Position numbers and translations under genes: made by a program. This document shows, in pieces, positions 1-64,000 of a stretch of DNA of 64,000 bases. Source of the DNA: Schizochytrium sp. TIO01. Taxonomy: Eukaryota > Sar > Bigyra > Thraustochytrida > Thraustochytriidae. The notes below the pieces were generated by a model that was given only the letters and a program-made list of their open reading frames with translations, was not told the origin of the DNA and searched no databases. Each line of letters opens with the position of its first letter. The first letter of the stretch is position 1. Location: contig SMSO01000035.1 of assembly GCA_004764695.1 (NCBI GenBank), positions 1,920,001-1,984,000 of the forward strand, given 5' to 3'.

Positions 1-2295
1 TAATTTAGCATATAATTCGATGTCACCTCGGAGAATACGAGCGAGCGAACGTGCAAGAAAGTATGTTTTGACCGAACTTCTATTCAGAAGTAGAACGTTA
101 GACGTCCATAGTTGCCAAATCGGAATTCGCTCTTTTGCAGCAACAATCTCTACTTATTGATTATTTCCAGAAAAGAAAACCCGTGACACATTTTCGATGT
201 AAATTTATATTTTAAAGGCGACACTCCATCAATCTAAGCTACATCAGCAGGCCTTCGCCCGTGAAAAAAATTCTTTATTTAAACTTCGTCCTGCTGGTCC
301 CTTACTTTTATTTAGCGCCCTGTCTAGGAGGGAGAAAAGCGCAGCGCGTGCACGCGCCATTTTATGGTCACTCTTTGCCTAGATGTACCATACTATCTAG
401 CAACTCTGAGGTTTGCAATGTGTCTGTGTTGCAGCTTTTGCCTATGATTTGGGTGTGTACCATGGCTGTTGATTATTTATTGTGTAAAATGTATTAAGGT
501 GGTAAATGTGATGGAAGTCCCCTTAGCAAAGATTTGTGCGTCGGAGTTGAGTACTTGAAGAACTTGAACTTTTGCTTTTTTCGGAAGAGAGTGGAGAAGC
601 TTTTCTTCTAATATGGCGGGTTTTGTGAAGGTTAAGAAAGTCGAGGGCCTTCTTGATATCAATAAGACCTCCTTTACGAGATTTGGCCACGCGCACAAGA
701 GCGAGATGAGTGGATATGCTTGTTTCTGGCACTGTTCGCGAAGATGAAGTTTTCCAAAATCAAAGTATTTAGTTTTTGAGTGCGACAGAACAGCTCTGTG
801 CGTCAAGTCGCACACATACACACATTTTTTAGTCCTTTCCCCGAAAGAAGGTAGGTACTTAGTACCTACTAGGTCTTAATTGTTTAATTTTTTTAAAGCT
901 GAGTTTATCAACATGACTTGAAAAATTAAATTTGGGAATCCAAAATCCGTCATAACTTTTATCGTTGCATGGTGAGTATTATCATGCTCAAAGTTCTGGA
1001 ATCAGTTTCAAGAACCAGAAGCAAAACTTTCAAGTCAAAATCAGGGTTTGTCATTAACTTACTAGCACATCTCCAAAGTTGGAGAACTTGAAATTTATAA
1101 TAGCGCATGCAAAGAACTTTACTAATTACTACCATTAGCCGCAACTACCCTACGCAACAAGAGCTCATATAACAACAAGTGATCCATTTACTAGAAATAA
1201 CAACAGGTCAATTAATCATCTCCCATTAGCTTTCTGAGGGAGTAACCTGAATGACGGTGAGGCAATATCGCAGCCTCGGAGGTACGGAAATTAAAACTTG
1301 CGGGAGGGTGTACCATTCAACCTAAAGAAATTGCAAAAATTGTTTGCCACTATGAGTGCAATGTTGCCATCGAGACGAACCTACTAAAATCGAGCGCCAC
1401 GAAAGGTAAACTCCATCTTAATATCTGCGAAGATCGAGTTTGTCAAGAAACAACATCTCAACTCGCGACAGTAGACAATCGCATGAGGGGACGCGTCGGA
1501 GCTGGGCGCAGACGTACAGCCTATTTGGTTTACAAAGATAATCGATTTTCGGCTGCCAAATTCTCATTGAACCTATACTAAAATTCTGAAAGTAGTGAGA
1601 CCCCTCTGGTCAGTAGCTAATAAATCATCGTTTCAATATGCAGCTGGGCTCTTTGGTTTGAGAAAAGCTTTTCGGAATCTAGTGCTCTCCTGTTATTTCA
1701 AACGGTAGTAAGGCCATTCATGCTAACATTCATCCACTCCAGTATAAAGCACCTGGTAGGTAACTATCTACTTCCCAGTCCAATACAAACAAGCCACAGC
1801 TACCTACTGCCCTCTTTAGGAAATATTCAATTTGAAGTTCACGGCCCACTTGCGAAACTCACAAAACTGAACAGCAATTAAGGTGTGCAAAAATAGTATG
1901 TGTGTATGATGTAGGTAGGTAGTTAGGTACCTTCAAGCTTCAGTAGAGATGGCTATTAGACTAGAGCGATTCAAAGATTTTACCGAGTTCCACCGAAAGT
2001 ATCCGTTTCTCGGAAAGGCTTACTCCTAAGTAACATCATCTCAGGGTACTGAAGCAGAAAGACATGATTTTGCAAACGCTAATCCCAAAGCTTATTTTAT
2101 AAGCATAATCGAAAACAAATAAAAAGTCAGCATATGAGGCTTTCATTCGAAAAAAGCCTTTATCAGATATTTACAAGATCTAGACGATATTGATATAGAT
2201 TATACTTAGGAATATCTATGAACTGGAAATTGGGACACTGCCCTTTGTAGGCCCAAAACTGCAATATAGTATATGGGACTTCACTCAGATATTAC
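1..2295. other. Gene-poor AT-rich spacer
   Basis: No frame in this stretch looks like a protein gene; the open frames are short and low in complexity. Copies of a short palindromic motif built from TAGGTA/TACCTA occur near 851-875 and 1911-1932. The right part is the 3' flank of the minus-strand gene that ends at 2296. Confidence 0.6.
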
Positions 2296-4542
2296 TTAAC
2301 GGCATACAGATGCCACAGTCTCAAGACAACGGTCCCGAAGGACTGGGAGAATCTTGGGAGCGTTCACAACGACATCACCGAGCAGTGGAGTCTGGTGCAC
2401 TTGAAGTAGAGGATAGCGCCGGCAAGCATCCTTGATGATCTCAGCAATATCTCCACCTTCGCCTGCATGTCGACCAGGCGCCAGAAAGGCCATCGCAAGA
2501 ATAACAGGTCCCTCGTGAAGGCCACCCTGATCGAAAACATTTTCCAAGAGCGGGTCATTAAATGCAAAAGCAGGTCCGTTGCGACGTTCCATACTGCAAT
2601 CAACAACGCAAGATGCGTCGCTTCCAAGGCGTCGTCTCATCTGAGCTGCAAGCGCGCGGCGTGTTCTGTTAACTGCTCGACTAGGCGACCCGTGGTCCAC
2701 CAGCAACACACGCACAGGCAACTGCAAATTCTCTTGCTCTGCTACTTTGCGCACGCTATCTACTAGAATCTCTGCGATTCTTCCATCACGATTCACTAAT
2801 GGAGCTGCCACAGCCCAATCCTCGCCTTCGTGGCCACCGAGATGTTGCTTTAGCATGCCGGGAACGAAGTCCGTGACCGTTTTACTCGGGCCGAGGAAGA
2901 ACGGTACAGCCAGGACCCGTGGGACTTCTTCACCTTTAGCCTCTGCTGCTTCCATCAACGAATTCAGTGTGGGCTCGAGAGTCTTTGCTTGAACTCCATC
3001 CAGCTCACTCGCGTCAATCCGGTCGCTGTATCGTGCGGAAACAGCAAGGACCTCAACGTTATCGAATCCGCTACGCTGTAACTCTGCCTCAAGGTTGCCT
3101 GCATGGACCCGTAGCTGCTTGAACGATGCTGCCCTCAAGCTGCCATTATCGATCAAAAAACACTTCGTAGGTTGCGTGGACCCAGAAGTGAGCCAAGGCT
3201 GGCGAGGTTGGCGAGGAATGAATGAACCTAAGCCAATGTGGCGAAGACCTGCTGCTAGCGTGGGTGCCCAAGGACTGCTCCAAATCATGGCATGAAGAGG
3301 ATTAAGGACCTTCTGCCAAAGGAGTTTCACTGAGAGCAAGAGGAGGCTTCGCGCCTGTTCAAGAAGCCAATCAGTCGTAGACTTCTCAGCCCGAGGCCGT
3401 GGACGGACCTGGGGTCTCGTGAGGCTAGCACTACCCTTTGCACTTGGCGCAGCCTGTTGAGAGTGCTGTTGTTGCTGCTGCTGGGAAGACAAATTCGAAG
3501 GATCGGAGCTTTGGACGGGTGATGCAGGCCTCTCGTCATCTGGAATATCATCTTCAATTATTGTCCAGCCAGCTGCAAGCTCTTCTTCCACTTGAGCAGT
3601 CAAACCTTCACGGTAGGTCTTGTACTTGAGATCATAGCCAAGTTCCTCTTTAAGCCGTTTGTTGGAGACACGCTTGCTCTCAGCATAGAATCCCCTACGG
3701 AACGGACTTAGGGTATCCTTAATATCTTCGTAGTTTTGCTTTGTAAGTTTCCGAACACCCAAAAGCTCACAGCTGTAGTCCACAATGATATCATTCTGTT
3801 CAGGCTCGTCGTCAACAACATTGTACGCACGGCCAGGGTTGGGCTTTGACATAGACAACTCGAGGGCCCCAACTACATCGTCTACATGAATTCGTGAAAA
3901 TACTTGGCCTTCTTTGACAATGCATGTAGTTTCACCTCGACGAATGCGTGCAACAGGCCCACGGCCTGGCCCATAGATACCCGGTAGACGGAAGATGTGC
4001 GCGGGGAGCGCAGAGACGAGAAACGAGCGTTCTGTATCAGCACGCAACTTCCCACGACTCAATGTGGGCGCAACTGGCATGCTCTCATCAACCCAAGCGC
4101 CACCATGGTTGCCGTAGACCGAGGTAGTCGAGAGGTAGCCTACCCAATCAATCTCGCCTTCTTCGGCAAGTTCCGTGAGAGCTTGCGAGAGCACCGGATC
4201 ACCTAGAAAGGGGTCTTTCTTTGTAGTCTTGTTTACTGGCGCAGTGAACAGAAAGTTATCATACTTGCGAAGCCACACCTTGCAAGCTTCTACGTCCAGC
4301 TCTGATCCCTCGGGAAATGGAAATTGCGTCACCTCAACATCGTTACAGAGGTCCTTAGCCGGAGAGAACTCCGCAAAGTCATCGTCCTCTTCCTTGAGAA
4401 TTTCGCGAACTGTACCTGCGACCTTCCAGCCATCCTGGACAAGCTTATTGGCAAGCCGTGTTCCAACGTAGCCAAGCCCGAAGATGAATAATGACTTCGT
4501 TTGTCTCGCACCTGAAGAAGATCGTGTCGAGTTTTCAGTCAT
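2296..4542 (-). CDS. Fusion protein: atypical NAD-dependent SDR (epimerase/dehydratase fold) plus tandem CbiX/SirB chelatase-like domains
   Basis: This is an intronless 748-residue frame whose ATG has A at -3. Residues 17-330 form a Rossmann-fold extended SDR: GLGYVG at 22-27 is the nucleotide-binding loop and SVYG at 141-144 the active-site strand; the region resembles the YeeZ-type atypical SDRs. A low-complexity linker follows, with six glutamines at 354-359. Residues 460-748 contain two CbiX/sirohydrochlorin-chelatase-like halves. The second half keeps the metal-binding signatures: HGS at 617-619, and H692 with D698 in PGRHAGEGGDI. The first half has NGS (N466) instead of HGS and no histidine at the second position (S553/K554), so it looks catalytically dead. 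CbiX proteins insert cobalt or iron into sirohydrochlorin on the way to cobalamin or siroheme. The substrate of this fusion is unknown; siroheme-related chemistry is an inference. The domain calls are firm and the physiological role is not. Confidence 0.85.
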   Translation of the reverse strand: MTENSTRSSSGARQTKSLFIFGLGYVGTRLANKLVQDGWKVAGTVREILKEEDDDFAEFSPAKDLCNDVEVTQFPFPEGSELDVEACKVWLRKYDNFLFTAPVNKTTKKDPFLGDPVLSQALTELAEEGEIDWVGYLSTTSVYGNHGGAWVDESMPVAPTLSRGKLRADTERSFLVSALPAHIFRLPGIYGPGRGPVARIRRGETTCIVKEGQVFSRIHVDDVVGALELSMSKPNPGRAYNVVDDEPEQNDIIVDYSCELLGVRKLTKQNYEDIKDTLSPFRRGFYAESKRVSNKRLKEELGYDLKYKTYREGLTAQVEEELAAGWTIIEDDIPDDERPASPVQSSDPSNLSSQQQQQQHSQQAAPSAKGSASLTRPQVRPRPRAEKSTTDWLLEQARSLLLLSVKLLWQKVLNPLHAMIWSSPWAPTLAAGLRHIGLGSFIPRQPRQPWLTSGSTQPTKCFLIDNGSLRAASFKQLRVHAGNLEAELQRSGFDNVEVLAVSARYSDRIDASELDGVQAKTLEPTLNSLMEAAEAKGEEVPRVLAVPFFLGPSKTVTDFVPGMLKQHLGGHEGEDWAVAAPLVNRDGRIAEILVDSVRKVAEQENLQLPVRVLLVDHGSPSRAVNRTRRALAAQMRRRLGSDASCVVDCSMERRNGPAFAFNDPLLENVFDQGGLHEGPVILAMAFLAPGRHAGEGGDIAEIIKDACRRYPLLQVHQTPLLGDVVVNAPKILPVLRDRCLETVASVCR

Positions 4543-7500
4543 GGTGTTTCTACAGAGATTACCTTCTGAGAATTATATAGTAACCAATGGTACTTTTTTT
4601 TTGTCTTAATCGCGCCTTTTGGAGTTGTGATTGATGCCTTGGCTTCGCCTTGCAATCCTGAGGATTAAATCTAGTTTCGCCGCGTCAACTTGATGTCAGC
4701 ACAAGGAATCGCAACTATAGCCGGGGGCCAGTGCAGAATAGCACTACAATTAGATCTTTGATTCTAAGAACGCCAATTTATCCAAGAGGGGCTTGGATAT
4801 CCACAGTTGATTTGCTGTTGTGCTTGGAGGAGCTCAAGACACAGCCATGCAAAACAATTGAACGAAATGCTTTGGATCGGCACTGGTCAACTACGTGCCA
4901 GAATCTATTACTCACAATCTACGGTCAACAAGCTCCCACGAATCCAGGCGAGGGTGTCAAACCAAATGGGTCCCTCTGAGACCTCACAAAGGCCCGTCGG
5001 ACTCGAGGTTTGCCGCGAAGTTTCCTCGCGTCTGGGCTATTGCGTATGGCTTCGCCCCACAAAAAAATCTTTTACTCTTACAAAAATCTTATTTTAAAAA
5101 CAAAGTACTTGCTTGATTAGCTATTTATTAGTCCTTAATTCTCTACCTACTACCATGGTAGTCTTCGCATGTAACTTATTTAATCTTAATTTATTTTTTT
5201 CAAGCGAAGCTTCTTGATGTTTTACATTCATGGTATAGTATCAAGAATGATGCTGCACAAGACAGGAGGCGAACAAAACCCTGGAGGTAGTGAAAACGAA
5301 TAGAAGCTTTGTATAAACTTATATTGGTCGATCAACCATGCCTGATATGGTCGAATTGCTAAATTCATTAAATGAGCAGCTAGAATGCCTTGACATGGAG
5401 TTCCAGTAGGAATATGGCAAAAGTCTTAATGTCATGATTCAGATGAGTGCTTGGTTACGTAGTAAGTAAATTAGCACAGGTATCATAAGTTCGCATTTAA
5501 TTACCAGTTTGATGATGGTGGTATCCCCTTTATTGAAACAACTTTGGTCAAACTTGCTTTTCCGAAATTTACGAAATCCTCTGGAGTGTGCCTGCGTGTA
5601 TCAGGCTATGCATAACATATTATAGAGCGACCATGCTAAATTGCAAATGTGTCACTCTGGCACCCGGATGTCGCCGTGCGCTGATACAATTATAGACGAT
5701 GATAAACCCTGATTATAGAAGCAAAGCTCTAGAAATATGTTATCATTATCAAGTCTATTGCTAGGCGATTGCGAGACGACAATCGTCCGCCCATTGTGAG
5801 GGTTAATACATTCAATGGAGGATGCCGCAAAATATTCGTCAGTCTTTAACGTGTCTATTCTTGCTTTCGCAATCTCTACTAGAATTCTTTCATTATGGAT
5901 CCACCCATTGATGAGACTTGCTTATGTTTAGTATTTCACACTTAACCAGATGATGTGGAGACCTTCTACTCATACGCGATAGGAAAATAGAAATGCTTTC
6001 TACCTTTCTACAATTGCGCAAGCTTGTACCATTGCCAGCAACACTAATCTATAGAGAAGTGTTTTGCATTCTGGTGGTGGTACTGGGTAATGTATATGTA
6101 GTTGACTAGTTGCGTCTTTCTACTAGTTTGTAAAATTTTCAATCTTGATTAGAAAAAGAAAATTATTGGAATATCAGAAGAAGTCTCTGATTTCCTTCTT
6201 CTAGAATTCATTCTAAATTAATAGACTAAGCAATGAATCTGTATCTGGCGAAGACCTCATGATTCAACTTACGACAGCAACAGCGTGGATAAGTAAGTAT
6301 CTTAACTTATCCTAACTTATAAGTTTGCTGTTTGCTCCTAAAGCATCTGATCTTCTGATGTAGGAGCAAGCAATTAGCAAGGATGATAGAAATTATATTA
6401 AACAATACAATAGTCATTCTGCTCATTTCCAGATGCAAGCTCCTCCCCATTTGCTGAATGGGGGGTGAGAGAGGGGGACGATGAGGGGCTAAATTGAAAT
6501 CCGCTTTTTAAACCTCCATTTTCTCCTTTTGCTGTACATTAAGCATATATGCTGAGCCTTTGTTAAAAATATATAAAATAATAATAATAAATATATAAAT
6601 GTAAACCAGTTCCATAATACAAACCACGACGATCATATCCCGAGAGCCATCACCCTCTTTAAATTTAAGTTGGTGTGGAAGCACATCACTCCTTACCATG
6701 CAAGGTAGATGTCACAGATAGACCTATGTTCTATCAACAAGGTGATTCTTGATTTTTGACCCTTTTTTTTAGTCTTTACAACGCATAGGTTACTATGTTA
6801 CTAGGCGATTGCAAGTTCGTCAGGAAAGCATTACTGGCTGGCTAAATTTCTTCCATGGAAGAATACAACAGCATCTCAAGCCATCGCCTCGAAGCGCTCC
6901 ACTTTCAATATGCGCATTGATCCAAGATGCCAAAGTAGAGGCGTTGCCTACTACTTTCATAGTACTCATAGCAAATGTAAGAACACTCTGATGGAAAGCG
7001 AAGAGAAGTGATGAATGCATCATCCAAACTACATGCTGGGCAAACTATTATATGAAATTTCCTTGAGTGCAGAACCTCCTTAAAATAAAATTAAAAAGGT
7101 TGAACTTAATGAGGCGCAAGTAATTGCTCGGTGAAGGTGGCAAAGGTCACGAGGAGGCGTCTACTGGCGCCACCACTGTTTGTCGATCTCAAAGATGTTG
7201 CCCCAGGAAGCGGCACGAGTCCGAATATTAGGAAATTCACATCCTCCTCAACCTCGGATGAAGTTATTTATGCCCTCGAACTAAATCATTTAGAATTGGT
7301 GGCCTGGTTTGCATGCTTTCTAATCAGCAATTTGGCAGAATAACACATCGTTTAAAAACGAAAATTTCAGAAAAGAGTTTAGAGTTTTGTGTTATCTTTT
7401 TGTGCAAGGTCTGTGGCGATGAAGACGTTCATACGTGCTCCTTATTATTTTTCCTGGTAGAGTATTTTAGTACCGAATTAAAACTGGAGTCAATCGCCAG

Positions 7501-8328
7501 AGACAAGATATCGTTTCAACTTTGAGTTCCAGTCAGAAACATCTACACGACACAAGTTTAGCATGCACATATTAGCGCGGAGGGCAGGGGGCACTCTGTG
7601 CGGTCTCCCACACTCAGTCCAACTGAATACCATCCGCCGAAGTATGGAAGTTGGAAGCACACTTCAAAACAATCCTGCACTGCCCCCCCAAAATGTTTCC
7701 GTTGACAGATCTCAAGCGCGGACCTCCAGCAAGAAGACTTTAACACAGAATGAGAGGAATGATTGAGAGTAGAAGGAAGGTTTGACGAAATATAAATGTC
7801 CAGAGCTATCTGCTTAGTACAGGTCAGTAGGACTCATTCGCGTGGTTTATAGTTACTTAATGCTAAGTACGTGAATATTGTCTCTAAGTGAACTGGGAGC
7901 ATTTCTTCAATAGCAATTCCCTGTTGTAAAGCAGGCAGTGCTTGCGGGCGCGCTCGAACGCGCTTGCTCGCAGTGGGTGACGTTGACATACGATCTTGTC
8001 GTGTGCATAACGTGCATGATCTCCCAGGTAGCGGGTTAAGGGGAACGCGTGTGGCTATCGTTGCGGATCGCAAGGTATAGGTTCTAAGCGGCAAGGGTGC
8101 TGCTGCAAGGTCCAAGATTCTTGTGTGCATTTCGCAGTGGTGAAAAGTAGTCATCAAAGCTCGTACATATCTCGTGTCGCAACTTTGAGCAAGTTTTACT
8201 AAGTTTGAGACTACCCACGCACGTCGTAGGAAAGCAAGCTTTTGTAGAAATCCTTACTTGCTGAATTTAATACTTTTTTGGAGGCCTTTTCAGGGTCACA
8301 GGAGTATACAAACCAATTATCTTCTACC
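4543..8328. other. Long divergent intergenic region
   Basis: This 3.8 kb gap lies between the heads of the SDR/CbiX gene and the kinase gene, so it should hold both promoters. I see no convincing gene. A coding-like stretch at 7131-7343 (plus) and a minus frame at 6820-7023 have normal amino-acid composition but no recognisable domain and could be exon fragments or chance. A T-rich, AT-repeat zone lies at 6540-6600. Confidence 0.5.
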
Positions 8329-11049
8329 ATGGGTGGTGGCGCGTCAAAAAAATCCACGGACAGCGAAGGTGGCGTGGGAGAGGAGCCCTTCTCACCGGCC
8401 AGTGAGGAGCATCATGAAGCTGTCCACAAGAGCTTCAAAGTCAAGAAGACCTCGAGCACCAATATTGTGACTGGTGAAAGTAAGCATGAAGACGAGCCGG
8501 TCCCGAGTAGCCGCAGCACAAAGGATGTTGACGTTACAGACGAGGAAAAGGCAAGCGATAAGATCCAAGAACAAATGGATGAGAAAGACCGGATAATCCA
8601 CGAAGAGAAAAGTAGCGACAAACTTAACTTTGGTAATATGGGTATCAGGCGTGACGAGGAGAGCAAGCGCTTCCGTGAAAAGAAGAAGGGTTTCACAGGT
8701 TTCCGAGCAGAGCTTGATGGAGATGATATAGGTAGCGGTCTTCGCACGAGTGGCATTCGTATAATTGGAGAGCAACGAAAAACTGATGAAGACAAGGCAA
8801 AAGCTCTTCAGCAACTTGAAGGGTTCCCACTTTTTGAAGAAGAGGTATGTGATGACCTTTTTGAAAGCATGTCTGAAGCTACATGCGCTGCTGGCAATGA
8901 TATCTTCGTAAAGGACCTGCCATTCCTGTACTTTGTTCTTCTCATTGATGGTGAGATGCACCTTGAGGGTGAGAGTGTGAAATTCGGAAACGAACAAGCC
9001 CTACTAGGGCCCGGACAGTGCATCGGCACGCTTCGCGCTATACAAGATTGTCGTCTCTGGGTAATTTCTCGTCTGCAGTATCAAAAGGTCACCGTGGAGG
9101 CCCTTAAGCGCAAGCTTGAGCGTGGCGGATCACTTCTCGAAAATATCACGGAGATCCCGGGCCTCAAGGAGCTTCCTAGAGAAACTCGTGAAGCAATCGC
9201 TGCAGCATTGAAGCCCATCACATTTGTCAAAGGTGAATACCTCATGCGACAGGGTGAGCAAGGTCACACCATGTACTTTATTGAGGAGGGCGAGGTCATC
9301 ATTACACAGTCGAACAATCGACACACGAAGATGGGCACTGCTACGCCCAATGCACCAGCAGTAGTTGCTCGTCGAACACGTGGCGAGTACATTGGAGAGG
9401 GTGCTCTTCTGGACGACGGCTCAGAAAATACTGGTTCTAAGTTTGGTGTACGCAACGCTAACGCAATTGCTGATTCTGATGTCGTTAAATGTCTCGCACT
9501 AGGACGCCACGAATTTCAGGAGTACATGGGTTCTCTTCGTGAACTTTTTGAACACAACTTGTGCTACCGTGTGCTTAAGAGCCTTGATCTTACTAAGGAC
9601 TTGGATGACTCGCAGCTGTCGGTGATTGTTTCGACCCTTGAAGAAGTTGAGTTTGATCCTGGTGAATACATTGTTCATCAGGGCGAGATTGGAGATATCT
9701 TTTACATTGTGAAGGATGGCACCCTTGATTGCACTTTGAGCGAAGAAGGGTCAAGCGAAACGAAGCGAATTGGAACCCTTATCAGCGGAGATTACTTTGG
9801 CGAGGGAGCATTGCTTACAAACGCTCCGCGTCGCTGCAATGTTTGCGCTGTGGGTCCAGGTAAAACTAAGGTATGGGGTCTTAAGCGCTCTAATTTCGAG
9901 AATTTTCTCTCGGAGGGTCTTAAGCAAAAGCTTGGGGACACCTTCATGCACCGTAAAACAGCCAAGGAAAATAAGAAGCAACAATTGCCTTGGGAAAATA
10001 TGCAAAAGATTCGCACTCTTGGTAGCGGTTCTTACGGCACCGTGGACCTGGTGCGTGACCGTGTCACTGGTGAGACATACGCTCTGAAGCGTATTCGTAA
10101 GGCAACGGTAGTTGCCAAGAAGCAACAACGCTTTATCAAGAACGAGCGTGAACTTATGTCAGCTACCCATTCACCCTTCCTGGTTAATCTCATCTGTACA
10201 TATAACAAAGGCGACTCTGTGTACATGTTGACTGAGGTATGCTTGGGAGGAGAGCTGTATTCACTTATGAAAGACACCGTGGATGCGCGCAATGCAGACC
10301 TCGAAGACGATGATGACATTATTTGCGGATGTTTCGAGCTGGAATCTCAGTGTCGATTCTACACAGCCTGTATCGTGCTTGCTATTGAGTACTTGCATTC
10401 TCAAGGTATTATTCATCGTGACATGAAACCCGAGAATCTGCTACTTGATGAAACGGGCTACCTCAAGCTGGCGGATTTTGGCTTTGCCAAGATGGTGCAT
10501 GATCAGCGCACATATTCGCTATGTGGCACGCCTGAGTATACTGCTCCAGAGGTTTACAAGCGCAGCGGTCACTCCAAGGGTGTTGATTGGTGGAGCCTTG
10601 GCGTGATTGTTTATGAAATGGCCTCAGGCTTCTCCCCATTTCATGTTGTGTCTCAGAACTCGTGGGATTGCTACATCGAAATATCCAAGTACGAAAAATA
10701 TTATCCCTCCATTCAGTTCCCTCCTCTGTTTGGTCCAGAACTCTGCTCTCTACTACTTCGTCTACTTTGTCCGTCACCAAGTAAACGTTACGGTACCCGG
10801 AAGGCAAATGCTTCTCACGTTAAGGAGCATCCCTTTTTCGGTGTAACAGACGAATTTACCTTCGCAATGGACTGGCAAAAGCTGGAGAGTCGCACATTCG
10901 TACTTGACGAGCAATTCAGACCTCGTATGCCAGAATCTGGCCTAGATGCAAACAACTTCGAAGTCTGTGATGATCGTCACGAGGAGGACGAGAAATTTGT
11001 AGATGAATCAATGATGGAGAGTGGAGGTACTTGGTACAACGATTTTTAG
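8329..11049 (+). CDS. cGMP-dependent-type protein kinase (AGC family) with cyclic-nucleotide-binding domains and N-myristoylation signal
   Basis: The frame encodes 906 residues from the first ATG in frame, which has ACC before it and G at +4. The protein starts MGGGASKK, a textbook N-myristoylation signal followed by lysines. A charged region is followed by three cyclic-nucleotide-binding folds. The first (about 160-270) is degenerate. The second (about 275-400) has EYIGEGALL. The third (about 415-535) has the phosphate-binding cassette GDYFGEGALLTNAPRR. The AGC kinase domain spans about 557-838, with GSGSYG, HRDMKPEN, DFG and the activation loop SLCGTPEYTAPE. An acidic insert (about 650-668) lies between helices D and E. 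The C-terminus ends WYNDF, like the hydrophobic tail of PKG/PKA. The third cassette has RR where PKG usually has RT, so nucleotide preference cannot be read off. It is intronless and converges on a phosphodiesterase gene. PKA-like specificity is not excluded. Confidence 0.92.
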   Translation: MGGGASKKSTDSEGGVGEEPFSPASEEHHEAVHKSFKVKKTSSTNIVTGESKHEDEPVPSSRSTKDVDVTDEEKASDKIQEQMDEKDRIIHEEKSSDKLNFGNMGIRRDEESKRFREKKKGFTGFRAELDGDDIGSGLRTSGIRIIGEQRKTDEDKAKALQQLEGFPLFEEEVCDDLFESMSEATCAAGNDIFVKDLPFLYFVLLIDGEMHLEGESVKFGNEQALLGPGQCIGTLRAIQDCRLWVISRLQYQKVTVEALKRKLERGGSLLENITEIPGLKELPRETREAIAAALKPITFVKGEYLMRQGEQGHTMYFIEEGEVIITQSNNRHTKMGTATPNAPAVVARRTRGEYIGEGALLDDGSENTGSKFGVRNANAIADSDVVKCLALGRHEFQEYMGSLRELFEHNLCYRVLKSLDLTKDLDDSQLSVIVSTLEEVEFDPGEYIVHQGEIGDIFYIVKDGTLDCTLSEEGSSETKRIGTLISGDYFGEGALLTNAPRRCNVCAVGPGKTKVWGLKRSNFENFLSEGLKQKLGDTFMHRKTAKENKKQQLPWENMQKIRTLGSGSYGTVDLVRDRVTGETYALKRIRKATVVAKKQQRFIKNERELMSATHSPFLVNLICTYNKGDSVYMLTEVCLGGELYSLMKDTVDARNADLEDDDDIICGCFELESQCRFYTACIVLAIEYLHSQGIIHRDMKPENLLLDETGYLKLADFGFAKMVHDQRTYSLCGTPEYTAPEVYKRSGHSKGVDWWSLGVIVYEMASGFSPFHVVSQNSWDCYIEISKYEKYYPSIQFPPLFGPELCSLLLRLLCPSPSKRYGTRKANASHVKEHPFFGVTDEFTFAMDWQKLESRTFVLDEQFRPRMPESGLDANNFEVCDDRHEEDEKFVDESMMESGGTWYNDF

Positions 11050-11436
11050 AAATAATCATGATAAGACAATACTTTAAGTTGATGACATCGAGTGATTTTC
11101 CCAAGTGAAATGCATCGAATGATACTAGTACACTATTATCTCTCCATTAAGAACTAATACGAACGAGATGGTCAATATAGATAGTTCGGAAATGTGATTT
11201 CTAGTAAAATATCATAATTATTTGAATTTAGAAAACGTGTTTTCACGACCATTGCATTTCATTTATAATCCATTCTGCACACCCTAGTCGACTCTATTAG
11301 TTTCCAAAAACAAAAATTTGTAGATGAAGCCTTTGCATCTTCTATTTGAAGCGAGTGAATTAACGTATCAGGAATAAAAAATAAAACTCATGCTTTGTAG
11401 TTATATGCCACAGATTTGCAGCTAATTCACGCTTTT
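11050..11436. other. Convergent 3' intergenic gap
   Basis: This AT-rich 387 bp spacer is shared by the 3' ends of the kinase and phosphodiesterase genes. It must hold both polyadenylation sites. No gene is seen. Confidence 0.7.
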
Positions 11437-14229
11437 TCATACAGGTTTGATATATTGAAGGTCTAGCACTTGCACAAGAAATCCAGGAAATTGCTTCATG
11501 AAATTGGCAAAGTCAGCTTTGATAAATTTGTAGTAAGAACCTTCTGATTCAGCACGGATTTCAAGTGCTTGCACATTCCCTTTGGCAATGCTATTCATGT
11601 CACCAAGAAAACATCCTGGTCCGAGTCCACTCTTAGGTTGAAAGTCAATTGTTTCAGTGCTAATGCCACGAAAAGTACCTCCATTCGCATCCATATGAGT
11701 AATAGTGACAGAACCATCGATAATTATAACTGGCTCAGATAGGAGATCACCATTGTTGAAGGAGGTTTTGTGCATGAGTTTGAGAAACTCTTCAATGCAC
11801 ATCTGGTCCACGAGAATATCGTACAGCACAGGATTACCAGAGATTACTTGAAGAGCCTCAACAGTTTGCGAACGACTTGAAAGGAGGAGAGAATCACATA
11901 CAAGCTTGCCAGAGCGAGACTGGAGCAAGGCTGCTACTACCTTTGATATAGAAAATTTCACGACAGACACATCGTTACGTGCTGTTGCTGTAAAGCCGTA
12001 CGACACCATTGCATCTAACATTTTCGAATTACGACTTGAGAAAATATTCCTGTGCATGAAGCTCATTGATGAATATTTGTTTTTAGAAGAATATTTACTA
12101 TCCTTCATCTTTCCGCTCGACTCCTCATAGTGGAGCTTTGTTTCCAAACTATGCGTGAGACCCATCTCCCCAAATGAATCAGACACATTGAGAAGATGTT
12201 TCATTTCGTATTGTTTCTCAGGAAAGTGGTCTCGTAGCACTCCACGTTGTTTGATTTCGTTTGCCTTTGCTGCTGATGTCGCAATAAGAGCGAGATGCGC
12301 TTCACTGGAATATGAGTTACGTCTTGTGACTATATCAGGCCCAGCTGAAACTGCAACTGAACCTGTCATGACAATCCATAGATACATGCAGGGCTCATCT
12401 TCCTCGACTATGCTCGATCCAGCAGGTATTTCAATGATTTCTGCTTGTTCAGCTATCTGCTTCAGCAACCTTGGGTTTTTCCAAATATGACGAAAGTAAT
12501 ATTGAGCTTTGAGAAGTCGTATCACTTCCTTCTCGATGCAACCTGGACACCGATTCACAGGAATTTGAAGTGTATCCAACTCTTTAAGCTGCTTGAATTT
12601 AAGAGATGCGTTTGGTGCAGCATGGACCAGAAAAAGACGATCTTTGAGACCAGGATCATCGTTACATTTTTTTTCAATCTCCTGACTTGCAGTGTGGATC
12701 GGAGGAACTCCCATCTCATGTAAGACCACAGTGGAGTCCCAAGGGAAAGAAAGCAGTTGCTTCTTTCTTTCGAGGCCAATAGCACCAGACTTGTAAAGGC
12801 TTTCTACAAGTGTTGGGGAATAATTTGTGTCTGCACTATACGCAATCGTTGCTAGATTCCAAACCGCTTGAAAGCCTATACATGGAATTGTATGTAGTGA
12901 GTAGAAGAAACGAATTTTGGCACATCCCAAACGCAGAGGGAGACCAATTACAATAGGGCGAAAATCAAATAGTGAGGTAAGAAACTCTGCTGAAAACCCG
13001 GTAATAGCTGCATATTTTCTTATAAATGACTCTTTGATGGTGGTGGTTGTATATAAGCGAACCTGCCGTTGTCGTAAGATTTTTTGAAATGTCCCCGCAT
13101 CATGGTCAGCATGGCAATGCGTCAAAATGATACCTTCGATCGTTGTTGGTGCGATTCCCATGCGTTCCATAATTTGCGAACTATTTGGAGGTGGATCCAC
13201 CATAATACCAGCCCTGTTAATCCAAAGAACAAATCCTGTTGTGTTTCCGCTAGGATCGAACCCATGAGATGACCCCAAAACTGTCACTCCAAAAAGAGGA
13301 GGTTTATACGCACAGGAAGTAAGGCGTGGAACTTGAGGAGGTGAGATCTTAATCTTACTTGGTATTTTTGCAATACACTGACCTTTCTCTAAGACTCGAA
13401 ATACATTTATGAAGGAGCCCTTTTGGTTAGATTCTTTGATCAAGCGAATAGAAATCGAATCATTGAGTTTGTTTTCTGCATACTCGTTGAAAGGAAGAAA
13501 CTCTAACAGATCTTCGAGCTTCAACGTGTTTCTTGCACCGTCAAGGCCTATACCTTCTCCGCAAAAGTTCGGCCACGCAGATTTCCGAAGCGTACTTGCA
13601 AAATCTTGTTCAAATTTGAGATTTTCTGGCGTAGGGCCAAATAGAGTCTCTTGGAAAGCTGTGCGAATACGTTCCTCTAAACCTTGAGTTGTAAGAATTG
13701 TAACTTTGCGTTTCTTGACAAAGTAATTAAAATATAAAGGAAATTCAAACTCAGCTGTGCTTAAACCGCAATTTCGATCGAACATTTCACCATGTATAAC
13801 ATAAAAAGTTGGCACCTCTAGTCCGTAGTTCATGCAATCCTTGATAGACTCTGGAGGTATGCCAAATTGAATCGATCCTATGGACTCTGTTTGAAGTAGA
13901 AAACCATCTCGATCAAGGTGATAGAGCCGAGGGAAGTCTGGATTATACACAGTCGGTAGCTTTTTAAATGTTGAAGATCGCCGGGGTATACACGAAGCTT
14001 CTGCGTCCTCTATTCCAAAGCGAACATCGGCTGATTCGTGTATAAATAGTGGCTCGCCTGGTGAACTAGCAGTCGAACCACAGCCGACTTTTGCATCAGA
14101 TATCGTCTCAAAGCTCTCGAAGCTATCAAATTCTGTCACTACTAAGTCTGTATTGGCCGTGTTCCACCCGTGGTTCGCAAAAGGGGCACTGTGCTCATTT
14201 TGCTGATAGACTGATGCACAGGCGCCCAT
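11437..14229 (-). CDS. Class II (metallo-beta-lactamase) cyclic-nucleotide phosphodiesterase with two cNMP-binding domains, Dictyostelium GbpA/PdeD-like
   Basis: The frame is open from 14433, but that codon is TTG. The first ATG is at 14229, with A at -3 and G at +4, giving 930 residues. It starts MGACAS, a combined myristoylation (Gly2) and palmitoylation (Cys3/Cys5 region) signal. The metallo-beta-lactamase domain (about 310-565) carries the zinc motif THCHADHDAG with ligands H371, H373, D375 and H376, and further likely ligands H446 and D467 (YSADTNY). Two cyclic-nucleotide-binding folds follow. The first (about 572-765) holds SFGEMGL and a long serine/lysine-rich insert. The second (about 798-922) holds GPGCFLGDM. 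This order, hydrolase then two CNB domains, matches the cyclic-nucleotide-stimulated phosphodiesterases PdeD/PdeE of Dictyostelium. Hydrolysis of cGMP or cAMP at the membrane, activated by the CNB domains, is the likely role. The substrate is inferred. The upstream open frame contains a Cys-rich CSACGLREPCTC stretch, so an upstream exon cannot be excluded. Confidence 0.88.
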   Translation of the reverse strand: MGACASVYQQNEHSAPFANHGWNTANTDLVVTEFDSFESFETISDAKVGCGSTASSPGEPLFIHESADVRFGIEDAEASCIPRRSSTFKKLPTVYNPDFPRLYHLDRDGFLLQTESIGSIQFGIPPESIKDCMNYGLEVPTFYVIHGEMFDRNCGLSTAEFEFPLYFNYFVKKRKVTILTTQGLEERIRTAFQETLFGPTPENLKFEQDFASTLRKSAWPNFCGEGIGLDGARNTLKLEDLLEFLPFNEYAENKLNDSISIRLIKESNQKGSFINVFRVLEKGQCIAKIPSKIKISPPQVPRLTSCAYKPPLFGVTVLGSSHGFDPSGNTTGFVLWINRAGIMVDPPPNSSQIMERMGIAPTTIEGIILTHCHADHDAGTFQKILRQRQVRLYTTTTIKESFIRKYAAITGFSAEFLTSLFDFRPIVIGLPLRLGCAKIRFFYSLHTIPCIGFQAVWNLATIAYSADTNYSPTLVESLYKSGAIGLERKKQLLSFPWDSTVVLHEMGVPPIHTASQEIEKKCNDDPGLKDRLFLVHAAPNASLKFKQLKELDTLQIPVNRCPGCIEKEVIRLLKAQYYFRHIWKNPRLLKQIAEQAEIIEIPAGSSIVEEDEPCMYLWIVMTGSVAVSAGPDIVTRRNSYSSEAHLALIATSAAKANEIKQRGVLRDHFPEKQYEMKHLLNVSDSFGEMGLTHSLETKLHYEESSGKMKDSKYSSKNKYSSMSFMHRNIFSSRNSKMLDAMVSYGFTATARNDVSVVKFSISKVVAALLQSRSGKLVCDSLLLSSRSQTVEALQVISGNPVLYDILVDQMCIEEFLKLMHKTSFNNGDLLSEPVIIIDGSVTITHMDANGGTFRGISTETIDFQPKSGLGPGCFLGDMNSIAKGNVQALEIRAESEGSYYKFIKADFANFMKQFPGFLVQVLDLQYIKPV

Positions 14230-16323
14230 AGTTCTACGCACATACAGAGCGCGCCTACTTGCGGTCTGTTCTGGCAGCTGATAACATGTGCAAGGTTCCC
14301 TAAGGCCACATGCACTGCAGACCCTCCGTAAGGATCGCCGATTGGCCTCGCAGCTGCTGCGCTTTGTCGCTCCAGTATTGATTGATTCTTTTGCAAGTTC
14401 GGTGTTTTCGAAATCAAGAACGAGAGAAGACAAAGGTCTTAAAAAGAAACACTTCCAAGAATGGTAATGATAAACAATTAAAAAAAATATAAAAGTTGGG
14501 AAATAGGTAGTTTACTCGGCCTACAGAATAATGGAGAGAAGGCGATGTAGGACTCAAACACCAGTTGTATACTTTCGAGTTTTCGACATAGTAGGCAGTC
14601 GTGGCATTAAAATCTGTGCGTAGGGAATATCTACCTCGGAGGCATTCTTGCAAGTAGGGCCGCACATTTATGTTTTCTTTCGCAGCGATTTGTCTGGTAC
14701 AGAATATGTTAATATTTTTATAAGTATGCAAAGTCATAACATTGCGAGTGGATGATTGGAAATGATTTTTAAAATGGAGAGACTGCATCGTTGTACAAAG
14801 CTCGCCTCTACGTTTACCCCTGCTTAAAACCTTTTAGATGAAACAGCTACGTTAATTTCAATTTGCGAAATGCGCATTGGCGCTGAAACAAGCTGAACAT
14901 AGCCGTTGACCCTTGCAAAGTAGCTTTAAAAGACAATATAAGTAATTGTATTTCAGTTAGCAATAACTATAAGACTCATATTTCCCCAAGCATTCCTTTC
15001 GTAGGTACGTATCTGCCTACGCATCCATTCAACCTTTTGTTTCCAAAACTTGCCAATTCAAGGGCAAAACATAGAATCTCTTCTGTGATGCCAAGGCACC
15101 TAGTGCGGAGCCCAGCTTAAGTTTTAACAAATCCCGGTCACTGCTTGGGGAACACCTCGACGACTTCTGCAGTTTTTACTGCTCTTGAGTCCTTCGTTTA
15201 ATTGGAAAAAATACCTTTCAAGTCTCCGTTCCGCAGATGATTTTTTTAAAAACAAAAAAGGAGTTATCGGATTGCACCTTTAGTTTTAGAAGCATCAGCT
15301 TCCCCGGATAGACACTCTGGTTTCGGCACTCTGGTTTCGTTACATAATCGCATGACCTTAGCCACCTGCAGCATGATTTTCGACGTACAAGGAACAAACA
15401 AATACCTGTTCGTTGTGGGTGCTGCATACTTGTTTTGAAAGGATGTGAAACTTGCACTAAAACGAAGGAGCTTTGTCTTTTTTGTATCCTTTGCAATAAG
15501 AGAAAGTTTTAGCGCAATCCTGTATTTCTATCCATACTGTGTTGCGAGAAACGTTTCCTTTATACTCCTTATACTCTCGTTGATTCGTTGTGAAAAGCAC
15601 CCACGTCTATGGATAACAGAGGTTACCAAGAGAGACCCGCATAACCTTGATGGAGTATCATGTTTTACAGTGGAACACAGAATACGAAGTTGAGAGTATT
15701 GCTCAATTCCCTCGGAGCCTGTATGTTGAAAGCTGAACAGGAACTATTTCTTACCGAAACCATATACAATTGCAATGTCGGTTATCTAACAAGTACTATT
15801 TTCAATATGGAATGGTGTGGAAGCTTGTTAAATTACCAATTGATGCCGTTCGTTTGATATCTTGCGAACAGTCAGTCGAACGAGCAACTGCATGCTAATG
15901 GGAACAATCATTACGTCACTTAGCGGAACGCTTCTTAATTAACTAAAAATACTCATCAGTGTCAACCACCCACGTGACACCAGCTCGACACAATTGAGAT
16001 GAGTTTATCTTCTTTTCATTCCCTCTAGTTATGACCTATGGCTAGCAATCCAGGTGCTTTGCCTTGAGCAAGACATCAAAAAGTCAAGCAAATGTCTATT
16101 TCGTTATTTATCATTCTGGGGTAAATTCCTAAGCTAGAACAATTACTCAGTACCTCTAACTAGTATGTATGCTTTCCGGTAATAGTACCTTGGATGGTAC
16201 CTCATTGTAGGTTACCACCTCTTTTTTAGTACTGTTTTAAAATAAAAATAAAATCATCTAAAAGTAAGCAGAGCAGCATGAGCTGAGGCCCAATACATCC
16301 CTCCATTTGCCTCCGCTGGAACG
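14230..16323. other. Divergent intergenic region
   Basis: This holds the promoter space of the phosphodiesterase (minus) and of the BLOC1S2-like gene (plus). The open frames here are short and not gene-like. A cluster of TACC/GGTA motifs sits near 16150-16215, just upstream of the plus-strand start. Confidence 0.6.
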
Positions 16324-17302
16324 ATGGCTTCTGAGGACCCTGACAGCAGAAAGATCTCACAGGATGCATCGTCTACATCAGTGCCAATAGTAGCTTCCTC
16401 AAACTCCTTAGAAGAGTTATCCTCTGACGTTGTCAGCAATGATGATATCCACCTTGAAGCAACAGCCACATCTGAAACAAACTCTACCTCGCAAGGTGCC
16501 CAAGGTGACGTCAAAGGATGGCCAGAACCTGCCGGGTATGACCAAACAAATAGAGCTGGGGCCTCGCAAGAATCCTCAGGATTATCAACCACTAAATATT
16601 CAGGAGAAAAATCTGGAGGAGGCATGGGAGGTCTTTTCCGCAAAATTATCGCTTCCGCAAGGGATGCAGGTGGTAGCCTCGTAAGGTCTGTTGAGCCTAT
16701 AGACGCTAAAAAAGAGGCATCAGTTTCATATGGAACAAACCCACAAAGTCTTGAGCAAGACATGGCGAGCTTTTTTAATAAAGTGGACACTTACGCTAAA
16801 CTTGAGCTGCAAGGTAAGTTAGGCTTTTCGTCGTCCGACATGAACATAATGGCTTGTGTTTGACTTATATTTCTCAAACATATATACGCCAGGTAAAGGC
16901 TAACGTTTGAATCAATATTGCGAATTCCGTGGAAGTTGATTAGACACATTGAGTGACTTTGAATGCCTTGAGCAGATGAATCGTGTTTCTTATGCAAAGT
17001 ATGGAGAGCTTGCTTCTACCTTGGGAGGCCTTTCTGAGTTGCAGAAAGACCTCCAAGAAAAGTGTAAGTTGTCGCTCCTGCCTGATGCTACTTATGTTTC
17101 ATGTTTATGATGAGAATGCGAATCTCACATTCTTTGATTCTTTCTTATGCGCATTTTATTTTCATCAGTCGAGGAAATGCAACCCGTATTAGAAGAGGTT
17201 GATCGTATGCATGCTACTGTAATTGACCTTGAGCGCGTCGTTGAACACCTTGAAAAATATTCGGAGAGACTCGTACAAAAGGCATCAAATGCACTTCAGT
17301 GA
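16324..17302 (+). CDS. BLOC1S2: BLOC-1 subunit 2-like protein, three exons
   Basis: I reconstruct exons 16324-16813, 16944-17063 and 17169-17302. Both introns (130 and 105 bp) begin GTAAGT and end AG, and the joined frame encodes 247 residues. A disordered Ser/Thr-rich N-terminus is followed by a coiled-coil domain. Its segments ELQDTLSDFECLEQMNR, LGGLSELQKDLQEK and VIDLERVVEHLEKYSERL align by eye with the conserved core of BLOC1S2/BLOS2 (...LLENMNKL...NLKDLNQKY...LDAYSKKLE). BLOC1S2 is a subunit of BLOC-1 and BORC, complexes that act in biogenesis and positioning of endosomes and lysosome-related organelles. The first acceptor at 16942-16943 is chosen over the nearer CAG at 16974-16975 because only it keeps the frame and restores the conserved ELxxxxxDxxxLExMN stretch. 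The long N-terminus is extra relative to animal homologues. Confidence 0.75.
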
Positions 17303-20125
17303 GAGTAGTATTTGATATAAAATAAATTTCGCAAGGGAAAGATGGTTACAGTTTGAGTAAATAAAGAAGAAACCTGCCTCAAAAAACGGGAGGGATTTTT
17401 CTGTACTTTCAGATTACTAATGGGTGTTCCTATCTATCACTTGTAAATCACCCCTCGTGTTGTTTTGCATGCCTATACTTGGAGGAAAATTTGCCAATAA
17501 CCGTAAAACATATTGCACAAATAAATTTATCTATATTGGTCTTAATAATGGATTCTTTCCACGTTTCACATTTTCCAAAACCTAAATCTCTCATATATCA
17601 ACCATTTACCTTGCTAATTTTATGACATTTCATTGACCTCGGAGCAACATTATCGTTGCATATGAAGATTTGTTAATCCCCCCCCCTTATTTCACCATGT
17701 ATATTATAAATACCGGAGGTTTGTACAGCGAAGCTCAATGCCGAAATTTTGTGACGAAAACTACCCTTACAACTTCTCCTTGTTCTTGGATCACTGTTGT
17801 AAGGCAGAGCTAATAGCATCAGCACGTGATGATTGACACGAATAAGCAACAGAGAGTTATGCGTTCGTTGCTGGCCAACTGTCATTACTCGCTCTCCACA
17901 TCTATCGGCCACGAGCACAGGCGTGCTGAAGAGAAGTTAAAGACCAATGTTTTCAATCAAAATTTTAAGAGAAGAAGTTAATACTGAGAAGAACTTGGCC
18001 TGAAGAGCAACAGTCGCCGCGAACCTGAGGAAGCGGAATCACAGTACAAGTAAATCCTTACTTTCCAAAAGGATATTATTTGCTTGGGGCTTTAACGAAA
18101 CCTATTTGGCACGCTATGCTATACATAGCCAGCCATTGGATCTGCGGAAGACGGACTTATTAGAGGGCCAGCGTGACTCGCGTCGACAGCTTTTCCACTT
18201 GACTACTACTATAACAATGATTACTCTTTTAAATTTATAATTTTAAAAAATAAATAAATTATAAATAATAACAGTAATCATAGAGACGATGTTTTGATTT
18301 GTTTACCAAGCACGATCGCACTTGACGACCTCTTGTTGTAGAGAGTGGCAAGAAACGACGTTCACTGTCCAGCAACGGCCTCTTGGTCTCGTTCCAGGGG
18401 ATCTTCAATATCGTGAATTGGTTAGCTTTTGATAGCTTGTGGTTTCGTGCACGCGCAGCGTCGCTGCGAACCCTTGCGATCAGCTTGAAAATCCATCCAA
18501 GCAAAGAAACAAACAATCCCAATGCTTGCGTTAAAAAGAAGAGAAGAAAAGAAAAGAAAGAAAAGAAAAGAAAGAAAAGAAAAAAAAAAAAAGAACAGCT
18601 TCTAGTCTGAGGTATTCAGATTCCTCGCTGTGGAGCACATGCAGCAGACACCAGGACGAAACAGCAGGTCGCAGAAACCAAAATCTCAGTTTGAAGCCAC
18701 CATTGCTTCGGGAAACGAACGCTCTTGATGACGAGAGCAACGGCTGTAACTACTCACCTGCATTACCTCAGACTGTCGGGGTTTGGTGAACTGCTTGTTT
18801 ATTTATACGTAATTTGATCAAAAATGCACGAGCTCAGGCTGACCGCGGGTTGGCTGATGAATGTTGTTACTAGGTACTAGGTCCCTAGTTAAAAAATATG
18901 TATATATACATGGTGATCCATGGCCTTCATGAGAGGTTTTTAAGGGTTGATTCGCTTTTATTTACTATATATACTTCTGCTGCTTTAGGCTGTGTTTTAG
19001 CACAGGCGATTTCAGTTTCGTCGCAGAGAAATTGTGAATGACACGAGACATGGTTTTGGGCTCAGGGAGTCAAGGACTTCGAGGCATACAAAACACAAAG
19101 TGCTTCCCAGCTCTTCGGAATGAATGGAAGGGACGACATCTGAAGCTCTTCACACTCGGTGGTTTTATCAATTTTATTATGCATTCACTTCTTTCCACCA
19201 TTGCATAGGTAGGTAGTGTGTTCATTCAAGTGAACAAATAACTTTTAAAGCGAACCCTTCGCTCAGGGCTTTGAAGCTTCGCTGCTGTGCTCTAACTTCA
19301 AAGGAATCGGCTCTTCATATTGCTTGAACCAGCAATAAGAGCTAGCTCCTACTTCCGCTTTGGGAGCTCGAGATTCGGAAAGATGGCCGCAACAAGAAAA
19401 TGGAAATATATTCAAGTGCCGTCGAATGAACTTGAATCTATTTTATTAAAGAAAATGAAAATGAATAGTAATAAGAGAATTAGATAATTATATGTACAGG
19501 CATAGTACATGACTATTTTTAAAGTTAACAAGAAATAAAAAAACTGAAGACCGTCATAATGCAATGCCTCTTCTCTAAACTTCACATAAATTACAAACGC
19601 TCATTTTCTTGTCTCTACTTCCTCGCATGAAGTGGAGTCGATGTAACCAGAATTCCTTCCCACTTGCGTCTTCCTTGAGTCCTCGAGACACTTACCCAAG
19701 CGAATAAAGTAGACATTCTCTGTGATGTTGTTTCTAATGGAATTAGACAGTATAAACATGTTTTAATTTATAAATTTTCTATCGAAAGTGTTTTTACATT
19801 ACGTATATGCTAGTATTATTATGCACTTTTCTTTAAATTTAAAAAGAGTGTTCAAGTTGACTCTTTCTGGGCTACCTGGAAGCAAAGCTCAACAAGAACA
19901 GGCACTGGAAGAGAATGAGACTAAAAGCGCAAAAGCGAATCACGGTGAGAATCCCAAACCTATTAATCAAGCGCCCGAAAAAAATCGACCTAGCTAATCA
20001 ATCAGAAACTGATCAAAGGGTTTGGGGAGGCTGAATTTGTAATCGGGGTGGGCTCGTCGCTCGAGCCAGTCTCGGTCTGCGTCACAAACAAAGAACTGGG
20101 CCGAAGCGGCCTCAGAGTTTCGAGG
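17303..20125. other. Intergenic region with possible exon traces
   Basis: No gene is certain. A minus-strand open frame at 18259-18522 (hydrophobic start, then basic) is preceded on that strand by a 60 nt pyrimidine tract and AG, as an exon would be. A consensus donor on the minus strand (ATGCAG followed by GTGAGT) lies near 18755-18765. A plus-strand frame at 19788-19997 has coding-like composition near its end and could be an upstream exon of the next gene. None has a recognisable domain. Confidence 0.35.
18533..18595. repeat. Purine tract (AAAAG-type)
   Basis: About 60 nt of A and G only, built from imperfect AAAAG/AAAGA units, ending in a run of A. On the minus strand it would read as a polypyrimidine tract. 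Confidence 0.85.
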
Positions 20126-21994
20126 ATGCGCTCTTACTCACCAATACGCTCCTACTCACCGCTCTTGACAGCGGTACCTCCTTCAAGGCGTTTGGTCAAC
20201 CTTTTGGAGAGCGGCGCAGGTCGCAGCTCTGACGAAGAGACCGGAACCCACGGTGAAAGCTCCACCGATGGCCAGGACCATGATGGTCGAGACTCGTCAC
20301 ACGGGTACTCTTCGAGTAGACGAAGACCGCTTCGATGGAGAGGGACCTCGTACGAAGAGATCTCAGATTCAGAGCAGGTTACTCGGCAGTGGAGCGACTC
20401 TGAAGATGGCTACCTTCATAAGTTTACATCTGCGAGTTATAATGTATGCACGCAGAAACACATTTGGCTAGCTCTTGCCTTGTGCGCCTTGGCCGCATGT
20501 GTGGTGCTGACTGTCGTGCTTCCGGCAGTGACACAGCAAATTGTGGATGAAACTGCAGTGAGGTTAGTAAGCTTGAAATTGTCAAGGCCACGCAGAGAAA
20601 CGATTTTTATGAATGTCACGGTGGAAGTTCATGATGTTAGACACGTAGACGTCCATCTCCATACAGCTGCTCTCGAACTATACTTTGGTAAGCAGAAGAT
20701 GGCACAATTATACATGCCTCCACTCGATATCAAGGGTCTAGGCGTGGCGCAGGTGCAAGTTTGCACCGATGTTTTTGTCGCGAACTCCTGGGTTTTTGCA
20801 AATGCTATGGAACACCTGGCTCAAGGGAATTCTGCGTGGCAAGTCCGTGGCAACGTCCAGCTTGAAGCTAGGCTACTCGGTGGATGGAAAAAAACTTTTG
20901 ACATCGTTCTTGAGAAGCAGATTTTCATACCAGGCTCCTTACTCTACAATGCGGAAATCACGTCCATGGATGTATTGCAACACACCCATATGCGCGATAG
21001 TATCAAGCTCACCTCTGATACTCTTTTCTATAGCTCTTCCCCTGTTGAGCTAGAAGGTTTCGGCAACCTTGTCTTCGATATTCGTGCACCAAGTAAGGGC
21101 TTGAATCTTGAAGCGGACGAGCTAGCGAGGATCGGCCAAGTGTACTTTGAAGAATTCACGTTACGGCAAGGTAGTAATGAATATACTCCCCGCGTAAAGC
21201 TTTTTCGAACTGAAGAAAATAAAGATGCGCTTGGGGCGTTCCTTAGTCGATACTTGCAGGACGAGGACCAAGTAGTGCTCCTCCAAGGCCCTCTTAATCC
21301 AATGTCACCTTTTCTGAACAATACCCTTCGCCAAGTTTTGCGAATTACTGGTTGTGGTGACCACCGTGCATCTGAGGTTTCTCTTTTAGATCAACAGCTA
21401 GCTTTGGAGGGTTTCCGGCCCTCGCTAAATTCTAGCGTTGTACTACGTGGTCCTTTGACCATTGCACACAACCCGCTATCTGCAGCGGTAACTCATCGAA
21501 ATATTACCTCTCAAATCTATTTGGAAGAGGCAATATCCTTTATTCTAGACCACCCTGGATTAGGTCATCACCAATGTAATCTAACAGACCAGGTTGCTGA
21601 GTTGTACTCCACTCCTGGAATGTATAAAGACCACCCTGAGTGGCCTCCTGAGGTAAGCTTCGCCGCTAAAGGCCGCCGTTCGGTGTTCTTGCCAGCGCGG
21701 CCGTTGCCCGGGCAGAGCATAGGCCCTAAGTGTACATATGCTGGTGAGCCGGTTGCAAACGGGGCAGATTGTTGTTTTGCAGCCTTAAATATTGCCGCTG
21801 CATGTCGTGCACAAGCGCTTGGTGCCCAATTTTTCAACACAAAGTTTTATACGTCTTATCAGTTGTACATAGGAGATTTTGGTGTACCTGTTACTCTTGC
21901 ACAAGCCTCTTTTGCTGTTGCCTTCAACCCAGATGTATCTGCAGGCTTTGCGCTTGGCGCAAATCTTTCCTGCACTGACATCGTCATTTTGTAG
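20126..21994 (+). CDS. Single-pass membrane protein with LEA2/DUF3712-like luminal region
   Basis: The frame is open from 20048 at a GTG; the first ATG (20126) gives 622 residues. The N-terminal 110 residues are Ser/Arg/Asp-rich and cytosolic-like, with a repeated RSYSPIRSYSP element. One strong transmembrane helix lies at about 113-134. The remainder is a beta-rich extracytosolic region with NXS/T sites and six or more cysteines near the end. A type II anchor followed by NVTVEVHDV, paired LYMPPLDIKGLG and later repeats of the same flavour resembles fungal vacuolar DUF3712 proteins (yeast Tag1 type) and LEA2 domains. I recognise this only by pattern. The protein probably sits in the vacuole/lysosome or plasma membrane. 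The gene is intronless. An alternative upstream start on an earlier exon is possible because the frame extends upstream. Confidence 0.7.
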   Translation: MRSYSPIRSYSPLLTAVPPSRRLVNLLESGAGRSSDEETGTHGESSTDGQDHDGRDSSHGYSSSRRRPLRWRGTSYEEISDSEQVTRQWSDSEDGYLHKFTSASYNVCTQKHIWLALALCALAACVVLTVVLPAVTQQIVDETAVRLVSLKLSRPRRETIFMNVTVEVHDVRHVDVHLHTAALELYFGKQKMAQLYMPPLDIKGLGVAQVQVCTDVFVANSWVFANAMEHLAQGNSAWQVRGNVQLEARLLGGWKKTFDIVLEKQIFIPGSLLYNAEITSMDVLQHTHMRDSIKLTSDTLFYSSSPVELEGFGNLVFDIRAPSKGLNLEADELARIGQVYFEEFTLRQGSNEYTPRVKLFRTEENKDALGAFLSRYLQDEDQVVLLQGPLNPMSPFLNNTLRQVLRITGCGDHRASEVSLLDQQLALEGFRPSLNSSVVLRGPLTIAHNPLSAAVTHRNITSQIYLEEAISFILDHPGLGHHQCNLTDQVAELYSTPGMYKDHPEWPPEVSFAAKGRRSVFLPARPLPGQSIGPKCTYAGEPVANGADCCFAALNIAAACRAQALGAQFFNTKFYTSYQLYIGDFGVPVTLAQASFAVAFNPDVSAGFALGANLSCTDIVIL

Positions 21995-23444
21995 TTTGTT
22001 TTGTAATCTATATTATCTGGTAAATTAATTTTGCTTCATGAAGCTTACAGGTGTTTAACGATCAGTTTCTGTTTTTGAGAAAGAACTTAGACTTGATGAT
22101 ACAACGTATCTAAGTTTTGCTTAGTTATTAAAGAAGCTGGTAATTGTTTTCATATCTGTAAATTACAGTAGTGAATTGAGTAATGACATACATTAGCCTC
22201 ATTCTTGATATAGGCTACACTCTACCCATAACCACGCACACTCCTTCATCTACCTACTACATTATTACGGGAGTCCTTCCCCTTCAGACCATAGTACGTA
22301 CTTACCTACCTAACAATATTGTCGCATCGATATCCCGAATCTATTCTATGCAGAGATCCCTGCTGCTGCTTCTGTAGCAAGAAGAGAGACGTCGCTCATT
22401 TCTAAAGTCCCATCAAACAAACTTACAAGCGCAATTACAGCTCTGGGCGCTACGAGGGATATTCGATTGTGGAAACGCCGCTAGAATTGCAAACATTTCT
22501 GTACGAGAATATGAAGCGATGGCTAGGGCACGGGGCGAGGTTAGCTTGGCATCATCGTGGTTGTTGCAAACCAGCAACGAAGTAAATAGTAGAATGATAG
22601 CCGGAGAGGCAGTGAACATTTTATACATCATTTATACATCATTTATACATCAACGATATCGTTCGAAAGCCCACAAGGTGCAGAACTTTGATACGATAGA
22701 GACTTCGCTGCTACCCCCATCAGACTATCAAAGTACCAGCACTCTTGGCTCTTGATAGAGGCACTGTAAAACACTTTTGCACAGACGTGTGTATCCTAGT
22801 TTACCCGACACTGGCACGTGTCGATTGCCTCTCCTCTCTTTCCATCTCTTGTGTGCTCCTCTATGCTGGAAATCCTTCCCCCACACCGTGTCTGCACGAC
22901 CCCTCTTGAATAAGTCCACTTTAATTCTTCCAACTCAGAAGGTTTTGCCGCCACTGGAATTTGAAGCATGTTATTACTAGCATTTGTTTCCAGTATTGAT
23001 CTGATTGAAGGTGTGAAAATATTTCCCGCAGAAGAGCTCGCGAGGGAGGGAATATAAATTTCCGAATACCCGACAGTCCACGAGCGCGAGGGAGTCCAGA
23101 CCCGGTCGGCTTGTGCGCTCAAGCCTCCCTCGCTCCTGTCGCAGTGCCTTAGCTAAGCCGCCTTGCTTCTCCCGGCATTCCATCTCTCCTTCAAGGCTCC
23201 GAATCTTGTTTAACCTCCGTGTAGCCGCTTTCTCGTTGCCTTTTTCGCAATCAGTTCGTCGAGCTTAAATTACAAATCGCACAACTCCTCTCCCTCTCCA
23301 CTCTGAGGTCTTCGCAGCTCTCTTCACACGCTTAGTCCCTAACGGAGCTCTCTGAAGCATCGCTTCTTCTCTCTACCCCTTGCCCGTTGGCGCTCTTGGT
23401 GAGCGCAGGACGCCGCGATTACCTTCAAAAGCCTCGTGCAGTCC
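21995..23444. other. Intergenic region and promoter of the first PAK-like gene
   Basis: No gene is seen. A frame from ATG 22519 is coding-like for about 25 codons only. The last 400 bp are C-rich with many CTCTC stretches and look like promoter/5' UTR of the kinase that starts at 23445. Confidence 0.5.
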
Positions 23445-25204
23445 ATGTCGGACCACATCGGCGCTCCGAAGGGCGTGCGGCGCGTGGTTCATGTGGAGTG
23501 GGATGAGGCAAACGGTACCTTCAAGGGCCTCCCCGATGTGTGGGGTTCTGCTGCTGGTGGACAGAGCCGACTTGAAACCAATTCTCGTGCCATCACCGCC
23601 ATCGGCCAGCACGTGCAACCAGCGCCTCCGTCGCGGTCTGTGAAACCTCCCAAGAAGCAGAAGAAGCAGAAACGGAGCAAGAAGTCCAAGAAGAAGAAGG
23701 GCCATGACAGTGATGATGATGAAGGGTTTTCGGTGTCTATGCCGTACCAGGTGAACCATGTTGAACACGTAAGTTCTTTGCTGAAGTTTGCTTTCTGGCG
23801 ATTGGTCTACTGAGAGCTGTTGTTATGATATCTCCATAGAAGCGGGGCACGTAATCCTTTCATGTGTAATTATGGTTAGATTGCGAACTAGCGACCCTTG
23901 GCTGAGTTAACTTTGACAGCTTGATGGGATGCGAAGTTGAATGAGACTCCGTTTAATTACGATGCGTGATGTGTTGGAGTGTTCTTGAATCTGTCCCAGG
24001 GTGTTTTGTAAGAAGAATGTTGAGAATACGGTGACTAACAGAACAAGGGGAATAACGTGTCTTACGTGTGTATGTGTTGAACTCTACAATGCTTGAAATA
24101 AATACGGTTGCTGTATGGATAATGTTATATATGTAGGTGGGAGTGGATGCAAGATCCTCGACGGGTTTTACAGGTTTGCCCGACAGATGGCGTGCACTCC
24201 TCAAGGTGTCTGGTATCAGCCGTGAAGATGTTCAAGCTCACCCTGACGAGGTCTTAGATGTCCTGAAATTCCACTTGGAGGGTCCTGCCGCTCCACCAAA
24301 GCTGCCGAGCCGTCAGACTCTGCAGCGCGACATGCTTCGTGCTGTTGAGATTGCTTCGTTCAACCCAGACAAAATCATTCGCCGCGAACGAAAGATTGGT
24401 GAAGGTGCTGGTGGTGTTGTGTACATGGGTGTGGACCTGCGTAGCAAACAAAAAGTAGCCGTCAAGGTCAGTCCAATGAGCGACCTTGAAAACATCAAAA
24501 ACGAAATTGCTATGCACGCCCTTTCAAAACATGATAATATTGTAGGCATTATTGAAACCATCTCGTGGCAGGAAGAGTTGTATATCGTTCTTGAGCTCAT
24601 GGACGGTGGTGCATTGACAGACTGCCTTGGCCGGGGTGTGACTTGGCTTGAGTCTAACATTGCATATGTGGCTCGTGAGGCCATTCAAGGTCTTGCATTT
24701 CTACACAAGAACCACCGTTTGCACCGTGATATTAAATCTGACAACATCCTTGTCGATTTCAAGGGCCGTGTAAAGCTTGCTGATTTCGGATTCAGTGTTG
24801 GTCTTACTGAAGAGGAGAACAAGCGCAAGTCTGTCGTTGGTACCCCGTACTGGATGGCTCCGGAGCTCATTCGTGGTCTAGAATATGACGCTAAAGTAGA
24901 TGTATGGTCTATGGGTATCACTGTCATTGAGTGCTGCGAAGGTGAACCCCCTCTTATTGACGAGCAGCCTCTTCGTGCCCTCCTTCTCATCACCATTCAG
25001 GCGCCACCTGTCCTGGAGCATCCGGAGAAGTGGAGCAATGAGCTAAATCACTATCTTAAGCGCTCTCTTATGACTCGTCCAGAACAGCGGCCTGATACCA
25101 CAGCTCTTCTGATGCACCCATGGTTCAGGAAGGCAGGAAATGCGACCGAGTTTGCCGAGCATGTTAAGCGCGTGCTTACGGCGAGACGGGGTGGAAACTC
25201 CTAA
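23445..25204 (+). CDS. PAK-like (STE20) protein kinase with CRIB domain, two exons
   Basis: Exons 23445-23768 and 24137-25204 join in phase 0 across a 368 bp GTAAGT...TAG intron to give 463 residues. The intron splits the CRIB domain exactly between the H and V of the core HVG. The CRIB (VSMPYQVNHVEHVG, 97-110, continued by GFTGLP and W) should bind Cdc42/Rac-type GTPases. An additional CRIB-like half element lies at 16-33 (HVEWDEANGTFKGLPDVW). A lysine-rich stretch (69-86) may bind acidic lipids. The kinase domain is at about 193-438: GEGAGG, VAVKV, HRDIKSDN, DFG and the activation segment SVVGTPYWMAPE. PAKs couple Rho GTPases to cytoskeleton and MAPK signalling. Upstream in-frame codons start at GTG, so ATG 23445 is chosen. 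A paralogue converges from the right. Confidence 0.92.
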
Positions 25205-26261
25205 GCCTGCAGGAGCATGCTGGTAGTAGGAACATGACACCTGATATAGCAGTAGTAGCAACGTTCGTTCATGTTTGCATGGTATGTAAATGACGAGCGT
25301 TCTGTTGTTTTGTGATCTTTGTACCTGTTGATTCTATGCACTTCTTCTGCACATCTCATTTGGTTTGATCCTCTCTCTCCCCATACCGTTAACCCCCGTT
25401 TCCTTATGATTTTCCTTCCCTCTTATCCTTTTCGTTCTCTCGGCCCTTATTCTGATAGCTGGGCTGACCTTTTTTAATCTTACTTTTCTTAAATTTTCGC
25501 TACCCCAACGAGCGGTCACACTCATATCGTGTCTGCTGTTGTCCTGCTCGAGGCTTACTTAATAAGCCCATTTGTATTAGGGCTCTTCATTTTCGAGGAG
25601 CCAAAAAAAGTATCGTTCGTATTCGACTCTGAAAATTTGTTATTCACTGCAAACAGAAATGCTTACGACAGTACCTCATCAGGACAGGAAAAAACAAAAA
25701 CAAAAAAAACATGATATACCTCCAATTTTTTAAAGAATGAAAAGCAAAGATTCCCGTGTGTTTTCATGAATTTTTTTTCTGATCCTTGAAGTATATTTAA
25801 AACACTCTAGCAGGTGTGTCTAATTACACTTTGACAAATCAAAGACAAAGCTACTGGCAACTTTTGTTTCTTTGTTCATTAAGTGGGAGAATTAGAATCA
25901 TTTCCACCCTCATGCCTGATGGAGCCAAAGATGGCAGCAAACATATTATTACAACTTCAGTTCTAATGGCAGAATCCGTTTTTCAAACAGTAGGAAATTA
26001 GGAAAGAAAATAGAAAAAGCACTTTAAGGTAATGTAGAACCTAATTCGAGGCTAAAGAGCGAATGGTTGTAGGTACAGTGTTCTTCCATACTACATGATA
26101 AGTGTATAAAATTGTGGCACTATGTGAGTATGAAAAAAGATGAAAAATGTCGTTCTGTGTTTGGTTGTCAATGCTTTAGTACATGTGTTATGAAAGTCAT
26201 GCGCGAGACAGATACCCTAATAAGGTAAAAACTGTTCTTCAATCTTTTGATCAACGCACGA
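25205..26261. other. Convergent gap between the two PAK-like genes
   Basis: About 1.06 kb of 3' flank, first pyrimidine-rich and then AT-rich, between two convergent paralogues. No gene is seen. Confidence 0.65.
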
Positions 26262-27740
26262 CTACCTCTTGCGACCAAGAACTGATTGTACATGCTGAGC
26301 AAAAACGTTGCGCGGTGAGGCAGTTTTGACCCAGGGGTGTAACAACAGCTGGTCAGTGGAAGCACGCTGTTCTGGGCGAATAGCAAGGCAACGTTTGAGA
26401 AAGTGCAAGAAAGCTGCACTCCACTGCTGAGGCTGCTCTACAGTTGGGGAGGGCTGAATAGTAATTAACAACAAAGCGCGAAGAGGCTGTTCGTCGATTA
26501 GAGGAGGCTCGCCATCTGCACATTCAATTGCAGTAATTCCCAAAGACCACACATCGACCTTGGAATCGTATTCAAGACCGCGGATTAGTTCTGGAGCCAT
26601 CCAGTACGGTGTTCCAACGACAGACTTGCGTTTGTTCTCCTCAGAAGTCAAAGAAACAGCAAATCCAAAGTCTGCAAGTTTGATACGGCCATCAAAGTCC
26701 ACAAGAATGTTGTCAGACTTGATATCACGGTGCAATCGATGGTGGCGATGCAGAAAGCTAAGGCCCATAAGAGCTTGCTGGCATACGTATGCGATGCATG
26801 ACTCCTTCCATTGTACACCGCGACCAAGGACATCCGTGAGTGCACCGCCGTTCATGAACTCAAGCATAATCCAAATCTCATCTTTCCAAGCCACTGTTTC
26901 TTTGTAGCCAACAATGTTCTCGTGGCTACTTAGCGCATGAAGGGCGATTTCTGACCGCAAGGTTTCAAGTTCGGAAAGAGGGGCTACCTTGACAGCAACG
27001 CGTTCCTTTGTACGCAAGTCGGTGGCAAGATAGACGGTGCCTCCAGCACCTTCGCCAAGTTTCTTCTCGCGTCGAACAATTTTGTTCGGGTCGAATGACT
27101 TGATCTCTGCTGCTTGCGCCATGTTGCGCCGCAGAGTCTGACGGCTTGGAACCTTGGGACCTGGGCCTTCGAGGTGAAATTGAATGACATCAAGCACCTC
27201 TTGAGGATGGGCGGACACCTCTTCCTTGGAAATACCACTAGCTTTAAGAAGAGCTCGCCATTTGCTTGGGAGACCGGTGAAGCCTGTTGAGGATCTTGGG
27301 TCAACACCAACGTGCTCAACGTGCTGAAAATTGTATGGCCGTCCGATTGAGATGCCATCATCACTAGCGCCGTCAGTGTTACGGTGTCTATTTTTCTTAA
27401 AGATGTTCTTATACGAAGGTTTTGCAGGAGCTACGTGGCTTCCCAGCACAGACATGGCCCTTGTAGAAGTTTCATTCTGGCTCGCTGCTTTAGGCACCAT
27501 GCTTGCCCAAACATCTGGCAAACCCTTGAACGTGCCTGTCGCTTCGTCGAATTCCACGTGTACGCATCTCAGAACATTCGTGGGTCCACTGATTTCCTCC
27601 TTGGGCTGCAAATACTGCTGTTGCGTGCTGATGAGGTTGTGAGTATTTCCAATGTTATGTCCAGGGGCGCTCGCCCCGCTAGCACCTCCCATCGAAGCAG
27701 CAGCCGCCGCCGATGCTGTTGCCGTGGGCCCCCCACTCAT
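26262..27740 (-). CDS. PAK-like (STE20) protein kinase with CRIB domain, intronless paralogue
   Basis: A continuous 492-residue frame on the minus strand. An Ala/Gly/Ser-rich N-terminus precedes a CRIB-like half element at 61-78 (HVEFDEATGTFKGLPDVW). The full CRIB is at about 130-161 (ISIGRPYNFQHVEHVG then GFTGLPSKW). The kinase domain is at about 227-470, with GEGAGG, VAVKV, HRDIKSDN, DFG and SVVGTPYWMAPE. The same order, the extra half-CRIB and near-identical blocks (HVEHVGVD.RSSTGFTGLP, LIDEQPLRALLLITIQ) show it is a duplicate of the gene at 23445-25204. It lacks that gene's CRIB intron, so either the intron was lost here or gained there. It should act downstream of a Rho-family GTPase. 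Confidence 0.92.
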   Translation of the reverse strand: MSGGPTATASAAAAASMGGASGASAPGHNIGNTHNLISTQQQYLQPKEEISGPTNVLRCVHVEFDEATGTFKGLPDVWASMVPKAASQNETSTRAMSVLGSHVAPAKPSYKNIFKKNRHRNTDGASDDGISIGRPYNFQHVEHVGVDPRSSTGFTGLPSKWRALLKASGISKEEVSAHPQEVLDVIQFHLEGPGPKVPSRQTLRRNMAQAAEIKSFDPNKIVRREKKLGEGAGGTVYLATDLRTKERVAVKVAPLSELETLRSEIALHALSSHENIVGYKETVAWKDEIWIMLEFMNGGALTDVLGRGVQWKESCIAYVCQQALMGLSFLHRHHRLHRDIKSDNILVDFDGRIKLADFGFAVSLTSEENKRKSVVGTPYWMAPELIRGLEYDSKVDVWSLGITAIECADGEPPLIDEQPLRALLLITIQPSPTVEQPQQWSAAFLHFLKRCLAIRPEQRASTDQLLLHPWVKTASPRNVFAQHVQSVLGRKR

Positions 27741-28238
27741 TTTACAATATTGCCTTTCTCTTCAATAGGACGATATTGTTTTCCCGAACAAACCTCTCGC
27801 ACGCAGGGGGTACAGTGTACTGGCGTCAATGAGATAAGGTTTTGACGACAACTAGTGCGCGAGACGGCACGTCGAATAAACTTCTTTGTTTGGGGCTCTT
27901 CACAGTCCAGCAACTCAGCTCAGAACTAACCCGAAGGAAAGGCGTTGTAGATTCAATCCAAAAGATATGATGAACGCTCCTGAGAATCTACGCACTGATA
28001 CCGTTCTGCGCGAGTCGCAGTAGCGAGCAGTAGAGTCACAAACCAGGCAGGCAGGAAGAAAGCTACAGGAGACCGACCTTTCAGTCTTGCTTGATGTGTC
28101 TGCAACTTAAACTCGCCTTTTCTGCTAGCTATTCTTCCCCGCTGCCTCACGCGCCGCGACCTCGCCTCGCGCACCTCAGCCTAGCGTTCCAGCTCCAGCG
28201 ACCAGGCCCGACCGCCCAATGTGCCACGCCGCCTCCAA

Positions 28239-28280
28239 CCTCAATCCCAACCTCAATCTCAATCTCAATCTCAATCTCAA
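28239..28280. repeat. AATCTC hexamer microsatellite
   Basis: About seven units of CAATCT, followed by an ATCA-rich stretch to about 28343. It lies upstream of the minus-strand PAK-like gene. Confidence 0.85.
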
Positions 28281-28448
28281 TTTTTGATATCCCAAAGACC
28301 GATCAATCAATCAGTCAATCAATCGATCTCCAAATCAATTAATCAAGCACTCCTACCGTTTACAATAGCCTACCCCTACGCACTTGCTATCGAGACGGTC
28401 TGGCCAGCCTGTTCCCCGCGTTCCCCCTTATTAGCCCTCTGAGGTGCT

Positions 28449-28449
28449 C

Positions 28450-28528
<79 letters not shown>
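28449..28528. repeat. TTTC tetranucleotide microsatellite
   Basis: About 20 perfect tandem copies of CTTT over 80 bp. On the minus strand it is a pure GAAA tract. Confidence 0.95.
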
Positions 28529-28559
28529 GTCCTTCGTTCTGTCTTTCTCCTCGCTAGCC

Positions 28560-28770
28560 AGCGCGCCGTCTTTCCCGCTCTCTTCGAAGACACCGCGGGG
28601 AGGGGCGAGGGAGGGCGTGGCGAGAGGCAGCCGCGGGCCGCCGCCTCGAGCGGAGGGGCCTAGCGCTGCGGCGTGGGCCGGCCGGTCTGGGCTGCCGCGT
28701 TTGTCTTCGAGGCCTCTTGCTCGGGGAGTTGGGAGTAAGAGCTCTGTCTGGGATGGCGCGACCCCTGTAT
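28560..28770. promoter_or_regulatory. GC-rich, CpG-rich island
   Basis: A short island with many CG dinucleotides (for example GCCGCGGGCCGCCGCC), sharply richer in GC than the flanks. It sits between the minus-strand kinase start and a candidate plus-strand gene, so a shared promoter is plausible. This is inferred from composition only. Confidence 0.35.
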
Positions 28771-28880
28771 TTTAATAGCCAGCACCGTGTACTAAATTCG
28801 CAGGGGAGGCGTATTTTAATTTGGTCTCTGAGTTTGGTTTGAATTGGCGGAAATATTCAAAATTTGCGACTCGGAATAAC

Positions 28881-29050
28881 TTGAATTTGAATTTGAACTT
28901 GAGTTTGAATTTGAATTTGAATTTGAATTTGAGTTTGAGTTTGAGTTTGAATTTGAATTCGAATCTGAATTTGAATTTAAATTTGAATTTGAATTTGAAT
29001 TTGAATTTGAATTCGAACTTGAACTTGAATTTGAACTTGAATTGATTGAA
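28881..29050. repeat. Imperfect TTGAAT hexamer array
   Basis: About 27 copies of a 6 bp unit (TTGAAT, with TTGAGT, TTGAAC and TCGAAT variants) over 170 bp. Because the unit is a multiple of three, it keeps long frames open on both strands that translate to Asn-Leu or Phe-Lys repeats. These are not regarded as genes. Confidence 0.95.
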
Positions 29051-29201
29051 GCTGATTGAAGTTGAACTCCAAACTGGGATCGATCTCTCGCGCTCTGCGT
29101 TTCCGTGCTTCTGTCGCACGGCGGCCGGCTCCGAGGATGGCGCTGCGGCTGCGAGGCAGCGCCGGTCGGCGGAGAGGGCGGCGAGGGGGTTTGAAGTGCT
29201 G

Positions 29202-30112
29202 ATGGCGGAGAGGAAAGTAGGTGAAACCAGGAAAAGGCGAGAACTCGATTTTACTTTTTACGAAGTACGAGTTTGAAACAAAGTCGAACTTGAAAGAAAG
29301 AAAGGAAGAAAAGATAATAATAATAATAATAATAATAATAAAGAAAGCATGGAAAACAGAATCGAAGATGCAGCGAGAACTACAAACAGCGCAACTTGAA
29401 GCGACGCGAGCTCTTGACAGCTCTGCAGAGGCCTGGACCAAGTCTGTCGACCATAGGCGAGACATTGGCAAGGCTTGCAGGAGCATCTGGGGCCCCGCTG
29501 GATTAGCTAGTGGGCTTGAGTATACCAGACGAGAGATTTAATCAGATCAGATTAGATTTCTTGACGCCATCGACGTAGGACTATTTAACATGCATTGGTA
29601 GAAGTGATGGGCGGTATCAAAAATCGTGGGTTTACATTTGGAGAAGCGAGAATGCAATTCAAGCAATTGAATGTGATGTCTTGCTGCAGAAGATACAGCT
29701 CAAGGTCTTGAAGAGACGCGCGGTCCTTCGAGGTGAACACAGCCTGGCAGGTCCAGCTTCGAGCACTCAGGACTCGGTGGCCCTTGTAGCTGGATCTATC
29801 TGAGGCGGCTGAAAAGGACTGAAGAAGAAAATTGCGTATGATGAATTACCAACAAGAAAGCCAAAAAAACCACCTTCGAAACAATCTGAAGATGAGAACC
29901 AAACGCAGAAACATCTCAAGCATCCTGAGGAGAGTGGGCCAGCCTCTTGCGAGCCGAGGCAAGAAGGCCTTGCTGGTCGGTCTCTTGATCTGGTTGGTGC
30001 GAGACGGTCAGGTAGAGGAGGAGCCAATTCACCATCCTCTGGAATGCATGTACGGCATGCGTTGAATCTTGAAGCAGATAAGCTTAGTTTGGTACATAGG
30101 CACTGCTGGTAG
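29202..30112 (+). CDS. Unrecognised multi-exon gene (tentative)
   Basis: I do not recognise the product. A likely first exon reads ATGGCGGAGAGGAAA followed by GTAGGTG (29202-29216). A second open block (29368-29519) encodes a helical, charged segment (MQRELQTAQLEATRALDSS...). A third (from about 29644) continues in phase after a 124 bp GTATAC...GAG intron with ENAIQAIECDVLLQKIQLK. The same frame runs on to a TAG at 30110-30112 as a Lys/Pro-rich tail, but it is broken by two TGA codons between 29801 and 29812, which could be a very short intron or real inactivation. The product would be a small coiled-coil protein. The GC-rich island upstream supports a promoter. Exon borders are by eye and may be wrong. 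Confidence 0.35.
29313..29342. repeat. AAT trinucleotide microsatellite
   Basis: About ten copies of AAT/ATA. It would lie in the first intron of the tentative gene at 29202-30112. Confidence 0.95.
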
Positions 30113-31664
30113 AAGATCATGAGAAAAGTGCCATTTACTTTTTGCGATTGAAAGACATATACAGGAGTAATATGCACCATATTGCCCGCCTCAAGGTCAC
30201 CAACGTTTTAGGAGGTGTAACAAGCAGAGCTAGAGAATGGGCAAGAGGCACTGCGAGGAGGACAAGCATAGGGTACCAATTAAGGCAAGAACTCTGGAGT
30301 TGGTGCGCAAGGCCGTGCGAAAACTTGGTACGAGTCGGGAAAACTCACAAGAGGTGCCCTGCGGTGACCCAAGTTGCTACGGTCAAGTGATATTGTTATC
30401 GACGTGGGCATGAAGTAGGAATTGATGATGCACTTCAACTTGTAAGGCTGATTTTCTGTTTTAAAAAAAGACAAAAGTTCAAGTTCATTTAGGCAGAAAT
30501 GCACGCCTGCAGCAACTAACTTGCCCCAATTGCGCTCAATGCGTATGTGAGACATGCATTTAAGCGGTTGAACAAAGAAAGTGGGTCTGCAGAAGAGCAT
30601 GTGTGAGCAAGAGGCGGAACAGAATTTTAGGGACAAATTTAATTCACCTTATTTGAACGCGTGCACAGGGTGGTGTATACCTTACACAAATAATTGACCG
30701 GATAGACCTCGGCCAAACAATGTTCCACGGTGAGGTCAGGATCAGAATGTCATAGGTAGGCGTTCTCTTCGTGAACGGGCCAAATTTTTTGCTTAAGTTT
30801 CTCCTACGTCCGAATGCTTTTGAGAAGTGCAAAATAAGCTTCGTTTTGCGATTTCATCTTGCCAACCCGCATGATATACTAGTATCTTTTTGTACCCTCT
30901 CTACCTAAATTTATACATAGTCTTGCAAGACCCAGCTTGCAGAATAACCTAGCTTTGGGTGAGATCCCCAGAAAGTCAGCATGCCAGTTAGCAATCTTAG
31001 AACAGAAAGAAGAACCTTGCGTGCCCAACACTCAAAGGAAAAGATAAGAAAATTAACAATTCTGGACTTCTTACTATTTTTAGTGCATTCTCCGCGCATT
31101 CATTACAAATTTATGTCACTGGTCAGGGCAAATCGAAAGTGGATTTGCGTTAACCTTTAATGCAAGGATTAAAGATGATAGTCTAAGTATTGATTTCGAT
31201 AAACAGTGACTATAATATACTCGGCTGGAAAACCGATTTTGCATAGACCAAGCTTTTGCTCCACTTTCTTCTATGAGCTCGAGACAGGTCTTGAGTTATT
31301 TTTTAATATCGTATGTCCTAGTGCTTTATAATGTTTGTTCCCATGTTGCGATCACTTCAATCCTGTGAAATAATTATCCTGTGAAATAAGTGAGGGTTTA
31401 TACCGCGCCATCACTCAGGAAACTACTCCCGGAACCTTGTATTTTTTATGCCTTATTACTCGCTACCTGCACAGATTATCTGATTGAGACATTTCGAATG
31501 ATCTTCTTTTGCTGTTCTTCTGAGGCTGTTTTGTTTTATTTCTAATAATAACATGGTAATAAAAGAACAACAATAATAATAGATAGCTTTGTCAATAAAT
31601 CAAATTCTTCGCCTGAGCAGCGGAGTTAGTTCATCGCAAGGCCTCATCTACAGGAGCCAATACT
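30113..31664. other. Intergenic spacer
   Basis: AT-rich DNA with no supported gene; it contains the promoter of the DDRGK1-like gene. Confidence 0.6.
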
Positions 31665-32603
31665 ATGGCAGCATCTGTAAATGTTGCAAGTGTTTCTCCT
31701 GTAGATGGTTGGACATTGCTTTTCACAGGTCTCGTGGGTCTGCTTGTGCTAGCATACTTTGTGCATTCCTCTACCAGAGGCCATGAAGGCGTCTCCACCT
31801 TTCGCGAGTTGCGACAAGTCCTTTTCCGTGGTGCGAGGAGGAATCAGAACCTCGAAAACGTTGCTGGTGGAGACCTTGATGGGATAGAAGATGGCGATGA
31901 CATCCTTGAAGAAGATCATGAAGTTCATGATGATCGAGACAATTTTGTTGACGAACTAGATAGCACCGATGATGATGAAGCAGAAGACGCAAATGATGGC
32001 CAAGAGCAGCACGAAAATCGAAATGCTATAGCCTTTGAAAATATGACAGAAAGGCAAATAGAAAGAGCGGAGCGTAAACGCCGTAAAAGAGAGCAACGCG
32101 AAGCTCGTGCTGAATGGCTGAGGGAACGTGAACGCCGGCGAAATGCTGAGCGAGAGGCATATTTGGATCGCCAGCGAGAACGTAATCAAGAGCGAGAGTT
32201 TGAAGAAGCCGCGGAACGGCAAGCTCAACAAGAGCAACTTCGTGAAGATGAAGCTGTATATAAGCGCTGGCGAGGCAAGATTTCCGTTGAGGCCGGTGGG
32301 GAAGATACAGATGACAATCAAGAGCGTGTGCTTGAGGAGATGATTGAGTATGTGAAAGAAAATAAAGTTGTCAGGCTAGAGGATGTAGCTGCACAGTTTA
32401 GTCTTCGAACACAAGAAGCTAAACAAAGGCTGGAGAATTTGGAGGTGCAAGGTCGCTTGTCAGGAGTATTTGATGACCGTGGAAAGTTTATTCATGTGTC
32501 ACAAAATGAATTACAAGCACTTGCAAAATACATCAAAAGGCGTGGCCGCGTGAGCATTCGTGAGCTGGCTGAAGCGCAGCTAGTAGCTGTGCTCCCAAAT
32601 TAG
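31665..32603 (+). CDS. DDRGK1: DDRGK domain-containing protein 1 (UFBP1) homologue
   Basis: An intronless 312-residue frame with a good start context. A single hydrophobic anchor (about 16-33) at the N-terminus is followed by an acidic segment (about 70-115). Next comes a long highly charged helix rich in Arg/Glu (about 128-200). The conserved C-terminal winged-helix (PCI-like) DDRGK domain follows, with RWRGKISVEAGGE, the name-giving DDRGKFIHVS at 270-279 and YIKRRGRVSIRELA. DDRGK1 sits on the ER membrane and works with the UFM1 ligase UFL1 as target and adaptor in UFMylation and ER-phagy. Length and layout match animal and plant homologues. It shows that this organism keeps a UFM1 pathway. 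The next gene converges on it. Confidence 0.93.
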   Translation: MAASVNVASVSPVDGWTLLFTGLVGLLVLAYFVHSSTRGHEGVSTFRELRQVLFRGARRNQNLENVAGGDLDGIEDGDDILEEDHEVHDDRDNFVDELDSTDDDEAEDANDGQEQHENRNAIAFENMTERQIERAERKRRKREQREARAEWLRERERRRNAEREAYLDRQRERNQEREFEEAAERQAQQEQLREDEAVYKRWRGKISVEAGGEDTDDNQERVLEEMIEYVKENKVVRLEDVAAQFSLRTQEAKQRLENLEVQGRLSGVFDDRGKFIHVSQNELQALAKYIKRRGRVSIRELAEAQLVAVLPN

Positions 32604-33439
32604 TTAATGAGCTGACCAGCTTCCCTGTCCTCCGAGCTGCCACTAGACGATTATTTATAGTAAACTATGAAATAGTGCTTACTTTCGTCTGCGTATGAAT
32701 CTTTGGGTGACATGATTCATCGCACTCTGTTGAAATAGGTAGCTTTATAATTCACGGTAAAGTTTGCGATAATTTATATTTCTAAAAAAAGTAATTTATC
32801 AAATCGGCGCGGTGTGGTGATTTATTCTGTCAGTTATTTCGTTTGTTGTTGATCTAATTTAACTCAAATCAAACGAATACGCGGGAAATAGATATCCTGA
32901 ATTAGGTATTCTGCTATCGAGAAGGCCTTAAAGGGTGCATGCAAATTTGGTAAGGGAGGGAGATGGTCAAGCCTATATCTGCGTAATGGTAAAACACGAA
33001 AACATTCGTTTTTTGAAGAACCGAAATATCTACCAGCATATGTAAGTAAAAGGTCATCTGCCAATAGATATGGACCCCCACTTCGCTGGATGCATGTCAA
33101 AGAGCTTCGTAAATATTTGACCTGTATGAAGCCCTTAGCCTAAGCTGACCTCTTTTACAGTTGAGTGTGGTGTAATCTTTGAGGACTTTTCATCAGACAA
33201 CCAAATATACGGGATTGTTGATAAACATACTCAAAGAACATTGTTCATTTCAGTAGCTCAGGCGACATTGTGCGTTTTTCGCACCCTCAGCGATATTCGT
33301 ATTTAGTCTTCATTCTCATATTGTTTTCGTCACTCTTGAACTTGCAGTGTCCAGCATCAACCGCAAGGGAAACGGATTGTTAATTTTTCTAATATATGAA
33401 CAACGGCTTCAGCCAGATGATTTCTAGCTATTTTGCAGT
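32604..33439. other. Convergent 3' intergenic gap
   Basis: AT-rich 3' flank shared by DDRGK1 and the JTB-like gene. No gene is seen. Confidence 0.65.
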
Positions 33440-33991
33440 CTAGTTGGACAAGATTGATGAGAGTCGTTCGTGTGCCTGAATCTTGCGCTGCCACACAACA
33501 TAAAGTGCCCCTACTGCACCAATGATCATAACAAACTCAAAATACATGACATCATCCCCAGCAGATGCAACAGGTGGGTCGCATGCAAAAAACACGTTCA
33601 CCTCTTCAACTTTATAGCCGCATTCATGAGCACTTGCAGCTCCAGGTGTTCCGTCGCAGGAATCATCGTTGACGCGCTTTCGAATTTGGCACAGATACTC
33701 TTGCTTATAGCCGGTTCCAAGGCACGTTGGGTCTGTCGCAGCCCACTTAAGATCTTCTGCAGAACAACGTTCGCAAGCGCTAACAGCGTCGCAGTTCGAG
33801 CGAGCCTTTGCAGCGCTGGAAGAGTGAGATGAAACGGCGTCGCTCAGGCCGGACACGCTGTCAATGCCAGCTTCGGCAGCCGCTGGAACCGCTAGAAAGG
33901 TCGCAAAGAACACCAAAAGCAAAGCCAAAGCCATCGCAGGCAGTCCTGTTGGACGTAGGCGACGCGAGGACGATGCGAGTGACGGCATCAT
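33440..33991 (-). CDS. JTB: JTB-like type I membrane protein
   Basis: The frame is open to 34003 but that codon is TTG; two adjacent ATG codons start at 33991 and 33988, giving about 183 residues. A signal peptide (hydrophobic about 19-38, ending AAAEA) precedes a Cys-rich extracellular domain: ACERCSAEDLKWAATDPTC, GTGYKQEYLC, a later DDSC and an ECGY/FFAC pair. A transmembrane helix (about 149-168) is followed by the short basic tail WQRKIQAHERLSSIL. The C..C...(18)TxxCxxTGYxxxxxC spacing and the WQRK.. tail match JTB (jumping translocation breakpoint protein), a small conserved membrane protein linked to mitochondria and cytokinesis in animals. The serine-rich spacer and extra cysteines are larger than in human JTB. 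The assignment is by pattern. Confidence 0.72.
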   Translation of the reverse strand: MMPSLASSSRRLRPTGLPAMALALLLVFFATFLAVPAAAEAGIDSVSGLSDAVSSHSSSAAKARSNCDAVSACERCSAEDLKWAATDPTCLGTGYKQEYLCQIRKRVNDDSCDGTPGAASAHECGYKVEEVNVFFACDPPVASAGDDVMYFEFVMIIGAVGALYVVWQRKIQAHERLSSILSN

Positions 33992-36074
33992 ATGTATTTT
34001 CAAGGTTTAGCACCAACTTCGTTTTATATCATGAAGAATCGTGCATTAATTTCTAGGATGTAATGTAATAATAAGCACCTAGGTACTACTAGCAGGAACA
34101 TAAGATTGATATGTTCATGGATACAAAAGCGCTGCCATGTGAGATTGCAGTAGTAAAAGCCATAGTTACGTCGCACGAGCATGTTGATTTTTAACGCAGG
34201 GAGCAACCTATTAAGAGTTGTAATATATTGTGCTCTTGCATCAAATGGCATGCTAGGCCATGCTCAACACCACTATATTATGTGTGTAAGTAGAGAATCG
34301 ATACATATCTTGTCACATATCTGACGAATCCCTTTCATAATAATCTTAGCTCTGACGAAATGAATAACATGTACTTCGGGAGTTTAATTGTTTCTTTGAT
34401 CTGATAATGCCATACATCTTTGCATAAGAAAAGATGGCAAAGTTGATGATATTCTTTACTTGTTTCTCGTTCTCTGATTGGTTCAACATAACTCATCTGC
34501 AGGTAATGCAAAAGCCTCGGCATGTATTAAGGGTGCATTTCCAGCATTTGCCTGAGCTGTCTCTGCAGGGTCCGTGAAAATTGTTTCAGGATTGAAAACT
34601 ATTGAGATCGATTGGTTTCGTTCACTGTCCTAGTAAGATGATAGGAACGCAGAATATCTAACATAAACAAAGTCAGCATTAGATAGAGCCCGAAGCTGAC
34701 TTTGAAGATTTGAAGGTGGAGACGGTTGTCGTTTCCAGATGAAGCCTGAAGAACGATCAAGTGCTTTTCGAGTTCTTAAAATCTCATGATCTTGCATATT
34801 TTTTAAGGAGAGGGAAGGAACGGCCGGGGGGGGAAATTGAAGCACACCACTTTAAAACTAAAATTTGAGCTCAAGATCTCCTTCCATAGCCTCACATGCA
34901 CCCGTGCCTAATCCCGAAAAGTATCCATATCAAAAGAACAAACTAAATAAGATGCAAAGATGCCTTAAGGATGGCTTGTTCCAATAAGCATAATATAGAT
35001 TGCAGACGACATGTTCAGAATATCGATCGAGATTTTGGGGATGCGCTCACAGATATCCAGGAAATATAGTCTTTAGAGCCCCGCCTGTTCCCCCTGCAAA
35101 ATACTCCGAGTGGGGATATTTCAAGCAACGGTGGAAGAAGAAGAATAGCAGTTCTAGCAGCATAGAATTCTAAACTTGTATCAAATCCAATTTCGAAAAG
35201 TTCACGTTAGGAAACTTTTGTAGGACGTTGAAGCTTTTCAATTATGCAAAATAAACACAATTTTAAAGAAATTTAGAATTAAATAATACAACGAAAATGG
35301 CAGTGCATGAACATCGGCTTCACGGTCCTGCCAGTACTCGATTTCTCTGGATCTTCATGGGTCATACAAATTGCAAGGCGTTACAATTTGATTTTGTGAA
35401 AGAAATAACTCAATTATTTCGACCATTTACCGGAACAAGCGAAACTTTTCGGAACTTGCGTTTGTCTCAAGACATTTGGTAAACTGTCAATTCATTGAAG
35501 TATACATGACTAGTGATTTTTGCAAACGCTCCTTCGGTGTATGAGGATATGATGTGTTCTTCTACCTTTCTCTATCTAGAATTTGACTGGTTCAGAAAAC
35601 TCGATAATACTTGCGATGTAACCTTTTTTCGGAATTCAGGAAAACAACCTTTCATTTAACAATTCCTCATCATGCAAAGTAGGAAGGAAACATTTTTTTG
35701 CAAAATTAAATTTTGATTTTAATAATGAATATTCACGAAAGGCCACCAAAATTCATTTGACTCAGGCCTCTTTCAATGCGCGTAACCCAGTGAAAAGTCG
35801 CGGCCGCAAAAGAAGCACGGGGCAATCGACTACCTAGTTAGTTAGAAATAAATAGTGGTAAATAGAATAACATGACACAATAAATTATGAGGAGATGCAG
35901 CTTCCAAGATTGTTTCATTGTCCTAGATCAACCTGCGCGAGTCGCCGAACCGAGTGCGAATTTATCAAAACTTCGTGAAAAAACATGTTCAAGCTGGCCT
36001 TTTCTCCGGCAACCAGCTCTTCCAGGCCGGCTAGAGATACATAGTAATATTCCTTCTGCGATAGCCCGCGAGTC
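33992..36074. other. AT-rich spacer
   Basis: No gene is seen; the few open frames are short with random-like composition. Confidence 0.6.
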
Positions 36075-37143
36075 ATGCTTACTCGAATTGACAAAGAAGG
36101 CAAACGTTTGCAGGTGAGATTGTGCAGCTTTTTCTTTCTTGCAATCCAAGTTGGACTTTCCCCCCTCAATTTCAGGCAAAAGAAAAAGTTTATTTTTTCT
36201 ATTTTAAAACTATTTTTAAATATTAATCTGAACCATCTTTGTTTGTTTCTTTGTCTGTTTGTTTGTATAACCAAATTATATATAATTTGATTTAATTGTT
36301 TATAATTAAATATTATATATATTATAAATAAATAAATAAAATAAAATAAATCAAAAAAGAGGAAAGAGAGGAAAAGCGAAGAAACCAATTATTTCATTTC
36401 TTTCTTTTCTCAGTCTGGATTTATGCCCGAAATTGCCGCAACACTCTTAAATTATGATTTCGTTCTTCACAGCAGTCAAAATCTGAGGTTGCCTTACAGG
36501 TGTAAGTCCCTACATACATATATATATATACAGATGGGGTAGGGTATTTAATCAATAGCCTCTTACGGTCTGAGTGACGAGTGGATTTTCTCAGAGCTGT
36601 GTGCCAGTGATTGTATCTTATGGGTACATCGTACAATCCTGATGGCTGATAAATCATGGATGATTACCTTGAAAATGCACTCTTTGGCATTGATCGTGCA
36701 CCATCCCAGCTCATGACCGAATTAAGCAGGCCACGTTGCCCAACTCTGGCGTGTGAAAACTAGCAAAACACGGATGCAGAAGCTCCGCTCCGCTTCTCGT
36801 GACCAGCGAAATCACTTGAATTGGAGACCCAGTCAGAAAAATCAAAGTAAATAAAAATTTCCTCTGCGTAAGAAGAAATTCAGACACCATGGAAAGTAAA
36901 TTTGTTTCCATAATTCAAGCAATCCAGGCCCCATCTCGACGGTAGGTACCTAGCCAGGCCAACCTTCCAGGGCCTCCACGCGGCCAATCGTGTTTTTCAG
37001 GAGCCACTGAAGGCTGCGATTCACAAGGCAGCAGCAATTAACGAGGTTGCTACTGTGATTGATGACCTTGGCGAATGCTTTCCAAGTAAGCAGCGATTAA
37101 AATATATAAAGCGCTTTTATTTTTTGCTTTTAAAAAGAAATGT

Positions 37144-37174
<31 letters not shown>

Positions 37175-37954
37175 CTTTTCTAACTATCACATATAGTTCT
37201 ATAATAGTAATGCTAACTTTAAATAGAGTGACAGTATGAATAAATTCTCAAAATCCCACGCGGCAAATGTCCGCCAAATCGTAGAGTGATGACTCAAAAG
37301 TCAAAAGCAATGGAGGGAAAAGAAGTGGTTCGCGTGCGCAGAGGACATAGAGCGCTGCCCTAAATAGAGATCATGCAGACCAGGGCGGGGCTAGCATACT
37401 CACAATACGATAATAAGTGCTCAAGCAAGCACGGGAAGAATTTGCTTTGTTGACGGAACCCTCCGACGATGATTGAGCTGTATTCGTTTCAGAGCACTTC
37501 GCCGTGCGGGGAATGCGGCTGTTTGGAATCTCTGCTGCAGAGGGGACACCTCGAAGAGGTACGATATTGGGAGGTTACGAGAATAAAACAAACTTTAAGT
37601 GCCAAGTGCCGAGTTTTGCAATTCTTGCAATTTTGGTGATATTTCTACAGCTACCAAACTGCAGAGATTACAGTCTGTCTGTATGAAATTCATCAAAGGT
37701 CCTCGGAACACAAACCCTGAGCATAATTTGAAGATTGCTTATTTGATTTGAAGGACAACTGGTCAGCGAAATCGCTTTCTGGGCGGGTTTTATGGGGATT
37801 TAAATTTACTATTCTGCCTGTGGATTTTGGCATCAACTGCTTTGGACATTGTTAAGGCCTTCACGTTATAAAAGATGTAGGCTATCTATGGCTGGAGCCG
37901 AGGATTGAGGCAACGTTGAGGTTGAATTCATCGATATTCATTGTGTACCCATAG
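36075..37954 (+). CDS. Cryptic short-exon gene or gene relic (tentative)
   Basis: I do not recognise the product. Five or six small exons can be chained in one frame: 36075-36113 (starts ATG, donor GTGAGA), 37001-37085 (acceptor TGTTTTTCAG, donor GTAAGC), 37493-37558 (acceptor TTCGTTTCAG, donor GTACGA), 37651-37698 (acceptor ATTTCTACAG), 37754-37786 and 37881-37954 (TAG stop). The first four are the best. They read as a helical protein, for example EPLKAAIHKAAAINEVATV, then HFAVRGMRLFGISAAEG, then ATKLQRLQSVCMKFIK. Exon 2 is sharply more GC-rich than its surroundings. The last two junctions have weak sites. It could equally be a decayed gene. Confidence 0.3.
37144..37171. repeat. TA dinucleotide microsatellite
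   Basis: A perfect run of about 14 TA units, in the second intron of the tentative gene at 36075-37954. Confidence 0.95.
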
Positions 37955-40900
37955 TGCTAATCTGGAACTTCAGTGGACCTTGTTAAAATTGAGCTAACTC
38001 GAGATCCTGTAAAGGTCGCATTTTCCATTAGCAATGATTGTTTTATTGCAAATGATTGGCGCTGCAAGCGCACTTTACAAGGCGGTGTGTGCTTTTAAGC
38101 TTACTCCGGGTCTTACTGAAGCCAGCTGGTTGGTAGTGTAGCGCACAAATCGGAAAAAGATTAGCATAGCCATATACTAAATCTTACTTATGGCTAATGA
38201 CAAATGTAATGATACACTAGAAAGCAGCATCATAGTTCATGGAAGGAAGCGTAATGCTTTTGTGAAAGCAAACTATTTGATATTTTTTTCATTAACTTAG
38301 AGGGAAGCTGTCCAAAGCCAACCATTCTTTATTCTTTGAAAGCTACAAGCCTACATATAAATACTGCTCTCTTCAGGTATGAGCCTTCTCTTTGCTTGGT
38401 ACAAGAATGTAGGAAAGTTGCCCAGTCTTGTGCCCTCTCAGCAGTAGCCGTGATCCATTCACTTGGCAACCCGAAGTTCCCCAAAACTTACGATCTGTGC
38501 AGTGTATATTCAAAGCACTAGAGGTGTGCACCTCTAATGCTTTACTAGTAAAACATAGATAATTCCATTTTGTGAAGAAAATGAATTGCGCTAATAAGAA
38601 AAGCTCTCTTGTAAAACGTCGGGATGGACCTCGCCATTGAATAGAAAACGCAGCATAGCAAATCAGAGAAATATTCATGAATATTAAATTTGTTTTTAAG
38701 GAAGTGTCCACGTCGAAGGTTTCTGCAAATTAGGGCACGCTTTATTCCTATGTCTGCACCTTCAAAAGAAAAGAGGATACTTTAAGTTTCGGGATTTATT
38801 ATGTACCTGCGTAGTACCTAACTACCTAATTCGCTTATTATTTATTCTTTTAAAGAGTGGATTTAAGTTTCATATATTTTTTTTTCTTCTCTTTTTTAAT
38901 ATTAATATTTTAATTAAAATTATGATTATGTCTATACTATATATTATATTACTTGGTGCCAATGGCTGAATTGCGTTCTGACGGACTGGTTGAAAGAAAT
39001 CAGGAACGGGGAAGTATGATGAAAGGTTTTTGATTATCTTCTTCATCTTAAGGGATACAGCAGACATCGAGCAGCCAAAACGGCCTCAATCGCCATCCTC
39101 AAGAGACACTTAATCCTGAAACATCTCATTTCTGCAATCAAAGGGTGGTTTCATCTTTATCTAAACCTAACTTGTGATGATAAAATCAACAAATCAAGTC
39201 ATGCCAATTGGAGACAAGACCTCCGAAATTTGTTCAATCTTTGCTGGAGATCGGAGATCTTTAGAGAAGGAAGTCCTCGAGTCAGGCGATCTTCGCAACG
39301 CGCACGGCCATTGATCCGATTCACCTTAGAGTTACCAGCTCTGATCAATGTCTGTCAGGTTAGCTCAGTAGTTTTCAGCGCGATGCGGATGACGTTCTTA
39401 AGCAGGCGGAGTAATAGAAGCAAGTTTATTGTGATCTATGATACGCAATACGCGATGAGTCATGATTATTCGTATTCATGGATCGGAGTTGCTCATTATG
39501 ATTGATAAATCTCCAGTTTTTCAAGACAAAGAAAACCTAAATAAATGGTCTTTGAGATTATGCGGTCTTTCCGCCCACACACACACCAGGAGTTAAGGAG
39601 AAAGATGGCGATGATAAGTTGAACTACTACGTCATGAGATCTGCGTCATGCATCATCGACTATAGCCTTGTGGATCTACATCGTGAAAATCAATACGAGT
39701 AATGCTATGAGCTCGGTGATCTTTGACTTGACGATGAGATGTCTCCGTTGGGGTTGATTTTAAAGGCACTTGAGCCATCTGCTAAACTGATGTAGCACTC
39801 CGCAGAGATAAACCGATTGCATTTTCGCACGCTCACCAGTTATTACCTATGGGTTTTTGAATTCTGGATTTTCCCGTATGTGCCGTGGCACGTTGCGAAG
39901 TTCCTTCAAGCATCTTTCTCGCCAAACATCTACAGGTCAAGTGTTCGGGAAAGAAGATATTGGCAATGTCAACGCCGTCGCACCAGTCATTTCGTGTTTT
40001 TTCATCTTCTCATGTTCTACCAAACAATTTATAATCAAGAAACTCATAAAAGATAAATTGCCAAGTTAATCTCAGTTTCCAAGAAGACGTACCTGGGTAC
40101 TGTAACGATGAACCTTAACCTTCATTCGCACCCTAAGACTAGGTCATAACTCATCAACCCCGTCTGCTTTCGTGCGTCTGCGAAAAGTTTGGTTTATTTA
40201 CCTAAACTTAGTGGTCTCTGATATTGACAACTTAATTGATCATCAAAAACTTTTTGCTGCTATAACCTCATTTCATCAGGAACAAAACCAGGTGAACAAA
40301 CTAAAGAAACCACAGCTCTAGAAAAGGGAAACACGTTTTCCTGCCAAAGAAGACCGTTTTATGCGCACAAGACTGTGCAATTTGATGGTTATTAGTCAAT
40401 AAATCGTCATTATATAGAGACCTGCGAAATCAAGTTGAGGTGTATATTTCGGATTATAAATCATTTTGAATTATTTTAAATTCCTATTTTGGCTTTAGTG
40501 GCAGTGCAAAGTCTATAGGTGAAACGAATGCAGAGTCTCCAAAGTAAAGTCCCAAAAACAAAGACACTGGAGGTCATAACAGTTTGGGGCAGACTGCGTG
40601 GGAGACGTGGTTGAAACATGAAAACGCTGACAGAAGGTCAGTTGTGCTAAAAAAGACTTCACTCAACTTATATGGTGGACGCCTAAGTCTTTATGTTGCC
40701 TGAGTTTGCTGGTCTTCTTTTCCATGGTGTTTATTTTCCTGAATTATTATTATTATTTATTTACTTATTGAATTTATATATTGTAGAAAAGTAGAACGGA
40801 GATAAATTGTTACTTTTAGAAAAAGAGAAGGAAGAAATGTGGCGGTCGCAGAAGAAAGCAAGAACTTGGAGAATGTGAACTATACGGAGATTGAAGTTAC

Positions 40901-42102
40901 CTCAAGGCGCAAAAGCAGCTTATTTATTTAGTGAGCTTCGTATGATCAAGTATTTCAGCCTCTCTAGATATTCGCCATATGAGGCACCCCACAATTCAAA
41001 GATTATATTCTTTGGCAGGAAAAACAGAATAAGAATTTTAGGAAAGGGAAAGTTCGGATTGGAAGAACGCTTATAAAAACTTTATTACCATTTCTTTTCC
41101 TTTCTTAGTTTTTTTTTTTTTTTTTAATTTAATTAACTACAGAAGTGAAAGTGTTTCCACTATCCACAAAAACAAGCGTGTGCGGAAGCTGTGCGTGAGC
41201 AGGTGTATTGAATTGATATAGTCGCGATTCTCAAATTAAAGTTCATCATGGTCATGGTTTCATGTATGCGTCAGCAAATGCTTCTCCATCCTGGGTTTTC
41301 TACGCGACCTCGTTCTGCCCTCCACGTTTCAATACCATCAGCATCCATCCATTTATGAATTCACGACTCGCCCGCCTCAGCGCTCGGAATTAAATTCTTT
41401 AGTCTAACTTCTTTTTCACTTACCGAGATAAAATTAAATGTATCGTCAACAATTTAATTCAAAGAGAAATACACCATAAACTTTATTCTTAAAGTGGTCA
41501 TGCGATGGTAAGCTTAGTTACGGCTACTCATACACCTCCATTCGCTCCATCCTCAATCCATCAATTTCCGCAATCCTCCTTCAAGCAACTAATTCCTTGG
41601 CGGTGCATTCAGCGCACCCATCGAGCGCTTGAGTGGATCGCGAGGCTGGCAGGCCTTCCTCCTCACAAGGTGGGGCCAGTGGAGCTGGGTCTGAACACCT
41701 CTGCCTCTGGGAAGACTGTCTCTGGTGGGAGGCAAGCGCTCTCTGGAGCCCACTGAAGGACGAGGACGAAGCAAGATTTCGCCTCCAGCTCGAGGACAGC
41801 AGACGCCTAACGCAGAGGAGCTGAGGTTCCTTCTGCACGGCAAGGCTGTCTCCCTCGAGCTTAACCACGAAGGAGTCCACGAGTTTGACGAAGACGAAGA
41901 TCTGCGACGAACACCACAGAAACTGCGAAACGAAGTTGACAACAGCGCGACAGCGGGTGTTGATCAATCTGCAGTAGACGGTGTCGTCGTCGACCTCGAC
42001 GTTGACGGAGAAAACGAGGACCTTCTAGGCTTGCTCGAGGCAGAAGTTGTTGAGGACCAAGCGTCTAGAAATTCGCAAGGTCGTTCACGAAGACTAAACA
42101 CC
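37955..42102. other. Large gene-poor AT-rich region
   Basis: More than 4 kb with no recognised gene. One exception in texture is a plus-strand frame free of stops from 39023 to 39505 (160 codons) with no early ATG and no known domain. A T17 run lies at 41109-41125. The last 400 bp (41695-42102) stay open in the frame of the next gene and may encode an upstream extension of it. Confidence 0.5.
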
Positions 42103-43509
42103 ATGGCTTCGACTCTCAGCAACAAGGAGGAGGAGGCACGCGCCCAAAACGAAGGCGCCGTGGATGCCGTTACCTTCGACCCAGAGACCGGGCCGCAACA
42201 CAACAGCGATGTTGAGGTGACCGATGAGCAGCTCTGGGATGGCTGGATGTGGCGTGTCTTCTGCATCAGTGTTGTCGGTTGGTGGGTTAACTGCCAACCT
42301 TCGGAACCGTACCTGACAAAGTACATGGAGGAGGTCAAGGGTCTCACAGATGACGAGATCAACCTTCGTGTATGGCCCACCAACACTGCCTGTATGCTTG
42401 CCTTCTACATCCCGGCAGGTCTCCTTGCCGAGCGTATTGGATACTGGCGCGTCATTTTGCTGGGACTCTGCTTTCGTGAAGCCACACGTATGCTTCTGAT
42501 TTGGGGTCAAGGCATCAACAACATGATTGCCATGCAAGTGACATACTCTGGAGCCATGGCCTGTACCACAGCTTTGTACACCAGTGTTCTTCTTGTCGTC
42601 CCCAAGGCACGAGCTGCTCACGCTTCCGCATGTGTATACTTCATGTACCACTTCGGTAACGTGATTGGATCCGCTGTCGGCGAGGGTGTTTACACTGCAA
42701 CAGAAAACCTGACTCTGCTGTTCTACATCTCGTGGGCGTGCACCTCTGTGGGCACGATCTGGTTCTTCGTGATGTTTCCCAAGCTCCCTCCCAAGAAACC
42801 CATCAGCTTCCGTTCGTTTTTCCAGAACTTCTCGGGACGCAGCTGCTTAGACAAGGTTGAGAACGGTACCTCGCAACTCGTCAGTTTCTCGGACCCTGTC
42901 AAAATCTGGGCGGTCGCAGCTGTATTCAGCTTTGGCGCCACTGTTATCTGGGGCAACTACTACCAGATGGCGTTCTACGTTATCGACGAGGCGGCCAAAT
43001 TCGGAATTCTCGAGATGTGCCTTGAGGCCTGCAATGCTCTTGGCAGCGTTACCCCGCTGCTAATTGCGTGGCACTCTGGTGAACACTTGTTGTACAAGTA
43101 TGCAGCTCCTCTTTCCATTCTCTTCACTGTTCTTATGGGCGGTATGGAGGTGGCCACCGTGGAGACTCACATCATTCAGCCCCTTTACGCCTATGCAGTC
43201 GTGCGGTCCCTGGCTGCCTCTGGTCTCGAGGTGTCCTTGCAGACTGCAGTCGGTCTTGACCCCAACACATCCCACTACGCCCTCATTATTACTGTTGTAC
43301 AGATGCTTTCGCTTTCCATCTGTACTGCTCTGCAGCTTGGTGTCGGTGTTGCTCTTGACTTTGGCTCTGATGAGTTTCTCATCAGCGGTGCAGTCCTTAA
43401 CGGCCTTGCCATCTTTGGTGTCGTTGTTACGTACACCGTTCTGTACTTCATGCACAGAAACAAACAACAAGATTTGGACGGATTCGATCGTCGCACCGAA
43501 TCTCTTTAA
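42103..43509 (+). CDS. SLC19-family carrier (reduced folate / thiamine transporter type)
   Basis: The ATG at 42103 sits in CACCATGGC, an ideal context, giving 468 residues. About eleven to twelve membrane helices are visible between residues 47 and 450, with a central loop around 228-262. The segment QPSEPYLTKYM (65-75) corresponds to the SLC19 signature around the first helix loop. The block ALYTSVLLVVPKARAAHAS (157-175) followed by HFGNVIGSAVGEG matches the YSS...R.A.Y...A......G......GQ pattern of the reduced folate carriers and thiamine transporters. It should import folate or thiamine; the substrate cannot be told from sequence. The frame remains open 135 codons upstream (from 41695) with acidic, coding-like composition and an EDLLGLLE dileucine-like motif, so a longer N-terminus from an upstream exon is possible. 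Confidence 0.75.
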   Translation: MASTLSNKEEEARAQNEGAVDAVTFDPETGPQHNSDVEVTDEQLWDGWMWRVFCISVVGWWVNCQPSEPYLTKYMEEVKGLTDDEINLRVWPTNTACMLAFYIPAGLLAERIGYWRVILLGLCFREATRMLLIWGQGINNMIAMQVTYSGAMACTTALYTSVLLVVPKARAAHASACVYFMYHFGNVIGSAVGEGVYTATENLTLLFYISWACTSVGTIWFFVMFPKLPPKKPISFRSFFQNFSGRSCLDKVENGTSQLVSFSDPVKIWAVAAVFSFGATVIWGNYYQMAFYVIDEAAKFGILEMCLEACNALGSVTPLLIAWHSGEHLLYKYAAPLSILFTVLMGGMEVATVETHIIQPLYAYAVVRSLAASGLEVSLQTAVGLDPNTSHYALIITVVQMLSLSICTALQLGVGVALDFGSDEFLISGAVLNGLAIFGVVVTYTVLYFMHRNKQQDLDGFDRRTESL

Positions 43510-44431
43510 GTCAGCACATATGCCATCGAATTTATACTACAACAACGTCTTGAAGTGCCAAAGCACTGAAGGACGCGTTTCTTTTCGAATCGCATGTGCA
43601 TTTCTTTCGTCGCTCCGCACTCATGAGTGTCCGACGAACAAATTTACTTTTCTTTCTCTCATTCATCGAATGACCGGCTGGAAAACAAGAAGTCGGGGGT
43701 GCGTCCTTCTTTGGAGGATGCTGAGATTATACCCTTTGAACCTGAACAGTCGTTAGTACCTGCGGAGGGAGAAGGTTGGGCTTTGGTTTTGTTTGACTGC
43801 TTTGTTGAAATTTTGTTTTCGCATCGCAATCTTCATCACCATGCTCTGCTTCTTCTTGTGCTCTAAGCCTAGGTCATTCACAAGTCTTTGCGGGACGCAT
43901 CGCAAAAGCCATGTCCCCATTGCTCAAGGCATCACCACCTTTGTATCTTTCATTGGTTGTTGAAGTCTACCACTACTACAGACTTGCGCTGCTTTGCGAG
44001 CTTTGCGCTCCCTAGTTCCATGTCCTTTTTTTTTTTTCATATCAATTCATTTTCACTTGGTTTGGATTTTCCTATTTTTTCATGTTGAGACTATTGTGTA
44101 TTTTGTTTGTTGTTTGCTCCAGGTCCGCGCGGGACCTTGCTTGCCTACAAATTTCGTTGTGAACTTAGAAAGCTAGCGATTCTTTCTTCTGACTCTTGAA
44201 ACTAAACCTTTCTGAGAAAGTAGCCTGGAAATATCCATATATCCTTTGTAGATTGACTTGCACAAGTCAGATGCTATGCTTCTTTAAATTTTGGTGATTT
44301 TGTGAAGTCGAAGAACGATGCTGTAGAATCACAATGCACGATAGTTGTGCAAAAAAAGAAAAGAAAAGAAAAGAGAAAAGTAGTTAATCAAACGATGTTT
44401 CTAAAATTGCAAATTCATATACGTTTATTTT
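43510..44431. other. Convergent 3' intergenic gap
   Basis: T-rich 3' flank between the carrier and the fumarate reductase. No gene is seen. Confidence 0.65.
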
Positions 44432-47400
44432 TTAGTCCCTTTCTTCAGAATAGGCATAGAAGTTATCACGGGTGTAACCAAGATCAAGCAAGGTCTTCAC
44501 CATGATGCGTTCAAAAACCGGAGGGCCGCAAATAACAATGAGTTGGTCCTGTGCTGGCGGGAAAAACACACGACTGCGAATCAACGATGGTTTGATGAAT
44601 CCTACCCCCTCAGTCCAACCCAGAGGAGGTTTATTGAGAATGCTATAGTAACGGAAGTCCTGCGGAAACTTTTCTTGGATGTCCTCAAAACATTTCAAAA
44701 ATGCAAGGTCGTCTTCCTCTTCTGCAGCGTACAGTAGGTTGCTTCCAAGGTGCGCAACCTGATCTGACTTGCCCTGGTTTCGCAGCTTCTGTGAATGATG
44801 AATGTATTCACGGATGATTTGCACCATAGGTGCCACGCCTGTGCCTGCAGCCAGAAACCCAAGCTTCCGAATGGGGCGTTGGTTATACGTGATGGCACCA
44901 CCACTAAAGTCGATGCGAAGTCCGCCCATGGCTTTCATTTGGAGAACAGACCCAGGGCGGATATACTTGAGCAACTTGTAAATTGGTCCACCGCGCTCAT
45001 CAAATCTGCACAGAATACCAATCACGCCCTCATCTCCAGGTCGAGTTACAGGTGAAAAGAAGCCTTGAAGCGTCTCGCCATCCAATTCGCCACGAATTGC
45101 CACATACTGGCCCACTTGCAACCCAGAATCTTGCAAAGACCCATGAAGATTAAAACGAATTTCACGAGTAGACTTGCCGTACTTGTAGTCTGTGTTTCGG
45201 GTCTCGCGTAAGACACAGGTGACCCATCCATCAGACTTTGCAGTCTCCTCGTTAACAAGCAAAGACTTGAGCGGCTGTTTAATTGTTGCGGCCCGTTCAC
45301 CAGCAATGCGACCAAAAACAACGCATTCAAGCAAACTGTTACCACCAAGACGATTGGCTCCATGTACACCACCAGTTACCTCACCTGCAGCAAACAAGCC
45401 AGGAATGTGCCGATGTTTACCAATGACATTATTTGGAATCATCATCTGCACCTCAGCACCAGGATTAATATCCAGACCGCCCATAGTGTAGTGGATGCTT
45501 GGAGTAACACGAGCCATGACTAAGTTAGTATCTGTGGGACCCAGCGCAGAAGGGAAAGCGGTCTTGCCCGTCTTTGAACAAATATGTTGCTCAATGGCTT
45601 TCGAGTATTCTGCGAAAGTACTTTTCAGTGCCTCTTCACTACATCCGATCATCTTTGCGCATTCTGCAACATCCTTGCAAGTTTCAAACAGGCCAAGTCG
45701 GTCCCGATAAAAACCAAGCGAGGGCAAGCCAAAAAGCTTCTGTGCCTCTTCTGAGAGAATGACCCATGCAAATGGCTGTCCAACGTAATCCTCGTGCTTG
45801 TAGACAGATCCGTGTTTTTGAATTGCTGCTGCAACTACACTGCGTAAGTCCAGCTCGTTAACAAAGCGTTCTCCAGCACAGTTGACGAGGATGCCTCCCG
45901 AGCCACGAATGGCTTCTGGAGCCAGGAATTTGGTAGGGTTTGATGGGTTCTTCGGGTCAATGAAACCAGTTGGGTGAAGCTGTACCTTGTCCATGTCGAT
46001 CAAGTTGGCACCCAACGCTTTGCCAAGACGAACACCATCCCCTGTTGCAAATGGGCCATTTGTCGTAGGGATACCCTCCAAGTCCGGGCGGTATTCCTGC
46101 AAAAGGCTATTCGCTGACTTGTCGCAACCAAAGCCACCTGTCGTGAGAATGACAGCATCACCTTCGAGTACTTCGTGTTTACATACTGAATCATTTTCAT
46201 CGGTACAGTCATATTCAACTCCATGAACACGCCCACTCTTCTCCTCTTGTAAAATCTTGGTAACGCGGCTCCGAGTTCGAATCTCAATTTTGCCTTGATA
46301 CTGTGTTTCCACAGCTTCGCGAAGTGTCTTCATGATCAGAAATCCAATAGGCACAGGATTTCCATGTTCATCATCGGGAGCACGGTGCGTTCGCTTCGCA
46401 CTATGCCCACCAAGCTGACTGAGAACAGAAAGAGGGACATGAAATCGCTCTTTGAGCCACTCAATAGAGGGTGCAGAACGAGTAGACAAAGTTCGGACCA
46501 AACTTAGGTTTGTGTCTCCTCCTTTTCCGCTCCTAAATGTATCGCGCTCAAAGAGGGCCTCACTATCTGCTGCGCCAAGCTCCGCCTGGGTCGATGTACC
46601 CCAGCCGTTGATTCCTGAAGTTGCTTTGGCAGAGTTTCCACCTGTGCGATTCTCCTTTTCGAGGAGAATCACCGAAGCACCTGCATCAGCTGCTTCAATT
46701 GCCGCACTAAAACCAGCGAGACCAGCACCCACAACAATGACCTTTGCATGCTCGTGCTTGCCCCATCGAGCTTCGCGGCTTTCTTTGCGCTCTACGCCTG
46801 GGATCTCCATCCGGATAACGCGGGGCCCATGACGAGCGTACACTAGGAAGTCCGTCACAGGCTTTTGCAAGCATGTGCGCAAGGGGTCCAACATACTGCG
46901 AGTAGCAGCCGGGTCCTTGGCGGCAAGGCCTGCTGTGGCAAGGGCATCAGCAAACATAGCGGAATGACTTACAACAGTGCATTGGGCAACATTTTCATCC
47001 CCAAGCTTCATCATAGTACCCTTGCGTGAGTCTAGCACGTGTGAATACAAGTTGCCTCGATGACGAAAGACGTGCTCATAATCACCAGAAGTGGCTGCTG
47101 CCTGCCCAGGCTTGAGCTCGAGTAGAGCGATATATGACTTGCTCTTCTCGTTCTTTTCAAAGTAGCGTCCAAGGCTGAAGGAAACCCTGTCGCGAGACTC
47201 CATCAAGTCGGAGGTGGCTATCACAAGGTCTTTAATGGATGGTGGCTCAACAACCGCGACACTCCAAAGGCGACCACCAGGATGCGTGCCAAGTACTTTG
47301 ATATCCCCAGCCCAGTCAACAAAGGCGGACTTGATGCCAAATTTACTTAATCGATCCACGATGTTGTCGATTGCCCAGCCTTTAGCGATACCGTTGAGGT

Positions 47401-48070
47401 CAAGATAGGAATCGGCCATCAACTTGGTCAGTTCCTTAGCGTCTTGGCTCAGGTGAAAGCACGCATGCCAGTTGGCACGGGTCTTAATTTGCTCCACTGC
47501 ACGGGAAAGGCCACCTTCATCACCAAAGCCACGATCTAGCAACGATCGCCACAGACTGACAGCTTTTTCACCTAGCTTTTGTTCCCAAGAGTTATTGCGG
47601 TGAAGACCTCCATTGGTGGGGGATTGCGAGCCATCCTCACGAGCGAGAGACTTGCGAGCCGCCTCAATGTAGTGATCCAGAAGCGGGCGAAATGCTGGAT
47701 CAAAGGACCCGCGAGTGTAATTGAACATCTCCTTGGCTGCTTGCAGAACCTCTTGCATCGGTGGTGACAGTTTGCATGTGGTTCCGACAGCCATGCGATT
47801 AATTTGGTTGAGCTCGCTGTTATCTACCCAGAGACTGAAAGTCTTTTCTGTCAGGTCAAACACGCCTTGGCAGAGTCGCATAACACTGTCTTTGGCCTTT
47901 TCAGGATCTTCTCCTGCAGGCGCGTAGAACTTGACCTTGAAGGGCATAGAACAGCGCACGCCCTCTACAGACAACAAGTCGGAGCTCACCTGTTCATCGT
48001 CGACGACCTTTGGTCTCTCAAAAGCTACCGATCCAACGACACGACTGGCACGAGCATCTCCGTCAGGCAT
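44432..48070 (-). CDS. NADH-dependent fumarate reductase, fused ApbE-like / flavoprotein / cytochrome b5 reductase-like domains
   Basis: The frame opens at a TTG (48079); the first ATG at 48070 gives 1212 residues. There are three modules. Residues about 35-400 form an ApbE (FAD:protein FMN transferase)-like domain with DLNGIAKGWAID, FVDWAGDIKVLG and SHSAMFADALATAG. Residues about 440-935 form the fumarate reductase flavoprotein: VIVVGAGLAGFSAA dinucleotide site, TGGNSAKATSG, LHPTGF, YTMGGLDI and AAGEVTGGVHGANRLGGNSL. Residues about 945-1212 form an FAD/NAD(P)-binding reductase of the cytochrome b5 reductase type, with FLAAGTGVAPM and ICGPP. This order is that of the soluble NADH-dependent fumarate reductases of trypanosomatids (about 1140 residues), which reoxidise NADH by making succinate. 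No peroxisomal SKL-like C-terminus is present (it ends EERD) and there is no obvious mitochondrial presequence, so a cytosolic enzyme is likely. The gene is intronless. Confidence 0.93.
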   Translation of the reverse strand: MPDGDARASRVVGSVAFERPKVVDDEQVSSDLLSVEGVRCSMPFKVKFYAPAGEDPEKAKDSVMRLCQGVFDLTEKTFSLWVDNSELNQINRMAVGTTCKLSPPMQEVLQAAKEMFNYTRGSFDPAFRPLLDHYIEAARKSLAREDGSQSPTNGGLHRNNSWEQKLGEKAVSLWRSLLDRGFGDEGGLSRAVEQIKTRANWHACFHLSQDAKELTKLMADSYLDLNGIAKGWAIDNIVDRLSKFGIKSAFVDWAGDIKVLGTHPGGRLWSVAVVEPPSIKDLVIATSDLMESRDRVSFSLGRYFEKNEKSKSYIALLELKPGQAAATSGDYEHVFRHRGNLYSHVLDSRKGTMMKLGDENVAQCTVVSHSAMFADALATAGLAAKDPAATRSMLDPLRTCLQKPVTDFLVYARHGPRVIRMEIPGVERKESREARWGKHEHAKVIVVGAGLAGFSAAIEAADAGASVILLEKENRTGGNSAKATSGINGWGTSTQAELGAADSEALFERDTFRSGKGGDTNLSLVRTLSTRSAPSIEWLKERFHVPLSVLSQLGGHSAKRTHRAPDDEHGNPVPIGFLIMKTLREAVETQYQGKIEIRTRSRVTKILQEEKSGRVHGVEYDCTDENDSVCKHEVLEGDAVILTTGGFGCDKSANSLLQEYRPDLEGIPTTNGPFATGDGVRLGKALGANLIDMDKVQLHPTGFIDPKNPSNPTKFLAPEAIRGSGGILVNCAGERFVNELDLRSVVAAAIQKHGSVYKHEDYVGQPFAWVILSEEAQKLFGLPSLGFYRDRLGLFETCKDVAECAKMIGCSEEALKSTFAEYSKAIEQHICSKTGKTAFPSALGPTDTNLVMARVTPSIHYTMGGLDINPGAEVQMMIPNNVIGKHRHIPGLFAAGEVTGGVHGANRLGGNSLLECVVFGRIAGERAATIKQPLKSLLVNEETAKSDGWVTCVLRETRNTDYKYGKSTREIRFNLHGSLQDSGLQVGQYVAIRGELDGETLQGFFSPVTRPGDEGVIGILCRFDERGGPIYKLLKYIRPGSVLQMKAMGGLRIDFSGGAITYNQRPIRKLGFLAAGTGVAPMVQIIREYIHHSQKLRNQGKSDQVAHLGSNLLYAAEEEDDLAFLKCFEDIQEKFPQDFRYYSILNKPPLGWTEGVGFIKPSLIRSRVFFPPAQDQLIVICGPPVFERIMVKTLLDLGYTRDNFYAYSEERD

Positions 48071-48236
48071 CTTGATCAAATGAATTTATCCTCTCAAACT
48101 CAATCTAGCTGCAAGCCGGAACAGACTAATTCCGGGATTAGTAGAAATGGTCACAACTACAGTGAAATCAAAAGAATTGCTTCGTTTTGCGGGTGTCACG
48201 AGTCTCTTCTTCTGTGTAGTCCTCACCTAGTCGCAG

Positions 48237-49337
48237 TTGAAGGCTTACGAAACCCTTCTCTTGTCCAGCAAAGCTCAAGATTTGGCTTTGCGCGATGCAA
48301 TGTCGATTGTTCGAGCCGAGCAGACTTTTGATGAAGATAATCAAGAAGGGTCGATTCTACTGATGGTGAGAGGAACCTCCTCCTCCTGAATTGAACCCAC
48401 TGGGCAGTCCCCGTTACCTTTCAAAGTATTGCAAGGCTCGGACGCACCTTGAGCCTGGCAAGGTCAAGCCGAGCTGCAAGCGTCCTGGAAGTCAAGGAAA
48501 ACAGCGGCACTGAGTAAGGATCGAGTATCCTCAAACGTTGCCGATCTGAGCTCGAGATTGTTGAGGTCCCACGATTGCAATTCTAACATTCTATAGATAG
48601 ACCTAGTAAGGACAAAGATTTTAGCTCTTTTTTTTTTCTGAACTTCTCTGGGAAAAGGCTTTCGTATGCCCAGAAAACGCAGACGCTACCGGTCAAGACA
48701 GGCCACTGCGAAGTAAGAGGTGCCCAAGTCGACTATGGGCTGAGTTAATTGAAAAGCTGCACGAACGAGATGAAACAAGTTCTAGTAGGTTGTTTTATTA
48801 CCAAAGAAGTCAATTGTTATCACCATTTTTAATATTCTCTGTTGCATTTAGGTGTAGCTCTTTCTAACAGTTACATCGTGAGCAGGGACGCTGGCAAAAC
48901 CCAAATCAGTTTCTGAGACTTTTTTGATGGATCAAAGAGACGTCAACGATTAAAGTTTGTGAAAGCGGCCGCTGTTGAAAGCCTCATCTGCAAATATCGC
49001 TGCTCTCTGCTTTTGTGGTCCTGGAGAACCGGACACTTGGCTTTAAAATGGCAGAGCTAAAATCAACAGAGACTTCATGATTGAAAAGGAAACAAAAAAG
49101 GAATGAATGAATGAATGAATGAATGAATGAATGAATGAATGAATGAATGAATGAATGAATGTCCATAGAATTTGAGAGAGCGTTACAAACACGTCAGTGT
49201 TGTCGTTGTCGTCGCTGTCATTGCAGTTGTGTTGCTGTTGTTGTCAGGAGCAGACAAAAGACTTGCTGGTTGATTTCAACGAGCGGGTCCAAGCTGACAC
49301 GAGCGAAGTCATGATATTACGACTCGGACGCTGGTGA
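48237..49337 (+). CDS. Cryptic small multi-exon gene, unrecognised product (5' end unresolved)
   Basis: I do not recognise the product. Three exons with good sites join in phase 0. 48237-48365 (43 codons) has acceptor TCGCAG and donor GTGAGA. 48674-48712 (13 codons) has acceptor GCCCAG and donor GTAAGA. 49248-49337 has acceptor TTGTTGTCAG and ends in TGA. The protein is acidic and helical, for example SKAQDLALRDAMSIVRAEQT, then KTQTLPVKTGHCE, then EQTKDLLVDFNERVQADTSE. The start is unclear: an ATG at 48147 opens 16 suitable codons but would need an intron of only 42 bp. The gene would be divergent from the fumarate reductase with very little space between them. The second intron carries a GAAT microsatellite. 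Confidence 0.45.
49101..49160. repeat. GAAT tetranucleotide microsatellite
   Basis: Fifteen perfect tandem copies of GAAT over 60 bp, inside a proposed intron of the cryptic gene at 48237-49337. Confidence 0.97.
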
Positions 49338-50957
49338 TGGAGCTTTATAGTGCAAATCACTGCAGAAAGTAATCAAAGCACGTTCAATAAGGAATGCCAC
49401 TGTATGTTAAACTAACCTCCTCCTACTTCTTAAAATAGTCTCTCACGCCAGCGTACTTATAATTTACGACCTTCAACAAGTTGTGGCCTCGAATGTCTCG
49501 AAGGGACAAAAGGACAATTATCATGGTGCTTGAGCATTAAGCGGGGTAGATTGGCGGCACAGATGATGTTAGCGCCTCAAGACTGCCGCGCACTTCTGAG
49601 AGAGGAGTGACTAGATTTACTACTCGTCTTTGCATAGCTGTAGCAATGACAACGTGGTTCCTGGTATATATAATCTATGGGCCCTATTGCAACGCAAATA
49701 TGTTGCTCTAAGAAGATTGTCTTTCTAAAGCCGTGGGGAATCCATAAGAGAAACATACTGTGTAGAATAAAGTGGCGCTCTGCATATGTGAGAATGAGAG
49801 CACATCTCAAAGCCCACGAAAGTAATAACATCAAAGTAAATAGCAATGACAATGAACAAATCAGTCATTCCGGTTGTGAGAATTGATACCTCCCCTCCGT
49901 TACCCAATTCACCCACAGTGCCTCGATATAGACAAATCAGATGAAGTAAGCAGTTCAAGAAACGAGACACGTGCTATACGCGAAACAATTCCCCGTTGTT
50001 GCATTTGTTGAGACGTGTGAATTGTCTTCGGAGTGTGTATTATGACGGTTCTTAGCTTGCTGCTGACGTGAGGGTCGTTCATGTTTTGATGCATTCTTGG
50101 GTTGCGGGATGAAGGAGCTCTCTCTTTAATGTATCCTCAATGTCATATGAAGCTGGACGTGTATTGTGGGGAGCTGTGGCAAGCCCGCAGTGTTTTAAGA
50201 AATGGACATAGGATTTATCCGTTGTGGGGTGATTGATCCATTCGGTGTAGCTCGTCTCTGATAACGCATTATGTCATTTATAGGTAAACTACGTACTTAC
50301 TCTAAGGTTGAAATCAATCATTGATGCAGCACCGCCAACTCCCAGGTGTGTGTATGTCGTTTCTCAACAAAAGCCCTTGAGATTTCCGCCATTCGAAGGA
50401 GAAGCAGTAGAGAAATGCAACTTGAAAAGTAAAGCAATTAAAAGGCTGTTCTTTTAGACCGTATCAGTATATTTTTAAGACAAGTATTGATGTTAAGTAT
50501 TGACAAATAAAAGGGTCCTGCGTAGAACGCGCGGAGTCCAAGTTTAACTTGAATTTGCTTATGGTTAGCTTCGTACATGAGACTTAGGGTGGACTATCAA
50601 ATAGTTATTAAAAAAGAAGAGTTCCAGCAAGTGTACACCAAGTGTCAAGCCAGGCTTGCTGCATGCTTCCTGGATTAGGAAAGCTATTAAATATGTTGCA
50701 CCCATTATAAAATAAGAGACTCTCTAATTCCTCCCCCTTATGTGGACATGTTTCCTTGTCGTAACAGTAACCAAACCCCGTGACAGGTGCTGCCAGCAAC
50801 CAGTTCACGGACGCAGACAACGAGATCGTTGGTACATGCGCTGCTGAATATTAAAATTAGAGGATTGAGGTGACGTAACCAAGTCTGTACAACGCCGAAG
50901 GGTACCGCATCTCGCGTGTTGCGTCCTCTTGACTCGCGCTTCTTACTAAAGAGCAGC
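49338..50957. other. Intergenic spacer
   Basis: No gene is seen. It contains the upstream region of the sulfotransferase-like gene; that frame is open from GTG 50916, but the first ATG is at 50958. Confidence 0.55.
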
Positions 50958-51896
50958 ATGATGATGAACGATCTTGGAGTTGGCCTTGAGTCAAAAGAAC
51001 AGTGCCGTGCATTTTTAAATGAGTCTAAGGAAGACATTGAGGAGTGGTTACAAATTTTTCAAGACACCGACGTTGCGTTCATTCACATTCCTCGTGCTGG
51101 TTCAACGTCTCTGGAGTATGGAATCTTTGGCTCTGATAAACTACCTCGTCGGGTATCTGTTGCAGCAGAGCAACTTGAGGCACGGTTGAGCTACGGCCGA
51201 TTCCAAGAAATGTACAAGATTGCATCTGTTAGGAATCCATGGTCTCGCCTAGTCAGTGCTTACGAAGCCCTTCGTAACATTAAAAACGACGGCAGTGCAT
51301 TGCCAGAAGATGTCATCGGCCATCAACTGATACGCAAGCTTGGCTCTTTTGAAGCTCTTGTCGACTTTCTCTTCAAACTACATTGCCACGAAGAGCTCAA
51401 CGATTCACGCTGGCCCCTCCCTTTACCCGTGCTAAATACGAAGATCGGCCAAAAGTTCTGCCCGGTACAGTTTCGTCCTCAATACACCTTCGTAACGGAT
51501 GGCGATGATAATCTTCTGGTTGATGCTCTTTTTGCATTGGAGCGTATCAATGATGGCATATCGATGCTCAAGTCAGGTGCTGCTGATACGCGAAACATGG
51601 GTCGGCGCATTGACGTACCGGAGCTCCCAACACTTTGTCAGGGAGTGTTTGATGAAATTGATTATCTTTACTACTATCATGATCCATGGGTTGTAATGAA
51701 GGTTTCTCGGATTTATGCAAAAGACTTTCGTTTATTTCATTACGATGGCTCAGGCCCCCCTGATGAACAATGTCCACGCTACACGGAATCTCTGCGCCGT
51801 TCGAAGTCACTGGCATATCGGGCTCCGACAGCATCGAAAAGCGATTCAGAGGATGAAACAGAGGAGAAGGCAGATATTCGGAAGTCTTCTAACTGA
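50958..51896 (+). CDS. Sulfotransferase-fold protein (PAPS-dependent, carbohydrate type)
   Basis: Starting at the first of three consecutive ATG codons, the frame encodes 312 residues. VAFIHIPRAGSTSLE (39-53) is the 5'-phosphosulfate-binding loop of membrane-type carbohydrate sulfotransferases (FIHIPKxGxTS). VRNPWSRLVSAY (91-102) is the 3'-phosphate-binding RxPxxRxxSxY motif. Downstream FRPQYTFV resembles the conserved H/RPQ block of the family. Such enzymes move sulfate from PAPS to sugars, normally in the Golgi lumen. This protein shows no signal peptide or membrane anchor before the catalytic core, and residue R46 replaces the usual lysine of the loop. Either an upstream exon with an anchor is missing or the enzyme is soluble. 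The acceptor substrate is unknown. Confidence 0.78.
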   Translation: MMMNDLGVGLESKEQCRAFLNESKEDIEEWLQIFQDTDVAFIHIPRAGSTSLEYGIFGSDKLPRRVSVAAEQLEARLSYGRFQEMYKIASVRNPWSRLVSAYEALRNIKNDGSALPEDVIGHQLIRKLGSFEALVDFLFKLHCHEELNDSRWPLPLPVLNTKIGQKFCPVQFRPQYTFVTDGDDNLLVDALFALERINDGISMLKSGAADTRNMGRRIDVPELPTLCQGVFDEIDYLYYYHDPWVVMKVSRIYAKDFRLFHYDGSGPPDEQCPRYTESLRRSKSLAYRAPTASKSDSEDETEEKADIRKSSN

Positions 51897-52590
51897 CGCA
51901 ATAAGGATGGCCAACTCATGTAAGTACAATGCGACTGAGAAAAAATTCGCTATCTATTCTGCATCGGTTGCTTTATGATGCACCCAATTTGTCGTTGCAC
52001 GGTATGATGTAGTCATGTTCCCAAACACCTGCAAGCATCAGATTATCCTCAATTTTTATTTCAACTTCGACTATATTTTGTGATTATTGACACGAACTTC
52101 AGATACTTCACGCCTGGAATGGGGCACACTCAAGGTTTAAAGAAACTGCAACACACGGGGGATCAGATCCATTCCGAATGTTGCTAAACAGTGGCTCTCG
52201 AATGTTTTGCATCGCAACAGTATGCCCATGCAACATAGATCATCAAGGATTGTGTACTAAATAAATGGCCCTAAAAAATAACAAATGATGGTCAAGCTCT
52301 GCCACCCAAAGCCGCACCTAGCATTCTTTCAGGAAAGGATGAGGAGTGAGTGATCGGTAATATGGACTGTTTAATAACAAGATTCTTTTTTCTTTTTTCC
52401 TTTTAAAGACTATACTAAAGTTTTGAAGGAAGTATAAGTCTTGCTTGCTGAAGCATAAACTACATTGTACAAGACTTAGATATTAGCTTTGTTGATTAAG
52501 CGCGGAAGATGAAAACTTCTGGTGTCTTACTGCCAGATTTATGCTTCATGGGCTCTCTTTCAAAAAAAAAAAATGCGTGGACAAGACTCA
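51897..52590. other. Convergent 3' intergenic gap
   Basis: AT-rich 3' flank with an A11 run near 52565. No gene is seen. Confidence 0.65.
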
Positions 52591-53358
52591 TTAAAAGAGC
52601 TGAGGCATTGCCGAGCGCGCCCTGAAAAAGCGAAGTGGGGCATCTGGGCCGTACTCCCTCTCGGCAAAGTCATGAAAGGATGTAACTTCGTCAACAAGGC
52701 CAACTTCCTTGGCTTTCTCTCCTACCCAGAAATCCCCATTGAAGAGTTCCTCATCAGAGGCGGTGAGACGATCTTTGCGTGCATTCTTCACTACATTGAT
52801 AAATACGCTATGCATGTCTCCGAGAAGACCCTTAACGCGGTCAACTTGCTTCTCATCTTCAGGCATGAAAGGGTCAAGTTGGCTCTTGTTTTTTCCGGCT
52901 GTATACACGCGACGCTCTACACCAAGTTTTTCAGCTGTACCCTGGAGTCCAAAACCACTGTAAATGACACCGATGCTGCCAACAAGACTGCAGTCCTCAC
53001 ACACGATCTTGTCTGCGCCACAAGCAATGTAATATCCTCCGCTGAGACCAGCATCTTCGATAAAAGCTACCACAGGGATTTCATGGTCGTAGGTCTTCTC
53101 ATACTTCTTTTTGAGCTGTTGAATTCTCTTGACAATGAGGGAGCTTTGCACAGGAGATCCTCCGGGAGAGTTGATCTGTAGTGCAATGCTGCGAGGGTTA
53201 CTAGCAAAGGCTGACGTTAGGCACACGTTGTACCGCTCCAAGTTGATGTGATTCGGCCGCGGCGGTGAGGCCTCTTGCACGACTCCGCTCATGCGGACCA
53301 GGGCTACGTGCTTGCCGCCATAGCGCCTCGCATAGCTCTCGCCAATTCGCCGCAGCAT
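52591..53358 (-). CDS. Peptidase family S49 (SppA/SohB-like) serine protease
   Basis: A 255-residue intronless frame starting at ATG 53358. It is a compact single S49 domain: ALQINSPGGSPVQSS (59-73), the nucleophile region EDAGLSGGYYIACGADKI with Ser106, VGSIGVI (126-132), and YTAGKNKSQLDPF (152-164) with Lys158 as the likely dyad base. The tail FNGDFWVGEKAKEVGLVDEV is also typical. SppA enzymes cut membrane-embedded remnant signal peptides in bacteria and chloroplasts. This copy lacks the usual N-terminal membrane anchor and any clear targeting peptide, and is close in size to the bare catalytic domain. It may be an organellar protein with an unusual or missing first exon. All catalytic residues appear intact. 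Confidence 0.88.
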   Translation of the reverse strand: MLRRIGESYARRYGGKHVALVRMSGVVQEASPPRPNHINLERYNVCLTSAFASNPRSIALQINSPGGSPVQSSLIVKRIQQLKKKYEKTYDHEIPVVAFIEDAGLSGGYYIACGADKIVCEDCSLVGSIGVIYSGFGLQGTAEKLGVERRVYTAGKNKSQLDPFMPEDEKQVDRVKGLLGDMHSVFINVVKNARKDRLTASDEELFNGDFWVGEKAKEVGLVDEVTSFHDFAEREYGPDAPLRFFRARSAMPQLF

Positions 53359-55030
53359 GCTTGCTTCACAAGATAGTTTTGGCCTCGCCTCGCAATACGC
53401 TCTACCAGTTCTGGATTTGCGTTAGCATTTCATGAATTGCAAAGCAAATCAGAAAAGGTGAAAGGGAGTGAGTCTCAGGAAATCTATCTTCGCTGAAGAT
53501 TTTTTTAATATTAAAAAGAAATACTGATGAACTTGAAATAAAAGAAATCAAGCCTCAAAGTAGTCAAAAGAAAATTAAAGGAACGTAATCGTAACCAGCA
53601 GGAGTGTAGGAACTACCTATACATACCTAGCACTTTCCCAAAGTGCTTAGAACGTTTTTACTTTTTCTTTACAATCAATTAAATATATAAATACATCCCT
53701 CTGTATATTTGTAAGAGTTCCTATCTACAAGCTCAATTAAAAGCAACAAATAACCGAGTCCCTCGGAGAATGATGATTGTAAAAATTGGAATCAAACTCC
53801 AAAAAGCTTGGGCTGGCTTTTGCTACTGCTGCTTCTGCTTTGCTAGGATTGAATAAAGAAGAACAAGAGGTTCCACGAATTATGATATCCAATTGAGATC
53901 ATACCAGTGCGGTGTAGATGAGGTTCTGCGAAGAGTTCCTTATGAAAAGGTCTGTAAATAAAAGACATTTGCACTGCACTTCAAGTTGGTCTTCATCTGT
54001 CTGTATAAACGAGGCGGGACTTCACTTCGTTTGGTACCGGCGGACCTGAAGACACCCATAATTCTTCGCACAATTCGCAATGACCAGTTGCGAAGATGGT
54101 ACCTAGGCGGCTTCCGAGATGCAACAGTACTCCTCCGTTGAGACAATGCAATCGGAGATGCAGTTTTACAGGAATATGAACTACCTACATTGTCGAAAGC
54201 GCTTATGGTTTGATATTTCACAGACGCTGAGATACGAAATCCATTTCGATTTGATATCGCAAACTTCGCCTCATAGTGGAATGGCGAGAAAGTCGAGGTC
54301 TTGCTGATGATGTCTACATCATATACATCCCGCATAATCCTTTGACTGCCTCTTCATAAATTCTACAGCTTTAAGGAGTCATGAAAGTCAGCTTCGAGTT
54401 GAGGGCTTATAATTGATCTAGGTTCGCTGAAGAAAGAAATGCAGAGCCCGCAATTGGAAAATAGCAGGCAGCCGAATCCTTCCCGGAAAGTCAATGCAAT
54501 GCCCCCGAATAAAGCTTTTATTGCAAGCTTCGAGACGAAACTCGGCTTGGCCAAGTCAGTCCCATCGGTCATTTTCGTAACCAATGTCCTTATACCTTGG
54601 ATGCCCAAAGTTCACAACACCCCTCATAACTTGGTTCCTTCGTGCAATTGTTGTTTGTTTCGTTTCGTTTCGTTTCGTTTGGATTACCTTCTATTAATGT
54701 TAGTGGAAGTTAACGAAAACTCCTAAGAAGGTGTTAAAAATGGCCCTTTCGTCAATTCGTTTATTCGTGCTCCATATATTTTGCAACGTTCTGTTCTCAA
54801 GAGGTCTACTTAGGAGGAGTTAAGTAGTTATAGGCTCAATGAAGAGAACAGCAACAGAGTAAACTCGAGCTGGCGCCACAACTCCTGCGCGTACGTACTT
54901 ACTTACTTTAGGCTATTGCTCCAGATCTGTTTTCGCGGTGCCGGCGAGCGTGACGAGCACTTCCTCGTCGACGCCACGCATTGTGTGGAATTCTTTGCAG
55001 AATTCTCTCCAGAACTTGAGCGAGGTCGTC
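53359..55030. other. Divergent intergenic region
   Basis: Promoter space of the S49 peptidase (minus) and of the DHHC gene (plus). No gene is seen. Confidence 0.55.
54657..54680. repeat. GTTTC pentanucleotide microsatellite
   Basis: Four perfect copies of GTTTC flanked by near copies, upstream of the DHHC gene. Confidence 0.9.
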
Positions 55031-56533
55031 ATGAGCGAGAAATCCGAAGCTGCTGCTACGACAGCTGACCATGAGACGGTTGAAGCTACGTCAAACCATA
55101 AGAAGCACGAAGGAAATCTTGCAGAGAACGAAGTTATGCCTGGTGTAAATGGCAATGCAAATTGTGAAGTCAATGGGGGATTTGAGGATGGAGAAAGAAT
55201 AAAATCTAGCGAGACTGGCGTAGTTGGAGATTATCTAGAACAGAAGGGTGCCACCTTGGCCAAAGTTGACGCTCAACCGCTGGCTGCAGCACCTGATGCT
55301 GGCGGCCATGTGAACGAAGATGAAGTTAAATCTGTATGGTCTTGCTTGAGAAGGTCATTCAGGCACCCTTGGTGCAGTGTCTGTGCAAATCCTGATAAAG
55401 GCGTCGAACCATGCTGCATCTGTCCAGGTTGCTGGTGTTGCGATCGCATGAGACCGTCAAGTATGACAGCAATTAAACCAGGAGAAGACCAGCATGACAT
55501 GGATGATGAAGAGGGGGAATGTTGCGCCGAAGCGAGATGCTTCTCCAGAGACTTTTGCGGAGTCTTCTGCACAAGTTTTGCGTGGTTTACTCTTACCTTT
55601 TGTAGTGGAACTGTCATCTTGTGCCTTCAGGATATCCCGTACTATATACTTAGCATTTACTTGTTCTTTGTAGGCAGCGCCATGACGTCTCTCTTTCTGG
55701 CGACGTGGAGTGATCCTGGATACGTTGAGAAGGGCACAGGACGTGAGAAGTGGGCCGAGATCAGTGCTGATGTGCGATCTGGCATGCGACAACGTCTAGA
55801 AGAACGACGCCAAGAGGTTTTTGAGGAAAATAAAAAGGGTCGTTTCGGTGACAAGCAGATTAATCTACCAGATGGCACAATTAAGCATGTTAAGGTGGCA
55901 TTAGCTCCGCGTATTGCGCTTACGGATGCAGAGATTGAAGTAAAGTGCAATCGTGCTGTGGAAAAATTCAGACGTAAAGTCAGGTACTGTCATGTGTGCG
56001 ATCTTTTTAAACCAGCTAGTGCGCATCATTGCCGGACGTGTGGGCGATGCATCAACCGCCTTGACCATCATTGTCCATGGATTTCAGGTTGTGTTGGCGA
56101 GCTGAACCAGCGCTATTTTCTTCTTTTCTTGTTCTACGTATTTCTCTCGGCCTCTTCTTCAATTCTTCTGTTCTTGTACCGGAGCTACATGTCAGTTTAC
56201 TACTCTCCGCCTCGAAGAAGGGGCGAGCCTGGGTCTGGGCCATGGCCAATCCTATTTTGCATTTTTTCTGCAATTCTCTGCTGTTTTTTCTGTGCGTTTG
56301 TCTGTGCCATGAGTTGTGAGCAGTATGAAGCGGTCACCACTGGTATTCCAGGTATCGATGCTATGCAAGGCGTTGGAGAAGACCAGGAACTTAGCATATA
56401 TCGTGGGCTGAAGAAGTACCCTTGCTTGGGTAACGGCCTTTCTCCACTTTGGTTCTTGCCTATCCCATTGCGTAATAAAAACGCAAAGAAGGAAAAATCT
56501 TCAGCAACCGCTGCGTCGAAAAAGAACGATTAG
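55031..56533 (+). CDS. DHHC-type protein S-palmitoyltransferase
   Basis: The first ATG in frame (55031) gives 500 residues; the frame is open upstream from a GTG. An acidic disordered N-terminus is followed by a Cys-rich patch (CSVCANPDKGVEPCCICPGC, 115-134). Transmembrane helices lie at about 183-199 and 204-225, with the DPG motif at 228-230. The zinc-binding DHHC domain (about 318-360) has CHVCDLFKPASAHHCRTCGRC and the catalytic DHHC at 345-348, followed by two more helices at about 361-381 and 406-427. A TTxE-like segment (VTTGIP, 435-440) is present. It attaches fatty acids to cysteines of membrane-associated proteins, through a palmitoyl-Cys348 intermediate. A long helical insert (about 235-300) between the DPG motif and the DHHC domain is unusual. 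The gene is intronless. Confidence 0.95.
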   Translation: MSEKSEAAATTADHETVEATSNHKKHEGNLAENEVMPGVNGNANCEVNGGFEDGERIKSSETGVVGDYLEQKGATLAKVDAQPLAAAPDAGGHVNEDEVKSVWSCLRRSFRHPWCSVCANPDKGVEPCCICPGCWCCDRMRPSSMTAIKPGEDQHDMDDEEGECCAEARCFSRDFCGVFCTSFAWFTLTFCSGTVILCLQDIPYYILSIYLFFVGSAMTSLFLATWSDPGYVEKGTGREKWAEISADVRSGMRQRLEERRQEVFEENKKGRFGDKQINLPDGTIKHVKVALAPRIALTDAEIEVKCNRAVEKFRRKVRYCHVCDLFKPASAHHCRTCGRCINRLDHHCPWISGCVGELNQRYFLLFLFYVFLSASSSILLFLYRSYMSVYYSPPRRRGEPGSGPWPILFCIFSAILCCFFCAFVCAMSCEQYEAVTTGIPGIDAMQGVGEDQELSIYRGLKKYPCLGNGLSPLWFLPIPLRNKNAKKEKSSATAASKKND

Positions 56534-57143
56534 TTTAGGCATTTCTTTGTTGGACAAGTGCTTGAAGAAGTGTTTCGTAATTGCTGGAGTAAACATGGAA
56601 TTTATCAAATCCTCCAACAATACCTCATTCGACGAAGCCTAATAGCTTGTCTGTGATTTATTTCGACTCTACTACACATCTTCCATCCCAAATACCCCTT
56701 TCTATGATAAAACCGGGCTGTTAGTATCTAAAGTCATCCAAAACGCCACCTTATCTTGTATGGATATACTTTACATAAAAAGACTCCTGCACAATTCATG
56801 AATTCTTTGGTGGAGTTCTTTTTAGAGGTACGAAAGAATTTAATTAGAATTAAAATAGGGGGGGAAGTGTAAGACCACTAAACTAGCAATGGCGCAATCA
56901 CGCTCGCTGATGTATATAAGTATATCTTATGGCAGGTGTCAATGGACTGTGGCGAAGTAGCAAAAGCTTTAGAATCTTTTATTATTAATTTTTGTATGCT
57001 CGTTAATGTTATGGTTAGTTTCCGAAGTTGAAAGCGCGATGGTTTGTGTTACAGCTGTATGGAGGGGATCTGTTTGATCTGTTGCAGGGTTTAGTGTATT
57101 GGTTGGTCAAGAATGTTCTCTCTCAAGTAAATTACTTGCCTAC
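56534..57143. other. Convergent 3' intergenic gap
   Basis: AT-rich 3' flank between the DHHC and rhomboid-fold genes. No gene is seen. Confidence 0.65.
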
Positions 57144-58576
57144 CTATGCAAATTTCACAGCAACCTCATCGTTTTCATTCGGGTTGGGACTCAGGTCTCC
57201 AACCTCGGTGGGTCCATTCTTGGCGTTAACCTCTGCTTGTTTCGACGAAGATGACGATGTGCGACGTCGGTAGCCATGCTGGCCAGGCTGAGGTTCGGCT
57301 GGAACTGAAGATGAAACACCAACTTCTACTGTTGAAGATGATGATGTTTTAGAAGGTGAGGTGGAAGACGCGACCCCAGAGTATAAAGCTGTTGTGGTAG
57401 CTGATGCTGAAGACTTATGAAGAGGCGGGAATGATGATTGTGCGGAAACGCCCCCTGGTCCACCATTCACCTGGCCGAGACGAGATTGAGCAGCCTCTCT
57501 CAGAAGGTCTCGTGAGGGCTTAATTGCAGCAAGGGTGATGGAAGCACCCCGCACAGGGCGAGTGCCAGAAGGTAGCTGCATGGAGGTTGAACTACTAGCA
57601 GCTGAAACTGTTGCGCGCGGAGAAGAACCAAACAAAGGCAGAACAAAGCCCCCAAGCCCCGTAAAACCACCGCCACTCACAACTAATTTCTTGAAGAGTA
57701 GACCCACAACCAGTGCACAGAGGAGATCCAACGGCACAGATCCAGAAATTATTGTTGAAAGAGCGATCAAGGCATATGGAGCGTATTGTGGAGCAATGCG
57801 TGCAGGCACAAATGCAATAGATACTGGTCCTTGTGGGGGTTGAATAACTAGAAGCGAAACGATGGTGGGGAAAAAACCCTGGCAACCGAGCTTCATCATG
57901 TAAGAAGCTCCAATGAGTTGAGAGATGGTTACGATAAATGCGCAAAAGACCAGATTGATGGAAATGGAGACTTGAAGAAAAATTGTAAACACCTTTGAGG
58001 AGCCTAGCTCCTGCTCGAGGCGGGACCCAACTTTGTTAAGCCAATAGAGAACCATAATTAAAGCAAATAAATGCGACTCGAAGAGCTGGCTGATTACGAG
58101 TCGATAGACCTCAAAATTTTCAAATACGAACAGTCTGTGCATTTACGTATCGGTCAGTGATATATCCTTTTAGTCAGCATGTTTCTCATCTTGTCTTCAA
58201 TACAAGTAGTGTGCCTATCAATTCTGACAATTGATTTTTTTTTTTAATACCCATCGGAATTGATGATTCATGAAACGTACGGTACAGTAGCTACGGTGTG
58301 GCTTCCCACAACGATCCCAAGAAAGAAGCATACGATGGTGAGTACACTGAGAGACCGGGTAACAATTGGGGTTTGCTCCAGCCAGTGGTCCTGTGATTTG
58401 ATTGAAAATAATCATAAGTTCATGAAATCCAAGTGAGTCAAGATGTCAACATGTCACACACATTTTTCTATATTTTGTTCCTCTCTACCGAACCCTCTCT
58501 GTCAACGTACAAGTGCTTCGCGCAGATCTACAGTGCCGTCATTGTTGCTTGGAGGTGTCGCCGGACGACCTTGCAT
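57144..58576 (-). CDS. Rhomboid-fold membrane protein, probably a pseudoprotease, three exons
   Basis: A frame limited to 57144-58142 lacks its beginning. Two upstream exons restore it: 58511-58576, 58281-58390 and 57144-58134, encoding 388 residues. Both donors read GTACGT, the introns are 120 and 146 bp, and phases agree. The N-terminus MQGRPATPPS leads to WLEQTPIVTRSLSVLTIVCFF (first helix), then LFVFENFEVYRLVISQLFES, the loop and second helix typical of rhomboid/derlin/UBAC2-like proteins, and LEQELGSSKV. At the place of the rhomboid GxSG nucleophile there is GCQG (142-145), and no catalytic histidine is obvious in the last helix, so it is probably inactive. After about residue 212 the protein is a Ser/Thr/Gly-rich cytosolic tail. 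An ER quality-control or trafficking role, as for other rhomboid pseudoenzymes, is inferred. Confidence 0.78.
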
Positions 58577-59491
58577 TTTGGCTCTCCCGTTTGAACTTTT
58601 GTACTTGTTAACTCGTTAACAACCAGTCTGTGTATGCCCACGTACATGCAGACTCTGCACGCTCCGGATAGCAGGATATATAACTGTGAATGGATATAGA
58701 ATGTGAACTTCAACCTCTATAGCCAAACAATGCGCAAAGGTAGAGAAATTGCACGTTCAACGCGGATCCTTGCCTGGTCCAGCTTGTCCTTTCCAAGGCA
58801 ACTGACAACAATGGTTGAGGATTCAATTCCAACACCCAACGTTAATTGAAGACTTTTGCAAATAGGAAAATACCATGAACCAAGAGCGGAAAATATCGCT
58901 GGAAACTGTGTTGCAAAAGGGCAGTTGCTTCTTTCGTCACAGAAGCACTAAAGCGAAAGAGTTAGCTGACTTAGGTCAAGCCAGCACAAGAATGTTTGCC
59001 AAAGTAGGCGCTTGAATAAGAGTTATGCTACGTCGTATGAACAATCTCGCTCAGCTTTGGCTGTGAAGGTTGAATATAGTGAGCCGGGATAGATTGACAG
59101 TAACGGAGTCGACCGCGGAGAAGACGACAGCGGCGCTGATCTCAAGAATAATAACTTCAAGGCAGCAGCGCCCAACAAATGCTAGGTCCAGCAGGAAGCC
59201 CGTTGGCCCGCTGAGACCAAGTTTCCGTAAGGCCAAGGTGCAATGTGTCTGGCCAATCGCAACTGCCGCGAGCTGAGGCGACACGGAGGAGATATTTAAA
59301 AAAAATGATGGATGATGGCGAATTGAGAGAAAAACAACATTGTATTTTCCAACAATTAAAATTCGTTTTAATTGGTTATTTGTTTTTGTTTCTTCATGCG
59401 TTTGTTAACTAACTTGAATACCATAATAAAATGAAAGAAATCCCCAAAGAAGTTTTATTTTAAGGGCTCAACTTGAGAAATTGAAAGAATT

Positions 59492-59523
59492 TACATACAT
59501 ACATACATATACATACATACATA
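59492..59523. repeat. ACAT tetranucleotide microsatellite
   Basis: About eight copies of ACAT with one interruption. Confidence 0.95.
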
Positions 59524-59540
59524 CCGGCACATGGTATGCT

Positions 59541-59586
59541 ATTTATTTATTATTTATTTGCTTACTTATTTATTCATTCATTTATT
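59541..59586. repeat. TTTA-type imperfect tetranucleotide repeat
   Basis: About eleven imperfect TTTA units with ATTC variants toward the right end. Confidence 0.9.
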
Positions 59587-59879
59587 ACAGGCACTTATCA
59601 GGTAGTACCGCGTATCAGCAATGAAATTAAGCCATGGCTTGTCTAGAGGTGCTCGACATCGACAGCATCGTCTTACACCACCGTCTTAAGAATCCTCCTG
59701 CTTTGACGATTTATAGACCCAAACTGAGCCCGAACTAATTCGCTCGCGGCTCCATCGATGTGGGTCGCAGCTCGCGTCAATTCCAATTTGCTATATCCAA
59801 GACTCGATGTTCCGGGTCAGTTTTGTTGATGATGCTGCTGCTGCCGTTCATTATGAAGGTGATGACGATAAGGCTGACG

Positions 59880-59900
59880 ATGATTGATTGATTGATTGAT
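59880..59900. repeat. GATT tetranucleotide microsatellite
   Basis: Five tandem copies of GATT. Confidence 0.9.
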
Positions 59901-60042
59901 TATGAGATGAATTGTGCTGCAATCAAATCATGGGAGGAAACAACAAACGGGGTGGACATCATGATGAAGCGAGAGAAAAGGACACGGAAGATCATCGTAT
60001 TGAACCATTGATTGTTTCGTCGGTTTCGTTGAGCGAGCGAAG

Positions 60043-60062
60043 AATTAATTAATTAATTAATC
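60043..60062. repeat. AATT tandem repeat
   Basis: Five copies of the palindromic unit AATT, followed by ATCAATGAATTGAT. Confidence 0.9.
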
Positions 60063-60526
60063 AATGAATTGATTACCTCAATCGATCTGTGGGCTGTGCT
60101 CTAAAAGGCAGAGAAAAGGCAATGTGATGGGATCAAAGACTTGCAGAAGAGGAGAAGCCGAGCCGTTTTGGACAGACTACATTGTGAGAATGAAGCGCTG
60201 TCGTAGAAGGAGCGAGGGCAAATGCAGGAGGTGCAGGGCTCAGCAAACTTGAAGCAGTAAGCTCTGATTATATATCATTCACTGTGGCCAGCCATGAGTC
60301 GGTGAGGCCAAAGCTTTAGGTTTGTTTGTCTTGTCGGATATGTTGCATAGGTTGGTACCTACCTACACCTTTCCTCCGTGGCATGTTTGATGCTGCAATT
60401 AAAGTCTCCCGACGGCAAGTAGATGCGTGTCACCAGGTGGTGCTGAAGAGGGACTCTTCGTAGTAGGTGTCATCTTCTAAATTGATTCCGATTCTGATAG
60501 TTGCAGAGGTAATCTGATAAGTCAGA

Positions 60527-60553
60527 TGGATAGATAGATAGATAGATAGATAG
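60527..60553. repeat. GATA tetranucleotide microsatellite
   Basis: About six and a half copies of GATA. Confidence 0.95.
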
Positions 60554-60830
60554 TATATTGCTTAAGCAGGGAAGTAAGGGTCCAAGGTAGGATGGTGCTT
60601 GGTTCTTGAGACGAGTGACTGAACGGTTCGGGTCAGAACCGTCGTCGTTGAGGTGCACGCGACTCAGTTGAAAGAAACCTCTTCCATTCTCATACAACCT
60701 CTGTCGCATACAAGATAGCTAGCTACCTACCTACCTAGGTGGTAAGTAAGTAGCCACGTTGCTTACATCCATAGGCATACATACAACCTATTTATCGAGA
60801 TACCAGCCAAAGCACTACGCAGTTCTGGAC

Positions 60831-62294
60831 GAGAATTACTTTCGGCCCAAGGCCTTCCCTTCAAGCTTGCTTGCTGTCTTCGAAATCAATCAACATCACA
60901 ATGGTCCTGACTTGGTGCAGCCCAGTCGAGATTTGCATTTTCGCGATGGTGTCCACAAGCAGTAGCTCGGGGCACGCCTTCAGAAAGGGATCTCCATCCA
61001 GGGCTGGCCCGAGAAGTTATGCAAAACGCAAGTGCTGACGATGAAGCTGCGCGAGATGCCCAAATCCAAGAACTGCGACTACCACGGTGCCTCTTCACGC
61101 GCTTATTCACGCGCTTCCAGCACTAGCCTCTGCATAGAAAGCAGTAGGTACTTAGGAAGGCACCTAAGTAGGCGGTAGAAGGTGCAGCAGCACGTACATG
61201 ATCATGGTCGCCTCCCTCGCTGCGGAGATCTTGGCCGGAATATCGATTGCGTAAAGACATATGTCGTTGTGCTGTGGCGCATTCAGAGCGCTAGTTCACA
61301 GAGAAACTTGACCAATTCGAGGCGATCTCTCAATGTCCTGGGCTTACTCCAGCTAGAGTGCGAGAAAGTTGGTATCCAGCAACGCTAACTGTGCAAGATG
61401 AACTAAGTCTTACCAGGAAGGTGAGGTGAGAGATGCGAATGAACATCGTGATATTAAGGGTTGGCAGAACGCGGGCATGGTACGCTGCACGTCGAGCGTC
61501 TTCAGGTGCGAAGCAAGTCGAAGCTGGCACGCAAGTTAAGAGATGAACGAGTGATTCCGAGTGAGGGTGGAGAGCTCGTCGATATCTTGACTGTCATGAA
61601 GCCACCTCCAAATGAGCCTGCGAGCAAAGGTCGATTTCCCTCGTTGGCGAAGAAACCTTCAACTCCGCAGCACTCAGTGCGACGATTGGACAGTGGCAGC
61701 GGGAGCAGTTATGGCAGCGTTAATTGTAACCTCAAGTAGGTAGCTAGGCAAGCGCTACAGAGCGAAATGGAACGAACTTTCGAGCTACCATTTGCCGCGT
61801 TCGACGTTCTCTCGCGCCATTGGCATAATAGCTGGCACGAGCCAGGAAAAACCACCTCTCCGCAGCAAAAGATTGCTTGCAGCAGCAGAGTGACTCTGCC
61901 TTGCCATGCTTCCTTGAAGTCGCGGTCCCAAGCTTCTGCGCTGGTTTGCCTGCTCTTGTTTGAGTTAAACGACGACGGCGAAGGAACAAGCACTTCGAGG
62001 GCCTGATGAAAATGTAAACTGTGCGAGGTAATAGTCGTCGCTGGAGATGCCAGTCACGGTCCTTGGGCTCTTTTGGAGAGCTTTGCACATCACTCAAACG
62101 TATCGCCCGGGGAAGTTAAGGATGCACTCAATGCAATGAATGAGGAATCGTTGACAGACACCATCGTCAGAAACTATGCAGATGTCTGCCTGCAGAGCGT
62201 CAACTTTGAGTTGGAGAGAAGAGATCCCTCCGTCAATCTAAAGAGTGCACACCCTTCGTTCACTGCAAGTAACCTGAAAACTGTAGTAGATTAG
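60831..62294 (+). CDS. Probable unrecognised multi-exon gene; structure unresolved
   Basis: I do not recognise the product and cannot join the exons with confidence. Four stretches look coding. One is at 60990-61110, where more than one frame is open. One is at 61304-61420, which follows TTCACAGAG, ends at a GTGAGG donor, and contains QFEAISQCPGLTPARVRE. One is at about 61463-61739, containing VRSKSKLARKLRDERVIPS and a Ser/Gly-rich end. The last is at about 62030-62294, containing SPGEVKDALNAMNEESLTDT and ending at TAG 62292-62294. They share GC content above the flanks. The phases between the second and third do not agree with the obvious sites, so either I mis-see a border or the locus holds two genes or a relic. 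Confidence 0.3.
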
Positions 62295-62504
62295 AAGTGA
62301 GACTTGGAGTCGTGCAAGGCTCGAAGTTCTTGTTTGGAGAATGACCCCACGCTAACGCGATCGTCCCTGAGCGGCGCGAGCCTGTATGTGCTACCGCTGC
62401 TACCTGGCTGGGCACCACTGGTGCTTACACAACCAGCTAAGTTTCGCAGGTCGCCTTGATTGATTTACACACACGCTCGCTGTTAAACAGGGAAAAGTTT
62501 AAGA

Positions 62505-62521
62505 CATACATACATACATAC
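62505..62521. repeat. ACAT microsatellite
   Basis: About four copies of ACAT. Confidence 0.85.
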
Positions 62522-62923
62522 AAAGAAAGACTTTGACATAAACAGAAACAAACAAGAACAAGCAAACAAACAACACGAAAACACTGCGCAGCCCAAGATC
62601 GCATCTGAGCGAGGGCTCAGCCACCCTCCATAACCCAAACACCTGCCAGGCCGAGTTCTGTCGCAGGAACTCCTCTCCAAGTCCGCCCCGCGACCCTTTC
62701 TCCGCCTACCAAGATCGGGGTCTCGCTCGTCTCCTGCGTCGCCTTCGGGTCCGGGCGAGCGAGCAAACTTGGCAAACAAACAAACAAACCCATTCACAAA
62801 CAAGCAATCGCAAGCGCCGGTTCTTCGAAGGTTCCCCCTGGGTTCCTAGCAGGCTCCTGAAAGGTTCCCCTTGGGTTCTGGCCTCTGTTTCGTTTGAAGA
62901 ACTTGATTCCCTGCTAATTGCTA

Positions 62924-62925
<2 letters not shown>

Positions 62926-62956
<31 letters not shown>

Positions 62957-62957
62957 C
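62926..62957. repeat. TTTC microsatellite
   Basis: About eight copies of CTTT in the 5' region of the next gene, the same unit as the array at 28449-28528. Confidence 0.95.
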
Positions 62958-63174
62958 TGTGAATATCTCTCTCACCACGACCTCTCCGGCGTCCTCGCGG
63001 TCTGCGCCGCCGACCAGACCCGTGTCTGGGCGAGCGGCGCGACTCCGAGAGCGAACTCTTCGAGGCGTGAGAGGCCTGTTTTCGTCGCGCGCGGGGGAAA
63101 AGTCGAGGCACCAGAAGAGCTCGCAGCAGGCACCGCAGGGTCTCGCGGCAGGGCCTCTGCTCAAGAGCGACGCG

Positions 63175-63675
63175 ATGAGCGACCTGAAGAAGGATTCGAA
63201 ACGCCAGAGTGCTCAGGGCGCGAGGGCAAGCGTGGACGACCTTGGAGATGAGGATGATGGACGCCACGTGCGATGGGACGAAGAGACAATCGCGGAACAT
63301 GATAAATTGAGAGGCACGCGCCAGAAGATCGATGAGCCAGATACACCCTTTCACAGAGACAGTTTCATTGAGGACTCCGAGGAGGGCGAACTTGAGGATG
63401 GGTATGATGATGATGTGAAAGTTGTATTTGCAGATGGGGTGGGAGGCTCTAGGAGGGCGTCCAAACCGAAAAAGGCTCCTAAGGTTGCCCTGGACGCTGA
63501 TGAACTTTCCTCAATGCTGGGCAAGGCAGCAGAGGAAGAGGAAGTGCCGACAGCTGCCAAGAAGGCGGCACATGATGACTTTGTGGCAAAGCGTAAGCAG
63601 CATTACAATGAGTTCGAGGCTCTGCGGAAATGGAGGGAATCGCACACGGACGATGAGGAAGAAGACGATGAGTAA
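63175..63675 (+). CDS. PPP1R2: Protein phosphatase 1 inhibitor-2 homologue
   Basis: The first ATG in frame gives 166 residues. The conserved inhibitor-2 blocks are present in order. HVRWDEETIAEHD (31-43) corresponds to the KWDE motif. RGTRQKIDEPDTPFH (46-60) has Thr57 in the place of the GSK3-phosphorylated Thr72 of animal inhibitor-2. Near the C-terminus KRKQHYNEFEALRKWRE (139-155) matches the KRKxHYNE helix that covers the PP1 active site. The rest is acidic and disordered, as in the family. Inhibitor-2 is a PP1 partner that both restrains and helps fold the phosphatase and is switched by phosphorylation. It is somewhat shorter than human PPP1R2 (205 residues) and close to fungal Glc8 in style. 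The gene is intronless. Confidence 0.88.
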   Translation: MSDLKKDSKRQSAQGARASVDDLGDEDDGRHVRWDEETIAEHDKLRGTRQKIDEPDTPFHRDSFIEDSEEGELEDGYDDDVKVVFADGVGGSRRASKPKKAPKVALDADELSSMLGKAAEEEEVPTAAKKAAHDDFVAKRKQHYNEFEALRKWRESHTDDEEEDDE

Positions 63676-64000
63676 AACGAACTGCGCGTGCTAGGATCTC
63701 AAGAGGCATGAAGAAATGCGCAGAGAAGAAAGCGAGTGAATGCCAATGTGCACTCAAAGGTGCTGGCGAACGGAACCGCCTGACGTTGCAAGCACGATTT
63801 AGATTTCCTAAATGAGCTTGTTGGATCGCGATTCCAGAGTGTTGGCTACATTGAATCACCAGCTTTCTTTCTGCGTACTCATCGGTGTATTGAGACTTCT
63901 TCTCCTGCTGCTCCCGTACACAGTAGTAATGCTGGTGCGATATATCTGTCGTGTTCAATGTTGTGGCCATGCCACCCTTAGTAGAGACCACTTCCCCAAA
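63676..64000. other. 3' flank of the inhibitor-2 gene
   Basis: No gene is seen up to the end of the window. Confidence 0.6.

Follow-up and report, generated by a model that had tools for sequence, protein, structure and literature searches.

The window, a stretch of 64,000 nucleotides from Schizochytrium sp. TIO01, contains two genes facing each other tail to tail, of which one probably encodes a kinase switched by cyclic nucleotides and the other probably an enzyme that destroys them. We consider it fairly probable that the two genes are separate members of two expanded families that encode a membrane-tagged kinase and a metallo-beta-lactamase (MBL) phosphodiesterase (PDE), and that their adjacency is coincidental. 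Judging from the predicted N-termini, the N-acylation-type starts look like a real, family-wide feature of both the kinases with cyclic-nucleotide-binding (CNB) domains and the MBL phosphodiesterases in this genome.

The gene pair and its surroundings

An earlier note on this DNA had described the two convergent open reading frames, and we recovered the frames, their strands, their coordinates and the gap between them exactly (Table 1). The host genome that was searched comprises 64.06 Mb in 37 contigs. Other genes in the window encode a DHHC palmitoyltransferase (55031-56533, plus strand, about 41 kb away from the pair), a 1212-aa protein in which ApbE is fused to a fumarate-reductase-like FAD domain and a NAD-binding oxidoreductase module (44432-48070, minus strand), and a PAK-like kinase with a P21-Rho-binding domain (26262-27740, minus strand). 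A PfaA-like PUFA synthase is present in the same genome, which together with the genome's size and its long ORFs in single exons suggests a labyrinthulomycete of thraustochytrid-like type.

Table 1. Features of the kinase and phosphodiesterase genes, in positions of the window.
Feature	Position	Strand	Description
Kinase ORF	8329..11049	+	906 aa; AGC kinase of PKG architecture, with CNB domains in the same single chain
Predicted N-myristoylation start	8329..8352	+	MGGGASKK; kinase ORF
CNB-A	8821..9114 (limits approximate)	+	degenerate, without phosphate-binding Arg; from alignment with paralogue L003
CNB-B	9220..9528	+	insertion precedes Arg in cassette (IGEGALLDDGSENTGSKFGVRNANA)
CNB-C	9646..9912	+	cassette canonical, FGEGALLTNAPRRCNV; Arg at the Thr position of apicomplexan PKG
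Protein kinase domain	10003..10839	+	catalytic Lys, HRD and DFG all present
Convergent intergenic gap	11050..11436	.	387 bp
PDE ORF	11437..14229	-	930 aa; phosphodiesterase-like, MBL fold plus two CNB folds
CNB2 fold	11449..11862	-	aa 790-927; cassette degenerate, likewise in 20 family rows inspected
CNB1 fold	11872..12546	-	aa 562-786; cassette Arg replaced by insertion
MBL catalytic domain	12553..13296	-	aa 312-559; closest solved fold Apyc1
Metal-binding motif	13093..13122	-	aa 370-379; THCHADHDAG
Conserved N-domain	13330..13956	-	aa 92-300
N-terminal tail	13972..14229	-	aa 1-86; disordered, pLDDT <50; Met-Gly start MGACASVY; predicted myristoylation and Cys4

Domain structure of the kinase

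The kinase frame matched the protein kinase profile of Pfam with an E-value of 9e-63 and the cNMP_binding profile in two stretches, and its best match in PDB was an apicomplexan PKG (4rz7, E 1.5e-87). Tandem CNB domains are located N-terminal of an AGC kinase domain in a single chain. The earlier description of the kinase as multi-CNB was borne out: there are three CNB domains, the first of which proved degenerate in the alignment with its paralogue L003. The residues K587, R697-D698 and D716-G718, which belong to the catalytic Lys, HRD and DFG, are invariant in all six aligned sequences. By its organization, the protein is a PKG-architecture kinase, probably switched by cyclic nucleotides.

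A Thr or Ser following the cassette Arg selects for cGMP, and an Ala is cAMP-like. In the kinase, the residue in this position is Asn in CNB-B and Arg in CNB-C, as also in its closest paralogue C5, so that neither domain has the Thr or Ser; the aligned apicomplexan PKG has Thr. Most of the other CNB-kinases of the genome have Ala or Ser. Since the residues after the cassette Arg are not PKG-like, we name the kinase by its PKG architecture rather than by a ligand, which may be cGMP or cAMP. The genome also encodes two PP2C-CNB-kinase fusion proteins, L056 (G000 C34:4149 kb) and L059 (C3:421 kb).

Domain structure of the phosphodiesterase

The phosphodiesterase frame matched the Pfam profiles cNMP_binding (9e-8) and Lactamase_B (3e-6), and its MBL domain is followed by a pair of CNB folds. 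The N-domain and the MBL domain together superpose on ELAC2 (model residues 99-558), and the metal ligands of the MBL domain are complete in all 87 aligned sequences. The two CNB domains that had been claimed for this protein are confirmed at the level of the fold, but the canonical phosphate-binding cassette is missing from both, as the cassette Arg is absent from CNB1 as well as CNB2. With the binding cassette lost, it is doubtful that the enzyme is gated by its own CNB domains. There was no match in the frame to PF02112 (PDEase_II, the class II phosphodiesterase signature) at E 0.1; the class II signature is quoted as HxHLDH in the accessible text of a review (PMC10865986), and the corresponding residues here are HCHADHDAG.

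The MBL protein is probably an enzyme that destroys cyclic nucleotides, as suggested by its fold and domain order. MBL folds are also known to hydrolyze RNA, for which reason we only infer the phosphodiesterase activity. We nevertheless regard it as unlikely that the protein is another MBL hydrolase with CNB folds, such as an RNA nuclease. The best fold match, Apyc1, whose structure is titled anti-Pycsar nuclease, is known as a cyclic-nucleotide hydrolase; it has just one domain, of approximately 245 residues, without the N-domain, CNB folds and tail of the phosphodiesterase. Moreover, the Dictyostelium cyclic-nucleotide phosphodiesterases GbpA and GbpB have the same domain order, with the MBL domain preceding two CNB domains, as described in the accessible text of PMC11988041.

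Bacterial relatives of the phosphodiesterase

Proteins with the same N-domain, MBL and CNB domains were found in Myxococcota, Spirochaetota, Planctomycetota and other bacteria, at more than 80 loci, 80 of which were analyzed (L078-L157); most are about 715 aa long. The best among the matches listed was 39% identical to residues 105-629 of the phosphodiesterase (E 9e-118), and the metal ligands of the phosphodiesterase are kept in 79 of the 79 aligned bacterial proteins among these matches. A loose CNB1 cassette pattern was found in 74 of the 80 matches listed. The N-domain motif is located at most 60 aa from the called start in 64 of the 80 bacterial matches listed, unlike the five Met-Gly MBL proteins that were measured, in which the distance is 84-226 aa; Gly is in the second position in 1 of the 80. 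The bacterial starts were taken as the first ATG, GTG or TTG of the open frame, and a few very long ones (e.g. L087, L118 and L137) probably reflect frames extended too far, not real tails.

Clustering of 714 ORFs from the neighborhoods of the 80 bacterial loci, with 11 loci left out because the phosphodiesterase frame was not recovered by the ORF picker, gave no neighbor cluster in more than eight loci besides the phosphodiesterase itself. A cyclase-like neighbor was seen in 5 of the 80 loci listed, using one cyclase query. The window phosphodiesterase scored below every NCBIfam cut-off. In the phylogenetic tree, the eight MBL genes of the genome form one group (82/78) next to Myxococcota and Planctomycetota. 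The branches are long, with that of the window phosphodiesterase being the longest (1.27), and since other eukaryotes are missing as well, we make no claim of transfer for this family.

Met-Gly starts in the two families

Both Met-Gly codons are the first ATG downstream of an in-frame stop, in agreement with the earlier note, and both proteins fit the N-myristoylation consensus pattern. The paralogues are the stronger argument that these starts are real. Among the eight MBL-type genes of the genome, six have a Met-Gly start (MGACASV, MGTAKSK, MGGAASS, MGAGSSV, MGAGASA and MGSGKAN), the other two being C36a (MPDD) and C36b (MSEE). The genome has 11 CNB-kinases, four of which were left out because their starts were cut by the fetched stretch. 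Five of the seven with a readable start begin with Met-Gly (MGGGASK, MGCASSS, MGCTQSQ, MGAAAST and MGCSSSS); C31b and C31c do not. The consensus was fitted by 3 of 35 other ORFs of at least 250 aa in the same sample, and by none of the 11 other ORFs in the window. Fisher's test for 11/15 in the two families versus 3/35 yielded 1e-5, a value that is overstated owing to the lack of independence among family members. Among paralogues, the tails align poorly beyond the Met-Gly motif and the motif itself is kept, which suggests selection on the motif. A single match to N-myristoyltransferase was identified in the genome.

It is very unlikely, in our view, that the Met-Gly codons are internal and that the true N-termini are encoded by unseen upstream exons. 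Splicing is possible in this genome, as the paralogue C35 is split over two frames, and the ATG of the phosphodiesterase is preceded by 94 open codons without Met, as compared to a stop-to-ATG leader of 27 codons in the kinase. However, the 94-codon leader has a value of -0.148 on the codon-usage scale and thus looks non-coding: the mean of intergenic windows on this scale is -0.129, and the upper limit of the lowest 5% of coding windows is -0.015. In the paralogues C13, C34b, C35a and C31a, which have the same motif, an in-frame stop is located 2-6 codons upstream, and the tails that share this motif do not align beyond it.

In the same sample, a start could be read in seven CNB proteins other than kinases (L002, L005, L008, L016, L018, L026 and L030). 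Only L002, the one covered by the scan for other domains, begins with Met-Gly. L002:586-2289 (G000 C30:6996576-6999830) encodes 568 aa with an RGS domain, three CNB domains and the start MGCSGSK. Its domains suggest a cyclic-nucleotide input to G-protein signaling in a protein with an acylation-type start.

Adjacency of the two genes

The earlier note had interpreted the gene pair as a module and the shared acylation as a mark of this pair, neither of which was upheld. Within 12 kb of the seven other MBL genes in the genome, there is no CNB gene from a different locus. With uniform random placement, an MBL gene had a CNB-kinase neighbor in 1.0% of the simulations (11 kinases; a possible twelfth with an internal stop, C34:1046829-1049439, was left out) and any CNB neighbor in 5.2% (60 CNB genes, obtained by merging 113 matches by hand to 66 loci and removing six inside MBL genes). 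The chance of approximately 1% for a kinase/phosphodiesterase pair applies to a pair that was noticed after the fact. The convergent adjacency is most likely a coincidence, although a chance of this size leaves room for functional adjacency.

We consider it rather improbable that the locus has been co-selected, with kinase and phosphodiesterase co-expressed and kept together on the same membrane to form a local switch. The exact adjacency, with its low chance expectation of about 0.010 for an MBL gene and a CNB-kinase, speaks for such a locus, as does the acylation-type start on both proteins. Yet Met-Gly starts are found in both families wherever the genes lie; acylation is a trait of the families and therefore uninformative about this pair. 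Convergent genes have no common promoter, and the codon bias of the two genes differs (means of about 0.16 versus about 0.01 over nine windows each), which also argues against co-selection, in addition to the lack of CNB neighbors at the seven other MBL genes. Among 94 cyclic-nucleotide loci, four neighbor pairs closer than 8 kb were observed as compared to 1.1 expected, and 2.5% of the simulations reached four. This points towards co-selection, but in one of these pairs the cyclase and the phosphodiesterase share a single open frame, so that the clustering is weak at most.

The 2647-aa open frame at G000 C30:3210229-3217656 (minus strand) matches a class I phosphodiesterase and a class III cyclase and is apparently a cyclase-phosphodiesterase fusion. 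At C30:5678735-5684307 (minus strand), an ORF with two cyclase domains is located approximately 4 kb from a class I phosphodiesterase on the same strand. The viral contigs that were scanned contained two remote MBL matches and 37 kinase-like matches.

Comparison with known systems

The closest described architecture for the phosphodiesterase is that of GbpA and GbpB (class IIb), the likeness being one of domain order as described. In the accessible text of PMC11988041 these are listed as cytosolic and activated by cyclic nucleotides, whereas the protein studied here carries a tail of the acylation type and lacks an intact CNB cassette. Without the cassette Arg, it is classified as a protein of the same architecture that works alike, not as a gated member of the GbpA/GbpB group. 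The kinase resembles isoform I of Toxoplasma PKG, a single-chain CNB kinase that is sent to the plasma membrane by its myristoylated Gly2, according to the accessible text of PMC5414004. It differs from this isoform in having three CNB domains with the first degenerate, and in lacking both a Cys within its first 20 residues and a Thr following the cassette Arg.

N-myristoylation is reported or predicted for other proteins of cyclic-nucleotide signaling, namely the acylated Toxoplasma PKAr1 (PMC6152992), Trypanosoma CARP3 (PMC10470820) and mammalian PDE8A (PMC6713761), none of which is described as an MBL phosphodiesterase in the accessible text of these papers. We found no title or abstract start describing labyrinthulomycete cyclic-nucleotide proteins or N-acylated MBL phosphodiesterases in the literature searched, in which subscription journals are mostly absent. 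Since apicomplexan phosphodiesterases are all of class I according to the accessible text of a review (PMC10865986), the pairing of an acylated MBL phosphodiesterase with an acylated PKG-type kinase next to it is new, to the extent of the literature searched.

Discussion

Under the preferred explanation, two members of expanded families lying side by side by coincidence, the binding of a cyclic nucleotide to CNB-C, and perhaps also to CNB-B, would release the kinase from autoinhibition, and the MBL domain of the GbpA/GbpB-architecture (class IIb) phosphodiesterase would hydrolyze 3',5'-cyclic nucleotides. The Met-Gly tails of both proteins are predicted to be N-myristoylated, with the phosphodiesterase perhaps palmitoylated at Cys4, and acylation would hold both at the inner face of the membrane. 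With both proteins on membranes, the messenger would be read and destroyed at one surface. In the phosphodiesterase, neither CNB fold has kept canonical nucleotide binding, so that the enzyme would probably be a membrane sink that is either constitutive or otherwise regulated.

The stronger finding is the genome-wide occurrence of acylation-type starts, which lies outside the coordinates of the pair; the switch at the level of the locus is probably a coincidence. Apparent bacterial counterparts of the Dictyostelium phosphodiesterase architecture exist in Myxococcota, Planctomycetota and Spirochaetota. We tentatively suggest, at somewhat short of even confidence, that this lineage has moved much of its machinery for reading and destroying cyclic nucleotides onto membranes by N-acylation, including most of the PKG-architecture kinases, most of the MBL phosphodiesterases and an RGS-CNB protein. 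Acylated tails would have been grafted onto a phosphodiesterase core shared with bacteria, and the phosphodiesterase of the pair would be an ungated membrane sink facing the kinase. If true, the N-acylated PKG/PKA-R design of Toxoplasma would be extended to MBL phosphodiesterases. In metazoans, cyclic-nucleotide signals are confined largely via anchoring proteins. Kinases and phosphodiesterases that are lipid-tagged family by family would, if confirmed, provide a testable example of compartmentation without scaffolds.
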